Below are positions 1-64,000 of a stretch of 64,000 bases of DNA, piece by piece. The stretch is from positions 1-64,000 of the forward strand of contig DASRES010000035.1 of NCBI GenBank assembly GCA_035651955.1. The letters run 5' to 3'. How positions within the stretch are numbered: position 1 is the stretch's first letter; each line of letters starts with the position of its first letter. This DNA is from Acidimicrobiia bacterium (GTDB lineage: Bacteria; Actinomycetota; Acidimicrobiia; IMCC26256; JAMXLJ01). A program made the translations under genes and the position numbers. The notes beneath the pieces are model-generated. The model made no database searches. It was not told the DNA's origin and saw nothing but the letters and a program-made list of their open reading frames with translations.

Positions 1-2
1 TG

Positions 3-3000
3 CTCGCCGGCCGCTACCCGTCCGACGAGTTCGCGGAGCTCCGGCCGCGCGTCGTGTGGGACCGCGTCCAGGGTCGCGTGCGCGGCCGCGAGGGTGCGCA
101 GCGCATCGCGGTGACGAACGCGGGGACGATCCCCGACCGTGGCCTGTTCGGCGTGTTCCTCCCCGACGGGACACGCGTCGGCGAGCTCGACGAGGAGATG
201 GTCTACGAGAGCCGTCCGGGCGAGACGTTCACGCTCGGCGCGTCGACGTGGCGCATCGACCAGATCACCCACGACCGCGTCGTCGTGCTCCCCGCGCCGG
301 GAGAGCCGGGCAAGATGCCGTTCTGGCACGGCGACCGGCCCGGCCGACCGCTCGAGCTCGGCCGCGCCCTCGGCGCGGTCGTGCGCGAGCTGCGCGACAT
401 GCCCGAGCCGCGCGCGACGGCGCGCCTGCGCGACGAGTTCGGCCTCGACGAGTGGGCCGCGGGCAACCTCGTCGGATACCTCGCCGAGCAGGGCGCGGCG
501 ACGGGCGTCGTACCCGACGACCGGACGATCGTCGTCGAGCGCTTCCCCGACGAGATCGGCGACTGGCGCATGTGCGTCCTCACGCCGTTCGGATCGCGTG
601 TGCACGCGCCGTGGGCGCTCGCGCTGGAGACGCGCCTGACGGAGCGGCTCGGTGTCGACGTGCAGGTGCTGTGGAGCGACGACGGCATCGTCGTCCGGCT
701 CCCCGAGGCCGTCGAGTCGATCCCGCTCGACGCGCTCACGATCGACCCCGAGGACGTGGAGGAGCTCGTCGTCGCCCGCCTGCCCGGGACCGCGCTGTTC
801 GCGTCGCGCTTCCGGGAAGCCGCGGGCCGCGCGCTGCTGCTGCCCCGTCGCCGTCCCGACCGGCGGACCCCGCTGTGGCAGCAGCGCCAGCGCGCCGCGG
901 GGCTGCTGGAGGTCGCGTCGCGCCACCCGTCGTTCCCGATCCTGCTGGAGACGACGCGCGAATGCCTGCGCGACGTCTTCGACCTTCCCGCGCTGCGCGA
1001 GGTCCTGAGCGACGTGCGGTCGCGACGGGTCCGCGTCGTTCCCGTCGAGACGCGCCAGGCGTCGCCGTTCGCGCAATCCCTGCTGTTCGGGTGGATCGCC
1101 GCGTACATGTACGAGGGTGACGCGCCGCTCGCCGAACGGCGCGCCGCGGCACTCGCGCTCGACCGTGACCTCCTGCGGGACCTCCTCGGCGCCGACGAGC
1201 TGCGGGAGCTCATCGACCCCGAGGCGCTCGCCGACCTCGAGCTCGAGCTGCAACGACTCACCGACGGTCGCCGCGCGCGCGACGCCGACGAGCTGCACGA
1301 CGTCCTGCGCGAGCTGGGCGACCTGAGCGTCGTCGACCTCGACGCACGGAGCACGGGCGACCCGAGCGCGTGGATCGACACGCTCCTCGCGCAACGACGC
1401 GCGATCCGGGTCCACGTCGCCGGCGAGGAGCGCATCGCGGCGGCCGAGGACGCGGCGCGCTATCGCGACGCGCTCGGCGCGGCCGTACCGCCGGGGCTAC
1501 CGGTCGCGTTCACCGACCCGCAGCCGCACCCGCTGCGGTCGCTGCTCGGCCGGTACGCCCGCACGCACGCGCCGTTCACGACGAGCGACGCGGCCGCGCG
1601 GTTCGGCATCGACGTGACGCGAGTGCGCGACACGTTGGCCGAGCTCGCGCGCGACGGGCGGGTCGTCGAGGGGGAGTTCCGTCCCGGCGGGATGGAGCGG
1701 GAGTGGTGCGACGTCGGCGTGCTCCGCCGGCTCCGGCGGCGGTCGCTCGCCGCGCTCCGCAAGGAGATCGAGCCCGTCGACGCCGAGGTGCTCGCGCGCT
1801 TCCTCCCGCGGTGGCAGGGCGTCGGCGCGCGCCGTCACGGTGTGGATGCGCTCGTCGACGCGATCGGCGTCGTCCAGGGTGCGCCGATCCCGGCGTCGTC
1901 GCTCGAGGCCGACGTGCTCGCGGCGCGCGTCGAGGGCTACCGGCCGTCGATGCTCGACGAGCTCGTGGCCGCCGGCGAGATCGTCTGGGCGGGCGCCGGT
2001 GCGATCGGCGCCGACGACGGCCGCGTCGTGCTCGCGTTCCGCGACCGTGCGGCGCTCCTGTTGCCGCAGCCAGCAACCGAGCCGCCCGACGGTCCCGTGC
2101 ACGACGCGATCCGCGCCCAGCTCGGTCGCGCGGGTGCGTCGTTCTGGCTCGACATCGTGGCCGCCGTCGGCAACGCGACCGAGGTCACCGACGAACGCGT
2201 CGTCCTGGCCGCGTTGTGGGACCTCGCGTGGGCCGGCGAGATCACGAACGACGGGTTCGCCGCACTCCGGGCCGTGCTCGGCCGCAAGCCGCGCACGTCG
2301 GCCGCACGCCCGCGACCGGGACGCCTGATGCGCATCGGACCGCCGGCCGGCGCGGGGCGCTGGTCGCTCGTCGCACCGCTGCGCGCCGCGCCCGGCACGG
2401 CGAACGAGCCGTCGCCGACCGAGCGCGTCCACGCGGTCGCGCTCCAGCTCCTCGAACGGCACGGCGTGCTCACGCGCGAGGGCGTCCGCGCCGAGGGCGT
2501 GCCGGGTGGGTTCGCGGCCGTGTACCCGGTGCTGCGCGCGCTCGAGGAGGGCGGCCGCATCCGGCGCGGGTACTTCGTCGCCGGGCTCGGCGCCGCCCAG
2601 TTCGCGCTGCCGGGCGCGGTGGACCGTCTCCGCGCGCTGCGCGACGAGCCGCGTGCGCCGGAGCCGCTCGACCCCGACACGTTCGAGGCCGATCCGTTCG
2701 ACCCGTTCGCACCCGACGACGAGCACCGCCCCGCGGCCGAGACCGTCGTGCTCGCGGCGACCGATCCCGCGCAGCCCTACGGCGCGGCCCTCGCCTGGCC
2801 CGACGTCGTCGAGGGCGCGACGAGGCCGACGCGCAGCGCCGGCGCGTTCGTCGTGCTCCGCGCCGGCGCGCCGATCGCGCACCTCGATCGGAGCGGCCGG
2901 TCGGTGACGACGATGGGCGCCGGATCGACGGAACCCGCGACGTGGGTCGACGCCCTCGCCCGGCTCGTGAAGGACGGCCGGCTCCGGCAGCTCGAGATCC

Positions 3001-3101
3001 AGCGCGTCGACGGCACGGCCGTACGCGAGTCCCCGGCCGCCGATCCGCTGCGCCAGGCCGGGTTCCGTGACGGCTACCGGGGCCTCGTCCTCCGGGCCTG
3101 A
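3..3101 (+). CDS. lhr: ATP-dependent helicase Lhr, C-terminal part (5' end outside window)
   Basis: The frame is open from base 3, so the gene begins left of the window; about 1032 codons are present. The first residues (LAGRYPSDEFAELRPR, then VVWDR) match the stretch that follows the two RecA helicase domains in Lhr, and the rest is the long C-terminal region with beta-barrel, winged-helix and repeated helical modules of Lhr-type superfamily 2 helicases. The helicase motifs themselves lie upstream and cannot be checked. Lhr is an ATP-dependent 3'-5' DNA/RNA helicase linked to DNA repair. As I recall, in mycobacteria lhr is directly followed by nei; here a c-di-GMP gene sits between them. A strong hairpin follows the stop codon. 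Confidence 0.9.
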   Translation, partial: LAGRYPSDEFAELRPRVVWDRVQGRVRGREGAQRIAVTNAGTIPDRGLFGVFLPDGTRVGELDEEMVYESRPGETFTLGASTWRIDQITHDRVVVLPAPGEPGKMPFWHGDRPGRPLELGRALGAVVRELRDMPEPRATARLRDEFGLDEWAAGNLVGYLAEQGAATGVVPDDRTIVVERFPDEIGDWRMCVLTPFGSRVHAPWALALETRLTERLGVDVQVLWSDDGIVVRLPEAVESIPLDALTIDPEDVEELVVARLPGTALFASRFREAAGRALLLPRRRPDRRTPLWQQRQRAAGLLEVASRHPSFPILLETTRECLRDVFDLPALREVLSDVRSRRVRVVPVETRQASPFAQSLLFGWIAAYMYEGDAPLAERRAAALALDRDLLRDLLGADELRELIDPEALADLELELQRLTDGRRARDADELHDVLRELGDLSVVDLDARSTGDPSAWIDTLLAQRRAIRVHVAGEERIAAAEDAARYRDALGAAVPPGLPVAFTDPQPHPLRSLLGRYARTHAPFTTSDAAARFGIDVTRVRDTLAELARDGRVVEGEFRPGGMEREWCDVGVLRRLRRRSLAALRKEIEPVDAEVLARFLPRWQGVGARRHGVDALVDAIGVVQGAPIPASSLEADVLAARVEGYRPSMLDELVAAGEIVWAGAGAIGADDGRVVLAFRDRAALLLPQPATEPPDGPVHDAIRAQLGRAGASFWLDIVAAVGNATEVTDERVVLAALWDLAWAGEITNDGFAALRAVLGRKPRTSAARPRPGRLMRIGPPAGAGRWSLVAPLRAAPGTANEPSPTERVHAVALQLLERHGVLTREGVRAEGVPGGFAAVYPVLRALEEGGRIRRGYFVAGLGAAQFALPGAVDRLRALRDEPRAPEPLDPDTFEADPFDPFAPDDEHRPAAETVVLAATDPAQPYGAALAWPDVVEGATRPTRSAGAFVVLRAGAPIAHLDRSGRSVTTMGAGSTEPATWVDALARLVKDGRLRQLEIQRVDGTAVRESPAADPLRQAGFRDGYRGLVLRA

Positions 3102-3157
3102 CCCCGAAGATGCGGCACTGACGGACGCAATGCGTCAGTGAGTGCCGCATCTTGGGG
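3102..3157. terminator. Long hairpin directly after lhr stop, no U-tract
   Basis: The arms CCCCGAAGATGCGGCACT and AGTGCCGCATCTTGGGG pair with a single bulged G. Inside them ACTGACG pairs with CGTCAGT, and the tip GACGCA/TGCGTC is itself palindromic. It starts one base after the lhr stop. It is less GC-rich than the surroundings and has no T-run, so it is a U-less terminator-like structure or a palindromic repeat element. Confidence 0.6.
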
Positions 3158-3212
3158 CGACGTGGCTCGCCTGAGCCCTTCATGACGGGGCGTCGCGGCC
3201 GATGAGGACCTG

Positions 3213-6200
3213 GTGTTGTCTCGTCGCGCGCCGTCGCCGTGGATCTTCCTGGCGGTCAGCCTGCTCGTGGTGGCTGCGGACCAGGTGCTCCCGGGGGCCT
3301 GGATGCCCCCGCTGATCGACGCGCTCGGCATCGCGGCCGTCGCGGCCGTCTTCCTCGGCATCCAGCGCAACCGTCCCGCGTGTGCCGCGGCGTGGCGGCT
3401 GCTCGGTGTGGGTACCGGCCTGCTCGTCGCCGGTGACCTCGTCTGGGACGTCGCCGGGCTGAAGCTCGGCATCCCCGGCCCCGAGAACACCGCGGCGTCG
3501 GTCCTCTACCTGGTCGGCTACCCGTTCCTCGTCGCGGCAGTCCTGCTGCTCGGCCGGGCCCGGACGCCCGCGCGCCGCGGGCGCACCATCGCGGACGGCA
3601 TCGTCGTCGCGGCGACCGCGCTCGTCCCGTGCTGGCAGCTCTGGATCGGGCCGACGATCCACCACCTGCACGGCCCGATCCTCGACCGCGCCGCGTCCGT
3701 CGCCTACCCGATGCTCGACGTCGCGCTCATCGGCGCGGTCGCCAGCGTCCTGTGCACAGCCCGCTTCCGGGACACCAGCCTCTGGCTCGTGCTCGGCGGG
3801 ATGGGCGCGACGCTCGTGGCCGACGTCTGCTACCTGACGGCCCTGCGTTCGGGCGGCGGGTCGGGGACGAACTGGTACGACTCCCTCTGGACGATCGGCT
3901 ACGTGCTCGTCGGCGTCGCCGCGCTCCACCCGTCGATGGCCGACGTCGGGCGGCACGCAGGAGCCGACGACGCGCGCTTCGATCGCGCGCGGGTCGCGCT
4001 CATCGGATCCGCGCTGTTCGTCGCGCCGGTGCTCGTCCTCGTGGGATCGGCCGGCGGCTCCGACGTCTCACCGGTCGTGATCGCGGTGTCGATGACCGTG
4101 GTCGTCGCCGTGGTCGTGTGGCGGCTCGCGAGCCTCGCGGGCGACGCGGACCGCGCGTCGCGCGCGCTTCGTCAGAGCGAGCGACGCTTCCGCTCACTCG
4201 TCCAGCACGCGGCCGACGTGATCGTCGTGCTCGATCCCGACGGGACGGTCACGTACGTGAGCCCCGCGATCGAGGACACCCTCGGCATCCCGGCCGCGCA
4301 GCTCGTCGGTACCGACGTCGGTGACCTCCTCCACCCGGACGACCTCCCGCTGCTGACCGCCACGCTCGCGGCAGCCGCGTCGCACCCCGGGCGCGCGTAC
4401 GTCGTCAGCGCGCGCGGCCGGCACGCGAACGGCACGTACCGCCACTTCGAGGGCTCGGTGACGGGTCACGTCGACGACGTCGACGTGCACGGCGTCGTGG
4501 TGAACGTGCGTGACGTCACGGAGCGCACGCAGATCGACGCGCTTCGGCATGCGGAGACGCGCCTCCTGGAGATGATGGCCCGCGGCGCCCCGCTCGACGA
4601 CACGTTGCAGGCGCTCGTCGCGATCGTGGAGCCGCTGCTGTCGGGCGCGGTCTGCTCCGTCCGTCTCGTCGCGCCCGACGGGGCGCTCGGCCGCGTCGTT
4701 GCCCCGAACCTTCCCGGCGCGTATCTCGACGCCGTGCGCGACGTCCGTGTCCCCGTCGACCAGTTCCTCGGGAACGGCGACGGCCTGATGGTCACCGAGG
4801 ACCTCGCCGTGACGGACGGGTGGGAGAGCGCGCATCGGCGCGCCGCGCTCGAGAACGGCCTGCGCGCGTACTGGGCGTTGCCGATCCGTTCGCCCGACGG
4901 CACCCGCGTGCTCGGGATGTTCTCGGTGTACCACCGCGAGCCGCACACGCCGGCCGACTCCGAGCGCGCGGTCGTCGGCCGGGCGACGCACCTCGCCGCG
5001 ATCGCGTTCGACCGCGCGGACGCGGCCGACCGGCTCGGGTTCCTCGCGCTGCACGACCCGCTCACCGAGCTGCCGAACCGCACGCTCGTGGTCGACCGTC
5101 TCACCCAGGTGCTGCTACGCCTCGACCGCCGCCGGTCCACGACCGCGGTGCTGGTCCTCGACCTCGACCGCTTCACGGTGATCAACGACAGCTTCGGTCA
5201 CGACGCGGGCGACGAGCTGCTCGTCGCGGTCGCGAACCGGCTCGTCGAGACCGTCCGGCCCGGTGACACCGTGGGGCGTCTCGGCGGCGACGAGTTCGTC
5301 ATCGTGTGCGAGGACGCCGGCGACGACGAAGGTGCGGAGGCGATCGCGGAGCGTCTCGCGCACGCGGTCGCCGAGCCCGTGTCGATCGCGCGTGGCGACG
5401 TCGTCGTGACGGCGAGCGTCGGCATCGCGATCTCCCGCAGCACGTCCGACCGGGCCGACGGTCTCCTGCGCGACGCCGACGCCGCGCTCTACCGCGCGAA
5501 GGCGAAGGGCGGCGCCCGTCACGAGCTGTTCGACGAGGCGATGCACACGAGCGCGGTCGTCCGGTTGCTGACCGAGCGCGCGCTCAGGCGCGCCATCGAC
5601 CACGACGAGCTGCGCGTCTGGTACCAGCCGCAGATCGACATCGCGACGCGCGAGACCGTCGCGGTCGAGGCGTTGGTCCGGTGGCAGCACCCCGTGCGCG
5701 GGATCGTCGGGCCGAACGAGTTCATCGACGTCGCCGAGGAGACCGGGCTCATCGTCCCGATCGGTGCGTGGGTGCTGGACCAGGCGTGCGCGCAGACGGC
5801 AGCCTGGCGCGGGCCGACGTCGCTCGGCCGCCCGCGCACCGTGTCGGTGAACCTCTCCGCGCGGCAGCTCGCCCGTCCCGATCTCCCCGCCCGGATCGCC
5901 GCGATCCTGCGGGAACGGGGCACCGACCCGCAGACGGTGTGCCTCGAGATCACGGAGAGCGTGCTGCTCGACGACCTCGAGTCGACGGCCGACGCCGTGC
6001 GCGCGCTGAAGGACCTCGGCCTCCGCCTCGCGATCGACGACTTCGGCACCGGGTACTCGTCGCTCGCGTACCTGAAGCGCTTCTCGTTCGACGAGCTGAA
6101 GATCGACCGGTCGTTCGTCGACGGCGTCGGCGAGGACGAGACGGACGACGCGATCGTCGCCGCGACGATCGACCTCGCGCACGCGCTCGGGCTCGTGGTC

Positions 6201-6350
6201 GCGGCGGAGGGCATCGAGACCGAGGCCCAGTTCGAACGGCTCGCCGAGCTCGGCTGCGACCTCGTGCAGGGCTACCTGTTCGCGCGCCCGCAGCCGGCGT
6301 CCGCGCTCACCGAGTTCGCCGCCGGCCGCTGGAACCGCCGCATCGCGTGA
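3213..6350 (+). CDS. Membrane-bound PAS-GAF-GGDEF-EAL c-di-GMP signalling protein
   Basis: This 1045-residue protein makes and/or degrades cyclic di-GMP at the inner membrane. Residues 1-310 hold about eight hydrophobic helices (MASE-like sensor). A PAS domain follows (about 320-440), then a GAF-like domain (about 455-610). The GGDEF domain has an intact GGDEF signature near residue 690 preceded by an RxxD inhibitory site (RPGD, five residues before). The EAL domain (about 785-1035) keeps EALVRW, NLSARQ, EITES, DDFGTGYSS, KIDRS, EGIET and QGYLF, so both activities look possible. I chose the GTG at 3213 because hydrophobic sequence starts at once; no good Shine-Dalgarno is visible. The gene is flanked by two unusual hairpins and separates lhr from nei. 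Confidence 0.92.
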   Translation: MLSRRAPSPWIFLAVSLLVVAADQVLPGAWMPPLIDALGIAAVAAVFLGIQRNRPACAAAWRLLGVGTGLLVAGDLVWDVAGLKLGIPGPENTAASVLYLVGYPFLVAAVLLLGRARTPARRGRTIADGIVVAATALVPCWQLWIGPTIHHLHGPILDRAASVAYPMLDVALIGAVASVLCTARFRDTSLWLVLGGMGATLVADVCYLTALRSGGGSGTNWYDSLWTIGYVLVGVAALHPSMADVGRHAGADDARFDRARVALIGSALFVAPVLVLVGSAGGSDVSPVVIAVSMTVVVAVVVWRLASLAGDADRASRALRQSERRFRSLVQHAADVIVVLDPDGTVTYVSPAIEDTLGIPAAQLVGTDVGDLLHPDDLPLLTATLAAAASHPGRAYVVSARGRHANGTYRHFEGSVTGHVDDVDVHGVVVNVRDVTERTQIDALRHAETRLLEMMARGAPLDDTLQALVAIVEPLLSGAVCSVRLVAPDGALGRVVAPNLPGAYLDAVRDVRVPVDQFLGNGDGLMVTEDLAVTDGWESAHRRAALENGLRAYWALPIRSPDGTRVLGMFSVYHREPHTPADSERAVVGRATHLAAIAFDRADAADRLGFLALHDPLTELPNRTLVVDRLTQVLLRLDRRRSTTAVLVLDLDRFTVINDSFGHDAGDELLVAVANRLVETVRPGDTVGRLGGDEFVIVCEDAGDDEGAEAIAERLAHAVAEPVSIARGDVVVTASVGIAISRSTSDRADGLLRDADAALYRAKAKGGARHELFDEAMHTSAVVRLLTERALRRAIDHDELRVWYQPQIDIATRETVAVEALVRWQHPVRGIVGPNEFIDVAEETGLIVPIGAWVLDQACAQTAAWRGPTSLGRPRTVSVNLSARQLARPDLPARIAAILRERGTDPQTVCLEITESVLLDDLESTADAVRALKDLGLRLAIDDFGTGYSSLAYLKRFSFDELKIDRSFVDGVGEDETDDAIVAATIDLAHALGLVVAAEGIETEAQFERLAELGCDLVQGYLFARPQPASALTEFAAGRWNRRIA

Positions 6351-6365
6351 CCCGCCGCGACGACG

Positions 6366-6412
6366 TTCTGTGAAGCGTCATGCACACGACGTGTGTCTGA
6401 GGCTTCACAGAA
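6366..6412. terminator. Long hairpin after GGDEF-EAL gene
   Basis: The outer arms TTCTGTGAAGC and GCTTCACAGAA pair perfectly over 11 bp. After a G/G mismatch TCA pairs with TGA, and after a second mismatch CACAC pairs with GTGTG around a GAC loop. It lies 15 bp after the stop of the GGDEF-EAL gene and just before the nei promoter. There is no T-run. Confidence 0.6.
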
Positions 6413-6422
6413 TCTCCGGGGG

Positions 6423-6428
6423 TACCCT
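6423..6428 (+). promoter_or_regulatory. -10 element of a leaderless nei promoter
   Basis: TACCCT ends 7 nt before the nei ATG, so transcription would start at or next to the A of the ATG. The same arrangement (TAnnnT, then 6-9 nt, then the start codon) recurs at many genes in this window. Confidence 0.5.
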
Positions 6429-6435
6429 CGATCGC

Positions 6436-7362
6436 ATGCCCGAGGGCGACACGATCCATCGCGTCGCGAGCAACCTGCGGGCCGCGCTCGCAGGCCGTCG
6501 CGTGACACGCTTCGAGGTACGCGGCCGCGGCGCGGCGCGCGTCGAACGACCCGCTCGCGGCGCGACCGTCGACGCCGTCGAGGCACGAGGCAAGCACCTG
6601 CTCGTCACGATCGGTGGCGTCGTGCTGCACACGCACCTCGGCATGCACGGCTCGTGGCACGTCTACCGGACGGGTGAGCGCTGGCGACGGCCCGGGACGC
6701 AGGCGCGTGTCGTGATCGACGTCGAGGGCGGCACGACTGCCGTGTGCTTCGCCGCGCCCGTCGTCGAGACGGCGCGCGCCGGCGCACCGGTGCGCGCGGT
6801 CGACGACCTCGGTCCCGACCTGTGCGCGCCCGATGCCGACGTCGATGCCGCAATGGTGCGCCTCGCAACACTCGATCCACGCACCGAGATCGGCGTCGCG
6901 CTGCTCGACCAGCGCGTCGCGGCGGGGATCGGGAACGTCTACAAGAGCGAGGTGTGCTTCGTGTGCGGCGTCGATCCCAACGCGCCGCTGTCGTCGCTCG
7001 ACGAGGTGACACGGCGCGCGCTGTTCGACACCGCCGCCCGCCTGCTGCGGACGAACCTCGCGACCGCGCGCCGTCAGACGTACGCCGGCGGCCTCGCGGT
7101 CTACGGCCGTCGCGGCCGGCGATGTCCTCGCTGCGGGACGACGATCCGCTCGCGCCGGCAGGGTGAGCAGGCCCGCACGACCTACTGGTGCCCTTCCTGC
7201 CAACCGGGTGACCGGCGCGCCCACACGACGACCGCGCCCGCGACCGCGAGCACGCCGGCCGCCGCGAGCACCGACCAGGGCGCCCCTTCGGCGCCCGCCG
7301 ACAGCACGATCGTCGCGGCGACCAACGCGGGCAGCCCGACGCGCACGCCGAGGCGCGCGTAG
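6436..7362 (+). CDS. nei: Endonuclease VIII-like DNA glycosylase (Nei family)
   Basis: A bifunctional DNA glycosylase/AP lyase for oxidised pyrimidines in base excision repair. The mature N-terminus is PEGDTIHR: catalytic Pro2 and Glu3, with D-T-I-H typical of Nei rather than Fpg. An H2TH segment (LLDQRVAAGIGNVYKSEV) lies near residue 155-175. The C-terminal zinc finger has four cysteines (CPRCG ... CPSC) near residues 232-255. Start: ATG at 6436, because Pro2 must be the first residue after Met removal, and a -10 lies 7 nt upstream. The reading frame continues for about 54 residues past the zinc finger as a Thr/Ala/Pro-rich tail that overlaps the convergent transporter gene by 181 bp. The core call is secure; whether the tail matters is unknown. 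Confidence 0.92.
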   Translation: MPEGDTIHRVASNLRAALAGRRVTRFEVRGRGAARVERPARGATVDAVEARGKHLLVTIGGVVLHTHLGMHGSWHVYRTGERWRRPGTQARVVIDVEGGTTAVCFAAPVVETARAGAPVRAVDDLGPDLCAPDADVDAAMVRLATLDPRTEIGVALLDQRVAAGIGNVYKSEVCFVCGVDPNAPLSSLDEVTRRALFDTAARLLRTNLATARRQTYAGGLAVYGRRGRRCPRCGTTIRSRRQGEQARTTYWCPSCQPGDRRAHTTTAPATASTPAAASTDQGAPSAPADSTIVAATNAGSPTRTPRRA

Positions 7363-8468
7363 TCCCACGCGCCGAGCGCGAGGCCGCCGCGCCGTACGGC
7401 GTCGAGCCAGAGCAGGCTCGCCAGCGAACCCGTCACGAGCAACGTCGGCCCCGCGTTCACGCCGAGCAGCAGCGGCCAGACCAGCGCGCTGCCGCGCGGG
7501 AGGCGGGCGAGGCCGACGAGCAGCGCCGGGAGGTTGTCGACCACGTTCGCGCCGAGCGCGGCAACGCCCGTCACCCGCGCCGTCGCGAGCGGGCCCGAGC
7601 CGCGCAGCAAGCCGTCGAACGAGACGTGGGCGACGGCCGCGCCGGCCAACACCGCGAGCGCGGCCGCCACGAGCGCGGTCCCCCACGGCACCGCGTCGAC
7701 GGGCACGTAACGGCAGCGCACGAGCAACGCGACGTCCGCGACCGCGACGACCATCCACGGCTGCACGCCGAGCGGCGGCCCGACGACGAACCCGACGAGC
7801 AGGAACGCGACGACGATGCCACCCGTGACGAGCGCGGCCGGATCGGCGACCGCACCGGCACTCGCGTCGACGCTCGGCGCCACGCCCGAGGCCCCGTACG
7901 CGTGGCGGTAGCACCACCAGGCGACCACGAGCGCGACCACGCTCGGCAGCCCGAGATGCGCGGCGAAGTCACCGGCACCGAACCGCCCGTGCCCCGCGAC
8001 GATCAGGTTCGTGAGGTTCGACACCGGAAGGAACGACGACGCGAGGCACGCGAGCAGGACGGGTTGCAGCGCGAGGACGACGGGATCGAGCCCGCTCCGA
8101 CGTGCCGTGCGGATCGCGAGCGGCGTCAACAGCACGACGGCGGCGTCGAGGTTCAGCACCGCGACGGTCACGATCCCGAGCAGCCACATGCCGCCGACCA
8201 CGTGCCGGCGGCTCGCCGCGATCGCGGCGACGCTCTCGAAGAAGCCCACGCGGTCGAGCAGCGCGGCGAGCGGGACCGCGAGCAGCAGGAACGCGAGCGG
8301 TTCGACGAGTGGGTCGAGCGAGCGCCGCGCGCCGTGCAGGTCGACGATCCCGACGACGAGCGCGACCAACACGGCGACGAGCGGGGCGAGCCACGTCGGG
8401 ACGCGCCACGGCCGCGTGATCGCGCCGGCCACCCCGGCGCCGAGGAGCACGAACCCACCGACGGCCAC
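7182..8468 (-). CDS. ArsB/SLC13-type ion transporter
   Basis: An integral membrane protein of 428 residues with about 11-12 hydrophobic helices, resembling the ArsB/NhaD (IT superfamily) permeases. The segment SSFLPVSNLTNLIVAGHG near residue 145-165 matches the conserved SNLTN hairpin region of ArsB-like transporters, and a related region GANVVDNLPALL lies in the second half. The substrate (arsenite, Na+/H+ or an organic anion) cannot be decided; no arsR or arsC is nearby. The start is GTG at 8468. The last helix and tail (to 7182) lie antisense to the end of nei, a 181-bp convergent overlap. The next upstream minus-strand gene ends 22 bp away. Confidence 0.75.
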   Translation of the reverse strand: MAVGGFVLLGAGVAGAITRPWRVPTWLAPLVAVLVALVVGIVDLHGARRSLDPLVEPLAFLLLAVPLAALLDRVGFFESVAAIAASRRHVVGGMWLLGIVTVAVLNLDAAVVLLTPLAIRTARRSGLDPVVLALQPVLLACLASSFLPVSNLTNLIVAGHGRFGAGDFAAHLGLPSVVALVVAWWCYRHAYGASGVAPSVDASAGAVADPAALVTGGIVVAFLLVGFVVGPPLGVQPWMVVAVADVALLVRCRYVPVDAVPWGTALVAAALAVLAGAAVAHVSFDGLLRGSGPLATARVTGVAALGANVVDNLPALLVGLARLPRGSALVWPLLLGVNAGPTLLVTGSLASLLWLDAVRRGGLALGAWDYARLGVRVGLPALVAATIVLSAGAEGAPWSVLAAAGVLAVAGAVVVWARRSPGWQEGHQ

Positions 8469-8489
8469 GGTCCGAGTCTTCCCCGAGCG

Positions 8490-9242
8490 TCACGCGCCAC
8501 GAGCGACGGCCGCGATCCCGCGCAGCTCGCCCTCGTCGTCGCACCAGGTCTCGACCGCCCCGAACTGCGCGTGCGCGAGCGTCGCGGTGACCGCGACGTC
8601 CTGGTCGCCGCCGATCTCGACGAGCAGCGTTCCGCCCGGACGTAGCAGGCGTGCCGCGGTGGCGACCACCCGGCGGGCGACGTCGAGCCCGTCGACACCG
8701 CCGTCCACCGCGGCCCTCGGCTCATGGCGGCGCACGTCCGCAGCGAGGAGACGGGTCGCGCCGGTGGGCACGTACGGTGGCACCGCCGTCACGATGTCGA
8801 ACGCCTGCCCACGCAACGGGACGTCCTCGACGTCGGCCACGACCACCGGGACCCCGTTGACGTGCGCGCACCTCGCCGCGCGCACGTCCACGTCCACGCC
8901 GACGACATGCGCGCGGCTCACGCGATCCCGGATGTGCGCGGCGATCGCGCCGCTCCCGGTGCAGAGGTCGGCCACCCGACCGCCGCGGGGCGTCGCGGTC
9001 ACCGCGCGCCTCGCCAGCTCCTCGGTCTGCACACGCGGGACGTACACGCCGGGAGCGACGCGCACCTCGCGACCGCAGAACCGCATCCGTCCCGTGATCC
9101 ACGCGAGCGGCTCGCCGTGCTCCCGTCGGCACACCCACGCGTCGAGCGTGCGCTCGTCGGGCGCGTGCGCGAGGAGCTCGCCCGCCTCCTCCACCGCCGC
9201 GACACACCCCGCGGCCGCCAACCGCCCCACCACCTCGTTCAT
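8490..9242 (-). CDS. PrmC/HemK-related N5-glutamine methyltransferase-like protein
   Basis: A SAM-dependent methyltransferase of about 250 residues. An N-terminal helical region of PrmC type is followed by the Rossmann core with the SAM motif VADLCTGSGAIAAHI near residue 90-105. The NPPY motif of true PrmC is replaced by VPPYVP, which is characteristic of a PrmC-related family of unknown substrate, so I do not call it PrmC. Two starts are possible: ATG at 9242 or at 9281. The longer form would put both start codons in the two arms of a 12-bp hairpin and adds residues that do not look conserved, so I prefer 9242. It lies just downstream of ilvC on the same strand. Confidence 0.75.
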   Translation of the reverse strand: MNEVVGRLAAAGCVAAVEEAGELLAHAPDERTLDAWVCRREHGEPLAWITGRMRFCGREVRVAPGVYVPRVQTEELARRAVTATPRGGRVADLCTGSGAIAAHIRDRVSRAHVVGVDVDVRAARCAHVNGVPVVVADVEDVPLRGQAFDIVTAVPPYVPTGATRLLAADVRRHEPRAAVDGGVDGLDVARRVVATAARLLRPGGTLLVEIGGDQDVAVTATLAHAQFGAVETWCDDEGELRGIAAVARGA

Positions 9243-9285
9243 GCGTCGTTCGTCGTCGCAGAGCAACGCCAAGCGACGCATGAAC
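9237..9285. terminator. 12-bp perfect inverted repeat behind ilvC
   Basis: GTTCATGCGTCG at 9237 is the exact reverse complement of CGACGCATGAAC ending at 9285, with a 25-nt loop. It begins 7 bp beyond the ilvC stop codon and covers the start region of the next gene. There is no U-tract. It could terminate or attenuate ilvBNC readthrough, or hide the downstream start codon. Confidence 0.45.
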
Positions 9286-9291
9286 GCCGAA

Positions 9292-10323
9292 CTACCCGCC
9301 GCTGACGTCCTGGGGGCGGGCCTTGCCCGCGCCGATCCACGGCATCATCGACCGCAGCCGGTCGCCGACCTCCTCGATCGGGTGCTCGGCCGCCTTGCGG
9401 CGCAACGCGTTGAACACCGGGCGGCCGGCCTGGTTCTCGAGGATCCACTCGTTCGCGAAGCGGCCGGTCTGGATCTCGTCGAGGATGCGGCGCATCTCGG
9501 CGCGTGTCTCGTCGGTGACGATGCGCGGCCCGCGCGTCATGTCGCCGTACTCGGCGGTGTCGGAGATCGAGTACCGCATGTTCGCGATCCCGCCCTCGTA
9601 GATGAGGTCGACGATCAGCTTCACCTCGTGCAGCGTCTCGAAGTACGCCGACTCCGGCTGGTAGCCCGCGTTCACGAGCGTCTCGAAGCTGGACTTGATC
9701 AGCTCGACGAGCCCGCCGCACAGCACGACCTGCTCGCCGAACAGGTCCGTCTCGGTCTCCTCCTGGAACGTCGTGTCGAGCACGCCGGCGCGCGTCGCGC
9801 CGATGCCGCGCGCGTACGCGAGCGCCGTCTGCTTCGCCTTGCCACTCTCGTCCGCGTGCACCGCGACGAGCGCGGGAACGCCACCGCCGTCCTCGAACGT
9901 CCGGCGCACGAGATGGCCGGGTCCCTTCGGCGCGATCATCCACACGTCGACGCCCTTCGGCGGGCGGATCTGCCCGAAGTGGATGTTGAAGCCGTGGGCG
10001 AAGGCAAGTGAGTCGCGCTCTTGGAGGTTCGGCGCGATGTCGCGCTCGTACACCGACGCCTGCTCGGTGTCGGGGAGCAGCACCATGATCACGTCCGCCT
10101 CGCGGCACGCGTCCGCCGTCGTGCAGACGCGCAGTCCCGCGGCCTCGGCCTTTGCCCACGACGACGACCCGTCGCGTAGACCGACGCGCACGTCGACGCC
10201 CGAGTCGCGCAGGTTCAGCGCGTGCGCGTGGCCCTGCGAGCCGTAGCCGAGGACCGCGACCTTCCGTCCGTTGAGGAGACCGGCGTCGGCATCGTCGTCG
10301 TAGTAGATCGTCGCGGGCATCAC
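9292..10323 (-). CDS. ilvC: Ketol-acid reductoisomerase
   Basis: An NADPH- and Mg-dependent enzyme (343 residues, class I length) that isomerises and reduces acetolactate or acetohydroxybutyrate in valine/isoleucine synthesis. The Rossmann motif [17 protein letters not shown] lies near residues 26-42. Metal and substrate residues sit in the segments [16 protein letters not shown] and IEEVGDRLR-like C-terminal helices. The start is ATG at 10323, preceded on the minus strand by AGGAG. It is the last gene of the ilvB-ilvN-hypothetical-ilvC run and is 40 bp from the upstream hypothetical gene. Confidence 0.97.
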
Positions 10324-10363
10324 GCGCTCCTGGGAGAACCGGGGTTCGAGGCGAGAGAGAAGG

Positions 10364-10774
10364 CTACGCGGCCGACGTCGCGCGCCCCAACGCGGCCGTC
10401 AGCGAGTCCGTGTCGGTGCGGACCATGCGGTGCACGTTGAGGTCGAGCGTCGACCCGGGCAGCGAGAGCGTCAGCTTGCCCCACAGCGAGCCGGGCGCGT
10501 ACCGCTCGACCCGCACCTCGCCGCGCGGGTACGCGGCGTCGATCGTCTTCGGCCGGCCCGTCCACTTGGAGCATCGCAGGAGCAGCAGCCGCCGACCGGT
10601 GAGCACGGGCGCATAGACGCGCACGGCGAAGAAGACCATGCACGCCAACGGACCGAACACGGGGCTCGGCCCCGTCTGCGCGGTCGGCACGACGACCTCG
10701 ACGTTCTCGCCCGCCTCGAGCTGGGGCATCACGAACCCCGCGATCCGCTCGCGCCGCTTGTCCAGCATCGGCAT
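10364..10774 (-). CDS. Hypothetical protein between ilvN and ilvC
   Basis: A 136-residue protein that I do not recognise. It starts [18 protein letters not shown], has one moderately hydrophobic stretch ([18 protein letters not shown], about residues 39-56), then a mostly beta-strand region ([33 protein letters not shown]). That pattern is reminiscent of small PH-like or bacterial membrane-associated beta domains, but this is only an impression. It lies 28 bp after ilvN and 40 bp before ilvC on the same strand, so it is probably co-transcribed with the ilv operon and under the same attenuator. Nothing in its sequence suggests a catalytic role in branched-chain synthesis. Confidence 0.7.
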
Positions 10775-10802
10775 GCCGTCGACCTCCGTGCCGCGCCGAA
10801 CG

Positions 10803-11345
10803 CTACGCGGTGCGTGTGCGCACGGCGCGCAGCCGGCCGGGCTGGCGCGCGAGGCGCGGCAACGCGATGCGACCGGTCCGCTGCAGCTCGAGGATCCCGA
10901 ACGGTGCGAGCAGGTCCGACATCGCGTCGAGCCGCGCGGGCGACCCGGCGACCATGATCGTCATGGCGTCGAACCCGACGTCCACGATGCGGGCTTCGAA
11001 GATCGAGGCGAGCTCGGTGACCTGCGAGCGCGTCTCCGGTCCGGCCTTCACCGTCGCGAGCATCAGCTCGCGCTCGACGCCCTCGTCCGGGCCCAGCTCC
11101 ACGATCTTGATGACGGGGATCAGCTTGTTGAGCTGCTTCGTGATCTGCTCGATCGGCGACGACTCGGCGTCGACCACGACCGTCATCCGGCTGAAGCGCT
11201 CGTCCTCGGTGGGCGACACCGCGAGCGAGTAGATGTTGTAGCCGCGGCGCGAGAACAAGCCGGCGACGCGCGACAGGACGCCGAACTTGTTCTCGACGAG
11301 CACCGTGAGGATGTGGTGCCGCGCCGTCTCTTCGCGCGCGCTCAC
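10803..11345 (-). CDS. ilvN: Acetolactate synthase small (regulatory) subunit
   Basis: The regulatory subunit of acetohydroxyacid synthase (180 residues). An N-terminal ACT domain (HILTVLVENKFGVLSRVAGL, about residues 9-80) binds feedback valine, followed by the conserved C-terminal domain (ELMLATVKA ... GRIALPR). The start is GTG at 11345, only 2 nt after the ilvB stop and preceded by the G-rich AAGGGGGGCGA inside the end of ilvB, so translation is likely coupled. A longer upstream extension in the same frame would overlap ilvB and is not supported. Confidence 0.95.
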   Translation of the reverse strand: MSAREETARHHILTVLVENKFGVLSRVAGLFSRRGYNIYSLAVSPTEDERFSRMTVVVDAESSPIEQITKQLNKLIPVIKIVELGPDEGVERELMLATVKAGPETRSQVTELASIFEARIVDVGFDAMTIMVAGSPARLDAMSDLLAPFGILELQRTGRIALPRLARQPGRLRAVRTRTA

Positions 11346-11347
11346 GA

Positions 11348-13069
11348 CTATCGCCCCCCTTCGCCGAACTCGGGGCCGAGGATGACGTTGTCGTTCGTGT
11401 CGCCCGCCGCGACCATCGGGTACACCTTCTCGCGGTAGTCGGTGCGGAAGTCGATGACGACGGGACGGTCGTCGATCTCGTTCGCCTTCTCGATCGTCGG
11501 CACGACGTCCTCCGGCGTGTCGACGCGCATGCCGACGCACCCCATCGCCTCGGCCCACTTCACGTAGTCGGGAAGGTCGGGCGAGAGGTAGACCTCGCTG
11601 TAGCGCTCCTCGTAGAACAGCTCCTGCCACTGACGGACCATGCCGAGGTACGCGTTGTTGAGGATCGCGACCTTCACGGGGATGCGCTCGGCACTCGCGG
11701 TGACGAGCTCCTGCGCGGTCATCTGGAAGCAGCCGTCACCGTCGACCGCCCACACCATCCGCTCGGGCTTGCCGACCTTCGCCCCGATCGCGGCCGGGAC
11801 CGCGAAGCCCATGGTGCCGAGCCCGCCGGAGTTGACCCACGTGTAGGGGTGCTCGAAGCGCCAGTACTGGCTCGTCCACATCTGGTGCTGACCGACGCCC
11901 GCGACGACGATCGTGTCGTCCGGCGTGTGGTCGCGCAGCGCCTCCACGCAGTACTGCGGCTTGATCGTGCCGCCCTCGGGCTGCTCGTACCGGAGCGGGT
12001 ACTGCGCGCGCCACTCGTCGATCTGACGGTCCCAGTCGGCCAGATCGGGCTTGCCGTGCTTCGCCTGCTCGGCGCGCAGCGCCTTCACGAGCTCCTCGAC
12101 GACGAGCCGCGCGTCGCCGACGATCGGCACGTCGGGGCGTCGCACCTTGCCGAGCTCGGCTGGGTCGACGTCGACGTGGATGACCTTCGCCTCGGGCGCG
12201 AACGCGCTCACCTTGCCGGTGACGCGGTCGTCGAAGCGCGCCCCGAGCGCGATCAACAGGTCGGCGCGCTGCATCGCGGTGATCGCGGTGTAGTTGCCGT
12301 GCATGCCCGGCATGGCGAGGCACAGCGGATGGCTGTCCGGGAACGCGCCGCGCGCCATGAGCGTCGTCACGACGTGCACGTCGGCGAGCTCGGCGAGCGC
12401 GCGCAGCGCCTCGGCCGCGCGGGCCTTGAGGATGCCGCCACCCGCGTAGATCACCGGACGCCGCGCGCTGTTGATGAGCCGCGCCGCCTCCTTGATCTGC
12501 TTCGCGTGGCCCTTCGTGTTGGGCTTGTAGCCCGGCAGCTCGACCGACTCGGGCCAGTACCAGTCCATCGCCGCGTTGGCGACGTCCTTCGGCACGTCGA
12601 CGAGCACGGGACCGGGGCGGCCGGTCGTCGCGACGTGGAACGCCTCGCGGACGATGCGCGGGATGTCGGCCGCGTCCGTCACCAGCCAGTTGTGCTTCGT
12701 GACGGGCATCGTGATCCCCACCGTGTCCGCCTCCTGGAACGCGTCCGTCCCGATCGACGTGTACGCGACCTGTCCGGTGATGACGACGAGCGGGATCGAG
12801 TCCATGTACGCGTCGCACAGCGGCGTGACGATGTTCGTCGCGGCGGGACCGCTCGTGACCATCGCGACGCCGGGCCGGCCGGTCGCGTGCGCATACCCCT
12901 CGGCCATGTGGCCCGCGCCCTGCTCGTGCCGCACGAGGACGTGCCGGATCGACGACTCGATGAGCGGGTCGTAGACCGGCAGGATCGCGCCCCCGGGAAG
13001 GCCGAACATCACCTCGACGCCTTGCATCTCGAGGCTCTTGATGAGGGCTTGGGCTCCGGTCAGCTTCAT
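11348..13069 (-). CDS. ilvB: Acetolactate synthase large (catalytic) subunit
   Basis: A ThDP-dependent acetohydroxyacid synthase large subunit of 573 residues, the first step of branched-chain amino acid synthesis. The N-terminal domain carries [14 protein letters not shown] and the catalytic Glu in [15 protein letters not shown] (about residue 50). The central FAD-binding domain is followed by the C-terminal ThDP motif starting [12 protein letters not shown] and ending in [12 protein letters not shown] (about residues 440-470). The start is ATG at 13069 with GAGG nearby. The gene lies behind a complete transcription attenuator and heads the ilvB-ilvN-hypothetical-ilvC operon. Confidence 0.97.
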
Positions 13070-13110
13070 GGGGGTTCCTCTTCGTCGGGGCGGTCGACGT
13101 GTGCGGGCAG

Positions 13111-13136
13111 AAAAAACCCCCCGCCGTGGCGAGGGG
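13111..13136 (-). terminator. ilvB attenuator: intrinsic terminator with U-tract
   Basis: On the minus strand CCCCTCGCC, a short ACG loop and GGCGGGGGG form a GC stem directly followed by six T. This is the only textbook U-tract terminator I see in the window. It lies between the leader-peptide stop and the ilvB start, as expected for a transcription attenuator. Confidence 0.85.
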
Positions 13137-13143
13137 TCGGTGA

Positions 13144-13171
13144 GCGCACGCGCGAGACAGGCGGCGTGCGC
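13144..13171 (-). promoter_or_regulatory. ilvB attenuator: hairpin at leader-peptide stop
   Basis: The 8-bp arms GCGCACGC and GCGTGCGC are separated by 12 nt. The 5' arm on the minus strand overlaps the leader-peptide stop codon by one base, so a ribosome stalled in the leader would keep this hairpin from forming. This fits the pause or anti-antiterminator structure of an amino-acid attenuator. Confidence 0.6.
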
Positions 13172-13221
13172 TAGGTGACTACCAGGATGCTGGTCGGGAG
13201 GACGAGGGTGCGCGGCGACAT
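13171..13221 (-). CDS. ilvB leader peptide (attenuator, 16 residues)
   Basis: ATG at 13221 to TAG at 13171 encodes [16 protein letters not shown]. Six of 16 residues are Leu, Val or Ile, in two clusters (LVL and ILVV), which is the hallmark of a branched-chain amino-acid control peptide. Low charged tRNA would stall the ribosome here and prevent the downstream terminator at 13111-13136 from forming. No Shine-Dalgarno precedes the ATG; a -10-like element ends 9 nt upstream, so the peptide is probably translated from a leaderless mRNA. The role is inferred from layout and composition; ilvBNC attenuators are known in Corynebacterium and Streptomyces. Confidence 0.85.
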
Positions 13222-13230
13222 CAAGGGTTC

Positions 13231-13260
13231 ATTCTGCCAGATCGAGCGGGGTCCCGACAA
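13231..13260 (-). promoter_or_regulatory. Promoter of the ilvB leader
   Basis: On the minus strand TTGTCG (13255-13260) and CAGAAT (13231-13236) are 18 nt apart; each matches 4 of 6 consensus bases. The -10 ends 9 nt before the leader-peptide ATG, so transcription would start at or near that ATG. The promoter fits into the 50-bp gap between the leader and the upstream esterase gene. Confidence 0.5.
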
Positions 13261-13271
13261 CATCGTTCCGT

Positions 13272-14459
13272 TCAGGCGGGCGTCGTCACGCTGACGTGGT
13301 TCAGCACGAACCAGCGCGACACCCACGGCAGCGAAGAGTGCAGGTTCCGGCTCCACGCGGAGAAGTTGTGGCCCTCGTCGTTGTGGATCCGCAGCGTGAC
13401 CGGGACGTGGCGCTCCAGGAGGATCCGGTACGCGAGCTTGCTCTGGTACACCGACGCGGTGTCGGTGCTGCCCGCGTCGAGGTACACGCCGAACGGTTGC
13501 TGGATGGGGATCGTCGCGAGGTACGCGCTCGGTGCGTTCGCGTAGAGCGCGGCCTTGTTCCTGAACAAGTTGCCCGTGTAGCCGTTGCGTGCCGGTGCGA
13601 GATACCCGGAGTGCGACACCGCGGCCGAGAACACGTCCTGGTGCCGCAGCGCGAGGTTCAGCGCGCAGTAGCCACCGCTCGACAGGCCGCCGATGACGCG
13701 CGCGTTGCGGTCGCCGAGCGTGCGGAACCAGCGGTCGATGTAGCGAGGTACGTCGTACGTCAGGTACGTCTGCACCTGCGGACCGCCCGGGATGTCCTGA
13801 CACTCCGTGTCCCGGCTGTAGCCGCCGTTGACATCGGGCATGACGACGATGAACGGCTGGATGCGGTGCTCCTGGAGGAGGTCGTCCATCGTGACGTCGA
13901 GGTGCCCGCCGCGCAGCCAGTCCACCGAGATCCCGGGCGATCCGTGCAGGAGGTACAGCACCGGGAAGCGCGCGTGCGCGTTCGCGGGATCGAAGTACTG
14001 CGGCGGGAGGTAGACGTACGTGTCGCGCGCCGGGATGCCCGACAGCGAGCCGGCGACCTCGACCTTCTGGACCGCGCCGTGCGTCATCTTCGACGTGCCC
14101 GTCGCGGCGACCACGTTGGCGTCGTTGCCGACGTGCGTCGCCGCGCCGCCCGTCGCGCCGCGCGGTGCCTGCACGGTCGGCGGTGCCGAGACGAGGTCGG
14201 GAGAGACGTCGCCCGACAGCGCCGCGAACGACGGGATGTACTGGTACTGCCGGTTCAACCCCACCGCGGTCGCGAGCACGCCGAGCAGCAGGCAGGTGAC
14301 GATCGCCCAACCGCGCAGCAGCATGGCGCGCGCGTTGCTGATGACGGGGAGCCCGCGCCGGCGCCTCCGCAGCCGCAGGACGTCGAGCACCGCCCACGCG
14401 AGGAGCGGGACGATCGCCAGCGCGATCAGGAATGCGTAGAACCAGGTCGCGACCAGCAT
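13272..14459 (-). CDS. Membrane-anchored Ag85/esterase-D-like alpha/beta hydrolase
   Basis: 395 residues. Two N-terminal hydrophobic helices (about 5-25 and 47-68) anchor the protein, so the catalytic domain is probably outside the membrane. The hydrolase part has LYLLHGSPG, the nucleophile elbow GLSSGGY (Ser), an acid in the YLDAGSTDTAS region and a C-terminal His in NDEGHNFSAW, the pattern of the esterase/antigen 85 family. It may act on lipids or cell-wall esters; the substrate is unknown. Its ATG shares one base with the TGA of the upstream MprF-like gene, so the two are translationally coupled and likely act on the same envelope pathway. Confidence 0.82.
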   Translation of the reverse strand: MLVATWFYAFLIALAIVPLLAWAVLDVLRLRRRRRGLPVISNARAMLLRGWAIVTCLLLGVLATAVGLNRQYQYIPSFAALSGDVSPDLVSAPPTVQAPRGATGGAATHVGNDANVVAATGTSKMTHGAVQKVEVAGSLSGIPARDTYVYLPPQYFDPANAHARFPVLYLLHGSPGISVDWLRGGHLDVTMDDLLQEHRIQPFIVVMPDVNGGYSRDTECQDIPGGPQVQTYLTYDVPRYIDRWFRTLGDRNARVIGGLSSGGYCALNLALRHQDVFSAAVSHSGYLAPARNGYTGNLFRNKAALYANAPSAYLATIPIQQPFGVYLDAGSTDTASVYQSKLAYRILLERHVPVTLRIHNDEGHNFSAWSRNLHSSLPWVSRWFVLNHVSVTTPA

Positions 14460-16333
14460 CAGCGGGTGCGCACTGGCTCTGCTTCCGCCGCGTGCTTCCG
14501 GTTCCGGCCCGGGCGCGCCGGCACGGGCCGCGTCCCGCCACCGTGGTCGTCGTCGCGGTCGCCGTGGTCACGGCCGACGGGCGCGTCGCCCACGCAGGTC
14601 GCGCAGCCGTCGTTGCGGTTGCGGTCGAACGGGAGGAACGCCTCCGCGCTCAACGCCGCGATCGCGACCGGCGCGAGGTCGCCCGCGGAGCGGTAGACGA
14701 GGTACCGCGGGATCCACCGCGGGTGGAACTTCGCGTTGAAGTAGTAGAGGGACTCGATCTGGAAGTACGGGTTGAGCTTCTTGATCACCCAGGCCTCGGC
14801 CGCCTGGAACCGCGACAGCTCGGCACCCTCTTCGATGATCCCCTTGAACGCCGCGAAGTTCAGCGACACCTCCTCCACGCCGTTCTCGCGCGCCCAGCCG
14901 ACGGCGTCGACGATCATCCGCTCGTTGACGCCGTTCGGCCCGACCGTGTCACGCCGCATCGCGTCGAGCGAGAGCCCGCGACCGCCGCGGCACGGCACGT
15001 AGCGCTGAAACGCGATCGGCGCTCCGCTCGCGTCGCGGCACACGAGCACGACGCAGTCGCGGTCGCGGCCCGTCAGCAGCTCGTCGAGCGCCATCGAGAA
15101 GCCGCGCTCCGGCGCGCCGGCGCGGTGACGATCCGAGATCCCGACAAGCGCACGGCGGAGCGTCGGGTCGAGGTCGCCCTCCCGGTGCACCTCGGTCGTG
15201 ATGCCGAAGTTCCTCGTGCGGTTCGCGGCCTGTCGTACCGGGCGCATCGCGCGCCCCTCGAGCGTGAACGACGCGACGTCGATGACGGCCTCGTCGCCCA
15301 GGTACTGCGCGCGCAGGCCCGCGCCCTCGTACATCGGGAGGCGGTCTCCACGCGCGCCGATGACGGCGGGCCGCCAACCCTTGCGATCGCAGTGCTCGAC
15401 GAAGTGCGCGAGCGCGTCGGGGAACGACTCGGCCGCGCCGACCGGGTCGCCGGACGCGAGGCCGACCCCGTTGACGTACCGGTACGCGACCGCGGCGCGC
15501 TGGTCGGACGAGAACACGTAGCGCTTGTCGTGGCGCAGGGCGAACGGATCGAGCGTGTCGCCGTCGGCCCGGTCGGCGAGGACGCGCACGCGCTCGAGGT
15601 CGGCGTGGTGGCCGACGGTCAGCTCGGCGACGGGCGCCAGCGCGAGCAGCACGATCGCGGCGACGCTCAGCGCACCGACGATCGTGATGGTCGGCGGGAA
15701 CCAGTGCCCGAAGCCGCCGGCGACGTGCAACGGACCGGTCATGCCGACGAGCCGCGCGCCGACCTCGTGCAGCGCGCGCGGCAACGTAGGCGTCGGGTGG
15801 ATCCGGCTCCTGCGGATCGCCAGGCCGACCAGCCCGTACGCGAAGTCGATCCCGATGACGAGCGGGACGACCTTCGCGAGCGTGCGCCAGCGCGCGTGCG
15901 GGACGGGCGAGTCGAACAGCCACCGGCACCGCCACAGCACCGCGGCGACCAACAGCGCGGCGATCGCCTCCTCGACGTCGAGGCCCTTGAGGACGTGCGT
16001 GACGGCGGAGACGCCGAGCAGCACGAGCGCCGCGTAGTAGGCGAGCCGGCGACGGTGCGCGAGGCCTCGACCGAGGAGGACGAGCCCGATGCCGAGGATC
16101 GCGGTCGCGCCCTGCGCCGCGCCCGTCATCGCGGGCGTCAGCACCTCGTGGAGCACGTGCATGCGGTGACGCAGCTCGGGCGTGAGCGCGGAGATCAGGT
16201 TGACGAAGCCGACGAGGGCGACCAGCAGTCCGAGCGCGCGCGCCTCGTTGCGTGCGGAGAGGTCGAAGCGGCCGACGAGCCTGCGTCGCTCGGTCCGCCG
16301 CGTGCGCTGTTCTTCTCGTGCTGCGACCGCCAT
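14459..16333 (-). CDS. MprF-like phosphatidylglycerol lysyltransferase-domain protein
   Basis: An integral membrane protein of about 624 residues. Six or so N-terminal hydrophobic helices are followed by a cytosolic DUF2156/GNAT-like domain (RYVFSSDQRAAVAYRYVNGV ... VSLNFAAF) as in MprF/LysX aminoacyl-phosphatidylglycerol synthases, which transfer an amino acid from tRNA to membrane lipid and lower its negative charge. Start: ATG at 16333, preceded by AAGGTAGAGG; a longer form from 16414 is possible. The C-terminal tail is unusually rich in Asp, His, Gly and Arg (DHGDRDDDHGGG). It lies downstream of a two-component system and overlaps the esterase gene by one base. The amino acid and the exact lipid are unknown. 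Confidence 0.8.
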   Translation of the reverse strand: MAVAAREEQRTRRTERRRLVGRFDLSARNEARALGLLVALVGFVNLISALTPELRHRMHVLHEVLTPAMTGAAQGATAILGIGLVLLGRGLAHRRRLAYYAALVLLGVSAVTHVLKGLDVEEAIAALLVAAVLWRCRWLFDSPVPHARWRTLAKVVPLVIGIDFAYGLVGLAIRRSRIHPTPTLPRALHEVGARLVGMTGPLHVAGGFGHWFPPTITIVGALSVAAIVLLALAPVAELTVGHHADLERVRVLADRADGDTLDPFALRHDKRYVFSSDQRAAVAYRYVNGVGLASGDPVGAAESFPDALAHFVEHCDRKGWRPAVIGARGDRLPMYEGAGLRAQYLGDEAVIDVASFTLEGRAMRPVRQAANRTRNFGITTEVHREGDLDPTLRRALVGISDRHRAGAPERGFSMALDELLTGRDRDCVVLVCRDASGAPIAFQRYVPCRGGRGLSLDAMRRDTVGPNGVNERMIVDAVGWARENGVEEVSLNFAAFKGIIEEGAELSRFQAAEAWVIKKLNPYFQIESLYYFNAKFHPRWIPRYLVYRSAGDLAPVAIAALSAEAFLPFDRNRNDGCATCVGDAPVGRDHGDRDDDHGGGTRPVPARPGRNRKHAAEAEPVRTR

Positions 16334-16503
16334 CGCCTCTACCTTCGCCGTCCCCGCGTGTGCGGGGCCGCCGCCGCGCCACGCATCGTGCATCGGCCGC
16401 GATGAGAGCAACATGAACCGATTTCCCGGAACGTGACGGGACGTTGGTCCCTTTTCGGACGGCTCGAGCGGCGCCGCGCGGCGCGACGCTGCGCCACCCG
16501 GCG

Positions 16504-17928
16504 CTACGCGGGCCGGCGCGGGAGCGACAGGCAGACGGACGCGCCGTGCCCGGTGTTCGTCGCGGTCGCGCGGCCGCCGTGTGCCTCCGCGATCGCGGCG
16601 ACGATCGCGAGCCCCAGGCCGGCACCGGCGCGCGGCGCCGAGCCGTTGCCGGCGTGCCGCCCGTCGCCGGTCGCCTCGTGCGTGAACCGCTCGAACGCGC
16701 GCGGCAGCAGCTCGGGCGGGAAACCCGGTCCGTCGTCCACGACCTCGACCGACGCGACGTCGTCGTGCGCGCTGATCCGCACGACGACCTCCTGGCGCGC
16801 GACGCGCAGCGCGTTCTGGACGAGGTTCGTCAGCGCGCGCTCGAGCCCGCCCTCGTCACCGCGCACGATCGCTTCGCCGTCGACGCGCACGTCGACACCG
16901 TGCGCGCCGCCCGCCCGTTCGACCCCGTCTACCGCGCGGCGCGCGACGTCCGCGAGGTCGACCTCGGGCCACGACGCGGGCGCGGCCGCGCGCGTGCGCG
17001 CGAGGACGAGGAGGTTCCGTGCGAGGTGGTCGAGCCGGTCGATCTCCTCGATGAGCGAGTCGATCGCGATCCCGGCCTCGCTCCCGTCGTCGACGGACAT
17101 CCGGGCCAGCTCCGCCTCGCCGCGCGCGATCGAGATCGGTGTGCGCAGCTCGTGGCTGGCGTCGTCGAGGAAGGCGCGCTCGTGCGCGACCGATCGCTCG
17201 ATGCGGGCGAGCAGCGCGTTCAGCCGGCGCGCGAGCTCGGCGAGCTCCTCGCCCCCCGTGGGAATCGACAGCCGCCGTTCGGGCCCCGTACCGGTGCCGC
17301 TCGCGACCTGCGCGGCCGAGATGGCGTCGGCCTCCTCGACCATCGACCGCACCGGTGCGAGCGCGCCGCCGGCGAGGAACCAGCCGCCGGTCGCGACGAT
17401 GATCGCCAGGATCGGCAGGCCCACGGCGAGCGTCAGCTCGAGTCGCTGCTCGGCGCGCGTCGTGTCGTCGAGCGACGTCCCGACCACGACGACGACGTGT
17501 TGCGCGCCCAGCTGCCCGGGGCCCGCGAGCAGGCGCGCGCGCTGCGCCTTCGGCGGGATCGACCGCACGAACGTGCGACGGTGCTGCATCGCGGTCGCGA
17601 GCTGGGTCTCGGTGAGGACGGGACTCCTGCGCAGGACGCGCGGCGCGGCGGCGAGGATGTTGCCGTCCGCGTCGATGACCTGCGCGAAGGACTCGGTGTC
17701 GGGCAGGAGCGGCGTGAACCCCGTCGCGTTCGTCGTGCTCGACACCTGCTTCTGCAATGCCGTGAACCGGCCGCTCAGCCCCTCGTCGAGCGACGCTCGG
17801 AGCTGGCTGCGGAACTCGAAGATCGCGACGACACCCGCGAGCACGCACAGCACGAGCGTCGCCGCGCCGAACACGAGGACGAGTCGCCCCTGGAGCGTGC
17901 GGGGCCGTCGCCGCAGGTGCTCGTCCAC
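16504..17928 (-). CDS. Two-component sensor histidine kinase
   Basis: A membrane sensor kinase of about 474 residues, partner of the regulator just upstream. TM1 is LVLVFGAATLVLCVLAGVVA (about 15-35), followed by an extracytoplasmic segment and TM2 LTLAVGLPILAIIVATGGWF, a HAMP linker, HisKA with the phospho-accepting His in DDASHELRTPIS, and HATPase_c with N-box LTNLVQNALR, G1 DDGPGF and G2 GAGLGLAIV. I chose the GTG at 17928, 7 nt after the regulator stop; a start at 18012 would overlap that gene by 77 bp. All key residues are present. The MprF-like gene follows on the same strand after about 170 bp. Confidence 0.92.
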   Translation of the reverse strand: MDEHLRRRPRTLQGRLVLVFGAATLVLCVLAGVVAIFEFRSQLRASLDEGLSGRFTALQKQVSSTTNATGFTPLLPDTESFAQVIDADGNILAAAPRVLRRSPVLTETQLATAMQHRRTFVRSIPPKAQRARLLAGPGQLGAQHVVVVVGTSLDDTTRAEQRLELTLAVGLPILAIIVATGGWFLAGGALAPVRSMVEEADAISAAQVASGTGTGPERRLSIPTGGEELAELARRLNALLARIERSVAHERAFLDDASHELRTPISIARGEAELARMSVDDGSEAGIAIDSLIEEIDRLDHLARNLLVLARTRAAAPASWPEVDLADVARRAVDGVERAGGAHGVDVRVDGEAIVRGDEGGLERALTNLVQNALRVARQEVVVRISAHDDVASVEVVDDGPGFPPELLPRAFERFTHEATGDGRHAGNGSAPRAGAGLGLAIVAAIAEAHGGRATATNTGHGASVCLSLPRRPA

Positions 17929-17935
17929 GCTCGCG

Positions 17936-18655
17936 TCAGACGCCGGGACGGTGCTTCCCCGCGGTCTCGACCGTGTGGCCCGACTCGGGTCGCCGCAACC
18001 GGTAGCCGACACCGCGGACGGTCTCGATCGACGAGCGCCCGAACGGGCGGTCGATCTTCTCGCGCAGGTAGCGCACGTACACGTCCACCACGTTCGAGGT
18101 CCCGTCGTACGCGAAGTCCCAGACGTGGTCGAGGATCTGCGTGCGCGACAGGACCTCGCCCTCGTGGCGCATGAACAGCTCGAGGAGCGAGAACTCCTTC
18201 GGGCTCAGGTCGATCGGCGCGCCGGCACGATGGACGGAGTGCGCGGCGGGGTCGAGCGTCAGGTCGCCGACCTCGAGCACCGACGGGCGCTCGCGCGCAC
18301 CGCGCCGGGTCAGCGCGCGCAGGCGCGCGTAGAGCTCGGCGAACGAGAAGGGCTTGGCGAGGTAGTCGTCGGCGCCCGCGTCGAGACCGGCGACACGGTC
18401 GCTGACGCCGTCACGCGCGGTGAGCAGGAGGATCGGCGCCCACCGCCCGCGGGCGCGCAGCTCGCGGCAGACCTCGAAGCCGTTCGGCGGCGGGATCATC
18501 ACGTCGAGGACGATCGCGTCGTACTGGTGCTCGGTCGCCATCCAGAGGCCGTCCTGGCCGGTCGAGGCGACGTCGACCGCGTACCCCTCGCGTTCGAGCG
18601 CCCGCCGTACGAGCGCAGCCATCTTCGTCTCGTCCTCGACGACCAGCACGCGCAC
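17936..18655 (-). CDS. OmpR/PhoB-family response regulator
   Basis: 239 residues. The receiver domain has acidic residues in VVEDETKM, the phospho-accepting Asp in AIVLDVMIP (about residue 53) and Lys in YLAKPFSF (about residue 103). The C-terminal winged-helix DNA-binding domain carries LSPKEFSLLELFMRHEGEVLS-type sequence and ends YVRYLREKI ... VRGVGYRLR. Start: GTG at 18655 opens VRVLVVEDE directly and has TACCAT 6 nt upstream; the longer frame from 18718 adds a non-conserved Gly/Ala-rich stretch. It probably controls the downstream kinase, MprF-like and esterase genes. The signal is unknown. Confidence 0.93.
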   Translation of the reverse strand: MRVLVVEDETKMAALVRRALEREGYAVDVASTGQDGLWMATEHQYDAIVLDVMIPPPNGFEVCRELRARGRWAPILLLTARDGVSDRVAGLDAGADDYLAKPFSFAELYARLRALTRRGARERPSVLEVGDLTLDPAAHSVHRAGAPIDLSPKEFSLLELFMRHEGEVLSRTQILDHVWDFAYDGTSNVVDVYVRYLREKIDRPFGRSSIETVRGVGYRLRRPESGHTVETAGKHRPGV

Positions 18656-18661
18656 GCCGGC

Positions 18662-18667
18662 ATGGTA
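18662..18667 (-). promoter_or_regulatory. -10 element of the response-regulator gene (leaderless)
   Basis: On the minus strand TACCAT ends 6 nt before the GTG start at 18655. This supports the shorter start and a leaderless transcript. Confidence 0.4.
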
Positions 18668-18778
18668 CGGCGGCGACGCGCCGTTCCCCGCGTCGCCTCC
18701 AGCAAGCATCTCGGCCACTCCACCGCAGCGCTGGTGAGAGCACCGTGAGCCGGTGCTGAGAGATGTCCCTGCCCCGGG

Positions 18779-19567
18779 TCACGTCTGGTGCAACGGACAC
18801 GAATACGTGGTCCGGCCGCCGACCGTCCGCCGTTGCAGCGGAGCGCCGTCCCTCGGGCACAGCCCGCCGGGGACGCGGGCCTCCATCAGGTCGCCGGTGT
18901 GCGAACCGCCCCGGCGGCCCAGCACGCGGACGACCGTGCGGATCGAGCGTTGCAACACGCGCCGTTCGTCGCCGTCGAGCGAGCCGGCCGGGCGGGCCGG
19001 GTCGAGCGCGGCGCGCCACAACACCTCGTCGACGAGCAGGTTGCCGAGTCCCGCGACGCGCGCCTGGTCCATGAGGATTGCCTTGAGCGGCGCGCGGCTG
19101 CGGTCGAGCGCGCGGTCGAGCTGCGCGCGCGTGAGCGTCATCGCGTCGGGTCCGAGCCGGTCCTCGTCCGGGTCGAGCTCGACTGCGCCGAGCCGGCGCG
19201 GGTCGCGCAGCGCCAGCCCGCCGCCGTCGACGAAGTGCACGCGGAACCGGTACCACTCGGGCCGGTCGTCGTTGCTCGTGTACAGCAGCGGATCACCGGC
19301 CGCGGCACCATCGATGACGACGCGGCCGCTCATCCCGAGATGCAGGCCGAGCACGGGACCGTCGCCGCTCGTGTCGAGCATCAGGAGCTTGCCGCGGCGA
19401 CGCGCGCGGGTGAACACGCGCCCGGGAAGGGCGGTGTCGAGCGCGTCCGCGGTGAGACCGCGCTTCAGGTACCACGCGTCCTGCGCGTCGACATGCGAGA
19501 CGAGGCGGTCGAGCGCGCGCTCCTCGATGAGCCGGCGCGCCGCCTCCACCTCGAGGATCTCCGGCAC
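18779..19567 (-). CDS. Fpg-type DNA glycosylase with altered zinc finger
   Basis: A formamidopyrimidine-DNA glycosylase family protein of 262 residues for oxidised purines. After Met removal the N-terminus is PEILEVEAARR with catalytic Pro2 and Glu3; the conserved GKLLMLD (Lys about 60), H2TH segment (ILMDQARVAGLGNLLVDEVLW) and HTGDLMEAR region are present. The zinc finger reads CPRDG ... CPLHQ instead of CPxCG ... CPxCQ: the second and fourth cysteines are Asp and His. Asp and His can bind zinc, so the finger may still work. The GTG start at 19567 is fixed by the required Pro2 and lies 9 nt after the ilvD stop. Confidence 0.88.
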   Translation of the reverse strand: MPEILEVEAARRLIEERALDRLVSHVDAQDAWYLKRGLTADALDTALPGRVFTRARRRGKLLMLDTSGDGPVLGLHLGMSGRVVIDGAAAGDPLLYTSNDDRPEWYRFRVHFVDGGGLALRDPRRLGAVELDPDEDRLGPDAMTLTRAQLDRALDRSRAPLKAILMDQARVAGLGNLLVDEVLWRAALDPARPAGSLDGDERRVLQRSIRTVVRVLGRRGGSHTGDLMEARVPGGLCPRDGAPLQRRTVGGRTTYSCPLHQT

Positions 19568-19576
19568 GCGTGCGCG

Positions 19577-21253
19577 CTACAGGTTCGTGATCGCGCCCTT
19601 GTCCGCGCCCTGCGCGAGTCGCGCGTACTTGGCGAGGAACCCGCTCGTGTAGCGCGGGTCGATGGGCTTCCACGTCGCCTTGCGGCGAGCGAGCTCTGCG
19701 TCGTCGACGAGCACGTCGATCGTGTGCGACTGCGCGTCGATCACGATGCGATCGCCGTCGGCGACGAGTGCGATCGGGCCGCCGTCGACCGCCTCGGGCG
19801 CGACGTGCCCGACGCAGAAGCCGTGCGTTCCCCCCGAGAAGCGGCCGTCCGTGACGAGCGCCGCGTCACCGCCGCGACCGGCGCCCTTCATCGCGCCGGT
19901 CACCGCGAGCATCTCCCGCATCCCGGGGCCGCCCTTCGGGCCCTCGTAGCGGATCACGACGACGTCACCCGCGTCGATCCGTCCGCCGAGGATCGCGTCC
20001 ATCGCCGCGTCCTCGCCGTCGAAGACGCGCGCGACACCCTCGAACCGCAGCTGGTCGAGCCCCGCGACCTTCACGACCGCGCCGTTCGGCGCGAGCGACC
20101 CCGTCAGCACGGCGATGCCGCCCTGGGCGTGGATCGGCGCGTCGAGCGGGTGGACGACGTCGCCGTCGGGCTTCGGCGGGTCGAGCTCGGCGAGGTTCTC
20201 GGCCATGGTCCTGCCCGTCACGGTCAGCGCGTCGCCGTGGAGGAGTCCCGCGTCGAGCAGCTCGCGCATGACGACGGGGACGCCGCCGATGCGGTCGATG
20301 TCGAACATGTGGTACTTGCCGTGCGGCTTCGTGTCGGCGATGTGCGGGACGCGCGCGCCGATGCGGTTGAAGTCGTCCAGCTCGAGCTCGACGCGCGCCT
20401 CGTTCGCGATCGCGAGGAGATGCAGCACCGCGTTCGTGGAGCCACCGAGCGCCATCGTCACCGCGATCGCGTTCTCGAACGCGTCCTTGGTCATGATCTG
20501 GCGGGGCCGGATGCCCGACTCGAGCAGCCGCATGACGGCGCGGCCGCTGTCGTAGGCGAAGTCGTCCCGACGACGGTCGACCGCGGGCGGGCTCGCGCTG
20601 CCCGGCAGCGACATGCCGAGCGCCTCCCCGATCGATGCCATCGTGTTCGCGGTGAACATGCCCGCGCAGCTGCCCTCGGTCGGGCACGCGCGCCGCTCGA
20701 TCTCGCCGAGCTCGTTCTCGGTGATCGTGCCGGCCGCGCACGCGCCGACCGCTTCGAACACGCTCACGATGTCGAGCGCCTGGTCCTTCCACCGGCCGGG
20801 GAGGATCGACCCGCCGTAGAGGAACACCGACGGGAGGTTCAGGCGAGCGGCGGCCATCAACATGCCGGGCAGGCTCTTGTCACAGCCGGCGAACGTGACG
20901 AGCGCGTCGAAGCGCTCCGCGTGCATCACGCACTCGACGGAGTCGGCGATGATCTCGCGGCTCACGAGCGACCCGCGCATCCCCTCGTGCCCCATCGAGA
21001 TGCCGTCGCTCACCGCGATCGTGACGAACTCGATCGGGAAGCCGCCCGCCGCGCGCACGCCGTCCTTGGCGCGCTTCGCGAGACGATCGAGCGGGAGGTT
21101 GCACGGCGTGACCTCGTTCCAGCTCGACGCGACGCCGACCTGGGCCTTGCCCCAGTCGTCGTCCCCCATGCCGACGGCTCGCAGCATCGCCCGGGCCGGG
21201 GCGCGCTCCATACCGTCCGTGACCTCGTGACTGCGGGGCTTCACATCGCTCAT
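19577..21253 (-). CDS. ilvD: Dihydroxy-acid dehydratase
   Basis: An Fe-S dehydratase of 558 residues, third step of valine/isoleucine synthesis. Cluster and metal ligands are recognisable: CNLPLDRLA (about 50), [15 protein letters not shown] (about 120) and [13 protein letters not shown] (about 195), followed by the C-terminal swivel region ([19 protein letters not shown]). The start is ATG at 21253, preceded by AGGAG, and overlaps the stop of a 29-codon upstream ORF. The fpg-like gene follows by 9 nt. It is separate from the ilvBNC operon and has no visible branched-chain leader peptide. Confidence 0.97.
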
Positions 21254-21339
21254 GCTCGTCCGCTCCTGGCCCTGCGGGCCGGGCCGCTCGGGCCACGCTC
21301 GCTGCTCGGCGGGATGCCCGCCTCCCGACGCTCGCTCAT
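21250..21339 (-). CDS. Possible 29-residue upstream ORF coupled to ilvD
   Basis: ATG at 21339 to TGA at 21250; the TGA overlaps the ilvD ATG in an ATGA. A -10-like TACGCT ends 8 nt upstream of its ATG, as in leaderless genes here. It encodes a Ser/Arg/Pro/Gly-rich peptide with one Ile and no Leu or Val, so it is not a branched-chain attenuator peptide. The 14 nt around its start (ACGAGCATGAGCGA) are repeated exactly at the ilvD start, 86 bp away. It may be a coupled leader or a relic of a local duplication. Confidence 0.35.
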
Positions 21340-21347
21340 GCTCGTGA

Positions 21348-21353
21348 AGCGTA
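21348..21353 (-). promoter_or_regulatory. -10 element for the ilvD transcript
   Basis: On the minus strand TACGCT ends 8 nt before the ATG of the upstream ORF. No convincing -35 is visible. Confidence 0.35.
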
Positions 21354-21380
21354 GACGGGTCCGCTCGCTGGTCTTCCGGG

Positions 21381-21386
21381 TAGGTT
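21381..21386 (+). promoter_or_regulatory. -10 element of the maleylpyruvate-isomerase-like gene (leaderless)
   Basis: TAGGTT ends 7 nt before the ATG at 21394; no Shine-Dalgarno is present, so a leaderless transcript is likely. Confidence 0.4.
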
Positions 21387-21393
21387 CCGCGCG

Positions 21394-22074
21394 ATGACCG
21401 ACTACGGGATGCTCTACGGCGCGACACGCGAGCGGGTCGGTTCGCTCGTGCGCGACCTCGACGACGCGACCGCAGCGACGCCCGTCCCCGCGTGCCCGGG
21501 GTGGACGGTGCACGACGTCGTCGCGCACCTCGCCGGCACCGTGACCGACGTCCTCGCGGGCAAGCTCGACGGCGTCGGCAGCGACGCGTGGACCCGCGCG
21601 CAGGTCGCCGCACGACGTGACGTGCCGATCCGCGACCTCGTCGACGAGTGGAACGAGGGCGGCCCGCAGTTCGAGGACGGGCTGCGTGCGATCGGCGGCG
21701 CGATGGCCGCGACCGCCGTGTCCGACGCGTTCCAGCACGAGCAGGACGTCCGCAGCGCGATCGACCGCCAGGGCGGGCGCGACGTCGACGTGATCCTGAC
21801 GGTCGTCGAGTCGTACGTTCCCGGGCTGGCGCGGCGCATCGGTGGGGCGGGCCTCGGTCCCCTGCGCGTCGAGGCCGGGTCGCACGGCTACACGGCGGGC
21901 GACGGGGAGCCCGTCGCGACCGTTCGCGCGGAGCCGTTCGAGCTGGCGCGCGCACTGGGCGGACGCCGCACCGTGGACGAGATCCGCGCGCTCGCCTGGG
22001 ACGGTGACGCCGCCGCGTACGCGCCGCTCTTCTCCACCTACGGCACGCCGACGACCTCCATCGGCGAACGTTGA
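21394..22074 (+). CDS. Maleylpyruvate-isomerase-family, mycothiol-dependent-type protein
   Basis: A 226-residue member of the TIGR03083/DinB-like four-helix family. The conserved N-terminal signature [15 protein letters not shown] (about residues 33-47) contains the metal-binding His; a further His lies in [13 protein letters not shown] (about 115). Related proteins use mycothiol as thiol cofactor in isomerisation or detoxification; the substrate of this one is unknown. It is divergent from ilvD with 140 bp between the two coding starts and probably independent of it. It supports an actinobacterial, mycothiol-containing host. Confidence 0.8.
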
Positions 22075-22090
22075 CGCCGGGCCAGATCGC

Positions 22091-23077
22091 TCATTGAGGG
22101 ATCCCCGTGGCCTGGCGGTAGTCACCTGTCAACGAAGCGCGATCCAACGCCGAACGGACGTGCGCGACGAAGTCGTCCGGCCGCTTGCGCACCTCGTCCC
22201 AGGTCACCGGGACGACGCGCCATCCCGCGGCGACGAGACGCGCCGTGCGGGCGCGGTCGTCGACGAACGCCCGCCGACCGGCGTGGAACGCGTAGCCGTC
22301 GGCTTCGACGGCAACGAAGGCGTCCGGCCAGGCGAAGTCGAGCCGGAACGATCGTCCGTCGATCGTGACGGCGTGCTGCCTGACGGGCCGCGGAAGACCA
22401 CTCCGAAGAAGCACGCGCCAGACCGCCCCCTCCAGTGCGGACTCGAGCGCCGCGGCGCCTCTGCCGCGCTCCTCGAGCAGGCGACGAAGCACGGCGACGC
22501 CGGCGCGCCCCGTCCTGCCGAGCTCGCGGACGCGCCACTCGACGAACGCGCACGTCGTCAGCTGCTTCCGGAGCGCGTCGTCGAGCGCGGTCTCGAGCAC
22601 GGTCGCGTCGACCGAACCGGCGAGGTCGACGAGTGTGCGCGCCACCGTGGTGACGGGAATGCCGTGCACCACGTCGCGATCGACTGCCGGAAGCGTCTTC
22701 GTCCGATGGACGACGACCGCGGGATGCCGCCGCGTGCACTCGTACGGCACCGTGATGTCGACGCGGCGCGTCACGACACCGTCGAGATTCCAGAGCACGG
22801 CCGCGGTCAGGTGTGAGACACGCGAGTCCTCGCCCGCCCACAGTGCCGCGGCGAGTGCAGCTTGGCGACCGCGCGTGGGCGCGCCCGCGATGCGGTACAC
22901 GCCTGGCAGCATTCGGTCCCAGCGGCCTCGGGTGACGCGTGTCCGGATCGCGTTCGGCGTGAACCCGATCGCCACCGCTTGAGCAGCGCTCAGCAGGCCG
23001 TATTGCGAGCCCGCGATCGCGGCTGCGCGCGAGTCACGGCCTTCGTTGAGCGAATTCCGTTGCTCCGCGGTACTCAT
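22091..23077 (-). CDS. AbiEi-like winged-helix plus DUF559 nuclease-fold fusion protein
   Basis: 328 residues. The N-terminal region (AGSQYGLLSAAQAVAIGF ... GRWDRMLPGVYRIAG, about 20-65) matches the AbiEi_4 winged-helix domain of type IV antitoxins. The C-terminal part has a PD-(D/E)xK-type core: RLDFAWPDAFVAVEADGY (about 245-265), then RTARLVAAGWRVVPVTW, as in DUF559/Vsr-like endonuclease folds. No AbiEii toxin gene is adjacent. Such fusions occur as orphans in actinobacteria, with unknown function; DNA binding plus cleavage in defence or regulation is only inferred. An 8-bp inverted repeat (TCATTGAG at 22091, CTCAATGA at 23080) brackets the gene. ATG at 23077 was chosen; the Shine-Dalgarno is poor. 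Confidence 0.75.
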   Translation of the reverse strand: MSTAEQRNSLNEGRDSRAAAIAGSQYGLLSAAQAVAIGFTPNAIRTRVTRGRWDRMLPGVYRIAGAPTRGRQAALAAALWAGEDSRVSHLTAAVLWNLDGVVTRRVDITVPYECTRRHPAVVVHRTKTLPAVDRDVVHGIPVTTVARTLVDLAGSVDATVLETALDDALRKQLTTCAFVEWRVRELGRTGRAGVAVLRRLLEERGRGAAALESALEGAVWRVLLRSGLPRPVRQHAVTIDGRSFRLDFAWPDAFVAVEADGYAFHAGRRAFVDDRARTARLVAAGWRVVPVTWDEVRKRPDDFVAHVRSALDRASLTGDYRQATGIPQ

Positions 23078-23133
23078 CGCTCAATGAAACAGCGGAGGTG
23101 CGACAGCGAACGACGGGCGCGGCCCGCGGCGGG

Positions 23134-24594
23134 CTACGAGCCCGAGAGCCGGTCGTCCAGGAGACGGTTGAGGACGGCAGGGTTGCCCTTGCCCTTCATC
23201 GCCTTCATCAGCTCGCCCATCAGGAAGCCACGCTTCTTCTTGCGGAGCTTGTCGTCGCCGGCGCGCCACTCGTCGACGACGGACTGGTTCGCGCGCAGCA
23301 CGTCGTCGACCGCGGCCGCGAGCTCCGACTCGTCGCTCACCTGCGCGAGCCCGCGCTCCTCGACCACCTGCTTCGGTCGCTTCGGCTCCTTCAGGCACTC
23401 GTCGAGCACGTCCTTCGCCATCTTCCGCGAGAGCGTCCCGTCCGCGACGAGCGCGACGAGCTCGGCGAGGCCGTCGGGCGCGAGCGGGAGCGCGCCCGGC
23501 GCCAACCCGGTCTCGTTGAGGAACCCGAGCACCTCACCGGTCGCCCACTTCGTCACCTCGACGGGGTCGCCGCCCGCCGCGACCGCGCGCTGCGCGTACT
23601 CCGCGAGGCCGGGCACCTCGACCAGCACTCGCGCGTCCGCCTCGCTCAAGCCCCACTCGGTCACCAAGCGCGCCCGTAACGCGGACGGCAGCTCCGGGAT
23701 CGACGCGCGAGCTCGTGCCCGCATCTCGTCGGTCGGCGCGACGGGTACGAGGTCCGGCTCGGGGAAGTAGCGGTAGTCGAACGCCTCTTCCTTCGAGCGC
23801 ATCGAGTGCGTCCGGCCGTCTTCCTCGTCCCAGTGACGGGTCTCCTGCACGACGCGTCCGCCGGCGTCGAGCACCGACGTCTGGCGCTCGATCTCGTACT
23901 CGATCGCGCGCGCCAGCGACCGCAACGAGTTCATGTTCTTGATCTCGGTGCGCGTCCCGAGCTCCGACGCGCCCGACGGCCGCACCGACACGTTCGCGTC
24001 GACGCGCATGGAGCCCTCTTCCATCTTGACGTCCGACACGCCGATCGCCTCGAGCACCGCGCGCAGCTCGTTCACGTACGAACGCGCCTGCGACGCGCTC
24101 GTGATCTCCGGCTTGCTGACGATCTCCATGAGCGGCACGCCGGCGCGGTTGTAGTCGACGAGCGAGTACTCGGCGTCGTGGATACGGCCCCCGCCGCCGA
24201 CGTGGATCGTCTTGCCGGTGTCCTCCTCCATGTGCGCGCGCACGATCCCGACACGCGCGCCGTCGACCTCCAGCCAACCCTCGACGCAGATCGGCTCGTC
24301 GTACTGGCTGATCTGGTAGTCCTTCGGCATGTCGGGATAGAAGTAGTTCTTGCGGTGGAAGATCGACGACGGCGGCACGTCGAAGTGCAACGCCTCGCCG
24401 ATCCGCAGCGCGAACTCCACGACGCGCTCGTTCAACACCGGGAGCGAGCCGGGCAGCCCGAGGCACACCGGGCACACGTTCGTGTTCGGCTCCGCGCCGA
24501 ACTCGTTCGGACACCCGCAGAACAGCTTCGTCGCGGTCGCGAGCTCGACGTGCACCTCGAGACCGATGACGGGCTCGTAGTCGGTGACCGCCAT
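23134..24594 (-). CDS. gatB: Asp-tRNA(Asn)/Glu-tRNA(Gln) amidotransferase subunit B
   Basis: The 486-residue tRNA-binding and kinase subunit of the GatCAB amidotransferase, which converts misacylated Glu-tRNA(Gln) or Asp-tRNA(Asn) to the correct amides. Signatures: VIGLEVHVEL at the start, zinc-type cysteines in LFCGCPNEF and NVCPVCLGLPG, HRKNYFYPDMPKDYQISQYD (about 80-100), and the C-terminal YqeY-like domain (GFLMGELMKAMKGKGNP). The start is ATG at 24594, with GGGGGAG 6 nt upstream. It is separated from gatA and gatC by an inverted alpha/beta hydrolase gene, whose start region it abuts. Confidence 0.96.
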   Translation of the reverse strand: MAVTDYEPVIGLEVHVELATATKLFCGCPNEFGAEPNTNVCPVCLGLPGSLPVLNERVVEFALRIGEALHFDVPPSSIFHRKNYFYPDMPKDYQISQYDEPICVEGWLEVDGARVGIVRAHMEEDTGKTIHVGGGGRIHDAEYSLVDYNRAGVPLMEIVSKPEITSASQARSYVNELRAVLEAIGVSDVKMEEGSMRVDANVSVRPSGASELGTRTEIKNMNSLRSLARAIEYEIERQTSVLDAGGRVVQETRHWDEEDGRTHSMRSKEEAFDYRYFPEPDLVPVAPTDEMRARARASIPELPSALRARLVTEWGLSEADARVLVEVPGLAEYAQRAVAAGGDPVEVTKWATGEVLGFLNETGLAPGALPLAPDGLAELVALVADGTLSRKMAKDVLDECLKEPKRPKQVVEERGLAQVSDESELAAAVDDVLRANQSVVDEWRAGDDKLRKKKRGFLMGELMKAMKGKGNPAVLNRLLDDRLSGS

Positions 24595-24610
24595 GTCAGA
24601 CTCCCCCGTG

Positions 24611-25537
24611 ATGGCTCTCGATCCCGACGCGTTCACGATCCGGCGCGAGACGGTGCGCCACGGTGTCACCCTCGCGTTCGTCCACGAAGGCGCCGGCGGC
24701 TATCCGTTGCTGCTCCTCCACGGCTACCCGGAGACGAAGCGGATCTGGTGGCGCAACATCGCGCCGCTCGCCGCCGCGGGCTTCGAGGTCGTCGCGCCCG
24801 ACCTGCGCGGCCACGGCGACTCCGACCTCGCGACCGACGGCTGCTACGACGTCGCCGCGTTCTCCCTCGACGTGCGCGCGCTGATGCACGACGTGCTCGG
24901 TCACGACCGCTACGGCGTGATCGGTGGCGACGTGGGCGGCGTCGTCCTCTACGACCACTCGCTGCGCTACCCGGACAGCGTCGACCGCCAGTGCGTGTTC
25001 AACACGCTGGCGCCGCCGCTGCACGAGCTGTACGAGGCTGCGGGCATCCCGCGCGAGGCCCCGCCGCGCGCGACGCGCCCGACCGCGGACTACTTCCGCC
25101 GGCAGGCGACCGATCCGGACGGGCTCCTCGCGGAGCTCGACACGCCGCAGCGCCGGCGCGCGTACGTGGCCGACATGTACGGCCACCGGCTGTGGGCCGC
25201 GCCCGGCACGTTCACGCCCGACGACGTCGAGTTCATGACGGAGCCGTACGCGGACGCCGACCAGCTGCGCGCGAGCTGGGGCGTCTACGAGAGCTCGACG
25301 GGGGCGCGCCCGCTCGCCGACGTGCCGCGCGTCTTCGAGCAGAACCCGACGCCGACGCTCGTTCTCTACGGCACGGAGGACCACGTCGTTCCCCGCACCT
25401 TCCCGGACGAGTGTGCGGTCGCGTTCACCGAGTGCATCGGGCCGTTCCACGTCCCGCGCGCGGGCCACTTCCTCCAGTGGGAGGCCGCGACCGTGCTGAA
25501 CCGCGCGCTCACCTACTTCTTCGCCGACCTTCGCTGA
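24611..25537 (+). CDS. Alpha/beta hydrolase, haloacetate dehalogenase/epoxide hydrolase type
   Basis: 308 residues. Oxyanion-hole motif LLLLHGYPET (about 33-42), nucleophile elbow GGDVGGVVLYD with Asp as nucleophile (about residue 106, typical of dehalogenases and epoxide hydrolases rather than Ser esterases), acid in LYGTEDHVVP and catalytic His in AGHFLQWEAA near the C-terminus. The natural substrate cannot be named. Start: ATG at 24611 with CAGACT 8 nt upstream; an ATG at 24593 would add 6 residues and overlap the gatB start codon. The gene is inverted relative to gatB and gatA and breaks up the gatCAB cluster. A hairpin and a 26-bp copy of the gatA 3' end follow its stop. Confidence 0.85.
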   Translation: MALDPDAFTIRRETVRHGVTLAFVHEGAGGYPLLLLHGYPETKRIWWRNIAPLAAAGFEVVAPDLRGHGDSDLATDGCYDVAAFSLDVRALMHDVLGHDRYGVIGGDVGGVVLYDHSLRYPDSVDRQCVFNTLAPPLHELYEAAGIPREAPPRATRPTADYFRRQATDPDGLLAELDTPQRRRAYVADMYGHRLWAAPGTFTPDDVEFMTEPYADADQLRASWGVYESSTGARPLADVPRVFEQNPTPTLVLYGTEDHVVPRTFPDECAVAFTECIGPFHVPRAGHFLQWEAATVLNRALTYFFADLR

Positions 25538-25549
25538 CATCACGGCGTC

Positions 25550-25680
25550 GGCGCGGCGAGCTCGATCGCGCGCGCTACACGGAGCGGCGAGCGCCCGCGG
25601 GCCGGGTACCCCGGCCCGCAGCGAGTGCGACCAGAGGCACGCGCTCGACGTCACGGCGCGGCGAGCTCGATCGCGCGCGC
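25550..25680. repeat. 26-bp direct repeat of the gatA 3' end
   Basis: Bases 25550-25575 are identical to 25655-25680, 105 bp apart. The second copy is the last codons of gatA (minus strand, ARAIELAA region); the first lies in the gap just after the alpha/beta hydrolase stop. The copies share some flanking bases too (CATCACGGCG versus CGTCACGGCG). This suggests a duplication or rearrangement where the hydrolase meets gatA. Confidence 0.7.
25597..25619. terminator. Hairpin between convergent hydrolase and gatA
   Basis: GCGGGCCGGG and CCCGGCCCGC form a perfect 10-bp stem around a TAC loop, midway between the two convergent stop codons. It probably serves both directions; there is no U-tract. 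Confidence 0.55.
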
Positions 25681-27084
25681 CACGCGAAACATGACTGGCT
25701 CCGCGAGCGCGTCGGCGAGGACCTGCACGCCGATGGGGAGCCCGTCGGACCCGGTTCCGAACGGCACCGAGACCGCCGGATGGCCGGCGAGGTTCGACGG
25801 GATCGTGCACACGTCGTTGAGGTACATCGCGAGCGGGTCGTCGGTCTTCGCGCCGAGCGGGAACGCAGTCGTCGGCGACGTCGGGCCGATCAGCGCGTCG
25901 AACCGCTCGTACGCACGCGCGAAGTCGCGGATGATCAGCGTGCGGACGCGCTGCGCCTGCCCGTAGTACGCGTCGTAGTAGCCGGCCGACAGCGCGTACG
26001 TGCCGAGCATGATGCGTCGCTTCACCTCGGCCCCGAAGCCGGCGTCGCGCGTCTGCGCGTTCATCGTCGCGACGTCGGGTCCGTCGACGCGCAGCCCGTA
26101 GCGCACGCCGTCGTAGCGCGCGAGGTTCGACGAGGCCTCCGCCGGCGCGATGAGGTAGTACGCGGACAGGCCATACACCGCGCTCGGGACCGAGACCCGC
26201 TCGACCTTCGCGCCGGCGTCCGTCAGGGCGCCCGCGGCACGCTCCACCGACGAGACGACGTCGCCGTCGACGCCCTGCGCGTCGGTGAGCTCCTCGACGA
26301 CACCGATGCGCAACCCCTCGACGCCGTCGTCGAGCTCGGGCAGCACCGCGGTCGGCGGCGACGGGATCGACGTGCTGTCGCACGCGTCCGGTCCCCAGAT
26401 GGCCTCGAGCAGCAGCGCGGCATCGGTGACGCTCGTCGCGAACGGGCCGATCTGGTCGAGGCTCGAGGCGAACGCGATCAACCCGTAGCGGGAGACGCGT
26501 CCGTATGTCGGCTTCATCCCGACGACCCCGCACAGCGCGGCGGGCTGGCGGATCGAGCCGCCGGTGTCGGAGCCGAGGCCGAGTGGCGCGAAGCCCGAAG
26601 CCACCGCGGCCGCCGACCCACCGCTCGACCCGCCCGGCACACGGGCGGTGTCGTGCGGGTTGCGGGTGGCCCCGAACGCGGAGTTCTCGGTGGAGCTGCC
26701 CATGGCGAACTCGTCGAGGTTGGTCTTGCCGATCGGGATGCCGCCCGCGTCCACCACGCGTCGCACGACCGTCGCGTCGTACGGGGGTCGCCACCCCTCG
26801 AGGATGCGGGACGAGCACGTCGTCGGGATGCCGCGCGTGCAGAGGTTGTCCTTGAGCGCGACGGGTAGGCCGGCGAGCGGCCCGGGATCGTCGCCGCGTG
26901 CGACCGCGGCGTCGACGGCGTCGGCGGCCGCCCGCGCCTCGTCAGCGAGCACGAGGTTGAACGCGTGCACGTCGCCCTCGCGCGCCTCGATCGCGCCCAG
27001 GCACTCCTCGACGACGTCGCGCGCGGAGCGCTCCCCGGCGCGGACGGCGGCCGCTATCTCGAGCGCCGACCGGCTCTCGCTCAC
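25651..27084 (-). CDS. gatA: Asp-tRNA(Asn)/Glu-tRNA(Gln) amidotransferase subunit A
   Basis: The 477-residue amidase subunit that releases ammonia from glutamine. The amidase-signature Ser-cisSer-Lys triad is visible: Lys in LPVALKDNL (about 78), cis-Ser and Ser in [16 protein letters not shown] (about 149-164) and [15 protein letters not shown] (about 170-182). The start is ATG at 27084, overlapping the gatC stop by 4 bp (ATGA). The 3' end is partly duplicated 105 bp downstream. Length and motifs are complete. Confidence 0.97.
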
Positions 27085-27380
27085 GGCGCCTCGCCGAGGA
27101 TGCGCGGGACGCGGAAGCGGTCGTCCTCGCTCGCGGGCGCCATGGCCAGCACGTCGTCGCGCGGCACGCCCGGTCGGGGCTCGTCGGGCCGGAGGACGTT
27201 CGCGAGCGGCAGCGGGTGCGCGGTCGGCGGGACGCCGGCGGTGTCGAGCGCGGAGACCTGCGCGGCGTGCTCGAGGATCACCTCGAGCTGCTCCGTCAAC
27301 CGCTCGACCTCGTCGTCCGTGAGCGCGAGACGCGCGAGACGCGCGACGTGCTCGACGTCGTCACGGGTGATCCTGCTCAT
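27081..27380 (-). CDS. gatC: Asp-tRNA(Asn)/Glu-tRNA(Gln) amidotransferase subunit C
   Basis: A 99-residue stabilising subunit of GatCAB. It starts [20 protein letters not shown], with the typical helical N-terminus, and its C-terminal half ([20 protein letters not shown]) wraps GatA. ATG at 27380 is preferred over the adjacent GTG at 27383. It overlaps gatA by 4 bp and lies 10 bp after a ferredoxin gene, so ferredoxin-gatC-gatA is one transcription unit. Confidence 0.94.
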
Positions 27381-27390
27381 CACGCGGAGT

Positions 27391-27705
27391 CTAGGGACCA
27401 GTGTAGGGATCGCCGGCGGAGAGCGGTTCCTCCCACCAGTCGTCCGGCGCGGGCTCCCACTCCGGGTCGGGATAGATGCACGACACCGGGCACGCAGGGA
27501 CGCACTTGTCGCAGCCGCTGCAGAGCTCCGGGACGATGACGACGTCGACCCCGTGGTTGAAGATCGCGCCGAACTGCGGCGGGCAGTGCCGCAGGCACGC
27601 GTCGCAGTTGATGCACTCCGACATCTCGATGCGCAGTGGCGCGTTCTGCCACTTCGGGTTGCGCTCCCGTGCCGCGATGCGCTCCGCGCGCGTCGTCGCC
27701 GCCAT
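27391..27705 (-). CDS. Ferredoxin with two [4Fe-4S] cluster motifs
   Basis: 104 residues, a small electron carrier. Two classical motifs: CINCDACLRHCP and CSGCDKCVPACP (CxxCxxCxxxCP). The N-terminal 25 residues are basic, and the C-terminus is acidic and Trp-rich (DDWWEEPLSAGDPYTGP). Start: ATG at 27705, with TACGCT 7 nt upstream, which suggests a leaderless transcript and makes this the first gene of the ferredoxin-gatC-gatA operon. An electron-transfer link with GatCAB is not known, so co-transcription may only be genomic habit. The partner reductase is not in the window. Confidence 0.9.
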   Translation of the reverse strand: MAATTRAERIAARERNPKWQNAPLRIEMSECINCDACLRHCPPQFGAIFNHGVDVVIVPELCSGCDKCVPACPVSCIYPDPEWEPAPDDWWEEPLSAGDPYTGP

Positions 27706-27712
27706 CTCGGCG

Positions 27713-27718
27713 AGCGTA
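27713..27718 (-). promoter_or_regulatory. -10 element of the ferredoxin-gatC-gatA operon
   Basis: On the minus strand TACGCT ends 7 nt before the ATG at 27705 and has no intervening ribosome-binding site. Confidence 0.45.
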
Positions 27719-27762
27719 CTGGCGGGCGCGACGCGTCCTCGACGCTCGAGCGGGCCCGTCGG

Positions 27763-27768
27763 TACTAT
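27763..27768 (+). promoter_or_regulatory. -10 element of the SCP2 gene
   Basis: TACTAT lies about 34 nt upstream of the GTG start. The leader in between contains the strong Shine-Dalgarno GAGGAGG (27791-27797), so this gene is leadered. Confidence 0.45.
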
Positions 27769-27802
27769 CCGGGCCCCGTTTCCACGGCGTGAGGAGGTCC
27801 GG

Positions 27803-28207
27803 GTGGCGGACAAGTACCCCTTCCTGTCGGACGACTGGTTCTCGGCTGTCACGGCGCTCATCGAGCAGCACGACGCGCCCGCCGGTCACCAGAACATCAA
27901 GATGAACCTCGTCGTGACGGGAACCCCCTTCGACGCCGACCGGCAGTTCCACATGGGATCCGACGACGGCAAGGCGCTGTTCGGCCAGGGCCACCTCGAC
28001 GCCGCGGACGTCACGATGACGACCGACTACCAGACCGCGAAGGACGTGTTCGCGTCGGGGAACCCGCAGGCGGGGATGCAGGCGTTCATGGCCGGCAAGG
28101 TCAAGGTCCAGGGCGACATGGCCAAGCTGATGGCCGGGGCGGCGGCCGGCGGTGGCGCGGCGGGCGACCCGGAGCTGACGCAGGCGATCATCGCGGTCAC
28201 CGAGTAA
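27803..28207 (+). CDS. SCP2 sterol-binding/transfer domain protein
   Basis: A single-domain protein of 134 residues of the SCP2 superfamily, which binds lipids or acyl-CoA in a hydrophobic tunnel. Recognisable parts are the N-terminal helix (DKYPFLSDDWFSAVTALIEQ), the strand region around DADRQFHMGSDDGKALFGQG and the C-terminal DVFASGNPQAGMQAFMAGKVKVQGD typical of the family. The start is GTG at 27803 after GAGGAGG. It is divergent from the ferredoxin gene with about 97 bp between. Its client lipid is unknown; proximity to an SDR and MaoC-type genes points to lipid metabolism. Confidence 0.85.
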   Translation: MADKYPFLSDDWFSAVTALIEQHDAPAGHQNIKMNLVVTGTPFDADRQFHMGSDDGKALFGQGHLDAADVTMTTDYQTAKDVFASGNPQAGMQAFMAGKVKVQGDMAKLMAGAAAGGGAAGDPELTQAIIAVTE

Positions 28208-28244
28208 GCGGGATCCGCCCCGCGCCCGTCGCCCCGGCGCAGCG

Positions 28245-28460
28245 TCAGACGCGACGGCCGAGGACGGCCGACAGCCGGGCGGTCAGCTCGGCGCCGACCT
28301 CGACGAGCGCGGGCGGCTCGGAGAACCAGGACGGCTCGGGGACGTCGCTGGGCGGCACCGCGACGAGGGGCCCCGGGCAACGGCGCGGCAGCCGGGCGTA
28401 CCCGTTCCCCGGTCGCGTGACCGGCGGTCGAACCGTCCCTCCGTGCGCAAGTCGCCGCAT
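28245..28460 (-). CDS. Small hypothetical protein (71 residues)
   Basis: Not recognised. ATG at 28460 is preceded on the minus strand by AGGTGA, and a good promoter lies 95-123 bp upstream (28555-28583), which is the main reason to list it. The N-terminal half is basic (Arg/Pro/Gly-rich) and the C-terminal half acidic and amphipathic (FSEPPALVEVGAELTARLSAV). No signal peptide or membrane segment. It converges on the SCP2 gene with 37 bp between. It could equally be the body of a small RNA. Confidence 0.4.
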   Translation of the reverse strand: MRRLAHGGTVRPPVTRPGNGYARLPRRCPGPLVAVPPSDVPEPSWFSEPPALVEVGAELTARLSAVLGRRV

Positions 28461-28711
28461 GGCTCTCACCTGCCCTCGCCGTCCATGGTCTCGTTCGGAG
28501 CCGCTGGGGCACCTCGCCGACCACGCTGCGCGTCCGTCGTCCACCTGTCGTCGGACGGTATGACGCGCTCCGTGGCCGGGCAATAGTGCCATCGACCCAT
28601 TTACCCGCGGCCTGAGCCCGCCGACACCTGCGCAAACGTGCACAACAGGACAGACGGGTCGGCAAACGGCGCGCGAAGCGTGGTACACCGTGAGTGGAGC
28701 GTCACCGGGAT
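28461..28711. other. Intergenic stretch with no gene found
   Basis: No convincing open frame on either strand. It holds the promoter of the small minus-strand ORF and is somewhat less GC-rich than its surroundings (for example around CAATAGTGCCATC and CATTTACCC). Confidence 0.5.
28555..28583 (-). promoter_or_regulatory. Sigma70-like promoter towards the small ORF
   Basis: On the minus strand TTGCCC (28578-28583) and TACCGT (28555-28560) are separated by exactly 17 nt. The predicted start gives an 85-90 nt leader before the ATG at 28460. Confidence 0.5.
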
Positions 28712-28736
28712 CGGTCGTCACGCCGCGTGACGACCG
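28712..28736. terminator. Terminator-like hairpin after the SDR gene
   Basis: CGGTCGTCACG and CGTGACGACCG form a perfect 11-bp stem around a CCG loop, 5 bp beyond the SDR stop codon. Confidence 0.6.
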
Positions 28737-28741
28737 GACGG

Positions 28742-29635
28742 CTACTTCTTCTTGACCTGCTCCATCAGCTTCGGGACCTGCTCGCTCAACGCGGCGACGG
28801 ACCAGCGCTCCTGCTGCTCGAGCTTCGCCGTCAACGTCCACGGCTGGAAGTACTGCACGAGACCGCCCTGCACGAGGAAGCACTGGCCGGTCAGCTCGCA
28901 CCCCTCGGTGGCGAGGTAGGCGACCATCGGCGAGACGTTCGCCGGGTCCCACACGTCGAACTTCGATGCGTCCTCGGGCTCCTTCACCGCGTCGCTGAGA
29001 CCGGGCGTCTGGAGCGTGAGCCGGGTGCGGGCGGCGGGCGCGATCGTGTTGGAGCGCACGCCGTAGCGGCCCAGCTCCTTCGCGCAGATGTCGCTGAACG
29101 CCGCGATGCCCGCCTTGGCCGCCCCGTAGTTCGCCTGACCCGGGTTCCCGAGCAGGCCCGAGGTCGACGACGTGTGGATCAGCGACGCCTTGACCTCCTT
29201 GCCCGCCTTGGACTGCTCGCGCCAGTAGACGGCCGCGTGGTGCGTCGGGCAGAAGTGGCCCTTCAGGTGCACGTGGATGACCGCGTCCCACTCCTGCTCG
29301 GTCATGTTGACGAGGACGCGGTCGCGCAGGATGCCCGCGTTGTTCACGAGGACGTGCAGCTCGCCGAACGTGTCGACCGCGGTCTGGATCAGTCGCTTGG
29401 CGCCGTCGAAGTCGGCGACGTTGTCGACGTTCGCGACGGCCTCGCCCCCCGCGGCCTTGATCTCGTCCACGACCTGCTGCGCGGGCGCGCGGTCGTCACC
29501 GGTCCCGTCGATGTTGCCGCCGAGGTCGTTGACGACGACCTTGGCGCCCTCCGACGCGAACAGGAGCGCGTGCTCGCGACCGAGCCCCCGACCTGCACCG
29601 GTGATGATCGCCACACGTCCGTCGAGCGCGCCCAT
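28742..29635 (-). CDS. Short-chain dehydrogenase/reductase (MFE-2/17beta-HSD4-like)
   Basis: An NAD(P)-dependent oxidoreductase of 297 residues. The cofactor motif TGAGRGLGREHA (about 13-24), NDLGGN with its acidic/Asn region, NNAG (about 100), catalytic Ser in TSSTSGL and Tyr/Lys in YGAAKAG (about 168) are intact. The early GREHALLFASEGAKVVVNDLGG sequence resembles the dehydrogenase part of multifunctional beta-oxidation enzymes, so 3-hydroxyacyl-CoA is a plausible substrate class. The start is ATG at 29635, with GGGAGG upstream. A palindromic operator (29689-29704) overlaps its -35. Other lipid-type genes (SCP2, two MaoC proteins) are nearby. Confidence 0.88.
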   Translation of the reverse strand: MGALDGRVAIITGAGRGLGREHALLFASEGAKVVVNDLGGNIDGTGDDRAPAQQVVDEIKAAGGEAVANVDNVADFDGAKRLIQTAVDTFGELHVLVNNAGILRDRVLVNMTEQEWDAVIHVHLKGHFCPTHHAAVYWREQSKAGKEVKASLIHTSSTSGLLGNPGQANYGAAKAGIAAFSDICAKELGRYGVRSNTIAPAARTRLTLQTPGLSDAVKEPEDASKFDVWDPANVSPMVAYLATEGCELTGQCFLVQGGLVQYFQPWTLTAKLEQQERWSVAALSEQVPKLMEQVKKK

Positions 29636-29688
29636 GCGCGGCCTCCCAACTCGTGGAACCCAAGGATCGCGGCATCGTAGAACGCGTC

Positions 29689-29704
29689 TTGACCGTGCGG
29701 TCAA
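29689..29704 (-). promoter_or_regulatory. Palindromic operator overlapping the SDR promoter
   Basis: TTGACCG and CGGTCAA are perfect 7-bp inverted arms with a 2-bp spacer. On the minus strand it supplies the -35 (TTGACC), and TACGAT follows 19 nt later. Palindromes of this kind are typical TetR-family binding sites, so a repressor responding to an acyl-CoA-like ligand is plausible; no tetR gene lies in the window. Confidence 0.55.
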
Positions 29705-29723
29705 TCAGCCGCGCGGCGCCGCG

Positions 29724-31598
29724 CTAGAGCGTGAGCGTGACCGTCGTGCCCGCCGGGACGGGCGTGTTCGCCGGGATGCTCTGCGTCTTCACAGGCTTGC
29801 CGGGCTTGTACCCGCGCACGTCCGCGACGAGTCCCTTCGACTGCAGCAGCGCGGCGGCCGCCTCGACGGGCTGACCGACGAGCGGAGGCACGGGCACGAG
29901 TTGCGGTCCCTTGCTGACGATCACGGTGACCGTCGAGTCGCGTGGGACCTGCGTGCCGGCCGGCGGGTTGGTGCCGATCACCTGGCCCGCGGGAACCGCG
30001 TTGCTGAAGTCGCTGCCCTGGACGGGCTTGAGGTGCTGCGCGCTGATCGCGGCCGCCGCCTGTGCGTAGGTGCCGCTCACCGCGGGCACCGTTCGGAGCG
30101 CGGGCCCGTTGCTCACGACCAGGTCGATCTTCGAGCCCGGCGCGACGGCCTGTCCGGCCGGCGGCTGCGTGGAGATCACCGCGCCCTTCGGGATGTTCTC
30201 GTCGTTCTGCTGCGTGATCGCGCCCGGCACGAACCCCGCCTTCGTCAGGGTGCTCTGCGCGTCGGCGAGCGGGACGTTCGCCACCTGCGGGACCGGGATC
30301 GGCGGTGGGCCCTCGGACACGACGAGGTGGACGCGCCCACCGCGTGAGATCCACGTGCCGGCCGCGGGCGATTGGTCGATCACCGTGCCGGCAGGATCGT
30401 CCGAACGCGCCGACGTCGTCGTGAGGCTGACGCCCGCGCTCGACGCGCGCAGCGCGGCATCGGTGCGGCTCATGCCGGTCAGGTTCGGCACCGCGATCCG
30501 TCCGCCGCCCGGGCTCGCGCTCGCGACCGCGTACCCCGCGACCACGAGTGCGAGCGCGACGAGGAACCCGACGACGAGCGGCGCGAGCACCGCGGCGCGG
30601 TCGCGGCGGGGAGGGATCGAGCGCGGCGCGGGCCCGGCCTGCAGCGCGACGGTGTCCTCCGACGCGTCCTGGTCGAACGGCACGGGTGCCGCGACCCCGA
30701 CCTGCGTCGGGTTCGGGTCCTCGCCCACCTCGTGGATGCCTGCGAGCGCGAGCGGACCGGGCGGTGGGAGCGCACCAGCCGCGTCGGCGAGCGCGGAGCG
30801 CATCGTCGCGGCGTCGGGATAGCGGTCGTCGGGGTCGCGCTGGCCCGCGCGCTCGACGACGGCCGCGAGCGGACCGAGCTCGGGTGGCGCGGTGATGCTC
30901 GCCTGCGTGCGGGCGACCAGCGTGCCGATCGTCGTGTCCGCGACGAAGGGCACCTTCCCGGTCACGGACTCGACGAGCACGAGCGCGAGCGCGTACAGGT
31001 CCGCGCGCGCGTCGAGCGGTGCGCCCGTCGCCTGCTCCGGCGACGCGTAGCGCGCCGTACCCAGCACCGTGCCCGCCGGTTCGGTCCAGCTCGCCTCGGC
31101 GAGCGCGCGCGCGAGCCCGAAGTCCGAGACGCGCACGATGCCGTGCTCATCGAAGAGCAGGTTCGCGGGCTTGACGTCGCGGTGGACGAGCCCACGTGTG
31201 TGCGCGTAGTCGAGCGCGCCCGCGACCTGCCGGCCGAGGTGGGCGGCCTGCGCGGGCGTCAGCCGGTGGTCGCGGTCGAGCATGCCGCGCAGGCTGCCGC
31301 CCTCGAGCAGCTCGAGCACCATGAACGGCAGCTCGTCCTCGCCCCAGTCGTAGACGGCCATCACGTTCGGGTGGTGCAACGACGCCGCGAGACGGGCCTC
31401 GGCGCGGAACCGGCGGAGGAAGCCACTGTCGTCGGCGAGGCCCGCGTGCAGGACCTTCACCGCGACGCGCCGACGCAGGCGGACGTCGTCGGCGACGTAC
31501 ACGCGCCCGCTCGCGCCCGCGCCGATCGGCGCGAGGAGGCGGTAGCGCCCGGCGAGCACACGGCCGACGAGGTCGCTGACGCCACTCGTGGGCGGCAT
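29724..31598 (-). CDS. PknB-like Ser/Thr protein kinase with PASTA domains
   Basis: 624 residues. The cytosolic kinase domain (about 18-275) has the Gly-rich loop IGAGASGRVY, Lys in VAVKVLH, catalytic loop HRDVKPAN, DFGLAR and APE-type YASPEQATG. A juxtamembrane linker and TM helix (VLAPLVVGFLVALALVVAGY, about 335-355) follow, then about four extracellular PASTA repeats (PNLTGM, PQVANV, PAVSG, PPLVGQ starts) that bind muropeptides or lipid II. No cell-division genes are adjacent, unlike the usual pknB locus. ATG at 31598 overlaps the TGA of a repeat-built upstream ORF (TGATG), so translation is probably coupled. A start further upstream would read the DNA repeats as protein and is unlikely. 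Confidence 0.93.
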   Translation of the reverse strand: MPPTSGVSDLVGRVLAGRYRLLAPIGAGASGRVYVADDVRLRRRVAVKVLHAGLADDSGFLRRFRAEARLAASLHHPNVMAVYDWGEDELPFMVLELLEGGSLRGMLDRDHRLTPAQAAHLGRQVAGALDYAHTRGLVHRDVKPANLLFDEHGIVRVSDFGLARALAEASWTEPAGTVLGTARYASPEQATGAPLDARADLYALALVLVESVTGKVPFVADTTIGTLVARTQASITAPPELGPLAAVVERAGQRDPDDRYPDAATMRSALADAAGALPPPGPLALAGIHEVGEDPNPTQVGVAAPVPFDQDASEDTVALQAGPAPRSIPPRRDRAAVLAPLVVGFLVALALVVAGYAVASASPGGGRIAVPNLTGMSRTDAALRASSAGVSLTTTSARSDDPAGTVIDQSPAAGTWISRGGRVHLVVSEGPPPIPVPQVANVPLADAQSTLTKAGFVPGAITQQNDENIPKGAVISTQPPAGQAVAPGSKIDLVVSNGPALRTVPAVSGTYAQAAAAISAQHLKPVQGSDFSNAVPAGQVIGTNPPAGTQVPRDSTVTVIVSKGPQLVPVPPLVGQPVEAAAALLQSKGLVADVRGYKPGKPVKTQSIPANTPVPAGTTVTLTL

Positions 31599-31723
31599 CA
31601 CATGACTCCCTCGGGCGTGGCCGTCCCGCGCGTCCGCGCACGACCACGCTTCGTCCGCGCTCGCACGGCTCCCTCGGGCGTGGCCGTCCCGCGCGTCCGC
31701 GCACGACCACGCTTCGTCCGCAT
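31598..31723 (-). CDS. Possible basic 41-residue uORF made of two repeats, coupled to the kinase
   Basis: ATG at 31723 to TGA at 31598; the final A of the TGA is the first base of the kinase ATG. The product contains RTKRGRARTRGTATPEG twice in tandem and is strongly basic. TACCGT ends 6 nt upstream of its ATG, the same leaderless pattern seen at other genes here. There is no acidic or hydrophobic part. The DNA repeat beneath it also gives GAGGGAG close to the kinase start. Expression is inferred, not proven. Confidence 0.45.
   Translation of the reverse strand: MRTKRGRARTRGTATPEGAVRARTKRGRARTRGTATPEGVM
31606..31721. repeat. Two 53-bp tandem direct repeats in the kinase leader
   Basis: Bases 31606-31658 are identical to 31669-31721 (53 bp, starting CTCCCTCGGGCGTGGCCGTC) with a 10-bp spacer, a 63-bp period divisible by three. 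The repeats lie between the kinase start and its predicted promoter. Confidence 0.95.
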
Positions 31724-31729
31724 GATCCA

Positions 31730-31735
31730 ACGGTA
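31730..31735 (-). promoter_or_regulatory. -10 element for the uORF-kinase transcript
   Basis: On the minus strand TACCGT ends 6 nt before the uORF ATG at 31723. An identical TACCGT serves the divergent gene at 31819-31824. Confidence 0.4.
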
Positions 31736-31818
31736 CCGGCCGGGGTCGCGCACCACGGGGCATCGCACCGCCCGACGAGCCGCGCGGTCGCGACCCGCCG
31801 CGCGACGACACGTGCGGG

Positions 31819-31824
31819 TACCGT
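31819..31824 (+). promoter_or_regulatory. -10 element of the divergent membrane-anchored protein
   Basis: TACCGT ends 8 nt before the ATG at 31833; a leaderless transcript is likely. Confidence 0.4.
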
Positions 31825-31832
31825 CGGGCTCG

Positions 31833-32339
31833 ATGACCGAACGTGTCGTGCGGCTCCCACCGCCGAACGCCAACGGCAACGGCCACCACGCGCCACCATC
31901 GACGGCGCGGCCGCTGTCGGTCCGCGTCCGACGTCACCCGTGGCGCTTCGCGATCGTCGCGGTGGGCCTGATCGCGGCGGCGAACCTGCTGTGGTTCGCG
32001 GGACACAGCGCGGACACGACCGACCGGACGAAGGTGTTGCCGAACGCGGTGTCGAGCGTGCTGCCCGCGAACGGCAGCCTCGTCAGCGTCCAGTCGCCCG
32101 TGAGCGTCGACCTGCGCGACGACCTGACCGGCGTGCTCGTCGTCGACGGCGTCGAGATCCCCGAGAACGAGCTGAGCCGCATCCCCGGGCTGGGCGAGCT
32201 CAGCTTCCGGCCCGGCAAGGGTCAGGTGTTCGAGCGCCTGGAGCCCGGCGTCCACATCGCGTCGGTCGTCTACTGGCCCCAGGCCAAGCCACGCGCCGAC
32301 GGCACGAGCACGTTCACGTGGAGCTTCCGCACGGGCTGA
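31833..32339 (+). CDS. Membrane-anchored protein with Ig-like extracytoplasmic domain
   Basis: 168 residues. A Pro/Asn/His-rich cytosolic start of about 37 residues is followed by one hydrophobic helix (FAIVAVGLIAAANLLWFAG, about 39-57) and an outside domain of about 105 residues with beta-strand character (GSLVSVQSPVSVDLRDDL, FRPGKGQVFERL, STFTWSFRTG), resembling bacterial Ig-like or CopC-like folds. No catalytic motif is visible. It is divergent from the PASTA kinase and could be an envelope sensor or substrate, but that is inference from position only. Its 3' end overlaps the convergent dehydrogenase gene by 26 bp. Confidence 0.7.
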   Translation: MTERVVRLPPPNANGNGHHAPPSTARPLSVRVRRHPWRFAIVAVGLIAAANLLWFAGHSADTTDRTKVLPNAVSSVLPANGSLVSVQSPVSVDLRDDLTGVLVVDGVEIPENELSRIPGLGELSFRPGKGQVFERLEPGVHIASVVYWPQAKPRADGTSTFTWSFRTG

Positions 32340-33351
32340 CGTCCGTCGCGGCGACATCCACCGCGAGGACGGCCGCGCCCTGGACGCGGTCGGCCGCGAT
32401 CGCCGCGAGCGCGTCGTTGGCCGCTTCGAGCGGGAACGTCTCGAACGAGGTGCGGACGTTCGCCTCGTCCGCGAGCTGCATGAACTCCTCGGCGTCGCGG
32501 CGGGTCATGTTCGCGACCGAGCGCACGTTCCGCTCGTGCCACAGCAGGTCGTACGGGAACGACGGGATGTCGCTCATGTGGATCCCCGCGAGCGCGACCG
32601 TCCCACCCGGGCGCGTCATGCCGAGCGCGACCGGCACCAGCTCGCCGGCGGGCGCGAACACGACGACGCGGTCCACCGGCTCGGGCGGGACATCGGCAGC
32701 GTCGCCGACCCACGACGCGCCGAGCTCGCGCGCGAGCGCGCGGTGTGCCTCGCCGCGGGTCGACACGACCACGTCGCAGCCCCAGTGGTGGAGCACCTGG
32801 ATGGCCAGGTGCGCGGACGCACCGAACCCCATGAGGGCGACGCGCTCACCGGGCTTCACGTCCGCGCGCCGCAGCGCGCGGTACCCGATGACACCCGCGC
32901 ACAGGAGCGGCGCGACCTCGAGATCGGGCATCCCGTCGGGGAGACGCACCGCGAAGTCCTCGGGGACGACGATCGCATCCGCGTAGCCGCCGTCGACGGT
33001 CCAACCCGTGAACCGCGCGTTCGGGCACAGGTTCTCCTCGCCGCGCCGGCAGTACCCGCACGTGCCGTCGGTGTGGTGCAGCCACGGGACGCCGACACGC
33101 GCGCCGATCTCGAGCTTCGTGCAACCGTCACCCCGCGCGTCCACGACGCCGACGACCTGGTGACCCGGGACGACGGGCAGGTGGGGCAGGTCGAGCTCGC
33201 CGGCCGTCACGTGCAAGTCGGTGCGGCAGCAGCCGCACGCGTGGACCGCGACCCGGACCTCGCCCGGCCCCGGCTCGGGCCGGGACCGGTCCTCGAGGAC
33301 GAGCGGGCGCGTCGTGATCGCCGCCGGTGCATGCAGGACCTGCGCGCGCAC
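32314..33351 (-). CDS. Zinc-dependent alcohol dehydrogenase family protein
   Basis: An MDR-superfamily enzyme of 345 residues. Catalytic zinc ligands: Cys in ACGCCRTDLH (about 38), His in VVPGHQVVGVV (about 62) and Cys in LLCAGVIGYRAL. The cofactor motif GFGASAHLAIQVL sits near residue 175. The structural-zinc loop reads HTDGTCGYCRRGEENLC, with three cysteines; an Asp stands where relatives of this AdhA-like subfamily carry the first Cys. Substrate unknown. It is 18 bp behind a MaoC-type gene and probably the last gene of the ligA-MaoC-MaoC-ADH operon. The start is GTG at 33351. Confidence 0.85.
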   Translation of the reverse strand: MRAQVLHAPAAITTRPLVLEDRSRPEPGPGEVRVAVHACGCCRTDLHVTAGELDLPHLPVVPGHQVVGVVDARGDGCTKLEIGARVGVPWLHHTDGTCGYCRRGEENLCPNARFTGWTVDGGYADAIVVPEDFAVRLPDGMPDLEVAPLLCAGVIGYRALRRADVKPGERVALMGFGASAHLAIQVLHHWGCDVVVSTRGEAHRALARELGASWVGDAADVPPEPVDRVVVFAPAGELVPVALGMTRPGGTVALAGIHMSDIPSFPYDLLWHERNVRSVANMTRRDAEEFMQLADEANVRTSFETFPLEAANDALAAIAADRVQGAAVLAVDVAATDVSPCGSST

Positions 33352-33369
33352 GACGCCGCGCTCCTCGCG

Positions 33370-33786
33370 CTACGAGACGACGAACGTCGCGTTGCTGCGG
33401 ATCGCGGTACCGCCGCCTTCGCGGTCGCAGGACAGCTCCAGGTCGACCCGGCGCTCGCCGTCCTCCTCGTAGCGCCGGACGACCTGGCCGGTGCAGACGA
33501 GCGTGTCGCCCGGCCACACCTGCTCCCGGAACTGCACCGAGAACCGCCGGACGTTCTCCGCGCCGAGCCAGTCGGTCGCGTACGTCGCCAGGATCCCGGC
33601 CTGCAGCATGCCGACCGAGAACACGGACGGGAAGCCGGCCGAGCGCGCGAACTCCTCGTCGTGATGGATCGGGTTGAAGTCGCCCGACGCGCCCTGGTAG
33701 CGCACGAAGTCCGTGCGTGTGAGCGGGCCGAACGTACGCGACTCGCCCTTCGTCCCCTCCGCGAGATCGTCCCAAGCGGCAGCCAC
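33370..33786 (-). CDS. MaoC-like hot-dog dehydratase (HadB type)
   Basis: 138 residues, single hot-dog domain. The hydratase motif GASGDFNPIHHDEEFARSAGF (about 33-53) holds the catalytic Asp and His of (R)-specific enoyl-CoA hydratases and HadB-type 3-hydroxyacyl dehydratases. It begins 1 bp after the stop of the FAS1-like dehydratase gene, and the two are likely subunits of one heterodimer, as HadA/HadB are in mycobacteria. GTG start at 33786. Confidence 0.88.
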   Translation of the reverse strand: MAAAWDDLAEGTKGESRTFGPLTRTDFVRYQGASGDFNPIHHDEEFARSAGFPSVFSVGMLQAGILATYATDWLGAENVRRFSVQFREQVWPGDTLVCTGQVVRRYEEDGERRVDLELSCDREGGGTAIRSNATFVVS

Positions 33787-33787
33787 G

Positions 33788-34240
33788 TCACCCCTCCTCT
33801 TTCTCGGGCGCGCGCCCGGTCTCGATCGTCGTGGAACGCGACTCCGCGACGAGCGTCCCGTGCTCGTCGCGGAACTCCTGCACCGCGATCACGAACGTCA
33901 TCGTCCCGCCGCGCTTGCCCTCCTTCTCGTAGATGTCCTCGATGCGCGACTGCGCGGTGAGCTTCGTCCCCGCGCGCGGAGGCGGCCCGTGGAACACGAA
34001 CTCCTGCCCGCCGTGCAGCACGCGGCGCAGGTCGAGCCCGACCTTCGCGAACACCGACCTCCCCGGGGGCGCCCAGAACGCGGACGTCATCAGGAACGTC
34101 GGCTCGCACACGGGCTCCGGGTCCTCGAGGTACGCCGGGTTCTGGGACTTGGTCGCGCGTGCGAACTCGCGGATCTTCCCGCGCTCGACGAGCATCTCGA
34201 AGGGCTGGTCCGTCGCCCCGATCGCTTCCTTGTTGGCCAC
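33788..34240 (-). CDS. FAS1-like dehydratase-domain protein (HadA type)
   Basis: 150 residues, hot-dog fold without the catalytic Asp-His pair. Typical features are GATDQPFEMLVERGKIREFARA at the N-terminus, NPAYLEDPEPVCEPTFLMT and RVLHGGQEFVFHGPPPRAG. Such subunits recognise the acyl chain while the MaoC partner carries the catalytic residues; the partner gene lies 1 bp downstream. GTG start at 34240, with GGGGAG upstream. It sits 20 bp behind ligA, an unusual operon neighbour. Confidence 0.85.
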   Translation of the reverse strand: MANKEAIGATDQPFEMLVERGKIREFARATKSQNPAYLEDPEPVCEPTFLMTSAFWAPPGRSVFAKVGLDLRRVLHGGQEFVFHGPPPRAGTKLTAQSRIEDIYEKEGKRGGTMTFVIAVQEFRDEHGTLVAESRSTTIETGRAPEKEEG

Positions 34241-34260
34241 CGGCCGTCTCCCCTGTTCGT

Positions 34261-36372
<2,112 letters not shown>

Positions 36373-36388
36373 TCACCCCGGAGCGAGC

Positions 36389-37402
36389 TCAGGCCCCGAC
36401 CGTGAGACGGGCGGCCACGGCGTGATCGTGCACCCGGTGCGCCATCTCGCGGGCGAGCATCAGGAGGTGCGACGCCCGGTCGACGTCGTGATGGGCGAGC
36501 CCGCACGCCGGCGTGACGAGGGCCTGGGTCCGGAGCTGGACGGGGTCACAACCCCGCCGGGTGAGCTCGCACCACAGCATGACGAGCGACCGCCACGTCG
36601 GCTCGCACGAGTCGCCGACGGGCCGGTCCGTCGGTACGGCGCCCCACGCGACCCAGCCACCGGCCTCGAGATGGCGCCCGATCGCCGACGCGTCGGCAAG
36701 GAGGTCGGCACGCACGTCGACGCCGAGGATGCGCGGGCCGGCCTCGAGCGCGAGCAGGTGGGCGGTCTCGCCGCACGCGTGCACGCCGGTCGTGCACGTG
36801 GTGGCGGCGAGCGCGCCCGACAGGATGTCGACGGCCGCCTCGTGATCGAGCGGCGGATCATCGTCGCGCCAGACGACGAGCCCGGGTTCGTCGAAGAAGA
36901 GGACGAGCGACGTGCCAGGGAGCCGGTCCGCGACGACGTCCTCGAGCGCGGTCGCCCACGCGCGCGCGAGCTGCGCGCCGCGGCGGAACGCGCGGGCGCG
37001 CGGCATGCCGGCGTCGAACAGCGCGAGGCCGAGCGTCAACGGGCCGGCCGTCTGCATCTTCACGCGCCGCGGCGGCTGCTTGCTCGCGGCGACCGCGTCG
37101 ACGAACGCGAGCGTTCCCGCGTGCGCGACGTCGTCGAGCACCGGGCGGATGGGCGCGTCCTGCAACGCGGGATCGACGTGGATCGTGCCGTCGCGCGCGA
37201 TTCGCACCTCGGGGAGCGCGCGAACGGAGCGCTGGATGACGCCCTCGTCACGCGCGCGGCGCGGCAACTCGGGCGCGGCAGGCAGCGACGGGTGCCGCGC
37301 GAGCACGAGCTGCGCCGCAGCGCGCGGATCGGTGTGCGGGAGACTGCCGATGCTCGTCGCGAGACCGGGCGCGAGGCTGTCTCCATCGGGGCCGCTGGGC
37401 AT
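36389..37402 (-). CDS. MetE C-terminal-like (UROD/MetE fold) protein
   Basis: 337 residues, equivalent to only the catalytic half of cobalamin-independent methionine synthase. It begins with LATSIGSLPHTDP, the conserved start of this fold. The zinc-type His-x-Cys is present in TGVHACGETAHL (about 220) and a late Cys in LVTPACGLAHHD (about 300). As I recall, a similar short MetE-like protein lies next to ligA in mycobacteria. Whether it methylates homocysteine, a corrinoid protein or something else is unknown. TATACT lies 9 nt upstream of its ATG, so it is probably leaderless. A complete cobalamin-dependent MetH is also in this window. Confidence 0.8.
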   Translation of the reverse strand: MPSGPDGDSLAPGLATSIGSLPHTDPRAAAQLVLARHPSLPAAPELPRRARDEGVIQRSVRALPEVRIARDGTIHVDPALQDAPIRPVLDDVAHAGTLAFVDAVAASKQPPRRVKMQTAGPLTLGLALFDAGMPRARAFRRGAQLARAWATALEDVVADRLPGTSLVLFFDEPGLVVWRDDDPPLDHEAAVDILSGALAATTCTTGVHACGETAHLLALEAGPRILGVDVRADLLADASAIGRHLEAGGWVAWGAVPTDRPVGDSCEPTWRSLVMLWCELTRRGCDPVQLRTQALVTPACGLAHHDVDRASHLLMLAREMAHRVHDHAVAARLTVGA

Positions 37403-38351
37403 GGGAGCCGTAGTATATGGACGGCTCTCGTCGTCCCCGGAGGTCGTACTGGCGCGCGTCGCAACGTCCCGGCATGTCGTTCCGAGCGTGTGGGCCCTGC
37501 GCGTGATGTGGCTGATCCTGCCGGTGACCGCGGGACCGGCCGCGGCCGACGCGCTCGACGCGTGGTCGCGCGCGCCGCGGGTTCTCGCGTCCGTGCTGCT
37601 GTGGCTGGCATGGGCCGCGGTGCTCGTCGCGGTGCTCGCGCCGCGGCCGGTGGGGTTGACGGCGGCACGGCTCGTCGCGCCGGCATTCGCCGGGCTCGCG
37701 ATCGCGTGCGCGTGGAGCGCGTCGACCGTTGCAACAGTCGGCGCGATCGTGACCACGGTCGTCGCGATGCTCCTCGTGTGCGCGCCGTCGTTCGGACGGT
37801 CGTCGGCCGAGGGCGTCGCGTACGGCGACGAGGCGCGCTTCCCCTTGAAGATCCCGCCCGCGCTGCTCGTGGGCCCGTTGCCGCTCGTCGTCGCGACCGT
37901 CGTCGCGGCCGGCGTGACCGGGCCGCTGCTGCTCGCGGACGAACGGCTCGTGCCCGGTGCCGTCGCCACCGTCGTCGGGGTGCCGGTCGCGGCACTCCTG
38001 ACGCGCGCGTTGCACCGGCTGTCCTCGCGGTGGTGCGTGCTCGTCCCCGCTGGCATCACCCTGGTGGACGGGATGACGCTCGGCGAGGCGGTCCTCTTCC
38101 CACGCGAGCGTGTCGCGCGCCTCGAGAGCGCACCGCTCCAACCGCCGGCCGGCGCGCTCGACCTCCGCCTCGGCGCGTCGGTCCGTTCGGTCGGGCTGCG
38201 TCTGACCGAGGACGCGCAGCTCCTGACCGCGTCGCGCGGCTGGCGCACGGGCACGAAGGTCACGACGTCGCTGCTGCTCTTCGCGCCCGTCCAGCCCGAG
38301 GTGCTGCGCGCCGAGGTGGCGCGTCGTGATCGTCAGCGCAACACCACGTAG
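37401..38351 (+). CDS. Polytopic membrane protein of unknown function
   Basis: About 316 residues if ATG 37401 is used. Hydrophobic helices at about 36-55, 62-82, 88-105, 112-130 and a pair at about 150-200; the C-terminal third (SSRWCVLVPAGITLVDGMT ... GWRTGTKVTTSLLLFAPV) is soluble and beta-rich. I do not recognise the family. The start is uncertain: the ATG at 37401 overlaps the start codon of the divergent MetE-like gene, whereas GGAGG at 37439-37443 is followed 5 nt later by an in-frame CTG (37449), and a GTG lies at 37488. It overlaps the convergent exchanger gene by 19 bp. Confidence 0.65.
   Translation: MGAVVYGRLSSSPEVVLARVATSRHVVPSVWALRVMWLILPVTAGPAAADALDAWSRAPRVLASVLLWLAWAAVLVAVLAPRPVGLTAARLVAPAFAGLAIACAWSASTVATVGAIVTTVVAMLLVCAPSFGRSSAEGVAYGDEARFPLKIPPALLVGPLPLVVATVVAAGVTGPLLLADERLVPGAVATVVGVPVAALLTRALHRLSSRWCVLVPAGITLVDGMTLGEAVLFPRERVARLESAPLQPPAGALDLRLGASVRSVGLRLTEDAQLLTASRGWRTGTKVTTSLLLFAPVQPEVLRAEVARRDRQRNTT
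37412..37417 (-). promoter_or_regulatory. -10 element of the MetE-like gene
   Basis: On the minus strand TATACT (5 of 6 consensus bases) ends 9 nt before the ATG at 37402. On the plus strand the same bases form a TAGTATAT stretch that may serve the divergent membrane protein. Confidence 0.5.
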
Positions 38352-39292
38352 ACGACGAACGCGCCGTACGAAGCGAGGAACACGAGCCCCTCCGGCCTGC
38401 GCAGCCGGCCTGCAACGGCGCCGACGACCGCGACGAGGGCCCAGGCGACGAGCATGGCGACGGCGGGTCCGTGCAGCGCGGTCGAGTCGACGATGCGCAG
38501 CGGCCGGACGATCGCAGCCGCGCCGAGCGTCATCGTCGCGTTGTACGCGACGGAGCCCACGACCGCGGCGACCACGGCCTCCGTCGCGCCGCGGCGCGCG
38601 GCTGACCACGCGAGCACCACGAGCTCGAACGCGGTGACGAACCCCACCAACGTCAGGCTGAGCTCCGTCTGCGTCGACTCGACGGTCGTGATGCGACGGA
38701 CCGCCTCGACGAGCAGCGTCGCGCCCGCCGCCATGGCGACTACACCCGCGAGGAGGAGGGCGAGGTCACGTCCGACCCGCGCCGACACGCCGCGGGCCTG
38801 TTGCTCGCGCGCGGCGACGAGGTCCTCCGCCTCGCCGAGCGCCGGCGGGGCGCGCTCCGCGAGCCAGACCGCGCCGACATATCCGATGTACAACGCGACG
38901 AGCACGGCACCCTCGACGCGACCGACCCGCCCGTCCCAGAGGAAGGCGACGGCCGTGATGCCGGCCGGGATGCCGAGGAACGCGTACCGCCGGACGCGGC
39001 GACCGAACGGCAGCGGCGCGACGAGCGCGCCCACGCCCAGCGCGACGAGGCACGCGGCGACGTTGGCGCCGACGACGTCACCGAGGGCGACGGCGGGCGC
39101 CTTGCGAACCGCGGCGACGACCGCGGTCGCGAGCTCCTCGGGCTCCGCACCCGCGAGCAGCAACGCGAGGGCGAACGCGCTGACTCCGAGCCGCACCGAC
39201 GCCGCGCTCAGGTGCTCGGCGAAGCTCTCGGCGCCCCAGACGATCGCACCGACCGCGACGACGAGCGCGACGCCCCAGGCGAGGTCGGTCAT
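38333..39292 (-). CDS. CaCA-family sodium/calcium exchanger-like transporter
   Basis: 319 residues, about ten hydrophobic helices in two inverted halves. The alpha-repeat signatures are degenerate but recognisable: GVSAFALALLLAGAEPEELATAV with GDVVGANVAACLVALG in the first half, and SLTLVGFVTAFELVVLAWS with VVAAVVGSVAYNATMTLG in the second. The acidic residues at both repeats support cation exchange; Ca2+ versus another ion cannot be read from sequence. The gene is 9 bp behind mnmA on the same strand and probably the last gene of an iscS-mnmA operon. Confidence 0.83.
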   Translation of the reverse strand: MTDLAWGVALVVAVGAIVWGAESFAEHLSAASVRLGVSAFALALLLAGAEPEELATAVVAAVRKAPAVALGDVVGANVAACLVALGVGALVAPLPFGRRVRRYAFLGIPAGITAVAFLWDGRVGRVEGAVLVALYIGYVGAVWLAERAPPALGEAEDLVAAREQQARGVSARVGRDLALLLAGVVAMAAGATLLVEAVRRITTVESTQTELSLTLVGFVTAFELVVLAWSAARRGATEAVVAAVVGSVAYNATMTLGAAAIVRPLRIVDSTALHGPAVAMLVAWALVAVVGAVAGRLRRPEGLVFLASYGAFVVYVVLR

Positions 39293-39301
39293 GCGCGCCC
39301 G

Positions 39302-40315
39302 TCAGGCTGCGACGCCGCCCGCAACGATCACGTCGCCGTCGTAGAGCGCGACCACCTGCCCGGGCGCGACGCGCGGCTGCGGTACGTCGAAGCGCACCGT
39401 CTCGCCGTCGAACGTCGCGCGAACCGGCGTTCCGTGCGCGCGCACCTGCGCGTCGACGCGCGACACCGGCGAGTGCACCACGACGTCCCGAAGGTGGACC
39501 TCGTCGCGCAGCAGCTCGGCGCGCCGGCCGATCGTGACCGTCGCGGTCGCCGCGTCGACGCCGACGACGTAGCGACGCTCACCCACCGCGACCCCGAGGC
39601 CGCGCCGTTGCCCCACGGTGAACGCGCCGATCCCGTCGTGCGTGCCGACGACGCGGCCGTCGGCGTCCACGATCGGGCCCGGTACGGGCGCCGAGCGGGC
39701 GGCGATGAACGTCGCGCGGTCGTTGCGCCTCACGAAGCAGACGTCCATGCTGTCGGGCTTCTCGGCGGTCCGCAGGCCGAGCCGTCGCGCGTGCGCGCGC
39801 ACGGTCGGCTTGTCGATCTCGCCCACCGGCAGCACGACGCGGTCGAGCACCGGCCCGTCGAGCATGTAGAGCACGTACGACTGGTCCTTGGCGGCGTCCG
39901 CGCCACGTGCGACGCGCCGGCCGAGCGGCGTGTCGACGACCCGTGCGTGGTGGCCGGTGGCCAGCGCGTCGCAGTCGAGCGCGACGGCGCGCGCGAGCAG
40001 CGCGCCGAACTTGACGACGCGGTTGCACTCGACGCACGGGTTCGGGGTCTGCCCGCGCGCGTACCCGTCGACGTACGGATCGACGACGCCGCGCTCGAAG
40101 TCGTCGGTGAGGTCGAGCACGTAGTGCGGCACGTCGAGCTGCGCCGCGACGCGACGGGCGTCCTCGACGTCGCTCACGCTGCAGCACCCGGAGTCGCTCG
40201 GCCCGCCCCAGAGCTTCAGGGTCACGCCGACGACGTCGTGACCCTCCTCCTGCAGCAGCGCGGCCGCGACGGACGAGTCGACGCCCCCGCTCATCGCGAC
40301 CATCACCCGGCTCAC
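39302..40315 (-). CDS. mnmA: tRNA-specific 2-thiouridylase
   Basis: 337 residues. It forms s2U34 in tRNA Glu/Gln/Lys with sulfur relayed from a cysteine desulfurase. PP-loop AMSGGVDSSVAAALL (about 8-22), catalytic cysteines in NPCVECNRVVKFG (about 95) and DVCFVRRND (about 190), and the C-terminal beta-barrel (GIGAFTVGQRRGLGVA). GTG at 40315 overlaps the stop of the desulfurase gene by 4 bp (GTGA), matching the functional link between the two enzymes. Confidence 0.96.
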   Translation of the reverse strand: MSRVMVAMSGGVDSSVAAALLQEEGHDVVGVTLKLWGGPSDSGCCSVSDVEDARRVAAQLDVPHYVLDLTDDFERGVVDPYVDGYARGQTPNPCVECNRVVKFGALLARAVALDCDALATGHHARVVDTPLGRRVARGADAAKDQSYVLYMLDGPVLDRVVLPVGEIDKPTVRAHARRLGLRTAEKPDSMDVCFVRRNDRATFIAARSAPVPGPIVDADGRVVGTHDGIGAFTVGQRRGLGVAVGERRYVVGVDAATATVTIGRRAELLRDEVHLRDVVVHSPVSRVDAQVRAHGTPVRATFDGETVRFDVPQPRVAPGQVVALYDGDVIVAGGVAA

Positions 40316-41496
40316 GTTGCGATCCCGACGCCGCGGAGGCGTGTCACCGCGTCCGGCACGACCGCCAGCGCGTGGTCGACGTCGTCGATGGTCGACGACC
40401 ACCCGAGCGTGAACCGGATCGACCCCCGCGCGGCGGCACGGTCGAGCCCCATCGCGAGCAGCACGTGCGACGGCTCCAACGCGCCCGACGAGCACGACGA
40501 CCCCGCCGAGGCACACACCCCGAGCGTGTCGAGGAGGACGAGGAGCGTCTGCCCGTCGACGTCCGGGAAGCCGACGTTCGCGTTGCCCGCGACGCGCGCG
40601 CCGACGTCGCGCGCGCCGTTGCACCACGATCCCGGGCACGACGCGAGCAACCCGTCGAGCAGGCGGTCGCGCAGCGCCGCGACACGCGTCGCTTCCTGCA
40701 CGACGTCACGCTGCGCGAGCTCGAGCGCGGTCGCGAGACCGACCGCGCCCGCGACGTCGACGGTCCCCGACCGCAGGCCGCGCTCCTGCCCGCCGCCGTC
40801 GATCTCGGGCTCGACGCGGGTACCGTCGCGCGCGGTCAGCGCGCCCGTACCCTTCGGACCACCGAGCTTGTGCGCGGACACGCTGACGAGGTGCGCACCC
40901 GCAGTCGCGCGCCGGAGGTCGAGCCATGCCCCGGCCTGCACCGCGTCGGTGTGGAGCACCGCCTGGGGCGCGCGCTCGCGAAGCAGCGCGGCGACCTCGT
41001 CGATCGGCTGGATGGTGCCGACCTCGTTGTTGACCGTCATCACCGACACCACCGACGTGCGGTCGTCGAGCGTGTCGGCCAACGCAGCCAGGTCCACGGA
41101 GCCGTCACGCGTGACCGGCGCGTGCGTGACCCGGAAGCCGTCGCGCGCGAGCCGATCGGCGGCACGCAGGACGGCCTTGTGCTCGAACGCCGTGACGACG
41201 ACCCGATCGAGCGCCCGATTCGCGTCCCGCGAGGCGCGTGCCGCACCCTTCAGCGCGAGGTTGTCGCCCTCCGTGCCGCCGCTCGTGAACACGACCTCGC
41301 CCGGCCGGGCACCGATCGCGACGGCCACCCGCTCGCGCGCCTCCTCGAGGGCGCGCTTCGCCGCCCGCGCGACGCCGTGCATCCCGGAGGGGTTGCCGTG
41401 GACGTCCGTGAGGTACGGCGTCATCGCGGCGAGGACCTCGGGTCGCATGGGCGTCGTCGCGGCGTGGTCGAGATACGTCGCGGGGCGCGCCTCCAT
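40312..41496 (-). CDS. iscS: Cysteine desulfurase (IscS/NifS class)
   Basis: A PLP enzyme of 394 residues that mobilises sulfur from cysteine for tRNA thiolation and Fe-S clusters. YLDHAATTPMRPEVL at the N-terminus, cofactor-binding His in AFEHKAV, PLP Lys in SVSAHKLGGPKG (about 205) and the catalytic loop Cys in CASAGSSCSSGALEPSHVL (about 330-350). The start is ATG at 41496, with TACACT 9 nt upstream (leaderless). It is coupled to mnmA by a 4-bp overlap, so this copy is probably devoted mainly to s2U. Confidence 0.94.
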   Translation of the reverse strand: MEARPATYLDHAATTPMRPEVLAAMTPYLTDVHGNPSGMHGVARAAKRALEEARERVAVAIGARPGEVVFTSGGTEGDNLALKGAARASRDANRALDRVVVTAFEHKAVLRAADRLARDGFRVTHAPVTRDGSVDLAALADTLDDRTSVVSVMTVNNEVGTIQPIDEVAALLRERAPQAVLHTDAVQAGAWLDLRRATAGAHLVSVSAHKLGGPKGTGALTARDGTRVEPEIDGGGQERGLRSGTVDVAGAVGLATALELAQRDVVQEATRVAALRDRLLDGLLASCPGSWCNGARDVGARVAGNANVGFPDVDGQTLLVLLDTLGVCASAGSSCSSGALEPSHVLLAMGLDRAAARGSIRFTLGWSSTIDDVDHALAVVPDAVTRLRGVGIAT

Positions 41497-41505
41497 CGGG
41501 CGACG

Positions 41506-41511
41506 AGTGTA
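41506..41511 (-). promoter_or_regulatory. -10 element of the iscS-mnmA-exchanger operon
   Basis: On the minus strand TACACT ends 9 nt before the ATG at 41496, with no ribosome-binding site between. Confidence 0.4.
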
Positions 41512-41643
41512 CGAGGGACCCGCCGCGGCGAACCGCGGTTGCGAGGACCCGGCCGCCGCGAAGGCCCTGGTCACGCCGACGATGCACCGCTCGAGAGCTG
41601 CCCGCTGCTGCGCTCGCCCGCGTTGAGTGTCACACCCCGCGCC

Positions 41644-41649
41644 GATACT
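41644..41649 (+). promoter_or_regulatory. -10 element of the 53-residue protein gene
   Basis: GATACT ends 6 nt before the ATG at 41656; TTGAGT lies 15 nt upstream of it. A leaderless transcript is likely. Confidence 0.4.
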
Positions 41650-41655
41650 CGGGCC

Positions 41656-41817
41656 ATGAGCAACCAACTGCGTCTCCTCGAAGGCGGCGACACCCGGCCG
41701 TGGCACCTCGACCCGCAGACGCGGCGAGCCGGCCGGCGGGGCGTCGCGGCCGCCCGGCTCGCGCTCCAGCGGGCGCGCGTCCCCGAGCCCGCGAAGACGC
41801 TCCGGCGCGCCGGATGA
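41656..41817 (+). CDS. Small conserved-looking hypothetical protein (53 residues)
   Basis: It starts MSNQLRLLEGGDTRPWHLDPQ and continues with TRRAGRRGVAAARLALQRA; an acidic/aromatic N-terminal half and a basic amphipathic C-terminal helix. Similar short proteins with a PWxLDxxTRxxGRxGVAxAR pattern occur next to housekeeping genes in actinobacteria, as far as I recall, with unknown function; a nucleic-acid or ribosome partner is a guess. Its own promoter and good start support it as real. It is divergent from iscS and convergent with the mutase gene. Confidence 0.7.
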   Translation: MSNQLRLLEGGDTRPWHLDPQTRRAGRRGVAAARLALQRARVPEPAKTLRRAG

Positions 41818-41846
41818 CCGACCGGCGACCGTCTCGCGCCGCGCGG

Positions 41847-43457
<1,611 letters not shown>

Positions 43458-43570
43458 CTTCCCCCGCCGCCCACCCGGCGCGCGAGCCCGGGTGCCCCGG
43501 TGGCCGTCCCGAAACCCGGCACTTCACTCGAAACCCTCAACGGGGTGGGTGCACGTGCCGATCGGCAATC

Positions 43571-46500
43571 GTGGAACCGACGCAGCCGGCCACGACCCCC
43601 GAACCGGGGGGTGACGGTGACCGCGCGTCCGCGCGGCGACCGCCGGACTGCGTCTCCCAACCGGCCGGGACCCGCGTCCGACGGGTCGCCGGCAAGCGAA
43701 CGGGCCGCCGGCGCGGAGCCCGCGAGGTCGCGCCCGTCCCGGAGTCGGCCCGCCTCGGGGTGCCCTCGTCGCGGGTCGAGCCCGCGGCGGCGCGGACGGT
43801 CGGCCCGCGGTGGCTGCGGTCGCGCTGGACCGCCTGGATCCTGCTCGCCGCCTGCGTCGGGCTCACGTTCGCCGTGTGGGGTCACTCCCTCGCGGATCGC
43901 GACGCGTCACAGCGCCGCCGCGACCGCGAGCACCAAGCCGAGCTGACCGACGCGCTGACGACGCAGCTCGGGCACGTGCGCTCCGCGCTCGCCGGGGCGC
44001 ACGCGTGGTTCGACGCAGGGACGGGCGCGTCGGGCTCGAGCCTGGCGTCGTACACCGCGGTCGTGAACCTCATGCAGCGCGAGCCGGGCGTGCTCGGCAT
44101 CGGGTTCGTCCAGGCCGGCCCGGGCGGACGGATGACGGTCACGAACGCCGAGCCGGCGGTCCTCGCCGACACGATCGACGGGGTCGACGTGGGCGCGGTG
44201 CCGGGTGCGACGGCCGCGCTCGACCACGCGCGTGATCTCGGTGACGTCACGTTCAGCGACTCGTACACGTTCGACGCCAACGCGAAGGTACGCATCGGAT
44301 CGGGCGGCGGCGCGTTCGCCGCGATCGCGCCGGTCTACACGTCGCCGACGGTCCCCGCGGAGCTGCCGGCCCGTCGCGCCGAGCTGCGCGGATGGGCAAT
44401 CGCGGTCGTCGACGCGCAGGCCTTCCTGCAGAGCGTCGTCGCGCGCACACCGGGGTTCGAGCGGGTGGCGCTGTACGACGGCGCGACGACCAGCGCGGCG
44501 AAGGCGATGGCCCACGTGCCGACGGCGAAGCTCGCCAACGAACGGCCCGCGCCGACACGCACGATGCGCGTCACGACCGTGGACGGGCACACGTGGACGG
44601 TCCAGTACCGCGCGTTCTTCGACACCGAGGATCCGGAGGTCGCGTCGACGCGCGCGCTCCTGCTCTACGCCGGGCTGGCGCTGAGCTTCCTCGTGTTCGT
44701 CATCGCACAGATCGTTCGCCGTTCCGAGACGCGCGCGCAGCGACTGGTCAACGAAGCAACCGAGTCGCTGCGGGCCAGCGAGGCGTGGTTCCAGGCGATC
44801 GTCCAGAGCTCGAGCGACATCTTCTTCGTCGTCGACGACGACGGTGTCATCCGGTACGCGAGCCCGGCGTTCGAGTGGATGCTCGGATACCCGCGTCACG
44901 CCGCGGTCGGTTGGAACATCACCACGCTGGTCCACCCCGACGACCGTGAGCGGGCGATCGAGGCGTTCGCGCAGTTCGCCGAGGGCCGGCTGAACGAGCC
45001 GTGCCGATGCCGCGCCGGTCGCGCTGACGGCACGTGGGTCGACGTCGAGGCCGTCGCGAGCAACCTGACGCGGAACCCCGCGATCGGCGGCCACGTGATC
45101 TCCGTGCGGGACGTCACGGAGCGCCGGAAGGCCGCGACCGCGCTCGCCGAGGCGCAGGAGCTGTTCCGGATCGCGTTCGAGGAGGCACCGATCGGGATGT
45201 GCATCACCGACGTCGAGGGCGTCGTGATGCGGGCCAACCATTCCCTCGGTCGCATCCTCGGCTACACGCCCGAGGCACTCGTCGGCGTCCGCATGGCCGA
45301 CCTCACGCACCCCGACGACGTCGCGATGAGCCAGGCCGAGCTCGCGCGGCTGAAGGAGACCGGCGTCGAGGGCTACCGGATCGAGAAGCGCTACATCCAC
45401 CGCGACGGGCGCACCGTCTGGACGTCACTCAGCGTGTCGCTCGTGCGCGACGCGGACGGCAACCCGCTGTACACCGTCGGCCAGACCGAGGACATCACCG
45501 AGCGGAAGGCGATCGCGGACCGGCTCGCGCACGCGGCGATCCACGACCCGCTAACCGGGCTGCCGAACCGCGTGCTGTTCATGGACCGTCTCCAGCACGC
45601 GCTCACGCGCGCCGAGCGCAGAGGTACGCGCGTCGGTGTCGTGTTCCTCGACCTGGACCGCTTCAAGCTCGTCAACGACAGCCTCGGTCACACGGCGGGC
45701 GACCGGCTCCTCGTCGCCGTCGCCGACCGGCTCCGCGGCGCGCTCCGGCCGAGCGACACGGTCGCGCGCTTCGGCGGGGACGAGTTCGTCGTGCTGTGCG
45801 ACGACGTCCTCGGCGAGGACGCGACCGTCGAGATCGCGTCGCGCATGGCGCACGCGGTCGCCCGCCCCGTCCTGCTCCCGGAGGGCGAGGTGTTCGTGAC
45901 CGCGAGCATCGGCGTCGCCGTCTCCGGTCGTCCCGGCGACAGCGCGGACAACCTGCTGCGCGACGCGGACACCGCGATGTACCGCGCGAAGGACCAGGGC
46001 CGGGCGCGCACGGAGGTGTTCGACGAGCGCACGCACGACCGTGCCGTCCATCACCTGCGCACCGGCAACGACCTGCACCGCGCGCTGCAGCGCGGCGAGT
46101 TCGAGGTGCACTACCAGCCCGTCGTCGACCTCGAGACGGGACGCGTGTCGGGCTTCGAGGCCCTCGTCCGCTGGCAGCACCCGACGCGGGGGCTCGTCCA
46201 CCCGGGCGACTTCATCTCGCTCGCAGAGGAGACCGGCCTGATCGTGCCGCTCGGCGCGTGGGTGCTCGAGGAGGCGTGCCGCCAGGTCGTCGAGTGGCAG
46301 CACCACCGGCCCGCAGGCGCGCGCCCGTTGACGATCAGCGTGAACCTCTCGCCGCGCCAGCTCGCCGAGCCCACGTTGCACGACGAGGTGACGCGCATCC
46401 TCGCCGAGACCGGCATCGACCCCGACGCGGTGTGGCTCGAGATCACCGAGAGCACACTGATGCACGACGCCGAGTCGGCCGTGTCGACGCTGCGCGCGCT

Positions 46501-46885
46501 GCGTCTTCTCGGCGTCCACCTCAGCGTCGACGACTTCGGCACGGGCTACTCGTCGCTCAGCTACCTCAAGCGCTTCCCGGTGGAGGCGCTGAAGGTCGAC
46601 CGCAGCTTCGTCGACGGGCTGGGCCACGAGCCGGGTGACTCCGCGATCGTCACCGCGGTCGTCACCATGGCCCATGCGCTCGGCCTGCGCGCGGTGGCCG
46701 AGGGTCTGGAGACGCCGGTGCAGCTCGGCGAGCTCCGCACGCTGGGCTGCGACATGGCGCAGGGCTTCCTGTTCGGGGTGCCGCGTTCGGCCGCGGACCT
46801 CGGCGACCATCCCGCCGACGACCTCAGCACGTGGCAACTGGCCGACGCGCAGGACGCCCACGGCGGCGAACGCCGCGCCGGCTGA
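43571..46885 (+). CDS. CHASE-like PAS-PAS-GGDEF-EAL c-di-GMP signalling protein
   Basis: 1104 residues. A long Pro/Arg-rich N-terminus (about 80 residues), TM1 (WILLAACVGLTFAVWG, about 87-103), an extracytoplasmic CHASE-like domain (GVLGIGFVQAGPGG region), TM2 (LLLYAGLALSFLVFVIAQIV, about 362-382), two PAS domains (about 400-520 and 530-655), GGDEF with intact GGDEF and RxxD (RPSD) near 733, and EAL (about 835-1090) with EALVRW, NLSPRQ, EITES, DDFGTGYSS, KVDRS and EGLET. Both catalytic sites look intact. The start at 43571 is uncertain because of the non-conserved N-terminus. The gene converges on the Tad pilus operon. Confidence 0.92.
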   Translation: MEPTQPATTPEPGGDGDRASARRPPDCVSQPAGTRVRRVAGKRTGRRRGAREVAPVPESARLGVPSSRVEPAAARTVGPRWLRSRWTAWILLAACVGLTFAVWGHSLADRDASQRRRDREHQAELTDALTTQLGHVRSALAGAHAWFDAGTGASGSSLASYTAVVNLMQREPGVLGIGFVQAGPGGRMTVTNAEPAVLADTIDGVDVGAVPGATAALDHARDLGDVTFSDSYTFDANAKVRIGSGGGAFAAIAPVYTSPTVPAELPARRAELRGWAIAVVDAQAFLQSVVARTPGFERVALYDGATTSAAKAMAHVPTAKLANERPAPTRTMRVTTVDGHTWTVQYRAFFDTEDPEVASTRALLLYAGLALSFLVFVIAQIVRRSETRAQRLVNEATESLRASEAWFQAIVQSSSDIFFVVDDDGVIRYASPAFEWMLGYPRHAAVGWNITTLVHPDDRERAIEAFAQFAEGRLNEPCRCRAGRADGTWVDVEAVASNLTRNPAIGGHVISVRDVTERRKAATALAEAQELFRIAFEEAPIGMCITDVEGVVMRANHSLGRILGYTPEALVGVRMADLTHPDDVAMSQAELARLKETGVEGYRIEKRYIHRDGRTVWTSLSVSLVRDADGNPLYTVGQTEDITERKAIADRLAHAAIHDPLTGLPNRVLFMDRLQHALTRAERRGTRVGVVFLDLDRFKLVNDSLGHTAGDRLLVAVADRLRGALRPSDTVARFGGDEFVVLCDDVLGEDATVEIASRMAHAVARPVLLPEGEVFVTASIGVAVSGRPGDSADNLLRDADTAMYRAKDQGRARTEVFDERTHDRAVHHLRTGNDLHRALQRGEFEVHYQPVVDLETGRVSGFEALVRWQHPTRGLVHPGDFISLAEETGLIVPLGAWVLEEACRQVVEWQHHRPAGARPLTISVNLSPRQLAEPTLHDEVTRILAETGIDPDAVWLEITESTLMHDAESAVSTLRALRLLGVHLSVDDFGTGYSSLSYLKRFPVEALKVDRSFVDGLGHEPGDSAIVTAVVTMAHALGLRAVAEGLETPVQLGELRTLGCDMAQGFLFGVPRSAADLGDHPADDLSTWQLADAQDAHGGERRAG

Positions 46886-46889
46886 TCCG

Positions 46890-46911
46890 CGCGCCGCTCA
46901 CAACCGGCGCG
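46890..46911. terminator. Hairpin between GGDEF-EAL gene and Tad operon end
   Basis: CGCGCCG and CGGCGCG pair around the 8-nt loop CTCACAAC, which contains the stop codon of the last Tad gene. It is shared by two convergent transcription units; no U-tract. Confidence 0.45.
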
Positions 46912-47323
46912 GCTCGGCGCGGGCGTGCGCCCCGATGCGCTCGCTGGTCAGTCCGGCGGTGCGCAGCAACACGGTCGGTACGTCCCGCGTGATGCGGACG
47001 TCGACGCCGGTCTCGTCCACGTCGACCTGGACGGTCGTGCCCTCGGGCAGGCCCGACGCGGCAAGGACCCGCTCGGCGGCATCGCGCGCGAGCTGCGCGT
47101 CGAGCCGGATGTCGTGACCGACGGTCTCACGGTACGCGTGCTCGTCGATCGCCGAGGCGCCGGCGAGCGCGGCCGAGTCCGCGACCGCGTGGAGGTCACG
47201 GCGCACGGTCAGCAGGCGTGCGCCGTCGACCGCGAGCGCGACGAACACGACCGCGAGCGCGAGCACGCCGAGCAGCAGCACCGCGGCCTGGCCCCCCTCG
47301 CGCCGCGCGCGACCGGCGATCAT
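46898..47323 (-). CDS. TadG-like pilus-assembly protein
   Basis: 141 residues, last gene of the Tad operon. The N-terminus EGGQAAVLLLGVLALAVVFVALAVDG is the pseudopilin-like hydrophobic segment of the actinobacterial TadE/TadG-like family, followed by LTVRRDLHAVADSAALAGA, a hallmark of these proteins. The rest is a short outside domain. ATG at 47323 overlaps the stop of the upstream gene by 3 bp. It is shorter than proteobacterial TadG and lacks a von Willebrand domain. Confidence 0.82.
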   Translation of the reverse strand: MIAGRARREGGQAAVLLLGVLALAVVFVALAVDGARLLTVRRDLHAVADSAALAGASAIDEHAYRETVGHDIRLDAQLARDAAERVLAASGLPEGTTVQVDVDETGVDVRITRDVPTVLLRTAGLTSERIGAHARAEPRRL

Positions 47324-47745
47324 CCGAACGAGCGGTAGCGGTCGACCTGCACGACGTGCGTCGCCTCGACCGGGACCGACACCGACGGCACGACATCGCC
47401 CACGAACGGCAGCCGGAACACCGCGACCTCGGTGCGGACCGTGACGCGGAGCTGCGCGCCGCGTGCAACGCGACCCTCGACGCGGGGCTGCAGCGAGCCG
47501 GGGGCGAGACCGTGGTCGCGCGCGGCGTCCTCCACGACCGCGGTTGCTCGTCGCATCGCGGCGTCGTCGGTCGGTGCGAGCACGACGACGCGACCGACCT
47601 CGCGTGCCGCGGCCGATGTCGCGAGCGTCGCCCGGTGCAACCCGCCGAACAGCACGACGACTTGCACGAGCAGCCCGAACCCGAGGACGCCGATGACCGA
47701 GAACTCGACGATCGACGACCCGCGCTCCTCTCGGTGACGCCTCAA
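47320..47745 (-). CDS. TadE-like minor pseudopilin
   Basis: 141 residues. It begins LRRHREERGSSIVEFSVIGVL with the TadE-type processing context (Gly, then Glu five residues on, then Phe) and one hydrophobic segment, followed by AAREVGRVVVLAPTDDAA and a beta-rich C-terminal region. The only fitting start is TTG at 47745, inside the stop context of the upstream TadE gene, so translation is probably coupled. It overlaps the TadG-like gene by 4 bp. Confidence 0.78.
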   Translation of the reverse strand: MRRHREERGSSIVEFSVIGVLGFGLLVQVVVLFGGLHRATLATSAAAREVGRVVVLAPTDDAAMRRATAVVEDAARDHGLAPGSLQPRVEGRVARGAQLRVTVRTEVAVFRLPFVGDVVPSVSVPVEATHVVQVDRYRSFG

Positions 47746-48128
47746 CGCAGCACCGCGTCCTCGTCGAGCACGTGCGCGGTCGCGGTGATGGTGAACGACG
47801 GCAGGAACGGAAGGATCGACGGCGCGTCTCCGAGCGCGTCGACCTCCACCTCGTCGCCGGTCTGAGCCGCCTGCACCGCGAACGCGGCCGCGGCTCCGCC
47901 GAGCCCGTCGTGGAGCAGCTGGCGCGTCCGGACGGCGCCGTCGTCCAGCGGCCGGCCCGGCTCCGCAGCGGTGCGGGCGCCCTCGTGCGCCGCGTTGACC
48001 GCGACGTTGCGGGCCCAGGTCCACATCGCGATCTGTGCAACACCGAGGAGCGCGACGACCGTCAGCAGCGCGACTCCGAGGAACTCGACGATCGTCGCGC
48101 CACGCTCGCGTCGATCGGTGTCAACCAC
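47742..48128 (-). CDS. TadE-family pilus protein
   Basis: 128 residues. It opens with DRRERGATIVEFLGVALLTVVAL, the TadE processing and hydrophobic segment (Gly, Glu at +5, Phe at +6), and continues with NVAVNAAHEGARTAAEPG typical of the TadE family. The GTG start at 48128 lies inside the end of the small pilin-like gene (8-bp overlap), and its end overlaps the next gene by 4 bp. Confidence 0.85.
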   Translation of the reverse strand: MVDTDRRERGATIVEFLGVALLTVVALLGVAQIAMWTWARNVAVNAAHEGARTAAEPGRPLDDGAVRTRQLLHDGLGGAAAAFAVQAAQTGDEVEVDALGDAPSILPFLPSFTITATAHVLDEDAVLR

Positions 48129-48291
48129 GCAGGCGCCCGAACGCGTCCGAGACGATCTGCGCGATGTCGGGCTGCACGATCGCCCAGAGCGCCATCACGA
48201 TCCCGACGCCCATGACGAGCAGCATCACCCATTCCGGGATCGAGCCGCGCTCGTCACGCACCACACCCATCCGCCGCTTGCACCCTGCCAC
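48121..48291 (-). CDS. Small Flp-pilin-like peptide (56 residues)
   Basis: GTG at 48291 is preceded by a perfect AAGGAG with 6-nt spacing, a strong argument that this short frame is real. The product is VAGCKRRMGVVRDERGSIP followed by the hydrophobic helix EWVMLLVMGVGIVMALWA and a short tail, the size and layout of the small pilin in actinobacterial Tad loci. Compared with its TadE neighbours (ERGATIVEF) the segment ERGSIPEWV has one residue fewer between Gly and Glu, so processing by a TadV/CpaA-type peptidase is uncertain. It lies between tadC and tadE and overlaps tadE by 8 bp. Confidence 0.75.
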   Translation of the reverse strand: MAGCKRRMGVVRDERGSIPEWVMLLVMGVGIVMALWAIVQPDIAQIVSDAFGRLRG

Positions 48292-48336
48292 GCCGCTCTC
48301 CTTCTCGCTTCCTTGCTTGCACTTGCTTCCGTCGAC

Positions 48337-49272
48337 CTAGCGGACGAGCGTCCGTACCGCGACGAGACCCGGAAAGAACGCGAAGGCGATCGCGACCGGG
48401 AGGATCAACATCACGACGGGGACGAGCATCGACACCTGCTTGCGCCCGGCCGTCTCGATGACCGCGCGCTTCTCGGCCTCGCGCACGTCGAACGCCATCG
48501 CGCGCAGGGAGTCGGCCAGCGGGATCCCCCGCTCCTGGCTCGCCGCGATCGCGGCGACGAAGCGCTGCAACGGCGGGAGCGCGACGCGTCGAGCGCGCGT
48601 CTCGAGCGCGTCGACCAGGCCGATGCCCGTTCGCGCGTCGCGCAGCACCGCGCGCATCTCGGCGGACAACGGCCCGTTCCCCGACGTCGCGACGAGGTCG
48701 AGCGCGCCCCGCAGGCTTTCGCCCGCCGTCACGGCGAGACACACCATGTCGACGAACGTCGGGAACTCGGCGGTCATCGCGGCGCGCCGCCGTGCGACCG
48801 CGCGTGACAGCGCGCGGTCCCGCCACAGCGCACCCGACACGCCGAACGCGACGCCCGCGCCGAGCGCCGCGACGGGCGAGAACGTGTGACCGGTGGCCGC
48901 GACCGCAACGGAGAGCGCGACACCCGCGACGAAGCCGCCGAGCGCCCATGTCACCTGCTCGACGCGGAACCGCGCGGACGTCGAGGCGATCCCGGCGGCC
49001 GCGAGGCGCGCGTCGACCTCACCGTGCTCGCCGACGAACCGGTGGACGCGTGCGCCGAGGTCCTCGAGCACGGGGACCACCACTGCGGCCGCACCGCTCG
49101 TCCGCGCCGTCCGCTCCTCGAGCAGGGGCGACCGCCGAGGCCCGAGCGCGCCCAGGTAGGGCTGCAACCGCTCGGAGAGGCGCGGTCTCCGGAAGGCCGG
49201 CAGGCACGCCGCGACGGCGACGAGTCCCGCGATGCCGAGCCCGACGACGGCGATCGCCCGCAGCGCGCTCAC
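48337..49272 (-). CDS. TadC-like type II/IV secretion inner-membrane protein
   Basis: 311 residues, T2SSF domain. N-terminal hydrophobic helix, central helices, then the conserved AAMTAEFPTFVDMVCLAVTAGESL and C-terminal LPLADSL-like ERGIPLADSLRAMAFDVREAEK, with a final membrane pair (MLVPVVMLILPVAIAFAFFPG). It pairs with TadB as the membrane platform of the pilus. The GTG start at 49272 overlaps the tadB stop by 4 bp. A 45-bp gap separates it from the pilin-like gene. Confidence 0.88.
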   Translation of the reverse strand: MSALRAIAVVGLGIAGLVAVAACLPAFRRPRLSERLQPYLGALGPRRSPLLEERTARTSGAAAVVVPVLEDLGARVHRFVGEHGEVDARLAAAGIASTSARFRVEQVTWALGGFVAGVALSVAVAATGHTFSPVAALGAGVAFGVSGALWRDRALSRAVARRRAAMTAEFPTFVDMVCLAVTAGESLRGALDLVATSGNGPLSAEMRAVLRDARTGIGLVDALETRARRVALPPLQRFVAAIAASQERGIPLADSLRAMAFDVREAEKRAVIETAGRKQVSMLVPVVMLILPVAIAFAFFPGLVAVRTLVR

Positions 49273-50144
49273 CGCGCGGCTCCGACGCGCAGCACGCGCG
49301 GCTCGTCGGGGAGGCGGCCGAGGGCGACCATCAACCGGTACCCCACGACCGTGGCGAGCGCGCCGGCGAGGAGCACGAACACACCTGCCACCGAGTCGAA
49401 CGCGTGGATCGACTCGGACCGCGTCGCCACGAGAAGGAGCACGAGCCACGGTGACGCGGACGCGACCCGGGCCGCGACGAGGGTCCACGACTGGCGCGAC
49501 TCGATCTCGCGTCGAGTCGCGAGATCGTCACGGAGGAACGCCGCGAGGGTCCGCAACACCCGCCCGAGCTCGCGACCGCCGACGCGGTACGCGATCGCGA
49601 GCGTCGCGAACACGCGATCGGCCGTCGGGTCGCTCATCGCGTCGGTCACGCGTCCGAGCGCACCGAGGAGGTCGCCCGACACCCGGTGATCGGTCGCGAC
49701 CGACCGGAACGCCGGCCGCAACGGTTCGGGACCGCGCTCCGCGACGGCGGAGATCGCGGCCGGGAGGGTGTCGCCCGCGCGGACGGCTCCCGCGAGCAGC
49801 TCGACGGCCTCGGGCCAGCATTGCCGGAGCGCGCGTCGCCGCGCGCGTGCGCGCGAGCGCAACGTCGCGACCGGGAGGTACCCGCCACCGCACAGGGCGA
49901 CGAGTGCGATCGTGGGCGATCCGACGACGACCGCGGTGACGAGCCCGGCGAGCACACCGCCGCCCGCGCACGCGCCCGCCAGATGCGACGGCCGTGCGTC
50001 CGGAAGCCCGGCGCGCGCGAGCAGCGCGTACGCACGATCGCGCAACCACGGCGCGCGAGACGTCGCCTCGGCCGGCGGCGACGTGATCGCGTCGTACACG
50101 ACGAACACGCCGAGACCGAACAGCAACGTGATCACGACCGTCAC
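49269..50144 (-). CDS. TadB-like type II/IV secretion inner-membrane protein
   Basis: 291 residues, T2SSF domain. N-terminal TM (ITLLFGLGVFVVYDAI), a TM pair at about 55-90, the conserved LRQCWPEAVELLAGAVRAGDTLPAAI (about 108-133) and VGGRELGRVLRTLAAFLRDD, and a C-terminal TM pair. GTG at 50144 overlaps tadA by 4 bp, and its end overlaps tadC by 4 bp. Confidence 0.88.
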   Translation of the reverse strand: MTVVITLLFGLGVFVVYDAITSPPAEATSRAPWLRDRAYALLARAGLPDARPSHLAGACAGGGVLAGLVTAVVVGSPTIALVALCGGGYLPVATLRSRARARRRALRQCWPEAVELLAGAVRAGDTLPAAISAVAERGPEPLRPAFRSVATDHRVSGDLLGALGRVTDAMSDPTADRVFATLAIAYRVGGRELGRVLRTLAAFLRDDLATRREIESRQSWTLVAARVASASPWLVLLLVATRSESIHAFDSVAGVFVLLAGALATVVGYRLMVALGRLPDEPRVLRVGAAR

Positions 50145-51379
50145 GTGAGCACCTCGTCGAGGTCGATCCCACGGTCTGCGAACCGTTCCCGGTGACGCGG
50201 GCGCTCACCGGTCCACCGGAGCGACGCGCCACCCCCTGTGAAGACGGGCCCTGCGGTCGGCTCGTCGCCGTCGCCGAGCTGGTCGCCGACGGCCACGATC
50301 TCGGCGATCTCGCGTCGACCGCCGGTGCGGCGGCAGAACACGACGAGGTCGATGCACGCGGCAACGGTCTGCGCGACGAACCGACGGTCGACGTTGTCGC
50401 CGGCGAGCAACGGCAGCGTCGTCAGCTTGCGCAGCGCCTCGCGTCCCGAGTTCGCGTGCACGGACGTCATCGCGCCCGCGCCGCTGTTCATCGCGAGCAG
50501 CATGTCGAGCGCCTCCGCACCGCGGACCTCGCCGACGATGATGCGGTCGGGTCGCATGCGCAGGCTCTCACGGACGAGGTCGTGGAGCGTGACGGCGCCT
50601 TCGCCCTCGAGGTTGCGTTGCCGGCACTGCATCGCGACGACATCCGGCACCGCGGGTTGCAGCTCGAACACCTCCTCGCACGTCACGATCCGCTCCCGTC
50701 CCGGGATGCACGACGCCAGGCAGTTCAGGAGGGTGGTCTTCCCGGCGCCGACCGCACCCGCGACGACGATGTTGAGACCGGCGCGGACAGCAGCCGCGAG
50801 GAACCGCGCGGCACTCGCCGAGCACGACCCGAGCCCGACGAGCTCGTCGAGCGTGTGCGCGCGCAGGCCGACGAACTTGCGGACGTTCAGTGCCCAGTGG
50901 TTCGTGATCGGCGGGATGACGACGTGCAGGCGGCTGCCGTCGGGAAGGCGCGCGTCGACGAACGGTTGCGAGCGGTCGAGCCGCCGGCCGGCGCGCGCCA
51001 GCATCCGCTCCACCACCTCCTCGACGTCGCGCGCGCTGAGCACCAGCGTCGTGAGCTCGTGCTCGCCCCGCCGGGCCACGAAGACGCGACCGGGCTCGTT
51101 GACCCAGATCTCCTCGACCTCGGGATCGTCGAGCAAGGGTGTCAGCGCACCGACCCCCGCGAGCCGGTGGCGGAGCAGCTGCACGTCGTCGTCGGTGAGC
51201 GGCGGCAACCCGCCACGGAGGAACCGCTCGCGGTAGTCGTCGACGACCTCGTCGAGCAGGACGTGGAGCTCGATCGAGTCGTCGAGCTCGACCTCGCGCC
51301 GTTGGACGAGCTCGCGGACCTCGCCCTCGACGATCTCGAGCGCGTCCGGGGCGCCGCTCGCGCTCGTCACGGCGGTCAC
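50141..51379 (-). CDS. TadA/CpaF-type pilus assembly ATPase
   Basis: 412 residues, the hexameric VirB11-like ATPase powering pilus extension. Walker A GAVGAGKTTLLN (about 215), Asp box CEEVFELQ, Walker B and His box in RPDRIIVGEVRGAEALDML and GAMTSVHANSGREAL. The N-terminal domain contains LLDDPEVEEIWVNEPGRVFV, typical of CpaF. GTG at 51379 overlaps the cpaE-like stop by 4 bp. Confidence 0.95.
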   Translation of the reverse strand: MTAVTSASGAPDALEIVEGEVRELVQRREVELDDSIELHVLLDEVVDDYRERFLRGGLPPLTDDDVQLLRHRLAGVGALTPLLDDPEVEEIWVNEPGRVFVARRGEHELTTLVLSARDVEEVVERMLARAGRRLDRSQPFVDARLPDGSRLHVVIPPITNHWALNVRKFVGLRAHTLDELVGLGSCSASAARFLAAAVRAGLNIVVAGAVGAGKTTLLNCLASCIPGRERIVTCEEVFELQPAVPDVVAMQCRQRNLEGEGAVTLHDLVRESLRMRPDRIIVGEVRGAEALDMLLAMNSGAGAMTSVHANSGREALRKLTTLPLLAGDNVDRRFVAQTVAACIDLVVFCRRTGGRREIAEIVAVGDQLGDGDEPTAGPVFTGGGASLRWTGERPRHRERFADRGIDLDEVLT

Positions 51380-52602
51380 GCGACGGACCTTCCGACCCGG
51401 GCCGGCTCGAGGATCGCCGGGACCACGGCGCTGAGATCACGCAACCACGGCGAGCGCCGCGCCACGTCGTGGACCGGCTTGCCCTCCCACACGGTCCGCT
51501 CGAACGCCGGCTCGATGGGCAGCAACGCCGCGGGACGCTCGCCGGTCCACCGCTCCAGCTCGACGGAGCACTCCTGGAGCCGGCGTGCCGATGCGGGCGC
51601 GCGGTTGACGACGAGCGTGGCGCGCTTCGCGACCGCGGGCAGCTCCCGACCGAGCTCGCGCCACGCGAAGATGCCCCGGCGCAGCCCGACGGGATCTCCG
51701 GCGACGACGACGAGCACCGCGTCGGCATCCGACAGCGCCGTGCGGGTCATCACGTTGCGCCGGTACGGCGCGCGGTCGAACGAGAGCTCCTCGTCCTCGT
51801 CGATCGGTGACGCGAGATCGAGCACCGCGACGTCGGCGCGCGTGCGAAGCGCGTCGAGAACCGCTTGCCACGAGCGCTCGCGCACCTCCGGCCACAGATC
51901 GGCCCGTGCGAGGCCCGGGAGCACGCGGACGCCGTGCGGACCGTCGTGCAGGCACGTGTCGAGCGGCCGCGGCCATCCGTCCGCCGCGAGACGGACCGCG
52001 TTCGTCACGGCGGGCGACTCCGGGAGGTCGAACAGCTGTGCGACCGACGCGCTCCACGCGTCGGCGTCGACGAGCACCGCATTCCGTCCGGCGCGCGCAC
52101 ACTCGACGGCCAGGTGCGCGGCGACGGTCGTGCGCCCCGGTGCGCCGGGCGCGCCCCACACCGCGACGACGCGCCCGGCCGCCGTCCCGCGGTCGTCGGC
52201 ACGCGCGGCATCGTCGAGCGCGTCGGATGCCGGCACGTCGTCGTCGTCCTCGTACGCGCCGATCCGGTACAGGAGCGTCGCGAGCTCGTCGGGAGTGACC
52301 GTCCGAGCCACCCGGTACGACACGCCGATCGCCTCGGCCGGCCGCAGCCCGTCGCGCGCCTCGACCGCGACCACCGCCACCCCCGCGTCGTGCAGCGTCC
52401 CAACGAGCTCGCGGTCCAGCCACGGCAGCTCGGCCGCGACCACGACGGCTCGCGGCCGGTCGCGGAGCGCGACACCGAGCAGCTCGCCGTGATCGACGCA
52501 GCGCCGCAGCACGTGCACGCCCAGCTCGGGACGCTGGAGTCCGCGTACGAGGGGCGCCTCCCACGGAGCGCCACCCGCGCAGGTCACCACAGTGATGGTC
52601 AT
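51376..52602 (-). CDS. CpaE/TadZ-like MinD-family protein with Lys-less P-loop
   Basis: 408 residues. The N-terminal receiver-like domain (about 1-120) lacks a clear phosphorylation site; the second part is MinD/ParA-like: VVAVWGAPGAPGRTTVAAHLA (about 150), ADAW as switch I region, VLDLASPI as Walker B (about 255). The P-loop has Arg in place of the usual Lys (GRTT) and no signature Lys. CpaE/TadZ proteins place the pilus machine at the cell pole. ATG at 52602 overlaps the cpaB stop (ATGA). Confidence 0.85.
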   Translation of the reverse strand: MTITVVTCAGGAPWEAPLVRGLQRPELGVHVLRRCVDHGELLGVALRDRPRAVVVAAELPWLDRELVGTLHDAGVAVVAVEARDGLRPAEAIGVSYRVARTVTPDELATLLYRIGAYEDDDDVPASDALDDAARADDRGTAAGRVVAVWGAPGAPGRTTVAAHLAVECARAGRNAVLVDADAWSASVAQLFDLPESPAVTNAVRLAADGWPRPLDTCLHDGPHGVRVLPGLARADLWPEVRERSWQAVLDALRTRADVAVLDLASPIDEDEELSFDRAPYRRNVMTRTALSDADAVLVVVAGDPVGLRRGIFAWRELGRELPAVAKRATLVVNRAPASARRLQECSVELERWTGERPAALLPIEPAFERTVWEGKPVHDVARRSPWLRDLSAVVPAILEPARVGRSVA

Positions 52603-53291
52603 CGCGGAAGATCCGAGTACTGGAAGCTCGTGCGGCCGCCGGACGAGTCGGCACCCGCGCGCACGACGTCGACCTCGGCGGTGTGGAGCGCGAACGCCAG
52701 GTACACCGCGTCGTCCGAGCTCACCGACAGCGTGACCGCGCTCAGGTCACCGGCATGGTCACCGAGGATCCCCTTCGTGTGCACGGTGTCGACCACCTGC
52801 GCGCCGTGCACGACCGTCAACGTGCGCGCGTCCTTGCCGCCCTTCGCGAACGTCGCGAGGACGTCGACGCGATCGCCGACGCGGACCGCACCGCCGAGCG
52901 CGTGTTCCGGTGTGATCGGCACGGTCATCTCGCGTCCGTCGACGGGACCGTGACCGACCGATGCGGACGGAACCAGCGCGTCACGTGCGACGGGCTCGAC
53001 GAGCACGCGCCCCACGAGCCCGTCCGCGCGGTCGCCGCGCACGAGCGACGCGAGCACGTTGCCGTCGGTCCGGACGCGGGTCACCCGCAGATCGCCACGC
53101 TCGACGACGTGGCCGGCCGGAAGGTCACGCGCGGCTGCCAGCACCGCGACCGTGTGGTCCGCGGCGGCGAAGAGGGTCAGCCCACCCAGGACGGAGACCG
53201 CCACGAGCACGAGCCCGAGGACGAGCCGGCCGTCGACACGGCGTACCCGCCGCGCCCGCGCGCCACCGATGACCGCAGTGAGCGCGCTCAC
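52599..53291 (-). CDS. CpaB/RcpC-like pilus protein with SAF domain
   Basis: 230 residues. TM helix LVLGLVLVAVSVLGGLTLFAA (about 20-40), then a SAF domain (AARDLPAGHVVERGDLRVTRV, about 50-115) and a CpaB-type C-terminal part (GGAVRVGDRVDVLATF). RcpC/CpaB modifies or guides the pilin through the envelope. GTG at 53291 opens the gene; it is the first of the nine-gene operon, and the only promoter room is the 84-bp gap to the divergent HTH gene. Confidence 0.85.
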   Translation of the reverse strand: MSALTAVIGGARARRVRRVDGRLVLGLVLVAVSVLGGLTLFAAADHTVAVLAAARDLPAGHVVERGDLRVTRVRTDGNVLASLVRGDRADGLVGRVLVEPVARDALVPSASVGHGPVDGREMTVPITPEHALGGAVRVGDRVDVLATFAKGGKDARTLTVVHGAQVVDTVHTKGILGDHAGDLSAVTLSVSSDDAVYLAFALHTAEVDVVRAGADSSGGRTSFQYSDLPR

Positions 53292-53375
53292 CGGGCATCC
53301 ACTCCGCGTGTGGCGCGCGCCGGTACGCTGCACCGCGTACCTGCACGCAACGGCACGCACCGAAAGGACCTCGCA

Positions 53376-53585
53376 GTGGCCGACCGCCCGCGGTTCCTCC
53401 AGCCGGCCGAGGTCGCCGAGGTCCTCAACGTGACCGTCTCGCAGGTGTACACGCTGATGCGCTCGGGCCAGCTGCCGGCCGTCAAGATCGGCAAGCGGGG
53501 CGTCTGGCGAGTGAGCGCCGAGGCGCTCGAGGCATACATCGAGGAGCTCGAGCGCGAGGCCCACGCGCGCCGGGCCGGGCGATAG
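53376..53585 (+). CDS. Excisionase/BldC-like helix-turn-helix protein
   Basis: 69 residues. RFLQPAEVAEVLNVTVSQVYTLMRSGQ, then LPAVKIGKRGVWRVSAEALEAYIEEL: the MerR-type HTH and wing of the excisionase (TIGR01764) family, to which BldC also belongs. GTG at 53376 follows AAAGGA at suitable spacing. No integrase or phage gene is near, so a transcription-regulator role is more likely than excision. It is divergent from the Tad operon and could control it; that is inference. Confidence 0.85.
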   Translation: MADRPRFLQPAEVAEVLNVTVSQVYTLMRSGQLPAVKIGKRGVWRVSAEALEAYIEELEREAHARRAGR

Positions 53586-53607
53586 CCGCGGGTCGACCCT
53601 GTCCTGG

Positions 53608-53937
53608 TCATCGGCCGGGGTCCCGTGTCACGCGCACGATCGTCTCGACGCGCACGTCGTGACGACGGACGACGCGCCGCCGCGCCGTTCCGGCGCCGTC
53701 CACGACCTCGCCGACGCAGACCGTGTCCGCGCCGACGCCGAGGATCCGGCCCGTGACGAGTGTGCCGTCGACCGTCGTGACGGTCACCACCTCGCCGGGC
53801 GAGATCGCCCGTAGCACCCCGACGAACGTTCGGCGCGCCCGCCCGGTGGCGACGATGGCGCGCGCCTCCTCGCGCTGCTCCGCCTCGAGCCCGTCGTCCC
53901 GAAGGCCGGCCGCGATCTCCCAGAACTCGTCGTCCAT
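53608..53937 (-). CDS. Conserved-looking hypothetical protein (109 residues)
   Basis: Not recognised. MDDEFWEIAAGLRDDGLEAE, then an Ala/Arg-rich helix, followed by a short beta-barrel-like domain (FVGVLRAISPGEVVTVTTVDGT, VTGRILGVGADTVCVGEVV) reminiscent of Sm/SH3-like folds. It starts at ATG 53937, about 50 nt downstream of a promoter with a perfect TTGACA. The 10-bp-spaced repeats in its leader may be an operator. It converges on the HTH gene. Confidence 0.65.
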   Translation of the reverse strand: MDDEFWEIAAGLRDDGLEAEQREEARAIVATGRARRTFVGVLRAISPGEVVTVTTVDGTLVTGRILGVGADTVCVGEVVDGAGTARRRVVRRHDVRVETIVRVTRDPGR

Positions 53938-53986
53938 GCTCCGCCGCTCGCTTGCGCTGTTTGTACAGGTTTCGTACGGGTTGCGC

Positions 53987-54016
53987 ACTACAGCAGGGGC
54001 GGCCGCGCGGTGTCAA
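53987..54016 (-). promoter_or_regulatory. Promoter of the 109-residue protein gene
   Basis: On the minus strand TTGACA (54011-54016, perfect consensus) and TGTAGT (53987-53992) are 18 nt apart. The transcript would have a leader of about 42-45 nt. Confidence 0.6.
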
Positions 54017-54036
54017 CACCGATGAACCGTCCGCCG

Positions 54037-54065
54037 TTGACTTCTCACGAGCGCTCTGACACGCT
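54037..54065 (+). promoter_or_regulatory. Promoter of the LysM protein gene
   Basis: TTGACT (54037-54042) and CACGCT (54060-54065) are 17 nt apart, divergent to the neighbouring TTGACA promoter. Confidence 0.4.
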
Positions 54066-54104
54066 CTGCGACTCTTCTCGACGCTTCTTCACGCTACGGG
54101 GGCG

Positions 54105-54815
54105 ATGTTGCAGATGTTGTTCGAAGCGGAGCTCCGGTCCGCGCTGCTCGACGTCACCGCGGTGGCCGCGGTCGTGTGCGGGGTGCTGTTCCTCGCCGAC
54201 GTCGCGCTCTCGCTGCTCGCCCGGGCCGGTCACGGCCGCCGGGCCGCGGCGGCACTGCGTCGCATCTCTCCGCCCCTCGTCCGCCACGCGGCCGAGCTGC
54301 TCGTCACCGCGCTGCTGACGGTCGGCGCGGCACGGCCCGCCGCGGCGTCGTCGACACCCATCCGTGACTGGCTCCGGCATTCGACGACGACGACGACGGT
54401 GCCGGCGCCGACCGTTCCCAGCCGCCCGCCGGCACCGACCACCGCGGCGCCGACTCCGACGACCTCGCCGACACGGCCCGTTGCGCCCGATCGACGCTCG
54501 GCCCCCGTCCCCCCGAGCCCGCCCCAGCGCCCGCCCGCGGGCCCGGCGACGCCCGCACCCTCGGTCCCCGTGCCGCCCGCCGCGACGCCACCGGCCGCGC
54601 CGCGCGCGACGGACGCCGGGCGCTACGTCGTCCGGGCGGGCGACTGCCTCTGGCGCATCGCCGCGCAACGGCTCGGCCCGGGCGCGACGAACCAGGCGAT
54701 CGACAGCGCGTGGCGTGCGATCTACGCCGCGAACCGCGCTGCCGTCGGCGACGACCCGAACCTGATCCACCCGGGTCTCGTGCTCACGCTTCCCCCACTC
54801 GCTGCGGCCCGCTGA
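54105..54815 (+). CDS. LysM-domain cell-wall-binding protein
   Basis: 236 residues. Two hydrophobic segments near the N-terminus (about 15-40 and 60-80, the second ending ARPAAASS), a long Thr/Pro/Ala-rich linker (about 88-165) and a C-terminal LysM domain (YVVRAGDCLWRIAAQRLG, about 172-232) that binds peptidoglycan. The layout is a membrane-anchored, linker-extended wall-binding protein. It is followed 15 bp later by another gene on the same strand. Confidence 0.85.
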   Translation: MLQMLFEAELRSALLDVTAVAAVVCGVLFLADVALSLLARAGHGRRAAAALRRISPPLVRHAAELLVTALLTVGAARPAAASSTPIRDWLRHSTTTTTVPAPTVPSRPPAPTTAAPTPTTSPTRPVAPDRRSAPVPPSPPQRPPAGPATPAPSVPVPPAATPPAAPRATDAGRYVVRAGDCLWRIAAQRLGPGATNQAIDSAWRAIYAANRAAVGDDPNLIHPGLVLTLPPLAAAR

Positions 54816-54830
54816 TTCACCGGAGGGACG

Positions 54831-55484
54831 ATGCCGCCGACCGTCACGATCACACCCTGGCCCGACCCCGTCATCGACACGCTGGGCTTCGATCCACGCG
54901 CCTCGTACGTCGAGACGTTCTGGTTGCCCACGCTCGGACCGACGAGCCTGCTCCTCCTACGTCATCTCGCCGTTCGTCTCGAACGCGAGCCCGACGGCTT
55001 CACGCTCCCCGTCGCGGAGACGTCGCAGGCGCTCGGGCTGGGCGTGCGTGAGGGAACGTCCTCGCCGCTCCTGCGCAGCCTCAACCGGCTCGTCCAGTTC
55101 GACGTGGCATGCGACGACGGCCGCGGCACGTACGCGGTGCGGCGTCACGTGCCGCCCGTCAACCGCCGTCACATCCGCCGGCTACCCGCGCACCTGCAGG
55201 CCGCCCACGCGCAGTGGGCGGAGCAGCAGCTCGGCGAGCCCCCGCTCGAGCGCGCGCGACGGCGTGCCCGACGCCTCGCGTTCACGCTCCTCGAGCAGGG
55301 CGACGATCCGGACCACGTCGAGCACGTGCTCCAGGGCCTGGGGTTCCATCCCGCGGTGTGCAACGAGAGCGCGCGGTGGGCCTACGAGAAGCACTGCGCC
55401 GCGCTCGACGCGGTCGGGTCGAGTGCCGCCGCGGACGGCGAGCCGCCGAACGGCGACGACACCGAGCCACTGACCGCGGCCTGA
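54831..55484 (+). CDS. Hypothetical protein, possible winged-helix DNA-binding protein
   Basis: 217 residues. PRASYVETFWLPTLGPTSLLLLRHLA, then TLPVAETSQALGLGVREGTSSPLLRSLNRLVQFDVA reads like a helix-turn-helix with a wing (YAVRRHVPPVNRRH). The C-terminal half is helical (LEQGDDPDHVEHVLQGLGFHP). The ATG follows GGAGGG closely. I know similar proteins only as uncharacterised actinobacterial families. Co-directional with the LysM gene. Confidence 0.7.
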   Translation: MPPTVTITPWPDPVIDTLGFDPRASYVETFWLPTLGPTSLLLLRHLAVRLEREPDGFTLPVAETSQALGLGVREGTSSPLLRSLNRLVQFDVACDDGRGTYAVRRHVPPVNRRHIRRLPAHLQAAHAQWAEQQLGEPPLERARRRARRLAFTLLEQGDDPDHVEHVLQGLGFHPAVCNESARWAYEKHCAALDAVGSSAAADGEPPNGDDTEPLTAA

Positions 55485-55505
55485 TCACCGTTCCTGCGCG
55501 CACGC

Positions 55506-55537
55506 ACGGGCGCCGCCCTTCCGCCGGCGGCGCCCGT
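55506..55537. terminator. Bidirectional terminator hairpin, 12-bp stem
   Basis: ACGGGCGCCGCC and GGCGGCGCCCGT pair perfectly around an 8-nt loop, midway between two convergent stop codons. Confidence 0.7.
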
Positions 55538-55558
55538 CGCGCGCGCTGGACCGCTCCA

Positions 55559-56347
55559 TCACGTCGCCGTCTTCAGCATCTCCTCGATGGGTTCCTTGGT
55601 CACGTGGACGCTGCCGGTGAACGGATGGTCGAAGCTGACGATCAGCGCGAGGTTCAACCCGATGATCATCGCGACGAGGCCGACGATCGCGAGATGAGCG
55701 CGCCGATTGCGACTGTCGAGCACGGCCGCGACGATCACCACGACGACGCCACCCGCGATCAGCAGCACGTACAGCGGCGTCGGGATCGTGCCGCGCGCGG
55801 CATCCAGCCGCGCGCGTCGCGCGCCGGCGATGTCGTTCAGCCGCGCGACCGCCTCCTGATAGAACGCGGGCTCGTCTCGCGACTCCGCACGCGCGCTCTG
55901 CACAGTGTCGAACAGGCGATGGAACGCCGCCGTCGTCACCGGGCTCGGCTTCCGGTCGTGCGCCATCGACTGCCAGTCGTCCTGCAGCACCGAACGCGCG
56001 TACTGCCGCTCGGCCGTCTGGATCGCGTGTCCCGCGTTCGGAGGCAGCGCGTGGGTGTCCTCGAACATCTCCACGAGCGCGGTCGCCTCCTTGCCGACCT
56101 GTGACTGCGCATCGCCGAGGTTGCTCCACCCCTGCACGATCACGAACGCGATGAGGATCGCGTAGAGCGTCGCGAGAACCGTGAGCATCGTCGCGGCCGT
56201 GGGACCCGTCGACGCGCGCGTCGTCGCGCCGAGCCGGCGCCGCATCACGACGTCGACGACGACCGTCAGCGCGGCCCACGCGAGCGCGAACGACACGTAG
56301 AGCACCGGCGCGGGCAGCCGGTTGAGCCACGTCGTGAGCGACGACAT
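55559..56347 (-). CDS. DUF4239-type membrane protein
   Basis: 262 residues. TM helices at about 10-33, 45-70 (TAATMLTVLATLYAILIAFVIVQGW), and two near the C-terminus (YVLLIAGGVVVVIVAAVL and IVGLVAMIIGLNLALIVSFDHPF). Between them is a cytosolic helical region with the conserved VGKEATALVEMFEDTHALP. The DHPF near the end is typical of the family. Function unknown. ATG at 56347, divergent from the sirtuin gene 37 bp away. Confidence 0.8.
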   Translation of the reverse strand: MSSLTTWLNRLPAPVLYVSFALAWAALTVVVDVVMRRRLGATTRASTGPTAATMLTVLATLYAILIAFVIVQGWSNLGDAQSQVGKEATALVEMFEDTHALPPNAGHAIQTAERQYARSVLQDDWQSMAHDRKPSPVTTAAFHRLFDTVQSARAESRDEPAFYQEAVARLNDIAGARRARLDAARGTIPTPLYVLLIAGGVVVVIVAAVLDSRNRRAHLAIVGLVAMIIGLNLALIVSFDHPFTGSVHVTKEPIEEMLKTAT

Positions 56348-56371
56348 GCCCCACGATCGCACGCGTCTCGC

Positions 56372-56377
56372 TACCCT
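56372..56377 (+). promoter_or_regulatory. -10 element of the sirtuin gene (leaderless)
   Basis: TACCCT ends 7 nt before the ATG at 56385, the same hexamer and spacing as at nei. Confidence 0.45.
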
Positions 56378-56384
56378 CGGCGCG

Positions 56385-57137
56385 ATGGCCGACGTCGACC
56401 GGATCGCCGCGTGGGTGCGCGACGCGCGCCGCGTCGTCGCGCTGACGGGCGCGGGCATCTCGACGGAGTCGGGCGTTCCCGACTTCCGGGGCCCCAACGG
56501 CGTGTGGACGAAGAACCCGGCGGCGGAGAAGACCGCGACCCTGCAGGTGTACGTGGCCGATCCCGACGTCCGCCGGCTGGCGTGGAAGAACCGGCTCGAG
56601 AGCCCGATGTGGGACGCCGAGCCGAACGCCGGCCACCGCGCGCTCGCCGACCTCGAGCGCGCCGGTCACCTGCACACGCTGGTCACCCAGAACATCGACG
56701 GGTTGCACCAGAAGGCGGGCAGCTCGCCGGCGATCGTGGTCGAGGTGCACGGCACGGTGCACGAGGCCGAGTGCCTCGCGTGCGGGTGGCGGGGCCCGAT
56801 GGACGACACGCTCGAGCGGGTCCGTGCGGGCGAGGAGGACCCCGAGTGCCTCCAGTGCGGAGGGATGCTGAAGTCCGCGACGATCTCGTTCGGGCAGATG
56901 CTCGTGCCGGACGTCATCGAGCGGGCGCAGCTCGCCGCCGCCGGTGCGGACGTGTTCCTCGCGCTGGGCACGTCGCTCGGCGTCTACCCGGCCGCCGGTC
57001 TCCCCGAGATCGCGCTGCGCGCGGGGGCGAAGCTCGTCATCGTCAACGAGCAGGAGACCCCGTTCGACCCCGTGGCCGACGCCGTCGTCCACGAGCGACT
57101 GGGCACCTTCCTCCCCGACCTCGTCGCCCGCATCTGA
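56385..57137 (+). CDS. SIR2-family NAD-dependent protein deacylase
   Basis: 250 residues. NAD-binding GAGISTESGVPDFRG (about 22-36), TQNIDGLHQKAG (about 102-113), catalytic His in VEVHGTVHEAEC (about 125), zinc ligands in ECLACGW and ECLQCGG, and GTSLGVYPAAGL. It removes acyl groups from lysines using NAD. The Tyr-Arg pair typical of desuccinylases is not evident. It sits alone between divergent and co-directional genes, with its own leaderless promoter. Confidence 0.93.
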   Translation: MADVDRIAAWVRDARRVVALTGAGISTESGVPDFRGPNGVWTKNPAAEKTATLQVYVADPDVRRLAWKNRLESPMWDAEPNAGHRALADLERAGHLHTLVTQNIDGLHQKAGSSPAIVVEVHGTVHEAECLACGWRGPMDDTLERVRAGEEDPECLQCGGMLKSATISFGQMLVPDVIERAQLAAAGADVFLALGTSLGVYPAAGLPEIALRAGAKLVIVNEQETPFDPVADAVVHERLGTFLPDLVARI

Positions 57138-57228
57138 CAGCCCGGGCCTTTCGGGAATACCCGACCCTGGCAGTAGGATTTATGTCCTTGACGCGCCCTT
57201 CTGCGCGCGAGCCGATGGGAGACCTGCC

Positions 57229-58413
57229 ATGCCGAGCTTCCGCGAGCTCCTCGCCTCGACGAAGGCGAACATCCGCGAGATCGACCCCGCCGACGCCGAG
57301 TCGCGCCTCGACGACGCCACCTTCCTCGACGTCCGCGAGCTCGACGAGTACGAGCAGGGCATGATCCCGGGCTCGGTGTTCATCCCCCGGGGGCACCTCG
57401 AGAGCCAGGTCGAGAACAAGATCCCGGACCACGACAAGCCGGTGGTCGTCTACTGCGCGGGCGGCACGCGCTCGGCGTTCGCGGCGAAGACGTTGCAGGA
57501 CCTCGGCTACACCGACGTCGTCTCGATGGCGGGCGGGTTCGGCCGGTGGAAGAACGAGGGGCGGCCGTGGCTGACGCCCGCCGTCCTCAACCCCGAGCAG
57601 CGCAACCGCTACCACCGCCACATCCTGTTGCCGGAGGTGGGCGAGGCCGGTCAGCAGAAGCTGCTCGAGAGCAAGGTGCTCCTGCTCGGCGCGGGCGGCC
57701 TCGGCTCACCGGCCGCGCTGTACCTCGCGGCCGCCGGGATCGGCACGATCGGCATGGTCGACATGGACGTCGTCGACGCGTCGAACCTGCAGCGCCAGAT
57801 CCTGCACAACGTCGACCGCATCGGCGAGCGGAAGGTCGACTCCGCGAAGAAGACGCTGACCGCGTTGAACCCGGACGTCGACGTCGTGACGTACGACGTC
57901 CGCCTGGGCGCGGACAACGTGCTCGACATCATCGACGGCTACGACGTGATCGTCGACGGCGCCGACAACTTCCCGGTGCGGTACCTGCTCAACGACGCGT
58001 CGTTGCTGAAGCGGATCCCCGTCGTGCACGGCTCGATCTTCCGGTTCGAGGGACAGGTCACCGTCTTCGACCCGTACAACGGGCCGTGCTACCGGTGCCT
58101 GCTGCCCGAGCCGCCGCCGCCCGAGCTCGCGCCGAGCTGCGCGGAGGCCGGCGTGCTCGGCGTCCTGCCCGGGATCGTCGGGTCGGTCCAGGCGCTCGAG
58201 GCGATCAAGCTCGTCCTCGACCTCGGCGACCCGCTACGGGGCCGGCTCCTCGCGTACGACGCGCTCGAGGAGAGCTTCCGCACGTTCAAGGTGCGGCGCG
58301 ACCCGCTGTGCCCCGCGTGCGGCGAGAACGCGCCCCCGATCGTGATCGCCGAGTACGACGAGCAGTGCCTGCCGCACGCGGTCCTCGCCGACGGCACCAC
58401 GGTCGGCCACTGA
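57229..58413 (+). CDS. Rhodanese-ThiF/MoeB fusion (sulfur-carrier adenylyltransferase)
   Basis: 394 residues. The N-terminal rhodanese domain (about 1-110) has catalytic Cys in VVYCAGGTRSA (about 76). The C-terminal E1-like domain (about 120-390) has LLGAGGLGSPAALYLAAAGI, VDMDVVDASNLQRQILH, zinc cysteines in CYRC and CPAC, and a Cys in APSCAEAGVLG. MoeZ of mycobacteria, as I know it, has the opposite order (ThiF then rhodanese). It likely adenylates and thiocarboxylates a ubiquitin-like sulfur carrier. Start: ATG at 57229 after GGGAG; TAGGAT at 57174-57179 is a -10 candidate with a leader of about 45 nt. Confidence 0.92.
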   Translation: MPSFRELLASTKANIREIDPADAESRLDDATFLDVRELDEYEQGMIPGSVFIPRGHLESQVENKIPDHDKPVVVYCAGGTRSAFAAKTLQDLGYTDVVSMAGGFGRWKNEGRPWLTPAVLNPEQRNRYHRHILLPEVGEAGQQKLLESKVLLLGAGGLGSPAALYLAAAGIGTIGMVDMDVVDASNLQRQILHNVDRIGERKVDSAKKTLTALNPDVDVVTYDVRLGADNVLDIIDGYDVIVDGADNFPVRYLLNDASLLKRIPVVHGSIFRFEGQVTVFDPYNGPCYRCLLPEPPPPELAPSCAEAGVLGVLPGIVGSVQALEAIKLVLDLGDPLRGRLLAYDALEESFRTFKVRRDPLCPACGENAPPIVIAEYDEQCLPHAVLADGTTVGH

Positions 58414-58427
58414 AGCAAACCTCGCCG

Positions 58428-58471
58428 GTTGGTACACAAGTCGCGCTCATAGCCGCGACTTGTGTACCAAC
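58428..58471. terminator. Perfect 18-bp hairpin between convergent genes
   Basis: GTTGGTACACAAGTCGCG and CGCGACTTGTGTACCAAC are exact reverse complements around the 8-nt loop CTCATAGC. It lies 14 bp after the ThiF-fusion stop and 15 bp from the pepA stop. The stem is only half GC in a very GC-rich context. Confidence 0.75.
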
Positions 58472-58486
58472 AGAGGCGCGGGTGGA

Positions 58487-59992
58487 CTACGTACGTGACC
58501 TCTTCGGCGGCTTGGTGAACGTGCTGACGAGGTCGACGAGCGTCCGGACGCCGAACCCCGTGCCGCCCTTCACGACGTAGCCGTCGTCGCTGCCCGCGCG
58601 TGCCGGGCCCGCGATGTCGAGATGCGCCCACGGGATGCCGTCGGTGAACTCGCGTAGGAACAGGCCCGCGGTGAGCGCGCCGCCGTAGCCGCCCGCGCTG
58701 ACGTTCTTGACGTCGGCAACCTCCGACTCGAGCAGCTTGCGGTACTCGTCGGGCAGCGGGAGCGGCCACACGGACTCGCCCGCGCGGTCGGCCGCGTCGC
58801 GCACCTGCTCGATCCACGCGTCGTCGTTGCCCATCAGGCCGGCGATCTTGTCGCCGAGCGCGACGACGCACGCACCGGTCAACGTCGCGAGGTCGATGAT
58901 CGCGTCGGGCTTCTGCTCGGTCGCGAGGGAGAGCGCGTCGGCAAGGATCAAGCGTCCCTCGGCGTCCGTGTTCAGCACCTCGACCGTCTTGCCGTTGCGG
59001 ATCTTCAGCACGTCGCCCGGCCGGATCGCGGAGCCGCTCGGCATGTTCTCGACCAACGGCATGTAGCCGATGACGCGCGTCTTCACGCCGAGGTCCGACA
59101 GGACGGACATGGTCGCCGCGACCGCGGCCGCACCGGACATGTCCGTCTTCATCGTCTCCATGCCGCCGGCGGTCTTGATCGACAGACCGCCGGAGTCGAA
59201 CACGACACCCTTGCCCACGAGCGCGACCGTGCCGCGCGGACGCGGCGGGTCGTACGTCACCTGCACGAAGCGCGGCGCCTGCTCCGAACCCTGCCCGACA
59301 CCGGCGACGCCACCCATGCGCTCACGGTGGATGGCGGCGTCGTCGAGCACCTTCACCGTGACGCCCTTGCCGCGCAGGAGCTTGCGGATCGCGTCCGCGA
59401 GCGCGGCCGGCGACTTCGCGGCGGACGGCTCGTTCACCGCGTCGCGCGCCCACGACACCGCGTTCGCGATCGTCACCCCGCGGTCGAGGGCAGCCTGCAC
59501 GCGCGCGCCACCGCGCCCGACGACGAGCACCTCGGTGAGCCGGGTCGGCTTCGACTCGCCCTTGTACTTGAGGAACTGGTACGAGCCGAGCACGACACCC
59601 TCGGCGAGCGCCTGGGCTGCGTCGGCACGGTCGACGCCGTCGGGCGCCGCGTCGACCAACGTCGTCGCGGCCTTCGCGACCTTCGACGCGCGCTTCGCGA
59701 GCGCGGCACCGGCGTTGCGCAGCCCTTCGGGCGTGACCCCGTCGCGGGGACCCATCCCGACGAGCACGACGGCCTTCGCACCGAGTCTTCCGCCGGTCGG
59801 GACCGCGAGCGTCTCGCCCGCCTTGCCCTCGAAGCCGGTCTCGCTCATGAAGTCGTCGAGCGTGCCGCCGAGCGCGGCGTCGACGACGTCCGTCCCCGGG
59901 CCGAGCTCCCGATCGGCGAACACCGGCACGACGAGGAGGTCGGCCGAGACGCGATCGGCGGGCGTGTTCGTGGCGCGGAGCTTGATGGGCAC
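58487..59992 (-). CDS. pepA: Leucyl aminopeptidase (M17, PepA)
   Basis: A two-metal cytosolic aminopeptidase of 501 residues. The C-terminal catalytic domain has Lys/Asp metal ligands in LVGKGVVFDSGGLSIK and TMKTDMSGAA, and the family signature NTDAEGRLILADAL (about 350). GTG at 59992 is chosen because GGAGGAG lies just upstream; the frame is open further but without conserved sequence. It lies 25 bp after the PduO-type gene on the same strand. Confidence 0.95.
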   Translation of the reverse strand: MPIKLRATNTPADRVSADLLVVPVFADRELGPGTDVVDAALGGTLDDFMSETGFEGKAGETLAVPTGGRLGAKAVVLVGMGPRDGVTPEGLRNAGAALAKRASKVAKAATTLVDAAPDGVDRADAAQALAEGVVLGSYQFLKYKGESKPTRLTEVLVVGRGGARVQAALDRGVTIANAVSWARDAVNEPSAAKSPAALADAIRKLLRGKGVTVKVLDDAAIHRERMGGVAGVGQGSEQAPRFVQVTYDPPRPRGTVALVGKGVVFDSGGLSIKTAGGMETMKTDMSGAAAVAATMSVLSDLGVKTRVIGYMPLVENMPSGSAIRPGDVLKIRNGKTVEVLNTDAEGRLILADALSLATEQKPDAIIDLATLTGACVVALGDKIAGLMGNDDAWIEQVRDAADRAGESVWPLPLPDEYRKLLESEVADVKNVSAGGYGGALTAGLFLREFTDGIPWAHLDIAGPARAGSDDGYVVKGGTGFGVRTLVDLVSTFTKPPKRSRT

Positions 59993-60017
59993 GGGGCGCT
60001 CCTCCGTTCGGTGGTTG

Positions 60018-60581
60018 TCAGGCGCCGTCGGCACGGGACGGGCGGTGCTCGCCCTCCTGCCAGCGCGCCAGCGTGTACACGAGATCCGCGAGGCGGTTGA
60101 GGTAGGGCACGACGTGACTGCCCTCCAGCCAGCCGGCGGCCGCGGCGCCGACGCTCTCACGCTCGGCCCGGCGGACGACCGTGCGCGCGAGGTCGAGCGC
60201 GGCCGCGACGCGGTTCTCGCCCGGCAGCACGAACTCGCGGGGCGGGTCGAAGCGGCCCGTGACGTCGTCGATGACGGGTTCGAGCGCGCTGACCATCTCG
60301 TCCGTCACGAGCGAGACGCCGGGCGTGAGCTTCGACCGGTTGGCCGGCTCGGTGGCGAGCTCCGCGCCGACGACGAAGAGCTCGCGCTGGAGCCGCACCA
60401 GCAGGTCGAACAGCTCCGACCCGCGCTCGCACTCCGCGCGCGCGAGCCCGAGTGCCGACACCGCCTCGTCCACCGCGCCGTACGCGGCGGGCCCGACGGA
60501 GTCCTTCAGGACGCGCCCGCCGTAGAGCAGTCCGGTCGTACCGTCGTCGCCCTTGCGCGTGTACACCTTCACGTGCGGCAT
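60018..60581 (-). CDS. Cob(I)alamin adenosyltransferase, PduO type
   Basis: 187 residues. The ATP-binding motif VYTRKGDDGTTGLLYGGR (about 5-22), then VDEAVSALGLARA and the C-terminal VVRRAERESVG with the active-site Arg/Glu. It makes adenosylcobalamin from ATP and cob(I)alamin, the cofactor of the acyl-CoA mutase at 41.8 kb. ATG at 60581, with TAGACT 11 nt upstream. It is divergent from metH with 75 bp between, so the two B12 genes share a promoter region. Confidence 0.92.
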   Translation of the reverse strand: MPHVKVYTRKGDDGTTGLLYGGRVLKDSVGPAAYGAVDEAVSALGLARAECERGSELFDLLVRLQRELFVVGAELATEPANRSKLTPGVSLVTDEMVSALEPVIDDVTGRFDPPREFVLPGENRVAAALDLARTVVRRAERESVGAAAAGWLEGSHVVPYLNRLADLVYTLARWQEGEHRPSRADGA

Positions 60582-60592
60582 ATGCGGGGGCG

Positions 60593-60650
60593 AGTCTACG
60601 GATCCCCGCCGGCAATCGGCTCCGGGCGTCGCCGGGGGCTCCGTTAGCCT
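60593..60650. promoter_or_regulatory. Divergent promoters of the PduO-type gene and metH
   Basis: TAGACT at 60593-60598 (minus strand) lies 11 nt before the adenosyltransferase ATG; TAGCCT at 60645-60650 (plus strand) lies 6 nt before the metH ATG. The gap is too short for a cobalamin riboswitch. Confidence 0.4.
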
Positions 60651-60656
60651 TGGGTC

Positions 60657-63600
60657 ATGTCCGACTTCCTCGCGGCGCTGGACGAGCGCGTCCTGGTCCT
60701 CGACGGTGCGTTCGGGACCTACGTGCAGGGCAAGGACCTCGGACCGGACGACTTCGGCGGCGCCAGCCTCGAGGGCTGCAACGAGCACCTCGTCCTGACC
60801 CGGCCCGACGTCATCCGCGACATGCACGGCGAGTTCCTGCGCGTCGGCTGCGACGCCGTCGAGACGGCCACGTTCGGCGCGTTCCCGCTCGTGCTCGCCG
60901 AGTACGGGATCGCAGACGAGACGCGCGCGATCAACGAGGCGGCGGCGCGCATCGCGAAGGAGGTCGCGTCGGAGTTCGCGACGCCCGAGCGACCCCGCTG
61001 GGTCGTCGGCTCGATCGGCCCCGGCACGAAGCTGCCGTCGCTCGGCGCGATCCGCTTCGTCGAGCTGCGCGACGGCTACCAGGCGCAGGTCGAGGCGCTG
61101 CTCGCGGGCGGTGTCGACGTCCTGCTCGTCGAGACGGTCTACGACCTGCTGCAGGCGAAGGCGGCCATCGTGGCGTGCCGCCGCGGCATGGCGAGCGCGG
61201 GCCGCGAGGTCCCGCTCATGGTCCAGGTGACGATGGAGACGACGGGCCGCATGCTCGTCGGCTCCGAGATCGGCGCCGCGCTCACCGCGCTCGAGGCGAT
61301 GCGCCCCGACGTCATCGGCATGAACTGCGCGACCGGTCCCGCGGAGATGACCGAACACCTGCGCTACCTGTCGCAGCACGCGCGCACGTACCTGTCCTGC
61401 CTGCCGAACGCGGGCCTGCCGTCGGTGGTCGAGGGGCGTACGCACTACGACCTCACGCCCGAGCAGCTCGCCGAGGCGCACGACCGGTTCACGCGGGAGT
61501 TCGGCGTCAACGTGGTCGGGGGCTGCTGCGGCACGACGCCCGAGCACCTGCGCCAGGTGGTCGAGCGGATCGGGACCCGCGCGCCGGCGCCCCGTGACCC
61601 GGAGTTCGAACCGGGGTGCTCGTCGATCTACTCGCACGTCCCGTTCCAGCAGGACCTCGCGTACCTCGCTGTCGGCGAGCGCACCAACGCGAACGGTTCG
61701 AAGAAGTTCCGCGAGGCGATGCTCGCGAGCGACTGGGACACCTGCGTGCAGATGGCGCGCGAGCAGGTGAAGGAGGGGGCGCACGTGCTCGACGTGTGCG
61801 TCGACTACGTCGGGCGCGACGGCACGACCGACATGGACGAGATCGCGTCACGGTTCGCGACGCAGGCGCCGTTGCCGCTGGTGTTCGACTCGACCGAGGC
61901 GCCCGTGATGGAGACGGGGCTCCAGCACTCGGGTGGCAAGGCGATCCTCAACTCGGCCAACCTCGAGGACGGCGAGGGGGAGGGCTCGCGCCTGGACCGC
62001 GTGTTCACGCTCGCACGCGAGTACGGCGCCGCGGTGATCTGCCTCGCGATCGACGAGACCGGCCAGGCGCGCGACGCCGACTGGAAGCTGCGCGTCTGTC
62101 GGCGCATCTACGACCTCGCGGTGGACCGGTACGGCATGGAGCCGACCGACCTGATCTTCGACATGCTCACGTTCCCGCTCGGGTCGGGCCAGGAGGACCT
62201 GCGGCGCGACGGCATCGAGACGATCGAGGCGATCCGGCGCGTGAAGGAGGAGCTGCCGGGCGCGTCCACGATCCTCGGCGTGTCGAACGTGAGCTTCGGG
62301 CTCAAGCCCGCGATCCGTCACGTGCTCAACAGCGTCTTCCTGCACGAGTGCATGGAGGCGGGGCTCGACGCCGCGATCGTGCACGCGGCGCGCATCATGC
62401 CGATGCACCGCATCGACGAGAAAGCACGTGAGGCCGCGCTCGACCTCGTGTACGACCGGCGCCGCGACGACTACGACCCGCTCACCGAGCTGATGAGCCT
62501 GTTCGAGGGCGTCGACGCGAGCGCGGTCGAGAAGGAGGACCGGTCCGGCTGGCCCGTCGAGGAGCGGCTCAAGCACCGCATCATCGACGGCGACCGCGAC
62601 GGGCTCGAGGCGGACCTCGACGAGCAGCTGCAGACGCGCGCGGCGCTCTCGATCATCAACGACGTCCTGCTGGAGGGGATGAAGGTCGTTGGCGAGCTGT
62701 TCGCGACGGGCGAGATGCAGCTGCCGTTCGTGTTGCAGAGCGCGGAGACGATGAAGGCGTCGGTCGCGTACCTCGAGCCGCACATGGAGAAGGCCGACGC
62801 GGGCGGGAAGGGACGCGTCGTGCTCGGCACCGTGAAGGGCGACGTGCACGACATCGGCAAGAACCTCGTCGACATCATCCTCACCAACAACGGCTACGAG
62901 GTGCACAACATCGGCATCAAGGTGCCGTTGCAGGAGTTCGTCGAGAAGGCCGTCGAGGTCGAGGCCGACGCCATCGGGATGAGCGGCCTGCTCGTCAAGA
63001 GCACGCTGATCATGCGCGAGAACCTCGAGGAGCTGAACGCGCAGGGTCTCGAGCGCATCCCGGTCATGCTCGGCGGTGCCGCGCTCACGCGCACGTACGT
63101 CGAACGCGACCTGCGCGAGGTGTACAAGGGCCGGCTCTTCTACGGCAAGGACGCGTTCGAGGGCCTCCGCACGATGGACGCGCTCATGGAGGGCAAGCGG
63201 ACCGGCGAGCTCGACCCCGAGTTCGGGCGCGCGCCCGGCGGCCGCAACCTGCCACCGCGCAAGTCGCAACGCGAGGCCGCCGAAGCCGCGGCCGGGGTCG
63301 CGGTCGAGGTACCCGCGCGCTCCGACGTCGCGACCGACGTCAAGGTGTTCGACCCGCCCTTCCTCGGCACGCGCGTCGCGAAAGGCATCTCGCTCGACGA
63401 GATCGCGTCGTTCCTGAACGAGACCGCGCTCTTCCGCAACCAGTGGCAGTTCCGGCCCGACAAGAAGATCAAGGAGACCGACGACGAGTTCCGGGCCCGG
63501 CTGCGGCCAGTGCTGCGCGAGGAGCTCGCCAAGGCGCTGGCGGAGAACCTCCTCGTCCCCGCGGTGGTGTGGGGCTACTTCCCCGCGAACTCCGACGGCG

Positions 63601-64000
63601 ACGACCTGATCATCTGGCGCGACGAGGACCGCCGCGACGAGCGTGTCCGGTTCTCGTTCCCACGACAGCGCAAGGACCGCCATCTGTGCATCGCCGACTT
63701 CTTCCGCTCGGTCGAGTCGGGTGAGCGCGACTACGTCGCGTTCCAGGTCGTCACCCAGGGAGCGCGCGCGACCGAGCGCGAGCGCGAGCTGTTCGCGGCG
63801 AACCGCTACCAGGAGTACCTGCTGCTCCACGGGCTGTCGGTCGAGATGACCGAGGCGCTCGCCGAGCTGTGGCACCGCCGCGTGCGCGAGGAATGGGGAT
63901 TCGCCGACGAGGACGGCCCGACGCTCGCGGGTCTGTTCCGCCAGCAGTACCGCGGCTCGCGCTACTCGTGGGGCTACCCTGCGTGTCCGGACCTGGAGGA
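60657..64000 (+). CDS. metH: Cobalamin-dependent methionine synthase (3' end outside window)
   Basis: At least 1114 codons, open to the end of the window. The homocysteine domain has VLDGAFGTYVQGK and the zinc cysteines in GMNCATGP and GGCCGTTPEH (about 225-290). The pterin domain follows (VGERTNANGSKKF, about 340). The B12 cap and Rossmann domain have DVHDIGKNLV, the DxHxxG lower-ligand motif (about 730), and SGLLVKST. The activation domain reaches RGSRYSWGYPACPDLE, the SAM-binding end of the family, so only the last few dozen residues are missing. It methylates homocysteine using methyltetrahydrofolate. ATG at 60657, probably leaderless. Confidence 0.95.
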   Translation, partial: MSDFLAALDERVLVLDGAFGTYVQGKDLGPDDFGGASLEGCNEHLVLTRPDVIRDMHGEFLRVGCDAVETATFGAFPLVLAEYGIADETRAINEAAARIAKEVASEFATPERPRWVVGSIGPGTKLPSLGAIRFVELRDGYQAQVEALLAGGVDVLLVETVYDLLQAKAAIVACRRGMASAGREVPLMVQVTMETTGRMLVGSEIGAALTALEAMRPDVIGMNCATGPAEMTEHLRYLSQHARTYLSCLPNAGLPSVVEGRTHYDLTPEQLAEAHDRFTREFGVNVVGGCCGTTPEHLRQVVERIGTRAPAPRDPEFEPGCSSIYSHVPFQQDLAYLAVGERTNANGSKKFREAMLASDWDTCVQMAREQVKEGAHVLDVCVDYVGRDGTTDMDEIASRFATQAPLPLVFDSTEAPVMETGLQHSGGKAILNSANLEDGEGEGSRLDRVFTLAREYGAAVICLAIDETGQARDADWKLRVCRRIYDLAVDRYGMEPTDLIFDMLTFPLGSGQEDLRRDGIETIEAIRRVKEELPGASTILGVSNVSFGLKPAIRHVLNSVFLHECMEAGLDAAIVHAARIMPMHRIDEKAREAALDLVYDRRRDDYDPLTELMSLFEGVDASAVEKEDRSGWPVEERLKHRIIDGDRDGLEADLDEQLQTRAALSIINDVLLEGMKVVGELFATGEMQLPFVLQSAETMKASVAYLEPHMEKADAGGKGRVVLGTVKGDVHDIGKNLVDIILTNNGYEVHNIGIKVPLQEFVEKAVEVEADAIGMSGLLVKSTLIMRENLEELNAQGLERIPVMLGGAALTRTYVERDLREVYKGRLFYGKDAFEGLRTMDALMEGKRTGELDPEFGRAPGGRNLPPRKSQREAAEAAAGVAVEVPARSDVATDVKVFDPPFLGTRVAKGISLDEIASFLNETALFRNQWQFRPDKKIKETDDEFRARLRPVLREELAKALAENLLVPAVVWGYFPANSDGDDLIIWRDEDRRDERVRFSFPRQRKDRHLCIADFFRSVESGERDYVAFQVVTQGARATERERELFAANRYQEYLLLHGLSVEMTEALAELWHRRVREEWGFADEDGPTLAGLFRQQYRGSRYSWGYPACPDLE

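Follow-up and report, generated by a model that had tools for sequence, protein, structure and literature searches.

A dispersed MIRU-like hairpin element as the probable source of tandem repeats between a leaderless-type promoter and a PASTA kinase gene in Acidimicrobiia

The repeats that precede a Ser/Thr kinase gene on the minus strand of the 64,000-nt window (the whole stretch of DNA analyzed, from the Acidimicrobiia genome G000) are very probably two tandem copies of a MIRU-like hairpin element, dispersed and of mobile type, that entered the region separating a leaderless promoter from the kinase start codon. The two exact 53-bp copies with a period of 63 described in the original prediction were confirmed (31669-31721 and 31606-31658, minus strand, n = 2), and the complete unit was found to be 59 nt long (Table 1). 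Translation bore out the predicted 41-codon ORF (31723-31598, minus strand), which reads MRTKRGRARTRGTATPEGAVRARTKRGRARTRGTATPEGVM* and whose TGA has one base in common with the kinase ATG at 31598 (TGATG). The hexamer TACCGT (31735-31730) ends 6 nt ahead of the ORF ATG at 31723, as had been noted, and Pfam matches to Pkinase and to four PASTA domains identified the downstream gene as the expected PASTA kinase. Its orthologue in the congeneric sister species, G001, is 70% identical. The divergent neighboring ORF of 168 aa (31833-32339, plus strand) had no Pfam match. TACCGT/TAGCGT-type motifs lie 6 to 10 nt before both starts that border the divergent gap (31730-31735, minus strand, and 31818-31835, plus strand) and before kinase orthologues (L098-L104, L131), and judging from these motifs leaderless transcription is probable at these genes. 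Scans for sigma-70 promoters and terminators found nothing.

Table 1. Features of the kinase locus, with positions in the window
Feature	Positions	Strand	Evidence
Element copy 1, promoter-proximal, 59 nt	31665..31723	-	cmsearch R1 81.5 bits, E 1.6e-13
Element copy 2, kinase-proximal, 59 nt	31602..31660	-	cmsearch R1 80.8 bits, E 2.2e-13
Copy 1 hairpin: outer stem of 10 bp, inner stem of 4 bp, GGG bulge, GGAC loop	31678..31712	-	covariation (34 copies, 94 copies); fold z -3.2
Copy 2 hairpin, structure as copy 1	31615..31649	-	covariation
4-nt spacer separating the element copies (period 63)	31661..31664	-	
GAGGGAG, SD-like 3' end of the element, kinase ATG 7 nt downstream	31606..31612	-	sequence; 3' end conserved across family
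41-codon ORF spanning both copies; stop overlaps kinase start (TGATG)	31598..31723	-	translation
TACCGT, putative leaderless-type -10; predicted +1 at or beside ORF ATG	31730..31735	-	motif recurs 7-10 nt before orthologous kinase starts
Host gene: Ser/Thr kinase, four PASTA domains	29724..31598	-	Pfam Pkinase + PASTA
Divergent neighbor ORF, 168 aa	31833..32339	+	TACCGT just before ATG

A search of G000 with the repeat sequence returned approximately 30 further places, and an iterated profile followed by a covariance model raised this to approximately 50 copies at approximately 45 loci, including arrays of two to three units. The kinase is thus one host among many, and for this reason a reading confined to the kinase leader fails. 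G001 carries approximately 40 copies. Across the rest of the order, matches were found in 9 of 56 other genomes, mostly of one genus (18 in G030, 11 in G048, 6 in G049 and 2 in G047, with others in G002, G005, G014, G053 and G055), and model R2 with strict filters gave no match in 395 further genomes sampled from across the Actinomycetota. There were no matches to Rfam 15 covariance models at E ≤ 1 and none in a plasmid search, and the open-access literature yielded no account of repeats of this type from Acidimicrobiia. Related elements with a tandem duplication within the hairpin (GGCGGAGCCAT twice) occur in G055 and G053 (L154:465-530, L155:1560-1625). Contigs C19 and C79 terminate inside element arrays with matching spacers (L015:1-111, L016:3056-3152) and are probably adjacent, split by the repeat.

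The consensus, GTGCGGACGAA-GCCGGGCCGT-GCGC-GGA(N)-GCGC-GGG-ACGGCCCGGC-CCGAGGGAGCCAT, describes a hairpin between constant single-stranded flanks, with an outer stem of 10 bp, an inner stem of 4 bp, a bulge of GGG and a loop of GGA(N). In an alignment of 34 copies that was not fitted to the structure, 98.1% of pair cells can pair and both sides have changed in 9 of the 14 pairs. An alignment of 94 copies, which was fitted to the structure, contains 187 double-changed cells against 62 expected and has a covariation score of 0.414, compared with 0.110 for shuffled and 0.02 to 0.05 for slid controls. The hairpin folds well below shuffled sequences (z scores of -4.7, -4.5 and -3.2), the consensus of a distant subfamily reaching only -1.4. 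Folding of the whole 145-nt kinase leader gave no significant z score because the region is very GC-rich, so that covariation, rather than the fold of the whole leader, is the informative test. The strong covariation of the stems shows that conservation acts on a nucleic-acid fold and not on a peptide. The original prediction had proposed comparing repeat copies for their reading frame; units of 57, 58 and 59 nt and array periods of 60 to 67 shift and break the frame, and the peptide is therefore not conserved. An in-frame stop is absent from 93 of the 94 copies, which is no evidence of coding since the copies have so few T and A.

The arrays are placed with a clear preference relative to genes. 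In G000 and G001 together, 60 of 70 arrays lie outside called genes; in co-directional gaps, sense outnumber antisense copies by 32 to 9 in these two genomes and by 15 to 2 in the others, and leader positions outnumber trailer positions by 30 to 3. Where the downstream gene is on the same strand, the 3' end of the array falls within -14 to +10 nt of the start codon in 27 of 51 cases, with gene starts taken from a simple codon-usage caller whose single starts may be off, and GAGGGAG is thus positioned as a ribosome-binding site. Some copies sit inside operons, 0 to 20 nt after a stop codon, with no promoter between the genes. The hosts are unrelated and include genes for S18 (rpsR), L20 (rplT), RNase PH (rph), TatA, bd oxidase, kinases, acyl-CoA dehydrogenase and others, as well as gyrA, which was assigned by eye and by synteny with a gyrB-like upstream sequence rather than by Pfam. 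This gyrA (L026:3134-6100) appears to carry an intein, based on an intein-like stretch, CVTGDTLVRVEG, seen by eye directly after the active-site region. NTGA is weakly enriched where host genes start (p = 0.035).

Comparison between species points to mobility. The nearest neighbor of 84 of 88 copies is in the same genome, and the element has thus been amplified separately in each lineage. The genes flanking element loci show orthologue-level identity across species in a single case, that of a histidine phosphatase (L037 in G000, L065 in G001), the sole place with a copy in both species, which may represent one old insertion or two. The orthologous kinase leader of G001 is without the element, and no significant match was found at the kinase loci of 52 relatives; a weak match (L098:2321, E 0.04), located 600 nt upstream of the kinase in the sister species, was not counted. 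These element-free orthologues retain a TACCGT/TAGCGT-type motif 7 to 10 nt ahead of the start. All 8 further orthologous leaders compared directly are likewise empty in G001, including those of gyrA, rph, rplT and rpsR, and a gcvT-like gene that reads GTGACCACG in G001 reads GTGAGCAC-element-ATGAGCACC in G000. In a variable-length test, flanking direct repeats with a score of at least 6 were detected at 9 loci against 0.85 expected and a maximum of 4 in 300 shuffles, while target duplication gave a weak signal in tests based on a fixed register or on the longest common substring. Recognizable flanking repeats are kept by a minority of copies only, with lengths of approximately 7 to 10 nt at some loci, approximately 30 nt or more at others and none at many; around the kinase pair no clear repeat is seen. 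Approximately 30 bp of the host coding start is repeated before the element in L064 (3038-3095) and L065 (3041-3098). At these two loci, the first four to six codons past the element ATG are strongly unlike the old copy.

At 15 copies the host start codon itself is duplicated, with a start-to-start spacing of 65 nt in 12, 62 nt in two and 63 nt in one. The spacing is thus 2 modulo 3, giving a -4 overlap, in 14 of the 15, a count that does not amount to 15 independent trials since the copies are related. The ORFs that begin at the old start with spacings of 65 or 62 nt are open and typically 22 codons long, with a terminal TGA overlapping the new ATG. The -4 pattern is present in G000, G001 and G030 (L096, of a 54-nt subfamily). 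At L070 and L065 the element is read in other frames and the overlap is unchanged, suggesting that selection acts on coupling and not on the peptide. The kinase pair is a variant, with an overlap of -1 instead of -4 and with both copies fused into one ORF by the period of 63. Coupling between a short ORF and the gene start that follows, proposed originally for the kinase, is therefore supported for the family as a whole and not as a feature specific to this gene.

We suggest that the element inserts at start codons or immediately behind them, often at NTGA, and that duplication of the target would leave the host with an intact start beside the SD of the element. The old start would then open an ORF of approximately 22 codons whose stop overlaps the new start, and ribosomes could be passed on via termination-reinitiation or land directly on GAGGGAG. 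Either route would allow host expression to survive the insertion, and the best reading is that the element is tolerated because it allows translation to continue. For the kinase, the ancestral gene would have been leaderless, starting just after TACCGT, and the pair would have inserted between this -10 and the start. The kinase mRNA would now begin at or near the ORF ATG at 31723, with a leader of approximately 126 nt that contains a leaderless-initiated 41-codon ORF and an SD, and the kinase may be translated through reinitiation at TGATG, from GAGGGAG 7 nt upstream, or both. We conjecture that the hairpin, as RNA or as single-stranded DNA, is the recognition target of the mobilizing machinery.

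Could the element instead be a cis-regulatory RNA, through which a translational regulator such as CsrA binds the GGA-rich hairpin and the SD and controls all hosts jointly? GGA occurs in the loop, the bulge, the 5' flank and the SD, much as in CsrA-bound leaders, stem covariation fits such an RNA, and csrA was found in both copy-rich genomes, G000 and G001. However, the hosts share no common function, element positions differ between species, G030 and G048 have the element in the same position yet no csrA, and no Rfam family matched, so we consider a shared regulon improbable. The csrA genes lie at G000:C55:30565-30717 (L192) and G001:C24:11565-11717 (L193); csrA is unusual for Actinomycetota.

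The two readings of the original prediction fare less well. A leader in which translation of the basic peptide controls the kinase would agree with the open 41-codon frame, the TGATG overlap and the leaderless-type -10 immediately before the ATG, but it is very unlikely, given that the element is dispersed genome-wide before unrelated genes, gave no significant match near the kinases of the 52 relatives, varies in unit length and period so as to alter the frame, and keeps its -4 overlap in other frames at L065 and L070. That the repeats are tandem operators through which a repressor controls the kinase, as two identical copies beside a promoter might suggest, is extremely unlikely: the copies lie downstream of the -10, others occur in operons with no intergenic promoter, and the covariation is that of pairing within a single strand, the bulge and loop being constant, so that the hairpin and not a duplex site is conserved. 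Mobilization by a RAYT/Y1 transposase is a further alternative, since, like REP and BIME sequences, the element is a short, dispersed, imperfect palindrome that forms a hairpin, has no coding capacity, occurs in intergenic arrays and is amplified per lineage. Yet Y1_Tnp (PF01797) gave no match in any of 10 element-bearing genomes, whereas the positive controls matched, and the copies lie in sense orientation before gene starts rather than after stops at 3' ends; we regard a REP-type origin as highly improbable.

The MIRU-like reading is preferred, and the likeness can be stated from published descriptions, not from sequence alignment. MIRUs are units of 46 to 101 bp at approximately 41 loci, partly in tandem (PMC3914561); they are seemingly mobile, insert at start codons and contain an internal ORF coupled to the host gene at a -4 spacing (PMC12548453). 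The Acidimicrobiia element is 57 to 59 nt long, with approximately 50 copies at approximately 45 loci in arrays of two to three; it duplicates start codons (15 copies), ends near them (27 of 51 arrays), has empty sites and, from sequence only, couples its ORF at -4 in 14 of the 15 start-duplicating copies, the kinase pair being at -1. In contrast to MIRUs, which are not known to have dyad symmetry, its core is a strongly covarying bulged hairpin; it also has a 3'-terminal SD, varies in the frame used among copies and belongs to a different class of Actinomycetota. MITEs are likewise small and dispersed, lack coding capacity and are bordered by direct repeats, but here the ends, GTGCGGAC and GAGCCAT, do not match as terminal inverted repeats and the inverted repeat is internal. 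The length of the duplication (approximately 7 to more than 30 nt) varies, unlike that made by a standard transposase.

MIRUs serve tuberculosis typing worldwide, and there is little understanding of their route of spread or of their preference for start codons. Another, apparently independent family that shares the logic of start codon and -4 overlap would make the insertion mechanism comparable and testable, aided by the covarying hairpin, the empty sites in a sister species and the long start-region duplications. We hold with about even confidence that an unrelated, hairpin-based repeat family of Acidimicrobiia has converged on the MIRU strategy, in which start codons are duplicated, an SD and a frame-correct coupling ORF are left behind, the leaders of essential genes are colonized and leaderless genes are made SD-led. 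If this is true, colonizable leaders would include those of gyrA, rpsR, rplT and the PASTA kinase, and one insertion could convert a leaderless gene to an SD-led gene.
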